Shown here: piece after piece, positions 1-35,243 of the stretch | How positions within the stretch are numbered: position 1 is the first letter of the stretch | How the letters are laid out: the number at the start of each line of letters is the position of its first letter | Assembly (NCBI GenBank): GCA_019635575.1 | Contig: JAHBZF010000025.1 | Coordinates: 1-35,243 of the forward strand | Direction: 5' to 3' | Origin: Pseudolabrys sp. | Lineage (GTDB): Bacteria > Pseudomonadota > Alphaproteobacteria > Rhizobiales > Xanthobacteraceae | DNA length: 35,243 nt | Notes under the pieces: generated by a model | What the model saw: only the letters and a program-made list of their open reading frames with translations | Databases searched by the model: none | Told to the model about the DNA's origin: nothing | Position numbers and translations under genes: made by a program

Positions 1-1726
1 AAATCCTGCCACTCCGACCATGATTTGAGCGGAAATCCCCGGTTTCCGCCCCTTTCCAAGGATTTTGGCGCTTCATCGGCTGCAAGGCGCCGCCACGGCT
101 GCTAGTGGCGTGCGTCCTGGGCGCGCCCCGTACCCGATCGATCAGCGCCCCCGCGTCGGCCGGCACTGTGTCGCCGCGCCAGGCCACGTGGCCGTCCGGG
201 CGGACCAGCACCAGCCGGCTCTGGTAGAGCGCCACCGCATCGCCGTGGCCCACATCGACGGTCGTGAACGGCACGTTCCGTTCGGCTGCCGCTGCCGCGA
301 GCGCGGTGGCATCCGGCGGATGGCCGCCGAGGCGCACGAGCACGAAGCCGCGCCCGTAGCAGTCCAGCAGCGAGCGTCCGTCGTCGAGCCACGCATGCGG
401 CGCGCGCGCGCCGGGGCGGGTCGACGGCACATACTGTTCCGGATCGTCGGAGACCGCGGGGCTGCCGTCGTCGATGCAGATCGGTGAGGCCGCATAGCTG
501 TAGCCGATCTGCAGACCGGTGGTGCGGAATTGACGGCCGACGTCGCGCACCAGTGCCTGTCCGACTTTGTCCCGGATAGCGGCTCCGCCGCCGGTGTCGG
601 CGTCGATCATCGCAATGTCGTCGCCGTGCTTGTCGCCCTCGGCGTGAAACTGCGTCGCCATCGTCACGCTGCGGATACCGATGGGCTGGCGCTCGGTCGA
701 ATAGCTCGCCAGCAGGTGTTCGCCACCCCATCCTTCGATCATCGCCGCAAGTTTCCAGCCGAGATCGACCGCATCGGCGATGCCGGTGTTCATGCCGAGG
801 CCGCCGGTCGGCGAAAGCTGGTGCACCGCATCGCCCGCCAGGAACACGCGCCCCTGTCCATAATTTTCCGCGACGGCGCTACGGCGGGTCCACAGGCTCG
901 CGCCCAGCCATTCGACATCGAGAGGACGGCCAAGCGCGCGTTCGAGAAAGCCGTTGCGATCCACCGTTTGCGGATCGCAGGCCGGATCGGCGTCGATGAC
1001 GGTGAGCCGCCACATATTGTCCGCCGGATCGATGACGCGGATATTGGACCATGCGCCGCGACTGTCGAAGGCGAAGAAGAAAGTGGCCGGTTCGCGACCG
1101 CAGATCTCCAGCAGGTTCGGCGCGCGGAAATAGAAGTGCAGGGCGCAGCCCAATGTCTTGCCGTCGAGAGCGATGCCGAGCGCCTTGCGCACGGAACTGC
1201 TCGCGCCGTCGCATCCGACCAGATAGGCACAGGCGAATTGTTCGCGTCGTCCGGTCTCGACATCGACCAGCACCGCGTTGACGCCATCGGCATCCTGCGC
1301 GAAGGAGTCGAGCCGGGTGCGATAGCGCAGGCTGACGTGAGGGAATGTGCGCGCGCAGTCCTGCAGGATCGGATCGAACCACATCTGCGAGCAGACTTCG
1401 CGCAGCATCGGGCTGTGCGGTCCCGGTTGCGCCTTGGCGCGCGAGGGGCGACGCAATCGGCCCAGCTCGTAACCCGACAGGCTGGTGACGAACGAGACAT
1501 CGAGCGGATAGTCGGCCGGGAACGGACAGTTGTGCACCTTGTCGGCAATGCCCCAACGCCGGCAGAATTCCATCGTGCGGATGCTGACCTCGTTCATCTT
1601 CGGCGTATCGATACGGCCGTCGCCTTGTTCGACCAGCGTGCAGGCGATTCCCCGCCAGCCGAGTTCGCATGCCAGAGCGAGGCCGACCGGTCCTCCGCCA
1701 ACGATCAAAACCTCACGCCTGCGCAT
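1..1726 (-). CDS. FAD-dependent monooxygenase, MhpA-like (partial, runs off left edge)
   Basis: This is a flavoprotein hydroxylase of the PHBH/MhpA type, which uses NAD(P)H and oxygen to hydroxylate an aromatic ring. The N terminus reads MRRREVLIVGGGPVGLALA, so the FAD dinucleotide-binding GGGPVGL lies at about residues 10-16. A GDAVHQLSPTGGLGMNTG flavin-binding motif follows near residue 298. The last recognisable part (WLDDGRSLLDCYGRGFVLV, then WRGD and ADAGALIDRVRGA) is the C-terminal thioredoxin-like domain of this family. The ATG at 1724-1726 is preceded by GGAGAGG. The gene is 73 bases downstream of a Bug binding-protein gene on the same strand, so the two probably form an aromatic-acid operon. 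Oddity: homology appears to end near base 122 (residue 535), yet the frame stays open to the window edge, giving at least 575 codons with an unfamiliar tail. The substrate is not determined. Confidence 0.88.
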   Translation of the reverse strand, partial: MRRREVLIVGGGPVGLALACELGWRGIACTLVEQGDGRIDTPKMNEVSIRTMEFCRRWGIADKVHNCPFPADYPLDVSFVTSLSGYELGRLRRPSRAKAQPGPHSPMLREVCSQMWFDPILQDCARTFPHVSLRYRTRLDSFAQDADGVNAVLVDVETGRREQFACAYLVGCDGASSSVRKALGIALDGKTLGCALHFYFRAPNLLEICGREPATFFFAFDSRGAWSNIRVIDPADNMWRLTVIDADPACDPQTVDRNGFLERALGRPLDVEWLGASLWTRRSAVAENYGQGRVFLAGDAVHQLSPTGGLGMNTGIADAVDLGWKLAAMIEGWGGEHLLASYSTERQPIGIRSVTMATQFHAEGDKHGDDIAMIDADTGGGAAIRDKVGQALVRDVGRQFRTTGLQIGYSYAASPICIDDGSPAVSDDPEQYVPSTRPGARAPHAWLDDGRSLLDCYGRGFVLVRLGGHPPDATALAAAAAERNVPFTTVDVGHGDAVALYQSRLVLVRPDGHVAWRGDTVPADAGALIDRVRGAPRTHATSSRGGALQPMKRQNPWKGAETGDFRSNHGRSGRI

Positions 1727-1776
1727 TCACGCCTCTCCGTGCCGTGTCGACTGGTGATCCGAGTGTGTGTATTCAT

Positions 1777-1796
1777 CACCGGCTAAGGAGCCGGTG
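1777..1796 (-). other. Intercistronic stem-loop between Bug and monooxygenase genes
   Basis: CACCGGCT (1777-1784) and AGCCGGTG (1789-1796) form a perfect 8-bp stem around a 4-base AAGG loop, just 3' of the Bug stop codon. There is no T-run. It could protect the upstream message or weakly attenuate transcription into the monooxygenase gene. This role is inferred. Confidence 0.4.
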
Positions 1797-1799
1797 GTG

Positions 1800-2774
1800 T
1801 CATGCCTTGATGCCGGCGAATTTGACGACCTTCGCCCATTTCTCGACTTCGCTGGCGATGTGCTGGCGGAAGTCGTCGGCCGAACCGATGAAGGGTGTCG
1901 AGCCGAGCGCGGCAAAGCGCGACTTGAGCTCGGGGTCGGCCAGCGCGGCGTTGATCTCTTTGTTCAACGCCGTGATGATCTCGGCAGGTGTGCCGCGCGG
2001 CGCGCCGATGCCGAACCAGTTGCTGGCTTCGTAACCCGGCAGAAAATCCTTCATCGTCGGAACATCGGGCATCGCGTCGGAGCGTGTCGCGCCCGTCATC
2101 GCCAGCGCGCGCAGACGCCCGGCCTTGATGTGTTCGATCGAGACCGGCAGACCGCCGAAATAGACATGCACCTGGCCGGCGATCAGATCGGTGAGTGCCT
2201 GGCCGCCGCCGCGATAGGGGACATGCACCATGTCGATGCCGGCCATCATCTTGAACATCTCGCCGGCGATATGTGGTGCGGTCCCCGGACCTGGAGACGC
2301 GAGACTGAGCTTGCCCGGATTGGCTTTGGCATGCGCGATGAATTCGGGAACCGTCTTCGCCGGAAACGACGGCGGCACCAGCATGAACAGAGCGTCGCGG
2401 TTGATGCTCGCGACCGGCGCGATGTCGCGCATGAAGTCGAACGGCAGCTTGGCGTAGAGCGAGACGTTGACGGCGTTCGACAGCATTACCAACAATAGCG
2501 TGTAACCGTCGGCTGGCGCGTTGACCACGGTTTCGGTGGCGAGATTGCCACCGGCGCCGGGCCGGTTCTCGACCACGAATGGCTGGCCGAGCCGATCCGT
2601 CAGCCATTGCGCCATTAGACGAGCGGAGATGTCCGGCCCGCCACCCGCGGCGTTGCCGACCAGCAACCGCACCGGGCGGGCCGGATAGGTCTGGGCTGTC
2701 GCGAAGCCGGGAATGGCGGTGCCGGCGAGTGTCGCTCCAGCGAGATGGAGCATGTGACGGCGGTTGAGCTTCAT
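1800..2774 (-). CDS. Bug/TctC family tripartite tricarboxylate transporter substrate-binding protein
   Basis: This is a 324-residue periplasmic solute receptor of the Bug family. The N terminus, MKLNRRHMLHLAGATLAGTAIPGFATAQ, is a Tat-like signal (RR plus a hydrophobic stretch and an AxA-type cleavage site). Family landmarks follow: YPARPVRLLVGNAAGGGPD, the ENRPGAGG loop, DGYTLL, a HVPYRGGGQALTDLIAGQV block, and the C-terminal EVEKWAKVVKFAGIK. The ATG at 2772-2774 was chosen because GGAGGGG lies just upstream and the signal peptide then starts cleanly; an upstream in-frame start adds a non-signal extension. No TctA/TctB membrane partners are nearby, which is typical of Bug genes. It is divergent from a LysR gene and upstream of an aromatic monooxygenase, so it probably binds an aromatic or other carboxylic acid. 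The ligand cannot be read from sequence. Confidence 0.92.
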   Translation of the reverse strand: MKLNRRHMLHLAGATLAGTAIPGFATAQTYPARPVRLLVGNAAGGGPDISARLMAQWLTDRLGQPFVVENRPGAGGNLATETVVNAPADGYTLLLVMLSNAVNVSLYAKLPFDFMRDIAPVASINRDALFMLVPPSFPAKTVPEFIAHAKANPGKLSLASPGPGTAPHIAGEMFKMMAGIDMVHVPYRGGGQALTDLIAGQVHVYFGGLPVSIEHIKAGRLRALAMTGATRSDAMPDVPTMKDFLPGYEASNWFGIGAPRGTPAEIITALNKEINAALADPELKSRFAALGSTPFIGSADDFRQHIASEVEKWAKVVKFAGIKA

Positions 2775-2860
2775 GGACCCCTCCATTCGCCGCAAACCGC
2801 GATCCGGTGCTTGGCCGGCTCGATTCCCCGTGCGGCAGTCGCCGAACTGTGGACCAGACC

Positions 2861-2890
2861 AGCTATAGCTCATATCCTGATTTTTATATG
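2861..2890. promoter_or_regulatory. Candidate LysR operator in the divergent Bug/lysR gap
   Basis: The 135-base gap between the divergent genes holds a perfect 10-bp palindrome AGCTATAGCT (2861-2870). It is immediately followed by CATAT (2871-2875) and ATATG (2886-2890) in inverted orientation with a 10-base spacer. The dyad is AT-rich within GC-rich DNA and 20-50 bases before the LysR start, as expected for an autoregulatory LysR-type site. No protein-specific consensus was recognised. Confidence 0.45.
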
Positions 2891-2909
2891 AAGGTTATAG
2901 AGGTTACCT

Positions 2910-3881
2910 ATGGATCCGGTGACGATGGAGTGGGAGAGCCGCCTCGGCCACCGGCTGCGCGTGCGCGATCTGCATATTCTATCGGTCGTCGTGAAAGCGG
3001 GCGGGATGGCCAAGGCGGCGCGACAGCTCGCCATGACCCAGCCTTCGGTGTCCGCGGCGATCGCCAATCTTGAACATGTGCTCGGTGTGCGGTTGCTCGA
3101 CCGGAGTCGGCGCGGCACAGAGCCGACGATTTACGCCGCGGCGATCCTCAAGCGCGGTGTCGCCGTGTTCGATGAGCTCAAGCAGATCGTCCACGACATC
3201 AATTTTCTCGCCGATCCGGCGAAAGGCGAACTGCGGATCGGATGTTCGGAATCGGTGAATGCGACGGTGCTGCCGCGCTTCATCGAGGCGTTCAGCCGCC
3301 GTTTCCCCAAGGTCGTCGTCCATGTCGATGATGTCCCGCCGCCGGCCATCGCCAGCGCGGGACTGTATGAACGCAAGTTCGACATCGTGTTCGCACGATT
3401 GTCGCCCGCCGCTCCGGACACTCAGCCCGATGCTGGTTTGACTGTCGAATATCTGTTCAACGATCCGCTGGTGATCGTGTCAGGACCGGATCATCGCTGG
3501 GCGCGGCGCCGCAAGATCGCGCTGGCGGAATTGATGGATGAACCGTGGATCCTCACGCCGCCGGGAACCTGGAATGATGTCTGCATGACAGAAGCCTGCC
3601 GTCTGCAAGGTCTCGATTTGCCGAAGGCGCGCTTGTTGGCGTTTTCGACGCATCTGGTGCGCCATTTCGTGGCGAATGGCGACTTTCTCACGACCTGCGC
3701 GCGAACGGTCGCGGAAGCCTGTGGGTTGAAGGTGCTGCCGGTCGAACTTCCGAACCGGCCGTGGATGCTGGCGCTTGTCACCTTGCGCGATCGTACGTTG
3801 TCTCCGGTCGCCGAGCGGTTCATCGAATGCGCGCGTGCGGTGTCGAAAGAGGTTTCACCGCCGTCCGTCGCGCAACGTTAG
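2910..3881 (+). CDS. LysR family transcriptional regulator
   Basis: This is a 323-residue LysR-type regulator. The winged helix-turn-helix spans roughly residues 17-77 (LRVRDLHILSVVVKAGGMA, then AARQLAMTQPSVSAAIANLE and LGVRLLDRSRRG), and the inducer-binding domain of about 200 residues starts near KGELRIGCSES. The ATG at 2910 has AGAGG six bases upstream; an in-frame ATG at 2925 is a weaker alternative. The gene is divergently transcribed from the Bug/monooxygenase pair across 135 bases that hold a dyad. In this family that layout usually means the regulator controls its divergent neighbours and itself in response to a pathway metabolite. The effector is not known. Confidence 0.93.
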   Translation: MDPVTMEWESRLGHRLRVRDLHILSVVVKAGGMAKAARQLAMTQPSVSAAIANLEHVLGVRLLDRSRRGTEPTIYAAAILKRGVAVFDELKQIVHDINFLADPAKGELRIGCSESVNATVLPRFIEAFSRRFPKVVVHVDDVPPPAIASAGLYERKFDIVFARLSPAAPDTQPDAGLTVEYLFNDPLVIVSGPDHRWARRRKIALAELMDEPWILTPPGTWNDVCMTEACRLQGLDLPKARLLAFSTHLVRHFVANGDFLTTCARTVAEACGLKVLPVELPNRPWMLALVTLRDRTLSPVAERFIECARAVSKEVSPPSVAQR

Positions 3882-3931
3882 CAGTCAAAGCGAAACGGCG
3901 CCGCCGCGGGGTGGGTGGCGACGACCCCGCT

Positions 3932-5470
3932 TCACGCGGCGCTGATTGCCGGCAACAGATCGGAGCCGGCGGCGGTGGCGATAGCGCCGCTGCGAACGAG
4001 ATCCGTGGCGCTCTGCAGGTACGGATAGATGTACTGGTCGTCCTCGATATAAGGCACTTTGGCGCGCACGCAGGCGCGCACGGCCTGCAGCGGCGCGCTC
4101 GAGGCGAGCGGCTGGTGAAAGTCGCAACCCTGCGCGGCGGTGAGCAATTCGATGCCGACCACGGCGGCGGCGTTCTCGGCCATGCCGAGCAGCCGGCGCG
4201 CGCCATGCGCCGCCATCGATACATGGTCTTCCTGATTGGCCGAGGTCGGGATCGAATCGACGCTCGCCGGAAATGCCTTCTGCTTGTTTTCCGACACCAG
4301 CGCGGCGGCGGTGACCTGCGGGATCATGAATCCGGAATTGAGGCCGGGCTTGGCGGTGAGGAACGCCGGCAGGCCGGACAATGCAGGATCGACCAGCATG
4401 GCGATGCGTCGCTCGGACAAGGAGCCGATCTCGCAGATCGCCATGGCGATCATGTCGGCGGCGAATGCAACCGGCTCGGCGTGGAAGTTGCCGCCGGAGA
4501 GCGCTTCGCCGGTGTCGGTAAACACCAGCGGATTGTCGGTGACGCTGTTAGCCTCGGTCGCGAGCACGCCGGCAGCGTTGCGCAGCACATCGTAGCACGC
4601 GCCCATCACCTGCGGCTGGCAGCGTAGACAGTAAGGGTCCTGCACGCGCTCGTCGTTGACGAGATGCGAGGCGCGGATCGTGCTGCCGGCAAGCAGGGCG
4701 CGCAGCGCCGCTGCGGTTTTCACCTGGCCCTGATGTGGGCGCAACGCGTGGATGCGTGGATCGAACGGCGTGTCGGAGCCGCGCGCGGCGTCGGTCGAGA
4801 GCGCGCCGGTGACCAGCGCCGACTGCATCAGCAATTCGGCCTCGAACAATCCGGCCAACGCATAGGCGGTGGAGAACTGCGTGCCGTTGAGCAGCGCCAG
4901 GCCTTCCTTGGGGCCGAGCACCACGGGCGTGAGGCCTGCTTTCGCAAGCGCCTCGTCCGCCGGCAGGCGGCCCTGCGGCGTGAGGATGTGGCCGACGCCG
5001 AGCAGCGCGGCCGTCATATGCGACAGCGGCGCGAGGTCGCCCGATGCGCCGACCGATCCCTGTGCGGGAATTTCGGGGATCAGGTCCTTGGCGAGCAGCG
5101 CCTCCAGCATGCGGATCGTCTCGACGCGTGCGCCGGATGCGCCCTGTGCGAGGCTGGTCAGCTTGAGCGCCAGCATCAGCCGCACGATCTCACGCGGCAT
5201 CGGTGGGCCCATGCCGGCCGCGTGCGACAGCACGATGTTGCGCTGGAGCGTGGCGAGATCCTCGGTCTTGATGCGCACATGCGCGAGTTTGCCGAACCCG
5301 GTATTGATCCCGTAGACCGGCTCGTCGCGGGCGATGATCTTTTCCACCGCTTTCGCGCTGGTCTCGATCGCGCCGAAACAATCCTGGCTCAGTCGCGCTC
5401 CCGCGCCGCGATAGATCGCGCGCCAGTCCTCAAGCGGCACCCGGCCGGGATTCAAAACGATTTCCGTCAT
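3932..5470 (-). CDS. hutH: Histidine ammonia-lyase (HutH-like aromatic amino acid lyase)
   Basis: This 512-residue MIO enzyme is expected to remove ammonia from L-histidine to give urocanate. Counting from the ATG at 5468-5470 (preceded by GGAGAC), the MIO-forming Ala-Ser-Gly falls at residues 142-144 ([14 protein letters not shown]), the catalytic Tyr at 53 (YGINTGFG), and His at 83 (VLSHAAG). These are the positions described for Pseudomonas putida HAL. The C-terminal [11 protein letters not shown] block and the Glu of [12 protein letters not shown] also match HAL rather than phenylalanine ammonia-lyase. A start eight codons upstream is possible but has no better ribosome site. It is divergent from a HutC-like repressor with a shared operator. 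No hutU, hutI or hutG is in the window, so a complete Hut pathway is not encoded here. The family assignment is firm; the true substrate is less so. Confidence 0.9.
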
Positions 5471-5535
5471 CGATGTCTCCAGTATCGCGCGCAAACAAAT
5501 GCGGTGCCGCGTCCGGATCAGTTAAGCCGAGGCCG

Positions 5536-5559
5536 ATTATTTTGTCTATACAAAATAAT
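5536..5559. promoter_or_regulatory. HutC-type operator 1 (hutH/hutC gap)
   Basis: ATTATTTTGT (5536-5545) and ACAAAATAAT (5550-5559) form a perfect 10-bp inverted repeat around CTAT. The core TGTCTATACA differs by one base from TGTATATACA, and HutC repressors are known to bind TTGTAT-type palindromes. It lies 66 bases upstream of the hutH start and 139 bases before the regulator start, so it can control both. A near-identical site occurs at 7423-7438. Confidence 0.82.
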
Positions 5560-5697
5560 GTCTATCAACGGACTTGGGCTGATGCCGGGTCCGTCGCGGC
5601 GTTCCTGCACGGCTCCGATGACGGCAGGGCGCTTGTTGCGGACCGGCAAAGTGCGCATAGTCCGTCTCGGGTTCGGCGACATTTGCAAAAGGTTTCC

Positions 5698-6438
5698 ATG
5701 CCATCGAGGACGCGCGCCAGGCGAGCTGTGGCCGTGACGCTGAAGGACCGGATCCGGTCGGACATCGAAACCAGGATTTTCTCGGGCCGCTGGCCGCCCG
5801 GACACCGCGTTCCCAACGAACACGAATTGGCCGAGAAATACGCCTGTTCGCGCATGACCGTGAACAAGGTGCTGTCCGACCTTGCGGCGAAGGGCATCAT
5901 CGAACGCCGTCGCAAGGCCGGCACCTTCGTCGCCAAGCCGACCGTCCAGTCGGCGGTGCTGCGCATTCCCGACATCAAGGCCGAGGTCGAGGCGCTTGGC
6001 TATCTGTACCGCTACGAACTCCTGTTTTTAAAGCGCCGCCATGCCACCAAGGCCGATCAGGAACTAATGCGGCTTGGTCCGCAACACGACGTGATCGAAT
6101 TCCGCTGCCTGCATTGGGCGAACCAGCAGCCGTTCGCCTACGAGCACCGGTTTCTCAATGTCACCGCGGTGCCGCAGGCGCTGGAGCAGGACTTCGGCAT
6201 CGAGCCGCCGGGAACGTGGCTGCGCAATCACGTACCGTGGAGCGAAGCCGAACACAGCATCTTCGCCGAGGATGCCGACCCGGAAGCGGCGCAGGCGCTA
6301 CATGTGACGAAGAATGCCGCGTGCCTGGTGGTGCAGCGGCGTACCTGGCGCGGCGGGGAGATGATCACCCACGTCCGCACCATCTTTCACGGCGCGCTCT
6401 ACCGTCTCAATGCTCACTTCACGCCGACCAACGACTGA
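5698..6438 (+). CDS. hutC: GntR family regulator, HutC-like (UTRA domain)
   Basis: This 246-residue repressor has an N-terminal GntR winged helix-turn-helix at about residues 14-80 (LKDRIRSDIETRIFSGRWPP, VPNEHELAEKYACSRMTVNK, RRRKAGTFVAKP). A UTRA ligand-binding domain follows at about 100-240. The C-terminal half contains LRNHVPWSEAEHSIFAE and ACLVVQRRTW, which closely resemble histidine-utilisation repressors that sense urocanate. The ATG at 5698 was chosen because it opens directly into the DNA-binding domain after AAAAGG; an upstream in-frame start at 5473 would add 75 unrelated residues and cross the operator. Its 3' end overlaps the 3' end of the convergent DUF6282 gene by 25 bases. It likely represses itself, hutH, and the DUF6282/MFS pair through two matching palindromes. 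Confidence 0.9.
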   Translation: MPSRTRARRAVAVTLKDRIRSDIETRIFSGRWPPGHRVPNEHELAEKYACSRMTVNKVLSDLAAKGIIERRRKAGTFVAKPTVQSAVLRIPDIKAEVEALGYLYRYELLFLKRRHATKADQELMRLGPQHDVIEFRCLHWANQQPFAYEHRFLNVTAVPQALEQDFGIEPPGTWLRNHVPWSEAEHSIFAEDADPEAAQALHVTKNAACLVVQRRTWRGGEMITHVRTIFHGALYRLNAHFTPTND

Positions 6439-7391
6439 ACCGGCGCGGCTTTCGCCTTGCTGTCCATGCTCTCGAACAACAGCTTGTTGGTGTTGAGCAC
6501 CGACATCTGCACGATGTCGTCTTCCTTGATGCCGCGCTTCTGGAATTCGCTGAAGAATTCGCGCAGCGCATCCCCGACATTCGGCGAGAAGATCTGGCCG
6601 ACGTCGGACGAGAGGATGACGCCCTTGGGGCCGACGGCCTCGATCACCTCGATATATTGCTCATAGGTGAGGTGATCCATGGCGAGGTTGACGAAGGCGA
6701 GTTCGCTGTAGGCGCCGTACTGCTCCCACATGCGCTTCATCGTCTCCGGGTCGAGCTCGGTCGACTGGAACAGCGGATGCGTCATGATGATGCGGCGGAT
6801 GCCCATTTCGTAGGCCATCTTCACCAGCGTGAGCGTCTCGTTGCGGTCGAAATGTCCGGTCGCCAGGATCAGATCGCGCTCCAGGATCAGTTCGAGCGCG
6901 CGGCGCATCGCCGCCATCTTGTCGTTGTTGGCGGTGTCGAAGGTGTAACCGGTGCCTTCCGCATAGAAGCGGGTGTATTCGCGCTTGATGCTCCAGGATT
7001 CCGACAAGTCGCGACGGTTATAGAGACGCAGATGCGCCTCACAGCACACCGTCGGCATCCATACGACGAAGCGCTGTGAATCCGGATCGGCGGCGGTCAC
7101 ATCGCTCTTCCAGCCGGAGAGGGCCGAACGCACGCCGTGATCGTCGACGCCGCCGCAGCCGAAGTTCAGCGCGACCGAGCCGATCAATGCAACCTTGTCG
7201 TCTGCCCGGCGCACCTGGCTCACCTGAGCGGTGGTCGGGATGAAGTGATTCTTCATCACCACGCCGAAGCCTTCGCGCCGCGCTTCGGCAGCGAGGGATT
7301 CCGCGGAATATTTGCGGCGCAGGAGTTCCGGGCCGATATGCACGTGCATGTCGATGACGCGCTTGTCGCCGACGTGAGGGAGTGCCTTCAT
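6414..7391 (-). CDS. DUF6282 family amidohydrolase-like protein
   Basis: This 325-residue protein has the look of a metal-dependent TIM-barrel hydrolase. An N-terminal His-X-His (VIDMHVHIGPELL, H16 and H18) is followed by VVMKNHFIPTT (K47, H49), later GHFDRNE, IIMTHPLFQ and ILSSDVGQ. These would supply further metal or catalytic residues in an amidohydrolase fold. The MHVHIGPELLRRK and KNHF signatures fit DUF6282 as I recall the family; its reaction is not established. The ATG at 7389-7391 is preceded by AGGAG, and an upstream start would place the operator inside the gene. It is divergent from the MFS transporter across a HutC-type palindrome, so it is probably induced together with the hutH-like gene. 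A role in hydrolysing a product of that pathway is inference. Confidence 0.8.
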   Translation of the reverse strand: MKALPHVGDKRVIDMHVHIGPELLRRKYSAESLAAEARREGFGVVMKNHFIPTTAQVSQVRRADDKVALIGSVALNFGCGGVDDHGVRSALSGWKSDVTAADPDSQRFVVWMPTVCCEAHLRLYNRRDLSESWSIKREYTRFYAEGTGYTFDTANNDKMAAMRRALELILERDLILATGHFDRNETLTLVKMAYEMGIRRIIMTHPLFQSTELDPETMKRMWEQYGAYSELAFVNLAMDHLTYEQYIEVIEAVGPKGVILSSDVGQIFSPNVGDALREFFSEFQKRGIKEDDIVQMSVLNTNKLLFESMDSKAKAAPVQSLVGVK

Positions 7392-7422
7392 GATCGTGCT
7401 CCTGTCTTGATGCCTCAGATAA

Positions 7423-7438
7423 TTTTGTATATACAAAA
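7423..7438. promoter_or_regulatory. HutC-type operator 2 (DUF6282/MFS gap)
   Basis: TTTTGTATATACAAAA is a perfect 16-bp palindrome, 31 bases upstream of the DUF6282 start and 102 bases upstream of the MFS start. It matches operator 1 at 15 of 16 core positions. Two copies of so specific a dyad, each in a divergent gap next to a HutC-like gene, imply one regulon. Confidence 0.85.
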
Positions 7439-7540
7439 AATGTTGTCAAGCTGGAACCGCGGAGCGGCTATCGCTGGCATACGTCTTGCTCGTGCCGTTT
7501 CGTGGGGTTTAGAACGATCCAGAAAACGGGGGAAGGGCTG

Positions 7541-8785
7541 ATGTCAATTCAATCACCGGCACAGGTTGCCGAGAGCGTAGACGCTCCGGCGGACAGCTAC
7601 GCACGCAAAGCGTTGATCGCATCCAATGTCGGCTATGCGATGGACGGCTTCGATCTGATGATCCTGAGCTTCATGCTGCCCGCGGTTGTGGCGGGGTTGC
7701 ATCTCACCGGATCGGAGGCGGGATCGCTGATCACGTGGACGCTGATCGGCGCCGTGGTCGGCGGCCTCATCGTCGGCACCCTGAGCGATAAGTTCGGCCG
7801 AATCCGCGTGCTGTCGTGGACCATCCTGCTGTTCGCGGTGTTCACCGGCCTGTGCGCATTCGCGCAAGGCTATTGGGATCTTCTGATCTATCGCACCATC
7901 GCCGGCATCGGGCTCGGCGGCGAATTCGGCATCGGCATGGCGCTGGTGGCGGAAGCCTGGCCGGCACATAAGCGGGCGCGTGCTTCGTCCTATGTGGCGC
8001 TTGGCTGGCAGGCAGGCGTGCTCAGCGCCGCGCTGCTCACGCCGCTGTTGCTGCCGCTGATCGGATGGCGCGGCATGTTCCTCGTCGGCTTGGTTCCAGC
8101 GGTCATCGCTTTCGGGCTGCGCCGGTATTTGCACGAGCCGGAGTTGTTCGTGAAGGCGGCCAAGAAGGAAGAGGGGCGCGGCACCAATCCCTACAGCTAT
8201 CTGTTCGCCAATCGCGAGGCGACGCGCTCCACCATTGGGATCGGCATCATGACGTCGATCCAGAACTTCGGTTATTACGGCATGATGATCTGGCTGCCGT
8301 CCTATCTGTCGACGCAGCTCGGCTTTTCGCTCACGCGCTCGGCGTTGTGGACTTCGGTGACGGTGATCGGCGGCGCCTTCGGCATGTGGTTGTTCGGCCA
8401 GCTTGCCGACCGCATCGGCCGCAAGCCGCTGTTCGTCGCGTTCCAGGTCGGCGCCATGGTGATGGCTTTCGTCTATCCGCAGATCAAGGATCCGACCTTG
8501 CTGCTGATCGCCGGCGGCATCACCGGCATCTTCCTGAGCGGCATGATCGGCGGTTACGGCGCGCTGATCTCGGAAAGCTATCCGACCCAGGCCCGCGCGA
8601 CGGCGCAGAACGCGCTGTTCAATATCGGTCGCGGCGTCGGCGGGTTCGGGCCGCTGGTGATCGGCCTGCTGGCGACGCAGTATTCTCTGTCGGCGGCGCT
8701 GTCGTTCCTGGTCTTTGCCTGGGCGCTCGACATCGTCGCCACCGTGTTCCTGATCAAGGAACGCAAGGGCGAACAGCTCGTCTGA
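7541..8785 (+). CDS. MFS transporter, aromatic acid:H+ symporter-like
   Basis: This is a 414-residue inner-membrane carrier with about twelve hydrophobic segments. The first segment has MDGFDLMILSFMLPAV, and DGFD in TM1 is a hallmark of the aromatic acid:H+ symporter group (PcaK-like) and its sialate-transporter relatives. The MFS loop motif appears twice, as GTLSDKFGRIRVL between TM2 and TM3 and QLADRIGRKPLFV in the second half. GIGLGGEFGIGMALVAE marks TM4-TM5. The ATG at 7541 follows a GGGGAAGGG ribosome site; an in-frame start at 7502 is less likely. A strong terminator follows at 8801-8843. Its promoter region carries a HutC-type operator, so its cargo is probably histidine, urocanate or a related imidazole or aromatic acid. 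Import versus export cannot be decided. Confidence 0.9.
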   Translation: MSIQSPAQVAESVDAPADSYARKALIASNVGYAMDGFDLMILSFMLPAVVAGLHLTGSEAGSLITWTLIGAVVGGLIVGTLSDKFGRIRVLSWTILLFAVFTGLCAFAQGYWDLLIYRTIAGIGLGGEFGIGMALVAEAWPAHKRARASSYVALGWQAGVLSAALLTPLLLPLIGWRGMFLVGLVPAVIAFGLRRYLHEPELFVKAAKKEEGRGTNPYSYLFANREATRSTIGIGIMTSIQNFGYYGMMIWLPSYLSTQLGFSLTRSALWTSVTVIGGAFGMWLFGQLADRIGRKPLFVAFQVGAMVMAFVYPQIKDPTLLLIAGGITGIFLSGMIGGYGALISESYPTQARATAQNALFNIGRGVGGFGPLVIGLLATQYSLSAALSFLVFAWALDIVATVFLIKERKGEQLV

Positions 8786-8800
8786 ACGGCTGGAAACACG

Positions 8801-8844
8801 CGCGCCGCAGGCATCGGGAGATGTCTGCGGCGCGTTTTTCTTTT
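8801..8844 (+). terminator. Rho-independent terminator of the MFS gene
   Basis: A 15-bp stem (8801-8815 with 8820-8834, one G-T pair) closes a 4-base GGGA loop and is followed by TTTTTCTTTT. It begins 15 bases after the MFS stop codon. The convergent RidA gene ends at 8879. Confidence 0.85.
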
Positions 8845-8878
8845 GTACCGTCCGGCCACGGTCTCTGTCCGCGCTTGT

Positions 8879-9355
8879 TCAGTCGATCAGCACTTCGCCT
8901 TCGAGTTCGACCGGGATGTCGAATGGCAGCTCCGCGACACCGACGGCGGACCGTGCGTGTTGCCCGCGCTCCTGTCCGAAGATCTCGATGATCAGATCGG
9001 AAAATCCGTTGATGACGCTCGGCATCTCGCGGAAACCGGGCGCGCAGTTCACCATGCCGAACGCGCGAACCCAGGTGATGCGTTCCAGGTCGCCGAGTTC
9101 GCGCTGCAGGCTCGCGAGCATCGCCAGCCCGGTGAGGCGGGCAGCGCGATAGGCTTCCTCCTTCGTCACCTCGCTGCCGACGCGGCCGAGCGGCTTGGCG
9201 AAACTGCCGTCTTGATCGGTCGGGCCATGTCCGGAAATCAGAGCGCGCTTGCCGCAGATGCGGACGCTGGCGAAGGGGAGAACAACGCCGGGCGGGAAGC
9301 GGGGAGGCTGCGGAAGCACGATGCCGAGTTGTTGCAGGCGGTCGGAGATGCGCAT
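8879..9355 (-). CDS. RidA (YjgF/YER057c/UK114) family protein
   Basis: This 158-residue protein belongs to the Rid family, small trimeric proteins that in RidA itself hydrolyse reactive enamine/imine intermediates released by PLP enzymes. The C-terminal HARSAVGVAELPFDIPVELEGEVL aligns with the family's PARSCV...LPKDV...IEIE block. R135 corresponds to the catalytic arginine of RidA, and a glutamate pair is present at the end. The N-terminal part is about 30 residues longer than E. coli RidA, as in the subgroup of about 150-160 residues. The ribosome site before the ATG at 9353-9355 is weak. It is convergent with the MFS gene and outside the two HutC-type gaps, so linkage to the histidine-type regulon is positional only. 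Confidence 0.85.
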   Translation of the reverse strand: MRISDRLQQLGIVLPQPPRFPPGVVLPFASVRICGKRALISGHGPTDQDGSFAKPLGRVGSEVTKEEAYRAARLTGLAMLASLQRELGDLERITWVRAFGMVNCAPGFREMPSVINGFSDLIIEIFGQERGQHARSAVGVAELPFDIPVELEGEVLID

Positions 9356-9620
9356 TCGGTTTCGGTTCCGTTGAGAGGCAGGTCGTCCCTTCTGTGTTTA
9401 CCGAAATACGTTGTGACCTCAACGTCATTTGTCAGGTCGACGCGCAGAGGACGACCGATCGCGGAAGGTGCATGAGGAGCTTGTCTCGTCGGTTAGTTGA
9501 CCCCGGAACCTCGGATTGGATTTCGCTCAATCTCGAACTAGTAGGATTAAGAGGCGTTTGGATTTATGAAAGCGTCGGCGGTTGTCAGCTTGGTAACGCT
9601 GCCAGTGTGAAGCTGCCGCC
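9356..9620. other. Non-coding gap between RidA and DUF6894 genes
   Basis: These 265 bases have no convincing reading frame. The part from about 9480 to 9600 is less GC-rich (TAGTAGGATTAAG near 9539-9551) and probably holds the promoter of the small DUF6894 gene. No repeat or dyad stands out. Confidence 0.5.
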
Positions 9621-9917
9621 ATGCAACGTTATTATTTCGAGATCAAAATCGACGACGCCGTCATCGCCGATGACCGGGGTCGGGACTGCCGCGATCTGGC
9701 TGACGCGCACGCGCATGCGGCGAAGATCGTCGCCGATTGCGTGCGTTTCTGCCCGCCGGAGCCGATGGGTAGCCGTGGGCGGATCGCGGTCATGGACACG
9801 ACCGGGCACCGTCTGCTGACCGTCTTGTTCCCTGCAATGGGACGGCGATCGCGGGGGGCAATGGATCGGGCAAAGCGGCGCGCCAGTCCGCGCACCAAAA
9901 GTGGCGTAGCTCTGTGA
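9621..9917 (+). CDS. Small DUF6894-like protein
   Basis: This is a 98-residue protein beginning MQRYYFEIKIDDAVIADDRG and continuing with DLADAHAHAAKIVADCVRF. The pattern (an aromatic-rich first strand, a D-x-x-G turn, then an alanine-rich helix) matches the small DUF6894 proteins that are abundant in Bradyrhizobium, Methylobacterium and relatives. Their function is unknown. The C-terminal third (GRRSRGAMDRAKRRASPRTKS) is basic and probably disordered. No strong ribosome site is visible before the ATG. It is flanked by non-coding DNA and does not appear to be in an operon. Confidence 0.6.
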   Translation: MQRYYFEIKIDDAVIADDRGRDCRDLADAHAHAAKIVADCVRFCPPEPMGSRGRIAVMDTTGHRLLTVLFPAMGRRSRGAMDRAKRRASPRTKSGVAL

Positions 9918-10007
9918 TCGGTCGATAGCGGTCCGCTTTGGTCCGCTCGCTGCCTGACCGATGACCCCGGTATCCACGGGCCCGGCGCAGGCGGGGCCGG
10001 CGCCTGG

Positions 10008-10223
10008 TCAGTGGGGCCGGCAATGCACCGCGGCGATATCGGAATAGGGGATTTCCACCCAGCTTCCGTCCTCGGCGGTGGCCTGCACCGTGGTCTCATA
10101 ACAGATCAGGTCGAGCTCGATCGTGACGCTATCGCCGTCGATCTTGTCGATGGCGATGGCTCCGCGAACGCTCCGGGCCTGTTCCAGCGCATTCTGTAGT
10201 TTCTGTCGGATCGCGAGGTTCAT
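10008..10223 (-). CDS. Small hypothetical protein
   Basis: This is a 71-residue acidic protein, MNLAIRQKLQNALEQARSV..., with an N-terminal amphipathic helix followed by alternating strand-like stretches (VTIELDLICYE, GSWVEIPYSDIAAV). The composition looks like a real folded protein rather than an antisense shadow. No family is recognised and no strong ribosome site precedes the ATG at 10221-10223. It sits alone between the DUF6894 gene and the second Bug gene. Confidence 0.5.
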   Translation of the reverse strand: MNLAIRQKLQNALEQARSVRGAIAIDKIDGDSVTIELDLICYETTVQATAEDGSWVEIPYSDIAAVHCRPH

Positions 10224-10413
10224 GACGGCTCAACCGTCCTGGCCCCCATTCGTTCCCGTGGGAAGCCGATCCGGTGGGCCGGTTGCGCGCTTTGGCCGCA
10301 AAGCCGGTTGTGCGGGAGCGGTCGCGCCGCGTAACGTGTCCGTCCGATCCGGCCACAAAGGCCGGACGATACAAGCGCCGGAACGTCAATCGGCGAACCA
10401 CGGGGAAACGCTC

Positions 10414-11379
10414 ATGACACGTTGGCTTGGTCTGTTCCTGTCCCTTTTCATAGCGGCGGCTGCGGGTGGCAGCGCCGGCGCGGCGGATTATCCGAACCGG
10501 CCGGTCCGCTTCATCGTCGGCTATCCGGCCGGCGGCGCGACCGACATTCTCGCGCGGCTATTCGGCGACTACTATTCGCGCAAGACGGGACAGCAGTTCA
10601 TCATCGAAAACCGGCCGGGCGCCGGTAACAATATCGGCACCGAGGCGGTGCTGCGTTCGCCGCCGGATGGCTACACGGTGCTGCTGGTCAATCCGGCGAA
10701 CGGCATCAACGCTTCGCTTTACAAGAAACTCAACTTCAATTTCGTCAAGGAAGTCGAGCCGATCGCCGGCTATATCCGCGTGCCGAACGTGATGGAGGTG
10801 CATCCGTCGGTACCTGCGAACACGGTGGCGGAGTTCATCGCTTACGCCAAGGCCAATCCCGGCAAGATCAACATGGCGTCGTCCGGCAACGGCACGTCGA
10901 TCCATTTGTCGGGTGAGCTGTTCATGCTGATGACCGGCGTGAAGATGACGCATGTGCCCTATCGCGGCTCGGCGCCGGCGCTGACCGATCTCATCGCCGG
11001 GCAGACACAGGTGATGTTCGACAACCTGCCGCCCTCGGTACCGCACATCAAGGCGGGCAAGCTGCGCGCGCTTGGTGTCACCACCGCCGTGCGCTCGGAA
11101 GCGTTCCCCGATGTGCCGCCGATCGGCGACACCGTGAAGGGCTATGAGGCGAGCGCATGGTTCGGCATTGCCGGGCCGAAAGGCATGCCGAAAGAAGCGG
11201 TGAACCTGATCAACAAGCTCACCAACGAGGCGCTGAAAGATCCGGAGATCGTCGCCCGGCTGAAGCAGCTCGGCGGCATCAATATGGGTGGCACGCCAGC
11301 CGATTTCGGCAAGGTGATCGCCGAGGAAACCGACAAATGGGCCAAGGTGGTGAAGGCGGCCAATCTGTCGGTGGAGTAG
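10414..11379 (+). CDS. Bug/TctC family tripartite tricarboxylate transporter substrate-binding protein
   Basis: This 321-residue periplasmic receptor has a Sec-type signal (MTRWLGLFLSLFIAAAAGG, cleavage after SAGA). Bug family blocks follow: YPNRPVRFIVGYPAGGATDI, the ENRPGAGNN loop, DGYTVLLVN, HVPYRGSAPALTDLIAGQT, and the ending EETDKWAKVVKAANLSVE. The ATG at 10414 was chosen because GGGGAAA lies just upstream and the signal peptide starts there; the open frame reaches further back without family similarity. It shares only the fold with the 1800-2774 Bug protein and is clearly a separate paralog. The next gene, 213 bases downstream on the same strand, is a sugar-acid-type dehydratase, so an aldonate ligand is plausible. 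That is inference, and no TctAB membrane genes are present. Confidence 0.92.
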   Translation: MTRWLGLFLSLFIAAAAGGSAGAADYPNRPVRFIVGYPAGGATDILARLFGDYYSRKTGQQFIIENRPGAGNNIGTEAVLRSPPDGYTVLLVNPANGINASLYKKLNFNFVKEVEPIAGYIRVPNVMEVHPSVPANTVAEFIAYAKANPGKINMASSGNGTSIHLSGELFMLMTGVKMTHVPYRGSAPALTDLIAGQTQVMFDNLPPSVPHIKAGKLRALGVTTAVRSEAFPDVPPIGDTVKGYEASAWFGIAGPKGMPKEAVNLINKLTNEALKDPEIVARLKQLGGINMGGTPADFGKVIAEETDKWAKVVKAANLSVE

Positions 11380-11392
11380 GAGAAACCTGTCT

Positions 11393-11443
11393 GACCTCAT
11401 CCTTCGAGACGCGACGCTACGCATCGCTCCTCAGGATGAGGTC
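11393..11443 (+). repeat. REP-like palindromic repeat A1
   Basis: The ends GACCTCATCCT and AGGATGAGGTC are perfect 11-bp inverted repeats. Inside are the conserved CGAGACGC and GCTCCTC segments. It starts 14 bases after the Bug stop. It belongs to the same family as A2, B1, B2, C1 and C2 in this window. Confidence 0.85.
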
Positions 11444-11489
11444 AATTCAGGATCGCTCGATACAAATTGCCGGGAACGATGATATCTCT

Positions 11490-11543
11490 CTGTCCTCATC
11501 CTGAGGAGCCTCCGCAGGAGGCGTCTCGAAGGATCGAGGACAG
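11490..11543 (-). repeat. REP-like palindromic repeat A2
   Basis: It is bounded by CTGTCCTC and GAGGACAG and contains CATCCTGAGGAGC, then GCGTCTCGAAGGAT. It lies in inverted orientation to A1, 46 bases away, so the pair resembles a BIME-type head-to-head unit. An inner CCTCCGCAGG mini-stem is visible. Confidence 0.85.
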
Positions 11544-11592
11544 CCACTGACGCATCGCTGGGACCATTTCGGTCCTACAGCCAAAATAGACA

Positions 11593-13323
11593 ATGACACA
11601 ATCCAAGAAACGCCCCGAAGACCTGCGCAGCCATCGCTGGCTCGGCGTCAGTGACCTGCGCTCGTTCGGGCATCGCTCGCGACTGCGCCAGTTCGGCTAT
11701 GACGCCGACGACTGGTCCGGCAAGCCGGTGATCGGCATCATCAACACCTGGAGCGAGATCAACGCCTGTCACGCGCACTTGCGTGATCGGGCCGAGAGCG
11801 TGAAGCGCGGCGTGCTGCAGGCCGGTGGCTTCCCGGTCGAGATTCCGGCGATGTCGTTGTCGGAGCCGTTCGTCAAGCCGACGACCATGCTCTACCGCAA
11901 CTTCCTCGCCATGGAGACCGAGGAGAGCCTGCGCTCGCTGCCGCTCGACGGCGCGGTGCTGCTCGGCGGCTGCGACAAGACCACGCCGGGTCTCGTCATG
12001 GGCGCGATCTCCATGGGCATCCCGGCGATCTATGTGCCGGCCGGCCCCGCGTTACGCGGGAACTGGCGCGGCCAGACGCTTGGCTCCGGCTCCGATGCTT
12101 GGAAATACTGGATGGAGAAGCAGGCCGGCAACATCACCGAGCAGGAGTGGGGCGAGATCGAGGGTGGCGTGTCGCGCTCGTTCGGCACCTGCATGGTGAT
12201 GGGAACGGCCGCGACGATGATGGCGATCGTCGAGGCGCTCGGCCTCGCGCTGCCCGGTTCATCGTCGATCCCGGCGGCGGATTCGAGCCACCCACGCATG
12301 GCGATGGTCGCCGGCCGCCGCATCGTCGAGATGGTGTGGGACGATCTCACGCCCGACAAAATCCTGACGCCGGCGGCGTTCGACAACGCCATCAAGGTAC
12401 ATATGGCGCTCGGCGGCTCGACCAACGCGATCATCCATGTGATCGCCATGGCACGCCGCGCCGGCATTCCGCTCGACATGCAGCGGTTCGACGACCTGTC
12501 GCGCGAGATTCCGGTGATCGCCAATATTCGGCCATCAGGAACGTACTTGATGGAAGACTTCTATTACGCCGGCGGGCTGCGCGCGCTGATGAACGCGATG
12601 CGCGACAGGCTCGATCTCTCGTGCATGACGGTGACGGGGCGTCCGCTCGCCGACAGTTTCGAGGGCGTGGAAATCTATCAGCCCGATGTGATCCATCCGC
12701 TCTCCGATCCGATCTATGCGGAAGGGGCGACGGCGGTTCTGACCGGCAATCTCGCGCCGAACGGCTGCGTGATGAAGCCTTCGGCGGCGGAGCCGCGTCT
12801 GACGCAGCATCGCGGCAAGGTGATCGCGTTCGAGGACTACAACCATATGGCGCGCGAGGTCGACCGCGACGATCTCGATGTGACGCCGGACCATATCCTC
12901 GTGCTCAAGAACGCCGGGCCGAAGGGCGGCCCCGGCATGCCGGAATGGGGCATGCTGCCGATCCCGAAGAAACTGGTGAAGCAGGGTGTGCGCGACATGC
13001 TGCGCATTTCCGACGCGCGCATGAGCGGCACCAGTTATGGCGCGTGCATCCTGCATGTGGCGCCGGAAAGCTATGTCGGCGGCCCGCTCGCCTTCGTCGA
13101 GACCGGCGACGAGATCGAGGTCGATGTCGCGCGCCGCCGCATCCATCTGCATGTGTCGGACGCGGAACTGGCGCGCCGCCGCGCCGCGTGGACGCCGCCG
13201 CCGCCGCGCTATCTGCGCGGCTACGGGGCGATGTTCGCCGAGCATATCGGTCAGGCCGACGAAGGCTGCGACTTCGATTTCCTCAAAGCCGGCCCGACGA
13301 TCCCGGAGCCGGAAATTCATTGA
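11593..13323 (+). CDS. IlvD/Edd family dehydratase, L-arabinonate dehydratase-like
   Basis: This 576-residue protein belongs to the IlvD/Edd family of [Fe-S]- and Mg-dependent dehydratases, which turn 2,3-dihydroxy acids into 2-keto acids. The three cluster-binding cysteines fall at C59 (NTWSEINACH), C127 (GGCDKTTPG) and C200 (SFGTCMVMGTAATM). These are the same numbers as in the [2Fe-2S] L-arabinonate dehydratase of Rhizobium leguminosarum. The proposed catalytic serine is S478 in SDARMSGTSYG. The SRSFGTCMVMG and HLHVSDAELARRR blocks also fit the pentonate/hexonate subgroup rather than biosynthetic IlvD. The ATG at 11593 follows a region with two REP elements and no obvious strong ribosome site. 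It probably acts on an aldonic acid bound by the upstream Bug protein. The exact sugar acid is unknown. Confidence 0.88.
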   Translation: MTQSKKRPEDLRSHRWLGVSDLRSFGHRSRLRQFGYDADDWSGKPVIGIINTWSEINACHAHLRDRAESVKRGVLQAGGFPVEIPAMSLSEPFVKPTTMLYRNFLAMETEESLRSLPLDGAVLLGGCDKTTPGLVMGAISMGIPAIYVPAGPALRGNWRGQTLGSGSDAWKYWMEKQAGNITEQEWGEIEGGVSRSFGTCMVMGTAATMMAIVEALGLALPGSSSIPAADSSHPRMAMVAGRRIVEMVWDDLTPDKILTPAAFDNAIKVHMALGGSTNAIIHVIAMARRAGIPLDMQRFDDLSREIPVIANIRPSGTYLMEDFYYAGGLRALMNAMRDRLDLSCMTVTGRPLADSFEGVEIYQPDVIHPLSDPIYAEGATAVLTGNLAPNGCVMKPSAAEPRLTQHRGKVIAFEDYNHMAREVDRDDLDVTPDHILVLKNAGPKGGPGMPEWGMLPIPKKLVKQGVRDMLRISDARMSGTSYGACILHVAPESYVGGPLAFVETGDEIEVDVARRRIHLHVSDAELARRRAAWTPPPPRYLRGYGAMFAEHIGQADEGCDFDFLKAGPTIPEPEIH

Positions 13324-13336
13324 GCGATTGTTAGCT

Positions 13337-13365
13337 GTGATGCCCGCACTTCTCGCGGGCATCAC
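13337..13365. terminator. Stem-loop between convergent dehydratase and Rnk-like genes
   Basis: GTGATGCCCGC (13337-13347) and GCGGGCATCAC (13355-13365) form a perfect 11-bp stem with a 7-base loop. There is only a short T-run (TTTTA) ten bases later. It sits between two convergent stop codons and likely ends both transcripts. Confidence 0.6.
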
Positions 13366-13377
13366 GGAGAGACGGTT

Positions 13378-13764
13378 TTACGCGGGTTTCCGCACGCTCA
13401 TCACGGTGAGCGAGCGCGTTGTGCCGGTCGGTGTCTCGAATTCGATCGACTGGTTGACCGACAGCCCGATCAGCGCCGCGCCGATCGGCGTCAGCACGGA
13501 AATCTTGCCTTCGTCGAGATTGGCTTCGTCGGGATAGACGACGATGACCGAGCGGGTCTTGCCGGTGTCGTCGTCGCGGTAGACGACCTGCTTGCCCATG
13601 GTGACGAGGTTGGACGACGCGCCGTCGTCGTCAACCACGGTGGCGCGGTCGACCTCGCGGGCGAGGAACTCGGCGGTGCGCGGGAATTTCTCCGATGCGG
13701 CATCGGCGAGGCGGCGCAGCCGCTCGCTGTCATCGGTGGTGAGCGTGATATTCGGCAGATGGTT
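13378..13764 (-). CDS. rnk: GreA/GreB-family protein, Rnk-like (nucleoside diphosphate kinase regulator)
   Basis: The protein is 129 residues, with its ATG at 13765-13767, so the gene begins at 13767. It has a short helical N-terminal part (TTDDSERLRRLADAASEK) followed by a GreA C-terminal FKBP-like domain. That domain shows GKQVVYRDDDTGK, VVYPDEANLDEGKISVLTPI and GAALIGLSVNQSIEFETPTG. The size and the short coiled coil match Rnk and small Gre-like paralogs rather than GreA (about 158 residues), so it may bind RNA polymerase in the secondary channel without full cleavage activity. The start has GGGAGG upstream. It stands alone, convergent with the dehydratase gene. Confidence 0.82.
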   Translation of the reverse strand, partial: NHLPNITLTTDDSERLRRLADAASEKFPRTAEFLAREVDRATVVDDDGASSNLVTMGKQVVYRDDDTGKTRSVIVVYPDEANLDEGKISVLTPIGAALIGLSVNQSIEFETPTGTTRSLTVMSVRKPA

Positions 13765-13860
13765 CATGTCAGCCTCCCATGATCGTGCGTGCTGCACGGA
13801 ACGGATCAAGACGCAGCAAAGCCGCGCTTGGGTGAATGTTGGATTGTGAGGGTTCAGGTC

Positions 13861-13937
13861 AGCCCGGACGGGCGGTCGAAAAAAGATGCACGTCCGGGCT
13901 AGACGCCGGCGTGCAGGCGTCCCGCGCGAAAAAAGAT
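13861..13937. repeat. Hairpin and direct repeat in the Rnk/nitroreductase gap
   Basis: AGCCCGGACG (13861-13870) and CGTCCGGGCT (13891-13900) are perfect inverted repeats with a 20-base loop. The 10-mer GAAAAAAGAT occurs at 13878-13887, inside the loop, and again at 13928-13937, exactly 50 bases apart. The region lies 3' of the nitroreductase gene and 5' of the Rnk-like gene, both on the minus strand. The rest of the 259-base gap shows nothing else. Confidence 0.5.
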
Positions 13938-14026
13938 CTGCTGCTGGTGCGACGGACGGAACATGACAGAAAAGCTAGGCGCTCGCAGGCAAATGTCAAT
14001 ATGGCTTGAATCGGCTCGAAGCACGG

Positions 14027-14872
14027 CTAGTCGAGCTTGAATCCCTTTTCGCGCACGAATGTGCCGAAATCGGCGCGCTGCGGGATGGCATATTGTCGCG
14101 CCTTGTCGTCGGACCAGCCGTAATCCGCGCGCTCGCCGAAGTCGGCGACGGCGCGCTGCTTGGCATAGGGCAGGACGGTTTCGCGGTAACGGTCGTAAGT
14201 GTCGATCGCTTCGGCGCTGCGGCTGTCGTCGAACCTGTTTTCGTGAACGGTGACCGAAAGCGGCAGCCGTGGCGTGATCCGGTTCGGGAAATGCGGCCAG
14301 CCGACGCACAAACCGGCGACCGGAATGACGCGCTCCGGCAATCCGAGAAGCGTGCTCACGGTTGCCGCGTGGTCGCGGATCACGCTGATCGGGCAGCAGC
14401 CGAGACCGATCGCTTCCGCCGCGCGGATGAAGGTCGCGAGCACGATGCCGGCATCGACCGCGGCATTGAAGAACTGGTCGAGATGATCGTTGGGGAATGG
14501 CGTGCCCTTGCGCGCGGCGAGTTGCGTCAGCCGGCGCCCGTTGGCGAGCACCACGACGAACGCCGGAGCCTCGCGCGTCCACGGCATGTCCGGCAGTAGC
14601 GGCGTGATCGCGTCGCGCAACGTACCGTCGCTGACGATCATCAGGTCGGCCTGCTGCAGATCGCTTTTCGACGGCGCCGACAGCGCGCAGGCGCAGAGCG
14701 CCCGGAGGAGGTCGGGCGCAACCGGTTCGTCGCGGAACTTGCGATGCGAACTGTGCCCGGCAATGCGCGCCAGCTCGTCGAGACCCCGCCAGGCGGCATC
14801 GATCCGGAACGGTTCGTTGAAGCGACGCTGCAACAGGCCGGCGACGGTGTCGTGAAGGGGCTCATCCGGCAT
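14027..14872 (-). CDS. Nitroreductase family FMN-dependent oxidoreductase
   Basis: This 281-residue flavoprotein has the nitroreductase fold. It shows SSHRKFRDEPVAPDLLRALC near the N terminus (the R-x-[FY] FMN-phosphate region), ALSAPSKSDLQQADLMIV, FFNAAVDAGIVLATFIRAAEAIGLGCCPISVIR (the central helix and glycine-rich FMN/dimer segment), and GLCVGWPHFPNRITPRLPL. The C-terminal TVLPYAKQRA...KGFKLD tail embraces the partner subunit in NfrA-like enzymes. The start at 14870-14872 was chosen because GGAGCGAAGACG lies just upstream; the frame extends 32 codons further back without similarity. It is divergent from the metallo-hydrolase gene with a 95-base gap. The natural substrate is unknown. Confidence 0.85.
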   Translation of the reverse strand: MPDEPLHDTVAGLLQRRFNEPFRIDAAWRGLDELARIAGHSSHRKFRDEPVAPDLLRALCACALSAPSKSDLQQADLMIVSDGTLRDAITPLLPDMPWTREAPAFVVVLANGRRLTQLAARKGTPFPNDHLDQFFNAAVDAGIVLATFIRAAEAIGLGCCPISVIRDHAATVSTLLGLPERVIPVAGLCVGWPHFPNRITPRLPLSVTVHENRFDDSRSAEAIDTYDRYRETVLPYAKQRAVADFGERADYGWSDDKARQYAIPQRADFGTFVREKGFKLD

Positions 14873-14967
14873 CGTCTTCGCTCCGTGCAGGGCTGCCCGG
14901 CGTTGGGGGCGGGCGGAATTGAACCATCGGCGGCAGTGGTTTAAGACGCGCCGTTCAGCATCAGGCA

Positions 14968-15891
14968 ATGACCATGGCCGAGGATATTCCGTTTAACAAG
15001 AAACTCGATCTCGCCCCGGAAACGGTGGACGAGCCGGTCCCCGGCGTGCGCCGCGTGATGTGCGACAATCCCGGCCCGTTCACCTTCAAGGGGACGATGA
15101 GTTACATCGTCGGCCGCGGCAAGGTCGCGATCATCGATCCGGGGCCGGACGACGAACGCCATGTCAAGGCGTTGCTCGATGCGGTGCGCGGCGAGACGGT
15201 GACGCATATTGTCGTCACCCACACGCACCGCGACCATTCGCCGGCGGTACCGGCGATCAAGGCGGCGACCGGCGCTACCGTCTATGCGGAAGGGCCGCAC
15301 CGCGCCGCGCGTCCGCTGCATATCGGTGAGATGAATCCGCTCGATTCGTCCGGCGATCGGGATTTCAAGCCGGACATTGCTGTGGCCGATGGCGACGTGA
15401 TTGAGGGCGACGGCTGGGCGCTCGAGTCCGTGGCGACGCCGGGCCACACCGCCAACCACATGGCGTTCGCGTTGAAGGATCGCGACATCCTGTTCGCCGG
15501 CGACCATGTGATGGGCTGGTCGACCTCGATCGTCGCGCCGCCGGACGGCGCCATGAGCGATTATATGGGCTCGCTGTCCAAGCTCTCGGAGCGGCCGGAG
15601 CAGCTTTATTTCCCCGGCCACGGCCCGGCCATTCCCGACGCGGTGCGGTTCGTCGCCTATTACCGGCTGCACCGCAGGGCGCGCGAGGATTCCATCCTGC
15701 ATTGGCTGGCGAAAGGCGAGACCGACATTCCGACCATCGCACGGGCGAGCTATATCGGCATCGATCCGCGACTTCTGAAGGCCGCGGGGCTGTCCGTGCT
15801 TGCGCATCTGGAGGATCTGGTGGCGCGCGGCATCGTCGTCACCGCCGATGGCGGCCCGCCGTCGATCGACGCGCGTTACCGCTTGCGCTGA
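14968..15891 (+). CDS. Metallo-beta-lactamase fold hydrolase (LACTB2-like)
   Basis: This is a 307-residue MBL-fold enzyme. The metal site H-x-H-x-D-H is at residues 85-90 (VVTHTHRDHSPAV), with later ligands in TPGHTANHM, FAGDHVMGW and FPGHGPAI. A C-terminal helical/winged segment (HRRAREDSILHWLAKGETD, then LLKAAGLSVLAHLEDLVARG) resembles LACTB2 and related hydrolases, members of which cleave RNA or thioesters. The ATG at 14968 is used; ATG at 14974 (codon 3) is equally possible, and neither has a strong ribosome site. Its last 16 bases overlap the 3' end of the convergent DUF1499 gene. Confidence 0.85.
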   Translation: MTMAEDIPFNKKLDLAPETVDEPVPGVRRVMCDNPGPFTFKGTMSYIVGRGKVAIIDPGPDDERHVKALLDAVRGETVTHIVVTHTHRDHSPAVPAIKAATGATVYAEGPHRAARPLHIGEMNPLDSSGDRDFKPDIAVADGDVIEGDGWALESVATPGHTANHMAFALKDRDILFAGDHVMGWSTSIVAPPDGAMSDYMGSLSKLSERPEQLYFPGHGPAIPDAVRFVAYYRLHRRAREDSILHWLAKGETDIPTIARASYIGIDPRLLKAAGLSVLAHLEDLVARGIVVTADGGPPSIDARYRLR

Positions 15892-16736
15892 GCGGGTTTC
15901 TGCGCCGGGGCATTCTTCTCGGCGGCGCGCTCCGCATTGCGCTCGGCCTCACGGTCGAGCCGCGCCTGCGCTGCGGTGGTGGCTTCGTCGATATCATCGA
16001 GCAGCACGCGCACGCGCGTCGCGTTCTCGCCGCCGAGATCGAGGAACGGATAGCGTGCGGCGGAGCGCGCATCGACACGGCTGTCCTTGCCGCTGGCGCG
16101 CACGCGGATCACCACATAATCGCGGAAGCCCATCACCGGCGAGCGTGCCACCGCTTCGACGATGCCGTCGCGACGGCCGGCGACCGGCGCCCGTGCGTCG
16201 ACCACGCGCCACTTGCGCTTGGTGACGACGTCGAGCGCGGCGTTGTAGGCCACCGCCGGCGGCGAGGAGACCTGCAACGGCGCGAGATCAGGGAACGAGG
16301 CTTTCTGCGCCTGTACCTTGGCCGCGGAGAAATCGTTACTGCCGCGTTCGCGCAGGCGCGCGATCACGTCGTAGCGCGGCGGATCGGCCGTGTCGGTGGT
16401 GACATCGGGGACGCTTGGCTGCTTGTAGTTGCGCCAGGCGAGATAGGCGGGATAGGGCAGCAGCGCCGCCGCCAGCACGATGCCGAGCAGCGCCGAGCCG
16501 AGGCCGTTCAACCCCTGCCGCCAGATCGCGATCAGCGCGACGATGCCGAGCAGGATCGCGAACACCGCGAACGCGAGCGCGGCGGCGAAGGTCGCGAGCG
16601 ATGGGCCGATCTCCAGCAGTTCGGAGCGGATCACCACGACCGACAGCGCGGCAACGATCAGCGCGAATACGGCGATCCGCCGGGACCACACCGCGGCCGC
16701 GGATTGCATCTGATCGGAGAAACGCCGGCGTACCAT
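15876..16736 (-). CDS. DUF1499 domain-containing membrane protein
   Basis: This is a 286-residue protein with about three N-terminal membrane segments (residues about 20-100: IAVFALIVAALSVVVIRS, LATFAAALAFAVFAILLGIV, LGSALLGIVLAAALLPYPAY). A soluble DUF1499 domain follows (PAVAYNAALDVVTKRKWRVV, GRRDGIVEAVARSPVMGFRD, VVIRVRASGKDSRVDARS). The final 40 residues are a charged, low-complexity A/E/R/K helix. DUF1499 has no known reaction. The ATG at 16734-16736 sits 2 bases after the stop of the M48 peptidase gene, so the two are translationally linked. The frame is open far upstream, but that part is the shadow of the peptidase gene. Confidence 0.82.
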   Translation of the reverse strand: MVRRRFSDQMQSAAAVWSRRIAVFALIVAALSVVVIRSELLEIGPSLATFAAALAFAVFAILLGIVALIAIWRQGLNGLGSALLGIVLAAALLPYPAYLAWRNYKQPSVPDVTTDTADPPRYDVIARLRERGSNDFSAAKVQAQKASFPDLAPLQVSSPPAVAYNAALDVVTKRKWRVVDARAPVAGRRDGIVEAVARSPVMGFRDYVVIRVRASGKDSRVDARSAARYPFLDLGGENATRVRVLLDDIDEATTAAQARLDREAERNAERAAEKNAPAQKPAQRKR

Positions 16737-16738
16737 GA

Positions 16739-17842
16739 CTATCCGCACACTTTCTTGAGCGCCGCCCATTCCGCCGGATCGAGCAGCGGCGTGCCGTTGC
16801 TCGCGCGGGCGCGAGCATTGATCACGGACACGCGCAGCCGCGTGTCGGGATGATCCATCAGGATCTTCATGCCCGGTTCGGTGGCGCCGCCGATCCGCGT
16901 CAGCAGCGTGCCGAGCGCGCGGGCGTTGCCGCCGATCTGGTTCATCAGATCGACGGCATAGGCGTCCGCCGCCGTCTCGACGTCGCGGGTATAGGAGGAT
17001 TGCAGCACGGTGCGCGCGGCGACCACCACGGCGCCGCCGCCGACGAAGTCGCCGAGCAGCATACCGAACAGGAACGACAGACCCGCGCCCTGCAGCACCG
17101 AGCGGGTGCCGTCGCGATGCGCGAGATGGCCCATCTCGTGGGCAATGACGCCGGCGAGTTCGTCGGGATTGTCCGCCTTGGCGATCAGCCCCTGGAACAC
17201 ATAGACGGTGCCGCCCGGCAGCGCGATGGCGTTGGCTTCCTTGCGCCGGACGACCGACGCCTTCACCGTGACCGGCAGACCGGCATCCTGATTGAGCCGC
17301 GCGATCAGCTTGGCGAAGGGGGCGAGGCCGGCGGCTTCGCCCCGGCCGGTGCCGCATTCGAACGGCACGCCGCTGGCGCTGGCGGTGTCGAGCATGGCGC
17401 GGGTCTGCATCTCGACGGCGGCGCCAAGCTTGCGCTCCAGCGACACCGGAATGATCGGCGCGAGCTTCTCGGCGATTACCGGTACGCCGAACCACGCGAC
17501 CAGCAGCAGCGACACGGTCGCCGCCAGCGTCCAGGCGATGACGTGGCCACGCTGGCGTTTCGCCAGCTTGCCGGTGCGGTCGATGCCTTCCGCATAGTCG
17601 TCGATGGCGGCGATCAAAACCGGGTCGGCGACTTCGAGCCGCGCCGCCACCGGATCGTGCTTGCGCGCGAGCCGCATGATCCGGTCCGGCGTCGCGACGC
17701 TTTCCAGTTCGTCATAACGCCATTCGGCGAGCACGCGGCTTTGCGCGTCGGTGACGCGCAAGACCTTGTCGGTCAACTCCACCGCCACGTCATGACGGGC
17801 GCTGGTCTTGCCGTCATAGAATAGTCCGGCGCCGATGGTCAT
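16739..17842 (-). CDS. M48 family metallopeptidase
   Basis: This is a 367-residue membrane-anchored zinc protease. H235-E236-x-x-H239 (GVIAHEMGHLAHRDG) is the zinc and catalytic site. E289 (SYTRDVETAADAYAVDLM) is the probable third ligand, and ALPGGTVYVFQGLI is a typical M48C block. A single membrane segment lies at about residues 102-123 (VIAWTLAATVSLLLVAWFG). The first 90 residues (FYDGKTSARHDVAVELTDKV, LAEWRYDELESV) form the extra N-terminal domain often seen in M48 proteins encoded next to DUF898 genes. The gene lies 3 bases after the DUF898 gene and 2 bases before the DUF1499 gene, a tight operon. It likely acts in inner-membrane or periplasmic protein quality control. Its substrate is unknown. 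Confidence 0.9.
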   Translation of the reverse strand: MTIGAGLFYDGKTSARHDVAVELTDKVLRVTDAQSRVLAEWRYDELESVATPDRIMRLARKHDPVAARLEVADPVLIAAIDDYAEGIDRTGKLAKRQRGHVIAWTLAATVSLLLVAWFGVPVIAEKLAPIIPVSLERKLGAAVEMQTRAMLDTASASGVPFECGTGRGEAAGLAPFAKLIARLNQDAGLPVTVKASVVRRKEANAIALPGGTVYVFQGLIAKADNPDELAGVIAHEMGHLAHRDGTRSVLQGAGLSFLFGMLLGDFVGGGAVVVAARTVLQSSYTRDVETAADAYAVDLMNQIGGNARALGTLLTRIGGATEPGMKILMDHPDTRLRVSVINARARASNGTPLLDPAEWAALKKVCG

Positions 17843-17845
17843 CGA

Positions 17846-19105
17846 TCAAATCCCGCCGACATGCAGAGCGTCCGCCAATCCCTCACCGACCGGTGAGCCG
17901 GGCTCGCCGGCGGCCTCGACATGATCGAGGCCGGCGAGGCCCGCGAGTTCAGTCGATTCGACGGTGAGACGCCACTGCGGCATCACCACGGCCCCACGAT
18001 ACAGGGTGGAGAGCCCCAGCATGGCGACCACATAGAAGCCAAGTCCGATCAGTGAGGCGGCGAATTCACGCAGGATCGAGACGTCGCCGTTGCCGAGCAG
18101 CGCGCCATAGATCATCACCAGCGGAATGGCGGCAAGGCCCAGCGCCAGCAGGAACAGCAGCGCAAGCCCCGCGAAGCGCAGATAAAGGCCGTACATCGGC
18201 AGCGTGCGCAGATGCGAGCGGGCGGTGATCGCGCCGATCCGCAGGCCCGATACCCACCAGCGGGCGCGGATCGCCTGGAATGCGGGATAAAGCAGGAGAC
18301 CGAGCACGAGCGTCACGCCGGCCGACAGCAGCGCGAAGACGATGGCGCCGGCAAAGTCCGGATTGTCGTGGGCGATCCGCTCGAGGAAGTCGTCGCTGCT
18401 CTCGGCAAAGGCGCGGCTCAAAACATCGGGATCGAAGCTCTGGCCGAGCGCGGTGAGACCGGCGGCGAGCGGCAGCGCCACCAGCAGCCACAGCGGCAGG
18501 CCGCGCAGGAACAGCGAAAAGCCATAGCCGTCGAACCGGCCGGGCAGGGTGCCGTAGAACGTATGTCGCATTTTGAACCGTTCGAGCCGCGATTCCTTCC
18601 AAGGGAACGCAAGGCCGAGGGTCAGGGCCGTGAGGCTCCACCAGATCGTGGCGCAGATGGCATAACGCACCGCCGAGCCTTCCTGATGGAAGCGCAGGCC
18701 GCGATAGATGGTGCGGGAGGCGCGGTAACGGCGGGCGCGGAACACGGCATATTGGCCGAGCACGAACAACAGCGCGATGCCGAGCGAGCCGGACATCTGT
18801 CCGAAGGCGCCGACGTCGAGCGCGGCGAGGAAGAAGGCGGCATAAACCGGCACCAGCAAGGCGAGTGCGATCAGGAAGCCGATCAGCAGTTCGGCGGCGG
18901 TGCCGGAATATTCGATGCTCTCGCCATTGACCTCGGTGCTCGACCACAGGAACCGGCGGACGTCGGTGGTCAGCCAGAACCGGTAGATGCCGAGCGTGAC
19001 CATCAGCAGCAGTGCGCCGCGGGTCAGCAGGCGCCAATAGGCGCGCGCGTCGCCGGTGAACCGGATCGGGAACGGCGGGGCCGCCGGCGCGGGTGGGCTG
19101 GTCAT
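17846..19105 (-). CDS. DUF898 (YjgN-like) membrane protein
   Basis: This is a 419-residue polytopic membrane protein with about six to eight hydrophobic segments. DUF898 signatures include FPIRFTGDARAYWRLLTRGALLL, MVTLGIYRFWLTTDVRRFLW, SIEYSGTAAELLIGF, and a second copy-like unit ATIWWSLTALTLGLAFPWKES with RMRH-type basic residues and FYGTLPGRFDG. The family has no proven function. The ATG at 19103-19105 is used; no clear ribosome site precedes it, and a TTG at 19141 would extend it by twelve residues. It is 42 bases after the acyl-CoA ligase gene and 3 bases before the M48 peptidase gene. DUF898 beside M48 is, to my knowledge, a recurring pairing in proteobacteria. Confidence 0.85.
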   Translation of the reverse strand: MTSPPAPAAPPFPIRFTGDARAYWRLLTRGALLLMVTLGIYRFWLTTDVRRFLWSSTEVNGESIEYSGTAAELLIGFLIALALLVPVYAAFFLAALDVGAFGQMSGSLGIALLFVLGQYAVFRARRYRASRTIYRGLRFHQEGSAVRYAICATIWWSLTALTLGLAFPWKESRLERFKMRHTFYGTLPGRFDGYGFSLFLRGLPLWLLVALPLAAGLTALGQSFDPDVLSRAFAESSDDFLERIAHDNPDFAGAIVFALLSAGVTLVLGLLLYPAFQAIRARWWVSGLRIGAITARSHLRTLPMYGLYLRFAGLALLFLLALGLAAIPLVMIYGALLGNGDVSILREFAASLIGLGFYVVAMLGLSTLYRGAVVMPQWRLTVESTELAGLAGLDHVEAAGEPGSPVGEGLADALHVGGI

Positions 19106-19147
19106 CCCGGCAGGGATAGTCGAGCCGCGCCGGGCAGGCAATGCCGG

Positions 19148-20788
19148 CTATTCCGCCGCCTCCACGGTCGGCAGGACATGGCTTTTGAATTGCTCGCGCA
19201 GGGTTGTTTTCTGGATCTTGCCGGTGGCGGTGTGGGGGATTTCCGTCACGAACGCCACGTCGTCCGGCAGCCACCATTTGGCGACCTTGTCGCGCATGAA
19301 GTCGAGCAGCTCCTCGCGGGTGGCGCGCTCGCCCTCCTTGAGCACGACGATCAGCAGCGGCCGTTCGTCCCATTTCGGATGCGGCGCGCCGATCACTGCC
19401 GCCTCCGCGACCTTGGGATGGCCGACCGCGAGGTTCTCCAGCTCGATGGTGGAAATCCATTCGCCGCCGGACTTGATCACGTCCTTGGCGCGGTCGGTGA
19501 CGTGCATGTAGCCGTGCGGATCGATGGTGGCGACGTCGCCGGTGTCGAAGAATCCGTCGTCGTCGAGAATGTCGCCGCCGTCGCCCTTGAAATATTCGCG
19601 CGCCACGGCCGGCCCGCGCACCTTGAGCCGGCCGAAGGTCTTGCCGTCCCACGGCAATACGCGGCCGTTGTCGTCGGTGATCTTCATCTCGACGCCGAAC
19701 GGCGGATGGCCTTGCGTCTGCTGCAGGTCGAGCCGCGCCATACCGGTCAGGCCCGCATAGTCCGGCTTCATGGTGCAGAGCGAGCCGAGCGGCGACATCT
19801 CGGTCATGCCCCAGGCGTGGATGACCTCCACGCCGTAATTCTTCTCGAACTTCTCGGTCATCGCGCGGGGGCAAGCGGAGCCGCCGATCACCACGCGCTT
19901 GAGATAGGGCAGCTTGAGGTTGTTGGCTTCCATGTGTTGCAGCAGCATCAGCCACACGGTTGGCACCGCTGCGGTGAACGTTACTTTGTAAGTGTCGAGC
20001 AGTTCGTAGATCGACGGCCCGTCCATCTTCGCGCCGGGCAGCACGAAGGTGGCGCCAACCATCGGCGTCGAGAACGCGAGCGACCAGCCGTTGGCATGGA
20101 ACAGCGGCACTACCGGCATGCAGACATCGTTGGAGCGCAGACCCTTGGAATCCGGCAGCGCCGCCATGAAAGCGTGCAGCACATTGGAGCGGTGCGAATA
20201 CAGCACGCCCTTGGGATGCCCGGTGGTGCCGGAGGTGTAGCACATGCCGGCGGCGGTGTTCTCGTCGAACGAGACCCACGCGAAATCGCCGTCGGCCTCG
20301 GCGATCCAGTCCTCGTAGGCGATGGCATTTTTTAGCGTCGTCTTCGGCATATGCGCGCCGTCGGTGAAGACGATGTAGCGTTCGATGGTCGGCAGCTTGT
20401 CGGCGAGCTTTTCCAGGAGCGGCACGAAGGTGAGGTCGGTCATCATCACGCGATCCTCGGCGTGGTTGATGATCCAGATCTGCTGGTCGGGAAACAGCCG
20501 AGGATTGACGGTGTGATACACCGCGCCGATCCCGGTGATGCCGTACCAGGCTTCAAGATGCCGCCAGGTGTTCCATGCCAGCGTCGCGACGCGATCGCCG
20601 TTGCGGATGCCGTCGCGGGCGAGGCGTTGCGCGACTTTTAAAGCGCGTCGGCGGATGCTCGCATAGTCGGTGGTGTGGATCGGCCCCTCGATCGAGCGGC
20701 TGATCACCTTGCGGCCGCCATGCTGGATCGCGGCATGATCGATGATGCGATGGATCAGCAGCGGCCAGTCTTGCATCAGACCCTGCAT
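19148..20788 (-). CDS. AMP-dependent acyl-CoA synthetase (medium/long-chain fatty acid or DmdB-like ligase)
   Basis: This is a 546-residue adenylate-forming ligase that activates a carboxylic acid to acyl-AMP and then acyl-CoA. The P-loop YTSGTTGHPKGVLYSH is at residues 184-199, the A5 motif is HAWGMTEMSPLG, the A7 aspartate is in DDGFFDTGDVATID, the A8 region is YMHVTDRAKDVIKSGGEWIS, and the catalytic lysine lies in TATGKIQKTTLRE near the end. The N terminus MQGLMQDWPLLIHRIIDHAA resembles the AlkK / 3-(methylthio)propionyl-CoA ligase branch. The start has GGGAGAGG upstream. It heads the minus-strand run with DUF898, M48 and DUF1499 genes, but the 42-base gap leaves co-transcription likely rather than proven. 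Acyl specificity cannot be read from sequence. Confidence 0.92.
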   Translation of the reverse strand: MQGLMQDWPLLIHRIIDHAAIQHGGRKVISRSIEGPIHTTDYASIRRRALKVAQRLARDGIRNGDRVATLAWNTWRHLEAWYGITGIGAVYHTVNPRLFPDQQIWIINHAEDRVMMTDLTFVPLLEKLADKLPTIERYIVFTDGAHMPKTTLKNAIAYEDWIAEADGDFAWVSFDENTAAGMCYTSGTTGHPKGVLYSHRSNVLHAFMAALPDSKGLRSNDVCMPVVPLFHANGWSLAFSTPMVGATFVLPGAKMDGPSIYELLDTYKVTFTAAVPTVWLMLLQHMEANNLKLPYLKRVVIGGSACPRAMTEKFEKNYGVEVIHAWGMTEMSPLGSLCTMKPDYAGLTGMARLDLQQTQGHPPFGVEMKITDDNGRVLPWDGKTFGRLKVRGPAVAREYFKGDGGDILDDDGFFDTGDVATIDPHGYMHVTDRAKDVIKSGGEWISTIELENLAVGHPKVAEAAVIGAPHPKWDERPLLIVVLKEGERATREELLDFMRDKVAKWWLPDDVAFVTEIPHTATGKIQKTTLREQFKSHVLPTVEAAE

Positions 20789-20939
20789 GGGCCTCTCCCT
20801 GTTTGTTCCGCCCCTCGCCGTCTGTTTGCCCGCGGCTTATGCCAAGGTTAGCGCGCGGGCGGCGGCTTGCAACTGATGGCCGTTGCGAAAGCGTGGGGTT
20901 CCGCTCGCTTTCCGCAAGCGAACCACTTAACCTGATGAG

Positions 20940-21800
20940 GTGAAGTGGCGGATCGCGATAGCGCAGGGCCGGACGATACGGCGCTTCCTGCTGGCTTTGG
21001 TCCTGATGCTGGCATCGCCGGTTCTGGCGGCGGCACAGGACGTCCCGCTGCCGCGCCAGCGTCCGAAAATCGTCGTGCCGGTCGAGCCGCATTCGTTCGC
21101 CGAAGCGGTGGCCGGCCTCGATTTTGATTTCGCCTCCGTTTCCGACCAGCCGACGCCGTGCCTCGTCGATCTCGATGCCGTGGCCCTGATCGAGCCGCTG
21201 CCGCGGCTGATCGGCCCCGGCCAGTGCGGCGGCCCCGACATGGTACGGATGCGCACCATCTTCCTGCGCGACAAGCGTCCGGTCACGATCAATCCGCCAC
21301 TGACGCTGCGCTGCCGGATGGCAGGCACCTTCGCGCATTTCGTGCGCGACGAACTGACGACGATCCTGAAGGCCGGCGGCCGCACGCTGCGCAGCATCGA
21401 CGGCACCGGCTCCTACGAATGCCGCGGCCGCAACCGGATCGTCGGCGCCAAGGTCAGCGAGCACGGCAAGGGCAATGCCATCGATATCCATTCGGTGAGC
21501 TTCACCGACGGCTCGGAGCTGTTCCCGACCGACCTGCTGGCGAACAAGGAATTGCGCGAAGTCCTGAAGGCTGCGGCCTGCGAAAAGTTCGCGACCGTGC
21601 TCGGTCCGGGATCGGACGGCTATCACGAGGAACACGTCCACATTGATCTCGCCGAGCGGCGCAACAACTACAAGATGTGCCAGTGGAACGTGCTGACGGC
21701 GACGGCGTCCGGGGTCGTGACCGGCGTGGTGCCGCTGCCGCGTCCGCGCCCGGTGGAGGGCGAAGCCGTCGACGAAGCCGACGAACGGCCGGACGAATAG
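20940..21800 (+). CDS. Extensin-like C-terminal domain (M15-fold) exported protein
   Basis: This 286-residue exported protein has a signal peptide (about residues 1-32: RRFLLALVLMLASPVLAAAQ). An extensin-like C-terminal domain follows, a fold related to D-Ala-D-Ala carboxypeptidases. Probable zinc ligands are in VSEHGKGNAIDIHSVSF (H and D) and HEEHVHIDLAERR. Cysteines at PCLVDL, PGQCGGP, LRCRMAG, YECRGR, AAACEKF and MCQW probably form disulfides. The C-terminal tail is acidic and proline-rich. Translation likely starts at GTG (20940-20942); the nearest ATG is out of frame and the next in-frame ATG would cut the signal peptide. It probably acts on peptidoglycan, but this is inferred from the fold. 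Confidence 0.85.
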   Translation: MKWRIAIAQGRTIRRFLLALVLMLASPVLAAAQDVPLPRQRPKIVVPVEPHSFAEAVAGLDFDFASVSDQPTPCLVDLDAVALIEPLPRLIGPGQCGGPDMVRMRTIFLRDKRPVTINPPLTLRCRMAGTFAHFVRDELTTILKAGGRTLRSIDGTGSYECRGRNRIVGAKVSEHGKGNAIDIHSVSFTDGSELFPTDLLANKELREVLKAAACEKFATVLGPGSDGYHEEHVHIDLAERRNNYKMCQWNVLTATASGVVTGVVPLPRPRPVEGEAVDEADERPDE

Positions 21801-21856
21801 CCGGGCTGAACAGCCCTTGCACGATCCCTTTAGGCTTTGCCCGGTAAAAGGGCCTG

Positions 21857-22792
21857 ATGGTCCTGACACGAGACACGATGGCGGTCCGCTCCGCCCCGCG
21901 ACCGGCGCCGCGGCGCGGGCTGACCCGGCGGCGGCTGCTGACGGCCGGATTCGGCGTCGCCGGCCTCACCGGCCTGATGGGCGCCGGCACCACGGCTTAC
22001 GCCGCCAATGAGGCGGCCAACGACCTCGTCCTCACCCGCTATCGGCTTATCCCGCCGGGCTGGCCAGCCGGTCAGACGCTGTCGATCGCCGTCGTTGCCG
22101 ATATCCATGCCGCCGGGCCGAACATGGCGTTGCCGCGCGTCGAGGAGATCGTCGCGCGGACCAATGCGCTCGGCTGCGATCTGATCCTGCTGCTCGGTGA
22201 CTATGTCGCGCATCATCGCTTCATTACCGAGACGGTGCCGGACGCTGCCTGGGCCGGCGTGCTCGCCAAATTGAAGGCGCCGCTCGGCGTCTATGCGATT
22301 TACGGCAACCACGACTGGTGGCACGGCATCGAGAGCGTGCGCGCGGCGCTCAAGCTGGCGCATATCCCGGCGCTGGAGAACGATGCGCTGCTGCTCGGGC
22401 CGCCGGGCGCGCGGTTCTGGCTGGCCGGGCTCGGCTGCACCATCGCCCACCGGATCGGCCGCGGCCGGTTTCGCGGCGTCGACGACCTCCCCGGAACGAT
22501 GGCGCTGATCACCACCGACGATCCGGTGATCCTGATGGTGCACGAGCCGGATGCCTTCGTGAACATGCCGCCGCGCGTCAGCCTCACGCTCGCCGGCCAT
22601 ACCCATGGCGGGCAGATCCGCGTGCCGGGCCTGTGGTCGCATTGGGTGCCGTCGGCTTACGGCAAGCGCTTCGCCTACGGACACATTATCGAGGACAACC
22701 GGCACATGATCGTGTCGGGCGGGCTCGGCACCAGCGCGGTACCGCTGCGGCTCGGCGTGCCGCCGGAAATCCTGCGCATCGATCTGGGCTGA
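21857..22792 (+). CDS. Metallophosphoesterase, exported by a Tat-like signal
   Basis: This is a 311-residue calcineurin-like phosphoesterase. Metal-binding motifs appear in order: VVADIHAAGP (D-x-H), LLLGDYVAHH (GD), IYGNHDWWHG (GNHD), MVHEPD, and LAGHTHGGQIRVPG (GHTH). The N terminus TRRRLLTAGFGVAGLTGLMGAG is a twin-arginine-type signal, so the enzyme acts in the periplasm. The family includes YaeI-like phosphodiesterases for lipids and nucleotides. The ATG at 21857 follows AAAAGGG. It is 56 bases downstream of the extensin-like gene on the same strand and may be co-transcribed. The stem-loop after it faces the opposite gene. Confidence 0.9.
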   Translation: MVLTRDTMAVRSAPRPAPRRGLTRRRLLTAGFGVAGLTGLMGAGTTAYAANEAANDLVLTRYRLIPPGWPAGQTLSIAVVADIHAAGPNMALPRVEEIVARTNALGCDLILLLGDYVAHHRFITETVPDAAWAGVLAKLKAPLGVYAIYGNHDWWHGIESVRAALKLAHIPALENDALLLGPPGARFWLAGLGCTIAHRIGRGRFRGVDDLPGTMALITTDDPVILMVHEPDAFVNMPPRVSLTLAGHTHGGQIRVPGLWSHWVPSAYGKRFAYGHIIEDNRHMIVSGGLGTSAVPLRLGVPPEILRIDLG

Positions 22793-22800
22793 CTCGCCTC

Positions 22801-22833
22801 AAATAAAAACGGCGCCGGATCGCTCCGGCGCCG
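22801..22833 (-). terminator. Rho-independent terminator of the L,D-transpeptidase gene
   Basis: CGGCGCCGGA (22810-22819) pairs with TCCGGCGCCG (22824-22833) around a TCGC loop. Read on the minus strand, the stem is followed by TTTTTATTT (22801-22809). It lies between convergent genes and can also slow plus-strand transcription from the phosphoesterase. Confidence 0.85.
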
Positions 22834-22856
22834 TCCAGCCCCCTCGAAACGAGGGA

Positions 22857-23534
22857 TCAGTTGGTGGACATGCCACCGAACAGCGCGACGCGCGAGTTGC
22901 TCGGCGAGTCACCCTGCTTCGGCGCGAGCACGACGACCATCGTCCCGCTCTTCACCCGGTTATAGAGATCGATCACGTCCTCGTTGGTCATGCGGATGCA
23001 GCCCGAGGAAATCGCTTCGCCGATATATTCCGGCTGGTTGGTGCCGTGGATGCGATACAGCGTGTCGTGGTTGCCCTGATAGAGATACAGCGCGCGGGCG
23101 CCCATCGGATTATGCGGGCCGGGACCGACGAAGTTCGGCACGTCCAGGCGCTTCTTGATGTCGGCGGTGGGAGTCCAGGTCGGCCACTCGGCCATGCGCT
23201 GGATCTTGGCGACGCCGGAGAAGGCGAGAGCTTCTTCGCCGACGGCCACGCCGTAGCGGATCGCCTTGCCGTTATCGAGCACGTAGTAGAGGTAGCGCGC
23301 ATCGCTATCGACGACGATCGTGCCGGGCGCTTCCTTGCGGTGGTAGGACACGATGTGGCGCTTGAAATTGTCGGGAATGTTGACCTTCTCGTAGGGCGCC
23401 TTGGCCAGCAGCGCCTTGTCGCGCGGCTTCAGGTTCGCCTCAGACGACGGTTCCAGGGTGGACTGCATGCAGCCCCCCAGCATCAACCCTACGCCTACCA
23501 GGATGATACCGAGCCCACGTGCTTTCATTTTCAT
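22857..23534 (-). CDS. L,D-transpeptidase (YkuD domain) lipoprotein
   Basis: This 225-residue enzyme makes or edits 3-3 peptidoglycan cross-links, or attaches proteins to peptidoglycan. The lipobox LGGC gives a lipidated C22 after a short signal. The YkuD catalytic motif is H163 (YRIHGTNQP) with S-x-G-C-I-R-M containing C179. TIVVDSDARYLYYVLDNGKA starts the domain. This form, with GPHNPMGARALYLYQGN, is common and present in many copies in Hyphomicrobiales, where L,D-cross-links are abundant. The ATG at 23532-23534 has AGAGGAAT upstream, and an earlier in-frame start would spoil the signal. A strong terminator follows. Confidence 0.92.
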   Translation of the reverse strand: MKMKARGLGIILVGVGLMLGGCMQSTLEPSSEANLKPRDKALLAKAPYEKVNIPDNFKRHIVSYHRKEAPGTIVVDSDARYLYYVLDNGKAIRYGVAVGEEALAFSGVAKIQRMAEWPTWTPTADIKKRLDVPNFVGPGPHNPMGARALYLYQGNHDTLYRIHGTNQPEYIGEAISSGCIRMTNEDVIDLYNRVKSGTMVVVLAPKQGDSPSNSRVALFGGMSTN

Positions 23535-23973
23535 ATTCCTCTGGCAGCCGCTGGCCGGACTATGCCCGGATTCGGCCATCTCGCGGATGCAATTAACCTA
23601 AAAGACGCCGCCACTACCACAACTCTTGCGCCATTTTGCCTCAGTCGGTGTGAATCTGTGGCAGGAATACCGCAGTTGCGAACCGCTCCAGGTTCCCCCG
23701 TTTGGGATAGAGTGTCGTCTCTGTGTGGGAGCTTGGCGCGCAACGGTTAACGGCCGGTTTACCATAACGCGCGATGACGGGTGGACCGGCGCCGAAGGCA
23801 GCCGGTGCGGCGCGAAAGTCACGATACTTCACGATTTGTCGCCCATTTCCGCCGCCTTTGGCGCAGAACATTCCTGTGTCGGTTGGCCTCAACCGTGCCG
23901 GCCGGCGCAAGAGCGTCACACAAGGACGCCCGAAGGGAACGCCAGCGAAACGCATAGGAAAGGGGGTCCAGAA
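23535..23973. other. Non-coding stretch upstream of L,D-transpeptidase
   Basis: These 439 bases hold no frame with convincing protein-like composition. They include the divergent promoter region of the L,D-transpeptidase gene and, to the right, the leader of the small gene at 23974. No tRNA, repeat or strong dyad was seen. Confidence 0.5.
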
Positions 23974-24204
23974 ATGCCGGACCGCAATACCTCTCATCAT
24001 TCTCACGACCACGGCCGCGCGACCGGCCGGACTGCCTCGGATCGCGGCTGGGCGGGAACCAGCCTCCATGACCAGTATCGTGCCATCGGGATTTCCGCGG
24101 TGGCTGCGGCAATGCGTTGGCCGGACCCGGCTCCCGATACCGACCAACACGGCCGCGACCGCCGCGCGGATGAACTTCCGCTGCGCCTGCGCGATCTCGA
24201 CTGA
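23974..24204 (+). CDS. Small hypothetical protein with strong ribosome site
   Basis: This 76-residue protein starts at an ATG preceded by AGGAAAGGGGG, the best ribosome site in this otherwise empty area. The N-terminal third is His/Ser/Asp-rich (MPDRNTSHHSHDHGR). Then comes LHDQYRAIGISAVAAAMRW, which looks like a conserved helix and resembles small uncharacterised proteins of Bradyrhizobium-type bacteria. The C terminus is charged. A longer frame to 23626 exists but lacks protein-like sequence. No function can be assigned. The next gene starts 264 bases downstream. Confidence 0.5.
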   Translation: MPDRNTSHHSHDHGRATGRTASDRGWAGTSLHDQYRAIGISAVAAAMRWPDPAPDTDQHGRDRRADELPLRLRDLD

Positions 24205-24467
24205 CGGGTTGATTGACCGGTCGTCGTGCCAGCGGCGGCCCGTTTCATCCAGCCTCAACCCGGTCAGCCTTGGCCCGATCCAGCCCCCGACGCCGTGGTG
24301 AAGCCGGGGCGGTGCGCGCTGGCCCGCGTGTCGCTGTTTTTGTGACCGCTTTTCTCATGGGCTCTTGTCACATGACTGTGGTCGGGACACTTTAACGGAC
24401 ATCTCCACTGGTGGCCGAGACCGTTTGCTGTCCGGCGATCGTCGATTTGGATCGTTGAAGGGCGCGG

Positions 24468-25442
24468 ATGCTTACGGCCTATGTCCTGAAAAGCGGGATG
24501 CTGGAACGTCACCTCGTCGAGGTGAACGACCAGATTCCCGACGCCGCGGTATGGGTCGACCTGGTCTCGCCGACGCCGGGCGAGGACAAGGTGGTGGAGA
24601 AGCTGCTCGGCATCGCCGTCCCGACCCGCGAGGAGATGCAGGAGATCGAGGTTTCGAGCCGCCTGTATATCGAGAACGGCGCGCGCTACATGACCGCGAC
24701 GTTGATGTGCCAGTCCGATACCGCGACGCCGAAGCACACCGCGGTGACGTTCATTCTCGCCGGTCAGCGGCTGGTGACGGTGCGTTACGACGAACCGCGG
24801 CCCTTCACCATCGTCGATCACAAGCTCGGCCGCGCCTGCCAGGCGAATGTATCGGGCGAGACGGTGCTGACCGACCTGCTCGATGCGGTGGTCGATCGTG
24901 CCGCCGACATCCTCGAGCGCGCCGGCGCCGAGGTCGATCAGGTCTCACATGCGATCTTCGAGCCGGAGGATGCCGCAAGCCCGCGCATGTCGCAGAACGA
25001 AATCCTGCGCTCGCTCGGCCGCAAGGGCGACCTGGCGTCGAAAGTGCGCGAGAGCCTCGTCTCGGTCGGGCGCGTGCTGATCTTCCTGCTCAACGAAGCG
25101 GAAGGCATGCGCTGGTCCAAGGACACGCGCACCCAGTTGAAGTCGATGCAGCGCGATGTCAGCGGCCTGACCGATCACGCGACCTACCTGACCAACAAGA
25201 TCACGTTCCAGCTCGACGCGATGCTCGGCATGGTGTCGATCCAGCAGAATGACATCATCAAGATCTTCTCGGTGGCGGCCGTGGTGTTCATGCCGCCGAC
25301 CTTGATCGCGTCGATCTACGGCATGAACTTCAAACACATGCCGGAACTGGAATGGCTGCAGGGCTATCCGTTCGCGATCGGCCTGATGGTGCTCGCCGCG
25401 GTCATCCCGGTGATCTACTTCAAATGGAAGAAGTGGCTGTAG
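24468..25442 (+). CDS. CorA family magnesium/divalent metal transporter
   Basis: This 324-residue CorA-type channel would import Mg2+ (possibly Co2+ or Ni2+, or export Zn2+) as a pentamer. The signature GMN is at about residues 285-287 (SIYGMNFKHMPE), flanked by two C-terminal membrane segments (IIKIFSVAAVVFMPPTLIAS and FAIGLMVLAAVIPVIYF) and the basic end KWKKWL. The large N-terminal cytosolic domain and the long stalk helix (LKSMQRDVSGLTDHATYLTN) are complete. The ATG at 24468 follows GAAGGGCG. It stands alone; 284 non-coding bases separate it from mipZ. The shortened loop MNFKHMPE matches many alphaproteobacterial copies. Confidence 0.92.
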   Translation: MLTAYVLKSGMLERHLVEVNDQIPDAAVWVDLVSPTPGEDKVVEKLLGIAVPTREEMQEIEVSSRLYIENGARYMTATLMCQSDTATPKHTAVTFILAGQRLVTVRYDEPRPFTIVDHKLGRACQANVSGETVLTDLLDAVVDRAADILERAGAEVDQVSHAIFEPEDAASPRMSQNEILRSLGRKGDLASKVRESLVSVGRVLIFLLNEAEGMRWSKDTRTQLKSMQRDVSGLTDHATYLTNKITFQLDAMLGMVSIQQNDIIKIFSVAAVVFMPPTLIASIYGMNFKHMPELEWLQGYPFAIGLMVLAAVIPVIYFKWKKWL

Positions 25443-25726
25443 CGATTTAGCGCCGCTGCAACCTTGCCGCGAAATCTTTGCGTTGCCGCGCGATTTTCCC
25501 GGTTCGTGCCGTGTTGTCTGCGCGAGCGCGGAGTCATCTCCTTGATCCGACTCCGGAAATTTCGCCCAAAAAAACAGAATCTTTTTCTTAAAGAATCAGC
25601 GACGGTACGCACGGCGCCGACATGTCTGGCGTTCGGCCAAATGGAATCTGCCGCACCGGTTCGCGAAGCGCGAACAGGCTTCTCCCCGGCGAGGCAGGAA
25701 ATGTCGCAATACAGGAGCCGTGCACC

Positions 25727-26605
25727 ATGACTGATGAAACGTCACCGTCTGCCCGTATCATTGTCGTCGCCAATGAGAAGGGCGGATCGGGCAAATCGAC
25801 CGTTGCCGTCAACCTCGCGATCGGCCTCATCCGCGCCGGCAATTCGGTCGCGACCATCGACCTCGATACGCGGCAGCGCAGTCTGACGCATTTCATCGAC
25901 AATCGTTTGATGTGGGCGCGGGAGATGAATCTCGATCTGCCGGCGCCGACGCATCTGTGCTTCGACGAAGAGGGCGAATTCCAGACCGGTAACGAGGTCG
26001 CGGGCCGCGAGGCGTTCGGTACGGCGGTCGAGACGTTCGCGTCCGATCACCGCTACGTCATCATCGATACGCCCGGCCACATGCACTATCTCGGCGCGAT
26101 GGCGCATTCGCTCGCGGACACGCTGGTGACGCCGCTCAACGACAGCTTCGTCGATCTCGAAGTGCTCGGCAGCGTCGATCCGAAGACCTTCGCGATTGCC
26201 GCGCCGGGGCACTATGTGGACGTGGTCGAAGCGGGTCGCCGCACGCGCATCACCGGCGAGCTTGACTGGATCGTGCTGCGCAACCGGCTCTCCACCACCA
26301 GGAACCGCAACAAGGAACTGGTCGGCACCGCGCTCGCTCATCTTGCCGAAGCCAACGGTTTCCGCATCGTCGATGGGCTCGCCGAACGGACGATCTTCCG
26401 CGAATTTTATCCGCGCGGCCTCACGGCGATGGACGAACTGACCAAGGCGACACTCGGCGTGCGGCCGACCATGTCGCACCTCACCGCGGCTCTGGAAATG
26501 CAGAGCCTGCTGCGCGCGGTGATGCGGCTGCCGGCGAGCGCCCCGGAGCGCGACGAGGAAATCAGCGTCGAGGATACGGCTGGGCAGCACGTCGCGGCCG
26601 CCTGA
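25727..26605 (+). CDS. mipZ: MipZ division-plane positioning ATPase
   Basis: This 292-residue ParA/MinD-type ATPase forms gradients from ParB at the cell poles and blocks FtsZ assembly, so that division occurs at midcell in alphaproteobacteria lacking Min. The deviant Walker A is at residues 18-25 (EKGGSGKSTVAVNLA). Other blocks are ATIDLDTRQRSLTHF, the Walker B region YVIIDTPG, ADTLVTPLNDSFVDLEVLGSVDP, DWIVLRNRLSTTRNRN, and ERTIFREFYPRGLTAMDE. All of these closely follow Caulobacter MipZ. The ATG at 25727 was chosen because AGGAG lies just upstream; a start at 25622 is open but unsupported. A hairpin terminator follows at 26638-26659. The 284 bases before it are non-coding. Confidence 0.95.
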   Translation: MTDETSPSARIIVVANEKGGSGKSTVAVNLAIGLIRAGNSVATIDLDTRQRSLTHFIDNRLMWAREMNLDLPAPTHLCFDEEGEFQTGNEVAGREAFGTAVETFASDHRYVIIDTPGHMHYLGAMAHSLADTLVTPLNDSFVDLEVLGSVDPKTFAIAAPGHYVDVVEAGRRTRITGELDWIVLRNRLSTTRNRNKELVGTALAHLAEANGFRIVDGLAERTIFREFYPRGLTAMDELTKATLGVRPTMSHLTAALEMQSLLRAVMRLPASAPERDEEISVEDTAGQHVAAA

Positions 26606-26637
26606 TCGCGGTTCGTATCCAACGCAAACAAAGCAGA

Positions 26638-26659
26638 GCCCCGGTCCGCCGGGGCTTTT
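26638..26659 (+). terminator. Terminator downstream of mipZ
   Basis: GCCCCGG (26638-26644) and CCGGGGC (26649-26655) form a 7-bp stem around TCCG, followed by TTTT GCTTTT. The flanking AAGCA and TGCTT can extend the pairing, so the structure may also end the convergent LuxR-type gene. Confidence 0.8.
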
Positions 26660-26676
26660 GCTTTTCGGAGGTGGCG

Positions 26677-26898
26677 CTATCCCCGCTCACCTCGTGCCGG
26701 CCTGATCAGCCCGGTTTCGACGGCGATGGCGACGGCATGCACGCGGTTGCGCCCGCCGAGCTTGCGGGTCGCGACCCGCAGATGGTGCTGCACCATGCTT
26801 TTGCTGAGGGAGAGCGTCTGCGCGATCTCGTCGGCCGAGCGGCCGTTGGCGAACAGCGTGAGTGCCGTCAGCTCGGTCGCGTCCAATGGTCGGGTCAT
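26677..26898 (-). CDS. Stand-alone LuxR-type helix-turn-helix protein
   Basis: This 73-residue protein is essentially only a LuxR/FixJ C-terminal DNA-binding domain. It reads DATELTALTLFANGRSADEIAQTLSLSKSMVQHHLRVATRKLGGRNRVHAVAIAVETGLI: helix 7, the helix-turn-helix proper, the recognition helix and the dimerisation helix. It has no receiver, autoinducer or PAS domain, like GerE-type single-domain regulators. The ATG at 26896-26898 lacks a clear ribosome site. It is convergent with mipZ and upstream of nothing obvious on its own strand. Its targets are unknown. Confidence 0.8.
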   Translation of the reverse strand: MTRPLDATELTALTLFANGRSADEIAQTLSLSKSMVQHHLRVATRKLGGRNRVHAVAIAVETGLIRPARGERG

Positions 26899-27026
26899 TC
26901 AGGTGGTTCGTCTGGCCTGCCGGTCGATACCCATCATGCACGACATTCACGGCAGAACTGCGAATGCCTTGTGGTTCGCGTGCGGTGATTTTGGGCAATC
27001 GCCGGAGCGGTCCGTGCCGGTCGGTC

Positions 27027-27782
27027 TCAGACGTGCTGACCGCCGTTGATGTGAATTTCGGCGCCGTTCACATAGGACGATGTCTCGGTGCACAGCACAT
27101 AGATGATCTTCGCCACTTCGTCCGGCGTGCCGAGGCGGTGCATCGGAATTTGCTCGGCGACGATCTTGTCGGTTCCCGGCGACAGGATCGCGGTGTCGAT
27201 CTCGCCCGGCGCGATGGCGTTGACGCGCACGCCGAGCTTGCCGAAGTCGGCGGCCATCTCGCGGGTCAGGGAGGCGAGGGCGGCCTTCGAGGTGGCGTAG
27301 GCGGCGCCGGCGAACGGATGCACGCGCGAGCCGGCGATCGAGGTGACGTTGACCACCGATCCTTTCGCCGCCTGCAATTCATCGAGCAGGCCGCGCGCCA
27401 GCATGATCGGCGCGAAAAAGTTCACCTGGAACACATGGTGCCAGTCGTCGCGGGTGGTGGCGATGGCACTCAACCGGCCGCCGCCGTCACCCTTGGGGGA
27501 AATGGCGGCGTTGTTCACCAGTGCGTCGAGCAGATGATCGGGCAATCGCCGCTTGATCTCGGCGATCGCCGCGTCGGTCGAGGCGGGATCGGCGAGGTCG
27601 ACCTGGATATGGTCCTCCGGCCCCATCTCCCACGGACAGTTTTCCGGGAAGCCGTGCCGCGAGCAGGTGATGACCCGCCAGCCTGCGGCGGAGAACCGCT
27701 TCACGGTGGCGTGGCCGATGCCACGGCTCGCGCCGGTGAGCAGAAGAACCCGGCGGCGCTGATTGTCTGAGGGGGTGGGCAT
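27027..27782 (-). CDS. SDR family NAD(P)-dependent oxidoreductase
   Basis: This is a 251-residue classical short-chain dehydrogenase. The cofactor-binding TGASRGIG is at 16-23, VDLADP is at 61-66, and NNAA is at 90-93. The catalytic triad is S148, Y162 and K166 (VTSIAGS, AYATSKAAL), and the C-terminal RVNAIAPGEIDT and HINGGQHV are typical. The R20 after the glycine motif and CSRHG (residues 40-44) favour NADP(H). No strong ribosome site precedes the ATG at 27780-27782, and the gene starts only 15 bases after pdxH on the same strand, so it is probably translated from a pdxH transcript. The substrate is unknown. Confidence 0.9.
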   Translation of the reverse strand: MPTPSDNQRRRVLLLTGASRGIGHATVKRFSAAGWRVITCSRHGFPENCPWEMGPEDHIQVDLADPASTDAAIAEIKRRLPDHLLDALVNNAAISPKGDGGGRLSAIATTRDDWHHVFQVNFFAPIMLARGLLDELQAAKGSVVNVTSIAGSRVHPFAGAAYATSKAALASLTREMAADFGKLGVRVNAIAPGEIDTAILSPGTDKIVAEQIPMHRLGTPDEVAKIIYVLCTETSSYVNGAEIHINGGQHV

Positions 27783-27797
27783 GGGGGCGATGTTAGC

Positions 27798-28436
27798 TCA
27801 CGGGTAAAGGCGCGTCTTGTCCCACCCGCCGCCGGCGGCGGGGGTGAAGACCACGCGGTCATGCAGGCGGAACGGCCGGTCCTGCCAGAATTCCATGCTC
27901 TGCGGGCGGATGCGGTAGCCCTGCCAGTGCGGCGGGCGCGGCACGGTGCCGATCGCGTATTTGGCGGTGTAGATCGCGATCGCCTTCTCGAAGGCGAGGC
28001 GGCTTTCCAGCGGCTCGGACTGGTTGCTGGCCCAGGCGCCGATCTGCGCCGGCTTGGCGCGGGTGGCGAAATAGGCGTCGGATTCCGCCGGCGATACCAC
28101 CTCGACCGGGCCGCGGATGCGGATCTGCTTGTTGAGCGACTTCCAGTGGAACACGGCGGCGGCCTTGGGATGGGCGGCAAGCTCGCGGCCCTTCTGGCTG
28201 GTGGCGTGGGTGTAGAACACGAAACCCCGATCATCGACGCCCTTGAGCAGCACCATCCGTACGTCGGGGAGCCCGTCGGCATCGACCGTGGCCAGCGCCA
28301 TGGCGTTCGGGTCGCGCGGCTCGGACCGGCCTGCCTCCTCGAACCAGGCATGAAACAGCGCCATCGGCTCCTCGGCGGCGGTGAAATCACCACTCGTTAA
28401 CCAGGCCGGGTGTTTGATCGACGACGTGTCTGACAT
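27798..28436 (-). CDS. pdxH: Pyridoxamine 5'-phosphate oxidase
   Basis: This 212-residue FMN enzyme oxidises pyridoxamine or pyridoxine 5'-phosphate to pyridoxal 5'-phosphate, the last step of de novo and salvage vitamin B6 synthesis. Family blocks are [32 protein letters not shown], then [46 protein letters not shown], and the C-terminal [28 protein letters not shown] and the terminal RLYP. All key FMN- and PLP-binding segments are present and the length is normal. It is followed after 15 bases by the SDR gene and is divergent from the surface lipoprotein gene. Confidence 0.95.
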
Positions 28437-28500
28437 GACCTACCAACAGGATTCGCGGGCCGGGACCACCCGGCGCGGCGGTTATAAAGGAAGCGGACGG

Positions 28501-28959
28501 ATGCGCCTATGGCTGCGCCGGCTGCCGCCGCTGATCGCCGCCGGGATGCTGGGCCTCGCCTGCGCCGGCTGCAGCATGTCCTACCAGCTCGACAACCTGT
28601 TCTCGAAATCCGGCAGTTCGGCGAAGGGCGATCCGGAAACCACCGGCTCGATCCCGAAGGCGGAACAGATGCCGCCCGACGCCGATCTCGTCTTTGCGCG
28701 CCGCGCCGCCGCCGAGGTGCTGCGCGGCGGGCGCAAGGACATCAGCCTGTCGTGGGAGAATCCGGCGACCGGCGCCTATGGCACGGTGACGCCGCTCGGC
28801 ACCGACTACCGCTCCGAGGGGCTGGTGTGCCGCGATTTCCTGGCGAGCCACGTCAAGGCGAGCAAGGAAGCCTGGATGCAGGGCGAGGCCTGCCGCAAGA
28901 GCAGCGACCGCACGGCGGCCTGGGACATCCGCTCGCTGAAACTGTGGCGGCGGACCTGA
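28501..28959 (+). CDS. RT0821/Lpp0805-like surface lipoprotein
   Basis: This 152-residue exported protein has a basic N terminus, a hydrophobic core (LPPLIAAGMLGLACAGC), and lipobox-like cysteines at residues 21-24. The mature part (ARRAAAEVLRGGRKDISLSWENP, GAYGTVTPLG, CRDFLASHVKASKEAWMQGEACRK) resembles the RT0821/Lpp0805 family, related to rickettsial 17-kDa surface-antigen-type proteins. Two cysteines (LVCRDF and EACRKS) may form a disulfide. ATG 28501 was chosen for the AAGGAAG ribosome site and clean signal peptide; upstream ATGs at 28435 and 28381 would overlap pdxH. The function is not known. Confidence 0.75.
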   Translation: MRLWLRRLPPLIAAGMLGLACAGCSMSYQLDNLFSKSGSSAKGDPETTGSIPKAEQMPPDADLVFARRAAAEVLRGGRKDISLSWENPATGAYGTVTPLGTDYRSEGLVCRDFLASHVKASKEAWMQGEACRKSSDRTAAWDIRSLKLWRRT

Positions 28960-28960
28960 T

Positions 28961-28980
28961 CGCAAACACTGGCGTTTGCG
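28961..28980 (+). terminator. Stem-loop after the surface lipoprotein gene
   Basis: CGCAAAC (28961-28967) and GTTTGCG (28974-28980) form a 7-bp stem immediately after the stop codon. It is followed by a short T-rich stretch (TCCGTATTTTG). It is a weak rho-independent terminator candidate. Confidence 0.5.
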
Positions 28981-29119
28981 TCCGTATTTTGCGCCGCGCC
29001 GCGTTGCAACAACCAGCCGGACACCCCACATTTTGAGCACAATCGACCCTGACCCGGCCGCGCCGTCGAGGCGCGCGCGGGAATGGGCTAATATGAGTTT
29101 CAGACAGGAGACGACGTGA

Positions 29120-30130
29120 ATGCGCGACCCCTATCAGATTTTGGGGGTGTCCAAGGGTGCGAGCGCGAGCGAGATCAAGAGCGCGTTCCGCAAGCTGGCC
29201 AAGAAGCTGCACCCTGATGCCAACAAGCAGGACAAGAACGCGGCGTCGCGCTTTGCCGAGCTTAATTCGGCTTACGAGATTCTCGGCGACGAGAAGAAGC
29301 GCAAGCAGTTCGACAACGGCGAGATCGATGCCGAAGGCAAGCCGCGCTTCCAGGGGTTTGAAGGCTTTGGCGGGCAGGGCGGTGCCGGTGGATTCGATCC
29401 GCGCCACTTCCAGCAAGGCGGTTTCAATCCGGGCGGTGGCGCCGGCTTTGAGAGCTTTTCGTTCGGCCCCGAAGGCTTCCAGCGCCAGGCCGGTGGACGC
29501 GGCGCAAGCGGCGCAGGCGGTTTCGAGGACATCCTGCGCGACATGTTCGGCGGCCGTGCGCAGCGTGCGCGCTCCGGTCCGGATTTCGCCGAAGCCGATC
29601 ACGGTGCCGGCAGCGCCGACATCAAGGCGTCGCTGACGATCACGCTGGAGGAAGCCGCGAACGGCGCGACCGAGCGTGTTCGCTTGCCGAGCGGCAAGGA
29701 TGTCGAGGTCAAGATTCCCGCGGGTCTGACCAGCGGCCAGACCATTCGCCTGAAAGGTCAGGGACAGAAGGGTCCGTGGGGCGCGGGCGATCTCTTGATC
29801 GAGGTGACGGTCGCGCCGCATGCGCAGTTCACCGTCGAGGGGCAGAACCTGCGCATCACCGTGCCGATCACGCTCGACGAAGCGGTGCTCGGCGGCAAGG
29901 TGCGCGTGCCGACGCTGACCGGCGCGGTGGAGCTGTCGATCCCGGCGAACACCAGTTCGGGCCGCACGTTCCGTTTGCGCGGCAAGGGGCTGAAGACCAA
30001 GAGCGGCACCGGCGATCTGCTCGCCGTCGTCAGCATCGTGCTGCCGGATGCCGCCGATCCGGCGTTGCAGGAACTGATGACCAAGTGGCGCGCGGAGAAG
30101 CCGTATGATCCGCGCAAGGAGACGGCGTAA
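29120..30130 (+). CDS. DnaJ-like co-chaperone (CbpA type, no zinc finger)
   Basis: This is a 336-residue J-domain protein. The J domain covers residues 3-68 with HPD at 31-33 (KLAKKLHPDANKQDKNA), which stimulates DnaK ATPase. A Gly/Phe-rich linker with repeated GGF units follows at about 75-130 (FQGFEGFGGQGGAGGF, DPRHFQQGGFNPG). Then come the two DnaJ C-terminal beta-sandwich domains from about 150 (DIKASLTITLEEAANG, VKIPAGLTSGQTIRLKGQG, LRITVPITLDEAVLGGKVRVPT). No CxxCxGxG zinc repeats are present, so it is class B, like CbpA. The ATG at 29120 follows AGGAGACGACGTG. It is monocistronic; a CT repeat and two palindromic repeats lie after it. Confidence 0.92.
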   Translation: MRDPYQILGVSKGASASEIKSAFRKLAKKLHPDANKQDKNAASRFAELNSAYEILGDEKKRKQFDNGEIDAEGKPRFQGFEGFGGQGGAGGFDPRHFQQGGFNPGGGAGFESFSFGPEGFQRQAGGRGASGAGGFEDILRDMFGGRAQRARSGPDFAEADHGAGSADIKASLTITLEEAANGATERVRLPSGKDVEVKIPAGLTSGQTIRLKGQGQKGPWGAGDLLIEVTVAPHAQFTVEGQNLRITVPITLDEAVLGGKVRVPTLTGAVELSIPANTSSGRTFRLRGKGLKTKSGTGDLLAVVSIVLPDAADPALQELMTKWRAEKPYDPRKETA

Positions 30131-30155
30131 CCCGATCGCGCATGACGCGAATGCG

Positions 30156-30199
30156 TCTCTCTCTCTCTCTCTCTCTGAGTCTCACTCACTCTCTCTGAG
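30156..30199 (+). repeat. CT dinucleotide repeat tract
   Basis: An uninterrupted (TC) run at 30156-30176 is followed by GAGTCTCACTCACTCTCTCTGAG, a degenerate continuation. It is 25 bases after the DnaJ-like stop and adjoins repeat B1. The tract is purine-free on one strand and long for a GC-rich bacterial genome. Confidence 0.8.
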
Positions 30200-30248
30200 C
30201 CTCATGGTGAGGAGCGATCCACTTGGATCGCGTCTCGAACCATGAAGG
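30200..30248 (-). repeat. REP-like palindromic repeat B1
   Basis: It begins CCTCATGGTGAGGAGC and ends GCGTCTCGAACCATGAAGG. It contains an inner GATCC/GGATC stem with the loop ACTT. It is the CATGGT subtype, where A1, A2 and C1 have CATCCT. Confidence 0.8.
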
Positions 30249-30265
30249 CGGGCGCGGCGCTGGGG

Positions 30266-30332
30266 CCGCCTCGTCCTTCGAGACGCGCGCCTTCGCTCTG
30301 CGAGCTTCGGCGCGCTCCTCAGGATGAGGCGG
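30266..30332 (+). repeat. REP-like palindromic repeat B2
   Basis: The ends CCGCCTCGTCCT and AGGATGAGGCGG pair with one mismatch. CGAGACGCGCG and CGCGCTCCTC lie inside, and a longer central GCCTTCGCTCTGCGAGCTTCGGC hairpin gives this copy extra length. It is inverted relative to B1. Confidence 0.8.
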
Positions 30333-30350
30333 ATCGGGAGAGAAACGGCC

Positions 30351-30809
30351 CTACTTCTTCTCGTAGACCTTCGCCGGATCGAACACGCGCTCGGCATCGA
30401 CGAATTCCAACGTCACGCCTTTGCCCTTGTCGCCGCCGAGCGGCACCGCGCGATAGAAACAGGAATGACGCCCGGTGTGGCACACGCCCGGCCCGCTCTG
30501 GCGCACCTTGATCTGCACCGCGTCCTGATCGCAATCGACGCGCAACTCGGTCACGTCGAGGACGTGACCGGACTCCTCGCCCTTCTTCCAGAGCTTGTTG
30601 CGCGAGCGGCTGTAGAAATGCGCCTGCGCGGTCTCGATGGTCAGTTGCAGCGCCTGCGCGTTCATATGCGCAAGCATCAGCAGATCGCCCGACGCCGCGT
30701 CGGTGACGACGGCGGTGATCAGGCCATCCTTGTCGAATTTCGGCGCGAGCGCGCGGCCTTCCTCGATCTCGGCGGCGGTGCCGCGCGGCGCGAACGGGCT
30801 TTCGGTCAC
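30351..30809 (-). CDS. hisI: Phosphoribosyl-AMP cyclohydrolase
   Basis: This 152-residue enzyme opens the adenine ring of phosphoribosyl-AMP to give ProFAR-I, the third step of histidine synthesis. The Mg-binding D92-x-D94-x-D96 ([12 protein letters not shown]) and zinc-binding cysteines C93, C110 (GPGVCHTG) and C117 (RHSCFYR) are all present. [16 protein letters not shown] is the substrate-binding block. It is the monofunctional form without HisE, as in other Hyphomicrobiales. The start has GAGGAGACGACCGTGACC-like spacing (GGAGACGAC) upstream. It follows folE on the same strand after 82 bases containing a hairpin. Confidence 0.95.
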
Positions 30810-30833
30810 GGTCGTCTCCTCATCCCATACGCA

Positions 30834-30857
30834 ACGGGACGCCCGCAGGCGTCCCGT
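30834..30857 (-). other. Stem-loop between folE and hisI
   Basis: ACGGGACGCC (30834-30843) and GGCGTCCCGT (30848-30857) form a perfect 10-bp stem around CGCA. No T-run follows on the minus strand, so it is an intercistronic hairpin or a rho-dependent/attenuating element rather than a classical terminator. Confidence 0.55.
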
Positions 30858-30891
30858 GACAACTCATCGCCTGACCGACGACAGCGTGGCG

Positions 30892-31554
30892 TCAGAGCCC
30901 GCCGCGCACCATGGTCATGAACCGTACCTGCTCCTGCGGGTTGTCGAGGAACAGACCGGAGAACTGCGTCGTCACCGTCAGCGAACCGGGCTTGGTCACG
31001 CCGCGGATCGACATGCACATATGCTCGGCTTCGAGCATCACCGCGACGCCCTTCGGCTTGAGCACCTCTTCGAGCGCGGTGGCGATCTGCGAGGTCATGT
31101 GCTCCTGCGTCTGCAGACGCTTGGCGTAAACATCGACCAGACGCGCGAGCTTCGACAGGCCAACCACGCGCTCCACCGGCTTGTAGGCGATGTGCGCCTT
31201 GCCGAAGAACGGCATGATGTGGTGCTCGCAATGCGAGTTGAAGGTGATGTCCTTCACCAGCACGAAATCGTTGTAGGAGCCGATCTCGCCGAAGGTCTTG
31301 TCGAGCACGTCGAGCGGGCATTCGCGATAACCCGCGAACATCTCCTCGTAAGCCTCGACCACGCGCTTCGGCGTATCAAGCAAACCTTCGCGCGCCGGGT
31401 CGTCGCCGGCGAAGGCGAGCAGCGTGCGCACGGCCTCGAGCGCGGCTTCGCGCGAGGGGCGCGGGGCGGACGGCTCGGGCGCCGCACGGACATGGTCCGA
31501 CAGGCCCTGCTTCGGCCACGGCTTGACGTTGGCATTCTTGGTAGGCGCGTCCAT
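30892..31554 (-). CDS. folE: GTP cyclohydrolase I
   Basis: This 220-residue enzyme converts GTP to 7,8-dihydroneopterin triphosphate, the first step of folate synthesis. Zinc ligands are C109 and H112 ([11 protein letters not shown]) and C180 (EHMCMSIRG). [21 protein letters not shown] is the core signature, and the C-terminal TTQFSGLF...VRGGL block is complete. The first 30 residues ([20 protein letters not shown]) are a low-complexity extension. The ATG at 31552-31554 has GGAG upstream, and an upstream start at 31641 adds a proline-rich stretch without similarity. It is divergent from the NifU-like gene across 265 bases. Confidence 0.95.
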
Positions 31555-31819
31555 GACGTTGCTCCGTTCGACCGGCCCCCGTCCGCCGTCAGGCGGATGT
31601 GCCGGGAGTGTCACCGGGGGTTCGCAAGTCACGGCCCGCACAAGTCATTGTTCGTGCGAGGCATTCCTGACGCTGCCTGCCTCCAGCACGGTCATCGCCC
31701 CTGTTTGGGCTGGCCATGCCGCCGATCGGACCCCTTCCCGACCCGTGAGGTTCGCCCCTATATAGGGGGTGCCATGGGACAGGATCAAGCTCGCGGACCG
31801 CGCGAAATCCGCCGAAATC

Positions 31820-32266
31820 ATGCTGAACGACGTCTATAACAACCGGATTCTCGACCTCGCGGGCAATATCCCCCGGATCGGCCGCCTCTCGGACCCCGAC
31901 GCGAGTGCCACGGCGCATTCCAAGCTGTGCGGCTCGACCGTCACCATCGACCTGAAGATGGACGGCCCGGCCGTCACCGACTTCGCCCATGACGTAAAGG
32001 CCTGCGCGCTCGGCCAGGCGTCATCCTCGCTGATGGCGCGGCATGTGGTCGGCGCCACGGCAGAGGAGTTGCGGGCGCTGCGCGAGACCGTGCGCAAGAT
32101 GCTCAAGGAGAACGGCCCGGTGCCGGCCGGCAAATGGGCCGACTTCGCCGTGCTTGAGCCGGTACGCGACTACAAGGCGCGGCACGCCTCGACGCTGCTG
32201 ACATTCGATGCGGTGGTCAACGCCATCGACCAGATCGAGAGCAAGCGGGCGCAAGCGGCGGAGTAA
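31820..32266 (+). CDS. NifU/IscU-like iron-sulfur cluster scaffold protein, third cysteine replaced
   Basis: This is a 148-residue protein with the IscU/NifU N-terminal fold. Counting from ATG 31820, C37 (AHSKLCGSTV) and C62 (VKACALGQASSS) match the first two cluster ligands of IscU. The usual CGD is CGS here, and the third cysteine is replaced by alanine (A123 in KARHASTLLTF). It may therefore carry a labile cluster differently or act only as a delivery factor. The match of C37 to IscU numbering supports this start; a GTG at 31769 is also in frame. Related proteins occupy this place between folE and yidD/thrS in other Hyphomicrobiales, from memory. It is followed by two palindromic repeats. 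Confidence 0.82.
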   Translation: MLNDVYNNRILDLAGNIPRIGRLSDPDASATAHSKLCGSTVTIDLKMDGPAVTDFAHDVKACALGQASSSLMARHVVGATAEELRALRETVRKMLKENGPVPAGKWADFAVLEPVRDYKARHASTLLTFDAVVNAIDQIESKRAQAAE

Positions 32267-32289
32267 GCGAGACGGCAATCTCGTGCTCT

Positions 32290-32334
32290 GCCTCATCCTG
32301 AGGAGCGCCGCAGGCGCGTCTCGAAGGGCGAGGC
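32290..32334 (-). repeat. REP-like palindromic repeat C1
   Basis: GCCTCATCCTGAGGAGC leads into GCC-GCA-GGC and then GCGTCTCGAAGGGCGAGGC. It lies 24 bases after the NifU-like stop. The outer arms pair with one change in the right arm (GGGCGAGG for GGATGAGG). Confidence 0.85.
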
Positions 32335-32344
32335 GGCCCTCCTC

Positions 32345-32396
32345 GCGCCCCATGGTTCGAGACGCGATCCTGTCGGATCGCTCCTCACCATGAGGC
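32345..32396 (+). repeat. REP-like palindromic repeat C2
   Basis: CGCCCCATGGTTCGAGACGC and GCTCCTCACCATGAGGCG surround a GATCC-TGTC-GGATC inner hairpin. It is inverted relative to C1 and of the CATGGT subtype. It ends five bases before the stop codon of the convergent ClpP-fold gene. Confidence 0.85.
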
Positions 32397-32400
32397 GACG

Positions 32401-33744
32401 CTACCGTTGCGGCGCCGCCTCTTCGGCGTGGGCCAGCGCGCCGCTGTTGCCCTTGATCTTGCCGCCCGCGTCGGCCACCGCCTTGCCGGCGACGAGCCGT
32501 TCGCATGACGCGGCGAGCTTCGGAAAGTTGCGCGAGAAGCCGACATTGCCGATCCGGATCGACGTCGCTTCGCCGGCGTTTTTATCCTGCGCCATGCTGG
32601 TGGCGACGACCAGCGAGCGCGGCTTGCCGCCGGCGAGCGCGCGCACCAGTTCGCCCGGCACGATGCCGCTGGCGAAGGTCTCGATCTCGCCGCCCGTCTC
32701 CGCCGCCGTCTGCGCTTTGCGCGGCGCGATGGTGAGCGGCAGCGTGCGGCTGGCGATGCCGAGCGTCACCTCACCGACGGTCGCGGGATCGCCGTTGCGG
32801 CGCGCGCGCGTTTCCGAATAGCTGACGATGTAGTTATCGGCCGACGAGCCACAGGCGAAGGTGAGATCGAACAGACCAATCTCCTCGCCCTCGACCGTCA
32901 CCGGATGGCGGCGGGTCAGTGCCGTCCCCTGCATTTCATCGAGCAGCGCCCAGCCCGCGCGGCCGACATTGCCGCCGTCGTCGCGCACCAGTGCCGCGGG
33001 CACGGCGCGGGCGCCCGGCGTGACTGCCGCGACCGCAGCGGACGGCGCGGTGTCGGTGACCAGTTGCAGCCGCTGCAGTTCGGCGCGGTTGAGTTCGCGC
33101 ATCGGCTCCCACGGCGGAATGCGCAGCGCGAGATCGAGGATGCCGGCACCGACGCCCATATCGACCACGTATTGCGCGAGCCGCGCGATGTCGCGCTGCA
33201 CCAGCACGAGGTCTTCCGCCGAATAGCTGCCGGCGGTCGGATCGTCGCGGCGGTCGCCGAGCCAGATCTGATGCACCATCACCCGCGCCTTGGCCGGCAC
33301 ATGGCGGTGAACGCCGCCGAGCAGCACGAAGGCGCACATGGATTCACAGTCGGCCTGCGGGTCGATGCGCAGCGGCGCGCCTTTCCCGGCATCGGTGGCT
33401 TCGACATGGCCGACGGTGGTGGCAAGCCCGAGCCGGCGAATCTCGCGGCCGAAGGCGAGCGCGCCGAGCACCGATCCGCCGTCGGAATCGAGCACCACCG
33501 TCGCGCCCGTCAAATCCTTGCCGGCGGCGAAGGCGCGGAAATCGCGCGGCGTGTCGGCGGTGATCGAGCCGTAGGCGGAAATGAGCCGCGCACAATCGGC
33601 GGTGCAGTGATCGGCGGGGCTGTTGCCGAGAAGCGCGAACCGCATCGGCACCGAGCGGTCGTCACGCGCGGCAAAACCGAGCGTCGGGGTGAACACTGTC
33701 AGGATCGCGGCCAGCGCCGCGGTCGTCGCAGCCAGTCGTCTCAT
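32401..33744 (-). CDS. Exported ClpP-fold (COG3904-like) protein of unknown function
   Basis: This is a 447-residue protein with a signal peptide (LAATTAALAAILTVFTPTLGFAA). The first half resembles ClpP/SppA-like serine protease folds. ATVVLDSDGGSVLGALAFGREIR is the oxyanion/strand block, CESMCAFVLLGGVHR contains a serine at the position of the nucleophile, and VMVHQIWLGD contains a histidine, as seen in COG3904 periplasmic proteins. An acid partner is not obvious. The C-terminal 200 residues (VEGEEIGLFDLTFACGSS, VGEVTLGIASRTLPL) form an unrelated beta-rich domain. ATG 33744 gives a clean signal. It is convergent with the NifU-like gene and ends beside repeat C2. Activity is unproven. Confidence 0.7.
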   Translation of the reverse strand: MRRLAATTAALAAILTVFTPTLGFAARDDRSVPMRFALLGNSPADHCTADCARLISAYGSITADTPRDFRAFAAGKDLTGATVVLDSDGGSVLGALAFGREIRRLGLATTVGHVEATDAGKGAPLRIDPQADCESMCAFVLLGGVHRHVPAKARVMVHQIWLGDRRDDPTAGSYSAEDLVLVQRDIARLAQYVVDMGVGAGILDLALRIPPWEPMRELNRAELQRLQLVTDTAPSAAVAAVTPGARAVPAALVRDDGGNVGRAGWALLDEMQGTALTRRHPVTVEGEEIGLFDLTFACGSSADNYIVSYSETRARRNGDPATVGEVTLGIASRTLPLTIAPRKAQTAAETGGEIETFASGIVPGELVRALAGGKPRSLVVATSMAQDKNAGEATSIRIGNVGFSRNFPKLAASCERLVAGKAVADAGGKIKGNSGALAHAEEAAPQR

Positions 33745-33943
33745 TGATCCGTCTATTCCCCTTCGCCCGTTCCGCGGTCTTGTGCGCCGCGGTCGGCAGG
33801 CGACGTGCTATCCTCCCGTCATCGTCCTGCAAAAATACGCGTGAACGACGACGAGTCGGTAGTGCAAAAAAGACGCTATTGCTGACCTTTTTTCGACATG
33901 TCCGGTTCCATCGGGTTCCCGGAACTCTTATCTCACATCGGTC

Positions 33944-34303
33944 ATGCCCGGTTCCGATCATCCGCTTCTGAGCTTGCCGCGACGCGCCGGCCGCGTGCTG
34001 ATCCACGGCTATCGCTATGTCCTCTCGCCACTGATCGGGCCGCGCTGCCGGCACCTGCCGAGCTGCTCCGAATACGGCGAGACGGCGATCATGCGGTTCG
34101 GCCTGTGGGCCGGAGGCTGGATGACGCTGGCGCGGCTCTTGCGCTGCCAGCCCTGGGGCACCCATGGCCTCGACTTCGTGCCGGACACGCCGCCTCCCGG
34201 CGCGCGCTGGTATCTGCCGTGGCGCTACGGCCGCTGGCGCGGCACCAATACCGTGCCACCCGCCGCCGGACGGACGATGGAACCCGGCTGTTGCACGCGC
34301 TGA
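33944..34303 (+). CDS. yidD: Membrane protein insertion efficiency factor YidD
   Basis: This is a 119-residue YidD protein. The core YRYVLSPLIGPRCRHLPSCSEYG and AIMRFGLWAGGWMTLARLLRCQPWG is diagnostic; cysteines are at PRCRHLPSC and LRCQ. YidD assists YidC-dependent insertion of membrane proteins and binds the inner membrane by an amphipathic helix. The C-terminal 45 residues (WYLPWRYGRWRGTNTVPPAAGRTMEPGCCTR) extend beyond the usual core, as in other Hyphomicrobiales. ATG 33944 is used; the ribosome site is weak. It is 79 bases upstream of thrS on the same strand. Confidence 0.9.
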   Translation: MPGSDHPLLSLPRRAGRVLIHGYRYVLSPLIGPRCRHLPSCSEYGETAIMRFGLWAGGWMTLARLLRCQPWGTHGLDFVPDTPPPGARWYLPWRYGRWRGTNTVPPAAGRTMEPGCCTR

Positions 34304-34382
34304 GTCGCTGCGTTATTCCCGTGCCACCGACAACAACGCTTACCTGCATTCGTAGGCAGCGAGTGAGCAACAGGAGTGAAGA

Positions 34383-35243
34383 ATGGTCGCGCTGACCTTC
34401 CCCGACGGCGCACGCCGCGAATTCCCCAACGGCATCACCGGTTTCGACATCGCCAAGGGCATCTCGCCCTCGCTGGCGAAGCGCACCGTGGCGATGGCGC
34501 TCGATGGCACGGTCGCCGATCTGAACGATCCGATCGACCATGACGCCAAGATCGAGTTCATCAACCGCGACGACCCGCGCGCGCTGGAGCTGATCCGGCA
34601 CGATGCCGCGCATGTGCTCGCCGAAGCGGTGCAGACGCTGTGGCCCGGCACCCAGGTGACCATCGGCCCGGTGATCGAGAACGGCTTCTATTACGACTTC
34701 TTCCGCAACGAGCCGTTCACGCCGGAAGACTTCGAGGCGATCGAGAAGAAGATGCGCGAGATCATCGCGCGCGATAAGCCTTTCACGAAAGAAGTCTGGG
34801 ATCGCGAGAAGACCAAGCAGGTGTTCCGCGACAAGGGCGAGGCCTTCAAGGTCGAGCTGGTCGACGCCATTCCGGGCACCGAGCCGATCAAGATCTACTA
34901 CCAGGGCGACTGGTTCGATCTGTGCCGCGGCCCGCACATGACCTCGACCGGGAAGGTCGGCAACGCGTTCAAGCTGATGAAGGTCGCGGGCGCGTACTGG
35001 CGCGGCGACAGCAAGAACCCGATGCTCACCCGCATCTACGGCACCGCCTTCGCCAAGCAGGAAGAGCTCGACGCTTACCTGAAGCAGATGGAGGAAGCGG
35101 AGAAGCGCGACCATCGCCGCCTCGGCCGCGAACTCGATCTCTTTCACTTCCAGGAGGAAGGCCCCGGCGTCGTGTTCTGGCACGCCAAGGGCTGGACCCT
35201 GTTCCAGACCATCATCGCCTATATGCGCCGCCGCCTCGCCATC
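34383..35243 (+). CDS. thrS: Threonyl-tRNA synthetase (partial, 3' end beyond window)
   Basis: The first 287 codons of ThrRS, the class II synthetase that charges tRNA-Thr. The TGS domain covers residues 1-62 ([18 protein letters not shown]). The editing domain follows with H73 and H77 ([13 protein letters not shown], the H-x-x-x-H that clears Ser-tRNA-Thr), [15 protein letters not shown], and [14 protein letters not shown] with the editing cysteine. [24 protein letters not shown] and [18 protein letters not shown] lead into the catalytic core, which is cut by the window edge. The ATG at 34383 is preceded by AGGAGTGAAGA. No T-box or other leader structure is visible. Confidence 0.97.

Follow-up and report, generated by a model that had tools for sequence, protein, structure and literature searches.

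A candidate satellite part of a dispersed hut regulon, with DUF6282 and MFS transporter genes, in Pseudolabrys sp.

We analyzed a 35,243-nucleotide stretch of Pseudolabrys sp. DNA (hereafter, the window), in which hutH, a gene for a HutC-type regulator, a DUF6282 gene and a gene for an MFS transporter are accompanied by two palindromic boxes that are predicted to be operators (Table 1). As the original prediction from this DNA had it, each box lies in a gap between divergent genes, specifically 227 bp between hutH and hutC and 149 bp between the DUF6282 and MFS genes. The DUF6282 and hutC genes are arranged tail to tail, and the 3′ end of hutC is overlapped by 25 bases.

Table 1. Genes and predicted operators of the locus (positions in the window).
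Feature	Position	Strand	Remarks
hutH, histidine ammonia-lyase	3932..5470	-	start refined to ATG at 5470; start and stop codons checked
operator 1 (predicted)	5536..5559		24-base dyad; core TTTTGTCTATACAAAA at 5540-5555
hutC-type GntR/UTRA repressor	5698..6438	+	start refined to ATG at 5698; alternative starts possible
DUF6282 protein	6414..7391	-	hydrolase-like by histidine/aspartate motifs; start refined to ATG at 7391
operator 2 (predicted)	7423..7438		perfect palindrome TTTTGTATATACAAAA
MFS transporter, aromatic-acid/H+ symporter-like	7541..8785	+	start refined to ATG at 7541

HutH scored 683.1 bits with TIGR01225 against a curated cut-off of 539.15 (scored on 3932-5494), and its best matches among solved structures were histidine ammonia-lyase entries (1gkm and others), which represent the P. 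putida enzyme. When aligned to 1gkm, HutH conserves the MIO tripeptide ASG and the positions that form the active site of that enzyme. The regulator also exceeded its curated cut-off (TIGR02018, 291 bits versus 220, scored on 5473-6438) and contains the Pfam domains GntR (PF00392) and UTRA (PF07702). The transporter belongs to the general MFS family (MFS_1, 179.3 bits versus 33.4), whereas its score with the aromatic acid/H+ symporter family TIGR00895, still its best-scoring NCBIfam family, was below the cut-off (324.7 versus 418.55 bits). The DUF6282 protein was above the gathering score of PF19799 (145 bits versus 26.8), and its start is the same in the loci L026, L027, L028 and L019.

Operator 1 reads ATTATTTTGTCTATACAAAATAAT and is complementary at 11 of its 12 arm positions. 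Operator 2 is perfectly symmetric over 16 bp, and the 16-mers of the two dyads are identical at 15 of 16 positions, which agrees, as do the coordinates of both dyads, with what had been claimed. AT-rich dyads of this quality had also been called rare in such GC-rich DNA, and this held for the sequence but not for the symmetry alone. A search of the window for TTTTGTMTATACAAAA with up to three mismatches returned four matches (two places, each on both strands), whereas 100 shuffles averaged 0.03. On the other hand, the window contains five perfect 16-bp palindromes where about 1.1 are expected from base composition, and three of its 24-mers pair at 11 or more of 12 positions. Since the other four palindromes are GC-rich or mixed and other 24-mer dyads are present, the exceptional feature of the boxes is their AT-rich sequence rather than their symmetry.

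The core of HutC operators is TGTA-N2-TACA (PMC12977541, in the part available); operator 2 fits it in full, and the core of operator 1 has one half-site changed (TGTC-N2-TACA). Both boxes fit in addition the consensus NyGTMTAKACNy given for the HutC subfamily in the accessible part of PMC4494728. Three promoter-like sites were found in the region 5400-7620, where 0.7 are expected from shuffles, and all three overlap the dyads and read into hutH or the DUF6282 gene. Specifically, two minus-strand sites overlap operator 1 (5564-5536 and 5568-5539), and a minus-strand TTGACA-16-CAAAAT overlaps operator 2 (7449-7422); hutC and the MFS gene had no such site of their own in this region. Operator 2 lies 31 bases from the start of DUF6282 and 102 bases from that of the MFS gene, and in L026, L027 and L028 a palindrome lies 32, 33 and 32 bases, respectively, from the DUF6282 start. 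The equivalent of operator 1 is TTTTGTATAGACAAAA at L026:11845-11860.

The draft of the source genome is incomplete and has a contamination of 5.4%; it contains the box with up to three mismatches at five distinct places, while a reversed control pattern gave one forward and one reverse match. hut genes adjoin four of these places (two in the window, one each on contigs C112 and C172). The box on C200, whose neighbor is Lrp/AsnC-like by translation, has no hut-like gene nearby as judged from ORF translations, and we treated it as a chance match. Among 43 genomes of the genus, the 16-mer with at most one mismatch was found in three, namely at two places each in the source genome (G000) and in G015, all of them at the window-type locus, and at one stray place in G020. 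Thus, four of the five places fall at the window-type locus, and the reversed control pattern had no match in any of the 43 genomes at this threshold. Many scattered copies of the palindrome, which had been named as grounds for abandoning the original prediction, were found neither in the source genome nor in the genus.

We next consider the rest of the hut pathway. The cluster had been described as lacking hutU, hutI and hutG; this is so for the cluster itself but not for the genome. Contig C112 carries hutC-hutF and hutI-hutU with two HutC boxes between them, hutU is found again on C196 and as a fragment on C132, and a gene of the FGase family lies on C31, with a fragment on C24 and none on C112. 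Note that the FGase family is present in 39 of 40 relatives, so that a hut role of the C31 gene is uncertain. Furthermore, four HutH matches were found in the genome, three of them full-length and the fourth a fragment at the end of a contig, and three of its HutC proteins exceed the cut-off. In G015, whose listed completeness is 100%, hutIU and hutFC make up the main hut block, and the 20 kb read there contains no hutH; only two hutH genes were found in this genome, one of which is the window-type copy. The hut genes of the source organism are dispersed over several loci, and the arrangement shows a hut regulon that is split over loci, with two or more HutC repressors that each have a different flavor of operator.

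These data bear on the proposal that the HutH-like lyase, the DUF6282 protein and the transporter form a separate catabolic route, degrading histidine, urocanate or an analogue without the classic Hut enzymes. The four genes do lie close together and have a distinct type of operator, and the redundancy of HutH and HutC in the genome could allow a specialized set. However, we rejected a route that dispenses with hutU and hutI, both of which are encoded elsewhere in the same genome together with hutF and the FGase-family gene. Given also that HutH is an ordinary histidine ammonia-lyase by score and active-site positions, that no hutH stands in the 20 kb read at the main hut block of G015, and that in Aminobacter one kind of box marks both the classic operon and the DUF6282/MFS gap (see below), a replacement of the classic pathway appears very unlikely.

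The DUF6282/MFS pair was also found in Aminobacter aganoensis (L048) and A. niigataensis (L050), each of which has one HutH and one HutC over the cut-off. The HutC proteins are 47-48% identical to that of the window, and the hut operons share with the window the class of regulator and a similar box. In contrast to the window, the DUF6282/MFS pair of Aminobacter is located away from the hut genes, near purF-like and cvpA-like genes (by translations). A shifted form of the box, TTWTGTMTAKACAWAA, occurs with 0-1 mismatch at five places in the two genomes. The two places without mismatch are both DUF6282/MFS gaps, two one-mismatch places are at the hut operon, in the gap between the HutU/HutH/HutI and HutF/HutC matches, where box and HutC stand side by side as in the window, and the remaining place is in neither kind of gap. 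Because the same box type occurs at the hut operon and at the DUF6282/MFS gap, DUF6282 and MFS are very probably members of the HutC regulon, and this recurrence is the strongest evidence for their membership. The palindromes of the window thus look like HutC-type operators tying the four genes together, as predicted, and we read the box and the regulator as having changed together between the two lineages. Note that the A. aganoensis hut operon contains a gene that is FGase-like, judged solely from its position and translation (L048:5511-6338). We considered whether DUF6282 might replace hutG, which the C112 block lacks, and rejected this on the grounds that A. aganoensis has both.

The DUF6282 and MFS genes are adjacent and divergent in all five genomes, including the source genome, in which DUF6282 is at least 77% identical. 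One of these, G092 (77% and 80% identity for DUF6282 and MFS), is a counter-example: no box was found in its DUF6282/MFS gap. This genome has a box by hutH on another contig and a one-mismatch place at C25:26071. When TTWTGTMTAKACAWAA was searched with up to two mismatches, G015 and G092 had no more places than the reversed control (two and two), and we therefore put weight only on matches with 0-1 mismatch. G1133 has a more distant DUF6282 relative (55%); in the 20 kb read there, tblastn with the hut and MFS queries found nothing, nor was a box present.

The boxes might instead belong to another GntR regulator, their likeness to HutC sites being general to the subfamily. The core GTMTAKAC is indeed common to the HutC subfamily at large (PMC4494728, in the part available), and the HutC model matched 21-35 times, in many cases only partially, in each of the six genomes searched. 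However, the places with 0-1 mismatch fall mostly at hut or DUF6282/MFS (four of five in the genus and likewise in Aminobacter), the next-best Aminobacter regulator reached 122 bits against the HutC cut-off of 220, and the box adjoins HutC both in the window and in the Aminobacter hut operon. We regard control by such a regulator as improbable.

The hut regulon of Proteobacteria such as Pseudomonas and Klebsiella resembles the window in having a HutC-type GntR/UTRA repressor, TGTA-N2-TACA operators and hutH as a target. It differs in that the window adds DUF6282 and an aromatic-acid-type MFS, places hutH apart from hutU, hutI and hutF, and has box flanks of its own sequence. HutC regulons reconstructed for Proteobacteria, Rhizobiales included, contain multiple HutH paralogues and lineage-specific transporters, for example a COG2814 permease in Ralstonia; a DUF6282/MFS-type pair is not named for them in the accessible part of that paper (PMC5343134). 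Among the matches listed in the literature on hut, urocanate or orotate transport and hydantoin propionate, PMC12772324 being one of them, this pair was not found, and the literature searched contained no paper on DUF6282.

Taken as a whole, the locus is likely to be a satellite part of a dispersed hut regulon, in which DUF6282 and MFS are placed under HutC together with hutH. The HutC-type repressor of the window would bind both TTTTGTMTATACAAAA operators, which overlap the promoter-like sites of hutH and DUF6282, and would repress hutH, its own gene, DUF6282 and the MFS gene. Urocanate, either made from histidine by HutH or imported, would release the repressor. HutH would yield urocanate, whose breakdown would be completed by the products of other loci in the genome, namely HutU, HutI, HutF and probably an FGase. 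The MFS transporter most likely imports histidine, urocanate or a related imidazole-type acid, and DUF6282 most likely hydrolyzes a compound that feeds into or leaks from the pathway, such as a cyclic acid of the imidazolone or hydantoin type, or else a conjugate.

In DUF6282, D14xH16xH18, K47xH49, G179-H180, E185, H205, E230 and D263 are invariant in all 12 aligned members, a motif layout that is suggestive of an amidohydrolase-type TIM-barrel fold. The window protein itself scored below the amidohydrolase cut-off (PF01979, 14 bits versus 25), while Amidohydro_2 (E 0.00038), PHP (E 0.00047) and Amidohydro_1 (E 0.03) were each matched by one of the 12. An AlphaFold2 model from four close sequences had a mean pLDDT of 43.5, and comparison with solved structures found nothing better than E 0.4. 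Among viral contigs, 21 stretches matched a pattern, and none encodes a relative. More distant DUF6282 genes are found in clusters for aromatic acids or other carboxylates, which counts against the satellite reading of the locus.

Within the satellite reading, DUF6282 could cleave a conjugate of histidine or urocanate, such as an amide, an ester or a peptide-like compound, that is imported by MFS and passed to the hut pathway. One operator for a transporter and a hydrolase is a usual layout of uptake-plus-release modules. HutC regulons are, moreover, known to gain lineage-specific transporters (PMC5343134, in the part available). However, no peptidase is listed in the eight annotated DUF6282 neighborhoods examined, which contain genes for ring, CoA or carboxylate metabolism and transporters instead, and cleavage of a conjugate seems rather doubtful.

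We favor uptake of an imidazole-type acid by MFS together with hydrolysis of a related cyclic compound by DUF6282. A more specific form, put forward tentatively, is that the DUF6282 proteins of this subgroup represent a new enzyme in the metabolism of histidine and urocanate that opens a cyclic imidazole-derived side product, such as hydantoin-5-propionate or an imidazolone acid, imported by the linked MFS. Relatives of the transporter were found on 112 plasmid records, and five of the best were examined. On four of these (Variovorax twice, P. putida and Klebsiella), the MFS is 61-65% identical to that of the window and has as neighbors dihydroorotate dehydrogenase, dihydroorotase and Zn-dependent or carbamoylase-type hydrolase genes rather than hut genes. 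These neighborhoods are for the breakdown of N-heterocyclic acids, and we infer orotate to be the substrate; the gene content around the fifth, from Haematobacter, is different, which speaks against the cyclic side product. In Thermus, a DUF6282 gene lies among genes that fit protocatechuate meta-cleavage, in a stretch where no other ring-lactone hydrolase is annotated. A. aganoensis has a one-mismatch box flanked by the genes for an Asp/Glu/hydantoin racemase and a family-5 solute-binding protein, but this box has no counterpart in A. niigataensis at up to two mismatches. If opening of a cyclic acid is true, HutC would control a salvage branch undescribed for any hut system found. The recurrence in two Aminobacter species gives the uncharacterized DUF6282 a testable role, namely which imidazole-type compound it handles, and the operators, recurring in two lineages with differing flavor, would tie this family and a subgroup of MFS transporters to a well-understood regulon.

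The two palindromes of the original prediction lie at the positions assigned to them, operator 1 in the divergent gap between hutH and hutC and operator 2 in that between the DUF6282 and MFS transporter genes, and the near-identity of their 16-mers was borne out, 15 of 16 bases being the same. When the shared pattern was searched with up to three mismatches, four matches were obtained in the window (two places, both strands), as compared with a shuffle mean of 0.03. The dyads had also been called rare for such GC-rich DNA, which held for the specific AT-rich sequence but not for symmetry by itself; the window contains five perfect 16-bp palindromes against ~1.1 expected, and three 24-mers pairing at 11 of 12 positions or better.

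Genes and operators of the locus, with profile matches or arm pairing
Feature	Position	Strand	Match or pairing
hutH	3932-5470	minus	TIGR01225, 683 bits (cut-off 539), passed
Operator 1 (dyad)	5536-5559		11 of 12 arm positions paired
hutC	5698-6438	plus	TIGR02018, 291 bits (cut-off 220), passed
DUF6282	6414-7391	minus	PF19799, passed
Operator 2 (palindrome)	7423-7438		perfect
MFS transporter	7541-8785	plus	MFS_1

The starts of DUF6282 and of the MFS gene (the latter from gap sequences) were refined by relatives, and those of hutH and hutC are the first plausible ATG; all codons were checked. hutC and DUF6282 converge tail to tail, with a 25-base overlap. Among solved structures, histidine ammonia-lyase entries matched the window HutH best, and these we take to be the P. 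putida enzyme. Both the ASG tripeptide and the active-site positions of that enzyme were retained in the alignment. The best NCBIfam listing for the MFS protein was the aromatic acid/H+ symport family, with a score under the family cut-off.

In the own genome (3.83 Mb, 83.6% complete, 5.4% contaminated), up to three mismatches gave five distinct places, namely the two in the window, C112:5841, C172:18636 and C200:12778, and the reversed control pattern gave one forward and one reverse match. Hut genes adjoin four of the five places, C200 being judged from ORF translations only. At one mismatch or fewer, the pattern occurred in three of the 43 genus genomes searched: the own genome (two places), the relative G015 (two, both at its equivalent locus) and G020 (a single stray place); the reversed control gave no match across the 43. 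No box, that is, HutC-like operator match, was found at up to three mismatches at the flanking genes (1800-3881 and 8879-13323). On one side, the genes of a LysR regulator and a TctC-type binding protein diverge; the other side encodes a RidA-like protein, another TctC protein and an enzyme of the L-arabinonate-dehydratase type.

The HutC core given in the available text of PMC12977541, TGTA-N2-TACA, is fully fitted by operator 2, and operator 1 has one altered half-site; both operators fit the HutC-subfamily consensus NyGTMTAKACNy, as given in the available part of PMC4494728. Between 5400 and 7620, three promoter-like sites were found against 0.7 expected from shuffles, all of them minus-strand sites that overlap the dyads and are directed into hutH or DUF6282; no such site for hutC or MFS was found in this interval. 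Repression by occlusion would be the natural reading of this overlap. Note that, according to the accessible portion of PMC12772324, some P. aeruginosa HutC sites resemble the consensus little, so that a site search may miss HutC targets.

The set of genes had been described as lacking hutU and hutI. This is so at the window locus but not in the own genome, where both C112 and C196 carry hutU, C132 has a terminal fragment of it, and hutI is on C112. Specifically, C112 reads hutC-hutF, then two boxes (ATTGTATAGACAAT, ATTGTATATACAAT), then hutI-hutU. The FGase family is represented by a gene on C31 and a fragment on C24, and as it was found in 39 of the 40 genomes searched, it is only possibly part of hut here. 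Altogether, HutH matches number four in the own genome, three of them full-length and one a fragment, and three HutC score above the cut-off there. The third HutC, on C172 (L013:5569-8236), is 27% identical to the window's, and the box ATTGTCTATACAAT lies between it and a HutH that shares 73% identity with the window copy. As no third HutC clears the cut-off in G015, the one on C172 may be draft-genome contamination or a genuine extra copy. G015, listed as 100% complete, has two HutC above the cut-off and two HutH; its main hut block holds hutI, hutU, hutF and hutC, no hutH match was found within the 20 kb read there, and a window-type hutH is at its DUF6282 locus. G003, of the same genus, has a single block with HutH, HutU, FGase, HutI, HutF and HutC matches. 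Given the distribution in the own genome and G015, hut genes are dispersed in the window's lineage, and the window locus is the site of one lyase. In addition, C132 and C196 (L012:1-7852, L011:9262-11254) carry another, less closely related HutU (72-73% to that of C112), which on C132 is a fragment, and a further HutH at 58% to that of the window, which on C196 is a fragment. An ABC-type permease gene is near on C132, and the C132 type also occurs on G015 contig C7. This HutU and HutH could serve a urocanate analogue, e.g., thiourocanate.

A DUF6282 protein scan of an 84,980-species genome collection, whose reach is limited to close relatives, yielded three confirmed loci, in G015 (95%), Aminobacter aganoensis (83%) and A. 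niigataensis (83%), Aminobacter being a member of the Phyllobacteriaceae. In both Aminobacter species DUF6282 and MFS are divergent, as in the window, and no HutH or HutC match was found in the surrounding 21 kb. In their gap, at 32-33 bases from the DUF6282 start (31 in the window), is a perfect palindrome, AATTATGTATATACATAATT, and a second, weaker box copy is also present. Five genomes were then scanned for TTWTGTMTAKACAWAA with up to two mismatches, which gave six places per Aminobacter genome (reversed control, 2 and 3) and was no better than the control in G015 and G092 (2 and 2), so that places with 0-1 mismatch alone count. In each Aminobacter genome, the only place without mismatch is the DUF6282/MFS gap, and a one-mismatch place falls in the hut operon gap, which separates tblastn matches to HutU, HutH and HutI from those to HutF and HutC. 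An extra one-mismatch place in A. aganoensis, C32:2826, is bordered by the genes of an Asp/Glu/hydantoin racemase and of a solute-binding protein and has no counterpart in A. niigataensis at up to two mismatches; thus, four of the five 0-1 mismatch places are at hut or DUF6282/MFS. The remaining places, among them the weaker copy in the DUF6282/MFS gap, have two mismatches. At C32 (L049:1210-4485), the racemase is paired with a flavin reductase, and the solute-binding protein is of family 5. A single HutC clears the cut-off in each Aminobacter genome, the runner-up scoring 122 bits, and there is likewise a single HutH. The simplest reading of these sequences would be that the Aminobacter HutC controls the hut operon and DUF6282/MFS alike, and that box and regulator have co-varied between this lineage and that of the window.

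Lineage-specific transporters and HutH paralogues are already known in HutC regulons, and a COG2814 permease is mentioned for that of Ralstonia (both in the available text of PMC5343134). No paper on DUF6282 and nothing on the DUF6282/MFS pair was found in the literature searched. The locus is a variation on HutC regulons, not a new type of system.

The box does not accompany every such pair, which speaks against the proposed HutC control. G092, a member of the window's family from another genus, has divergent DUF6282 (77%) and MFS (80%) genes with no box in their gap, the only case among five genomes with a close pair. Its hutH, with box AAATGTATAGACATAA and adjoining hutC, is on a different contig, C8 (L111:7193-10667), where no HutU, HutI or HutF match was found in the 20 kb read; a solute-binding-protein-like ORF lies beside it. 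DUF6282 at such closeness is rare: it was found in 4 of 149 genomes of the window's family (E <=1e-20; two of them at least 77%, own included), in 2 of 397 genomes drawn from the order (1e-40; the own gene plus a relative at 34%), in 2 of 297 from Aminobacter's family (1e-50; both Aminobacter) and, at 1e-45, in 2 of 385 from the class (the own gene plus a relative at 55%) and in 1 of 398 from the phylum (the own gene), these draws being overlapping samples. The family draw gave no G015 match although G015 carries DUF6282, presumably because it was undrawn. The 55% relative, in G1133, is in a different context, where the 20 kb read contains neither a hut or MFS query match nor a box.

In all 12 aligned DUF6282 proteins, D14xH16xH18, K47xH49, G179-H180, E185, H205, E230 and D263 are invariant, a motif set reminiscent of metal-dependent barrel hydrolases. 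The window protein, however, scored under the cut-off for Amidohydro_1, single members gave weak Amidohydro_2 and PHP matches, and no match to a solved structure was better than E 0.4. Relatives were found in 42 plasmid records (25-31% among the 20 listed), nine of which were opened, one (Fusobacterium) being without annotation. On a Thermus oshimai plasmid (L054), DUF6282 is flanked by GntR and PIG-L genes, with catechol 2,3-dioxygenase, 4-hydroxybenzoate monooxygenase and carboxy-hydroxy-oxoadipate aldolase genes in the vicinity; the GntR-DUF6282-PIG-L arrangement recurs on an Alicyclobacillus dauci plasmid (L057). Since the Thermus neighbours fit protocatechuate meta-cleavage, distant DUF6282 proteins may function as a pyrone-dicarboxylate ring hydrolase. 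TRAP or tripartite transporter genes were present in the stretch in four further records and absent in two, and in Mameliella alba the DUF6282 gene is ~3 kb from hutF and hutI.

The window MFS protein matched 112 plasmid records, five of which were opened; four contained dihydroorotate dehydrogenase, dihydroorotase, and Zn-dependent or carbamoylase-type hydrolase genes and one did not, which suggests that the protein belongs to a transporter subgroup for N-heterocyclic carboxylic acids, and urocanate would fit. That DUF6282/MFS constitutes a ring-opening salvage branch (hydantoin-5-propionate, imidazolone acids) is a tentative and rather doubtful proposal. On the Klebsiella, Pseudomonas and Variovorax plasmids (L105, L106, L107, L109), the MFS relatives lie in apparent orotate uptake-and-degradation clusters.
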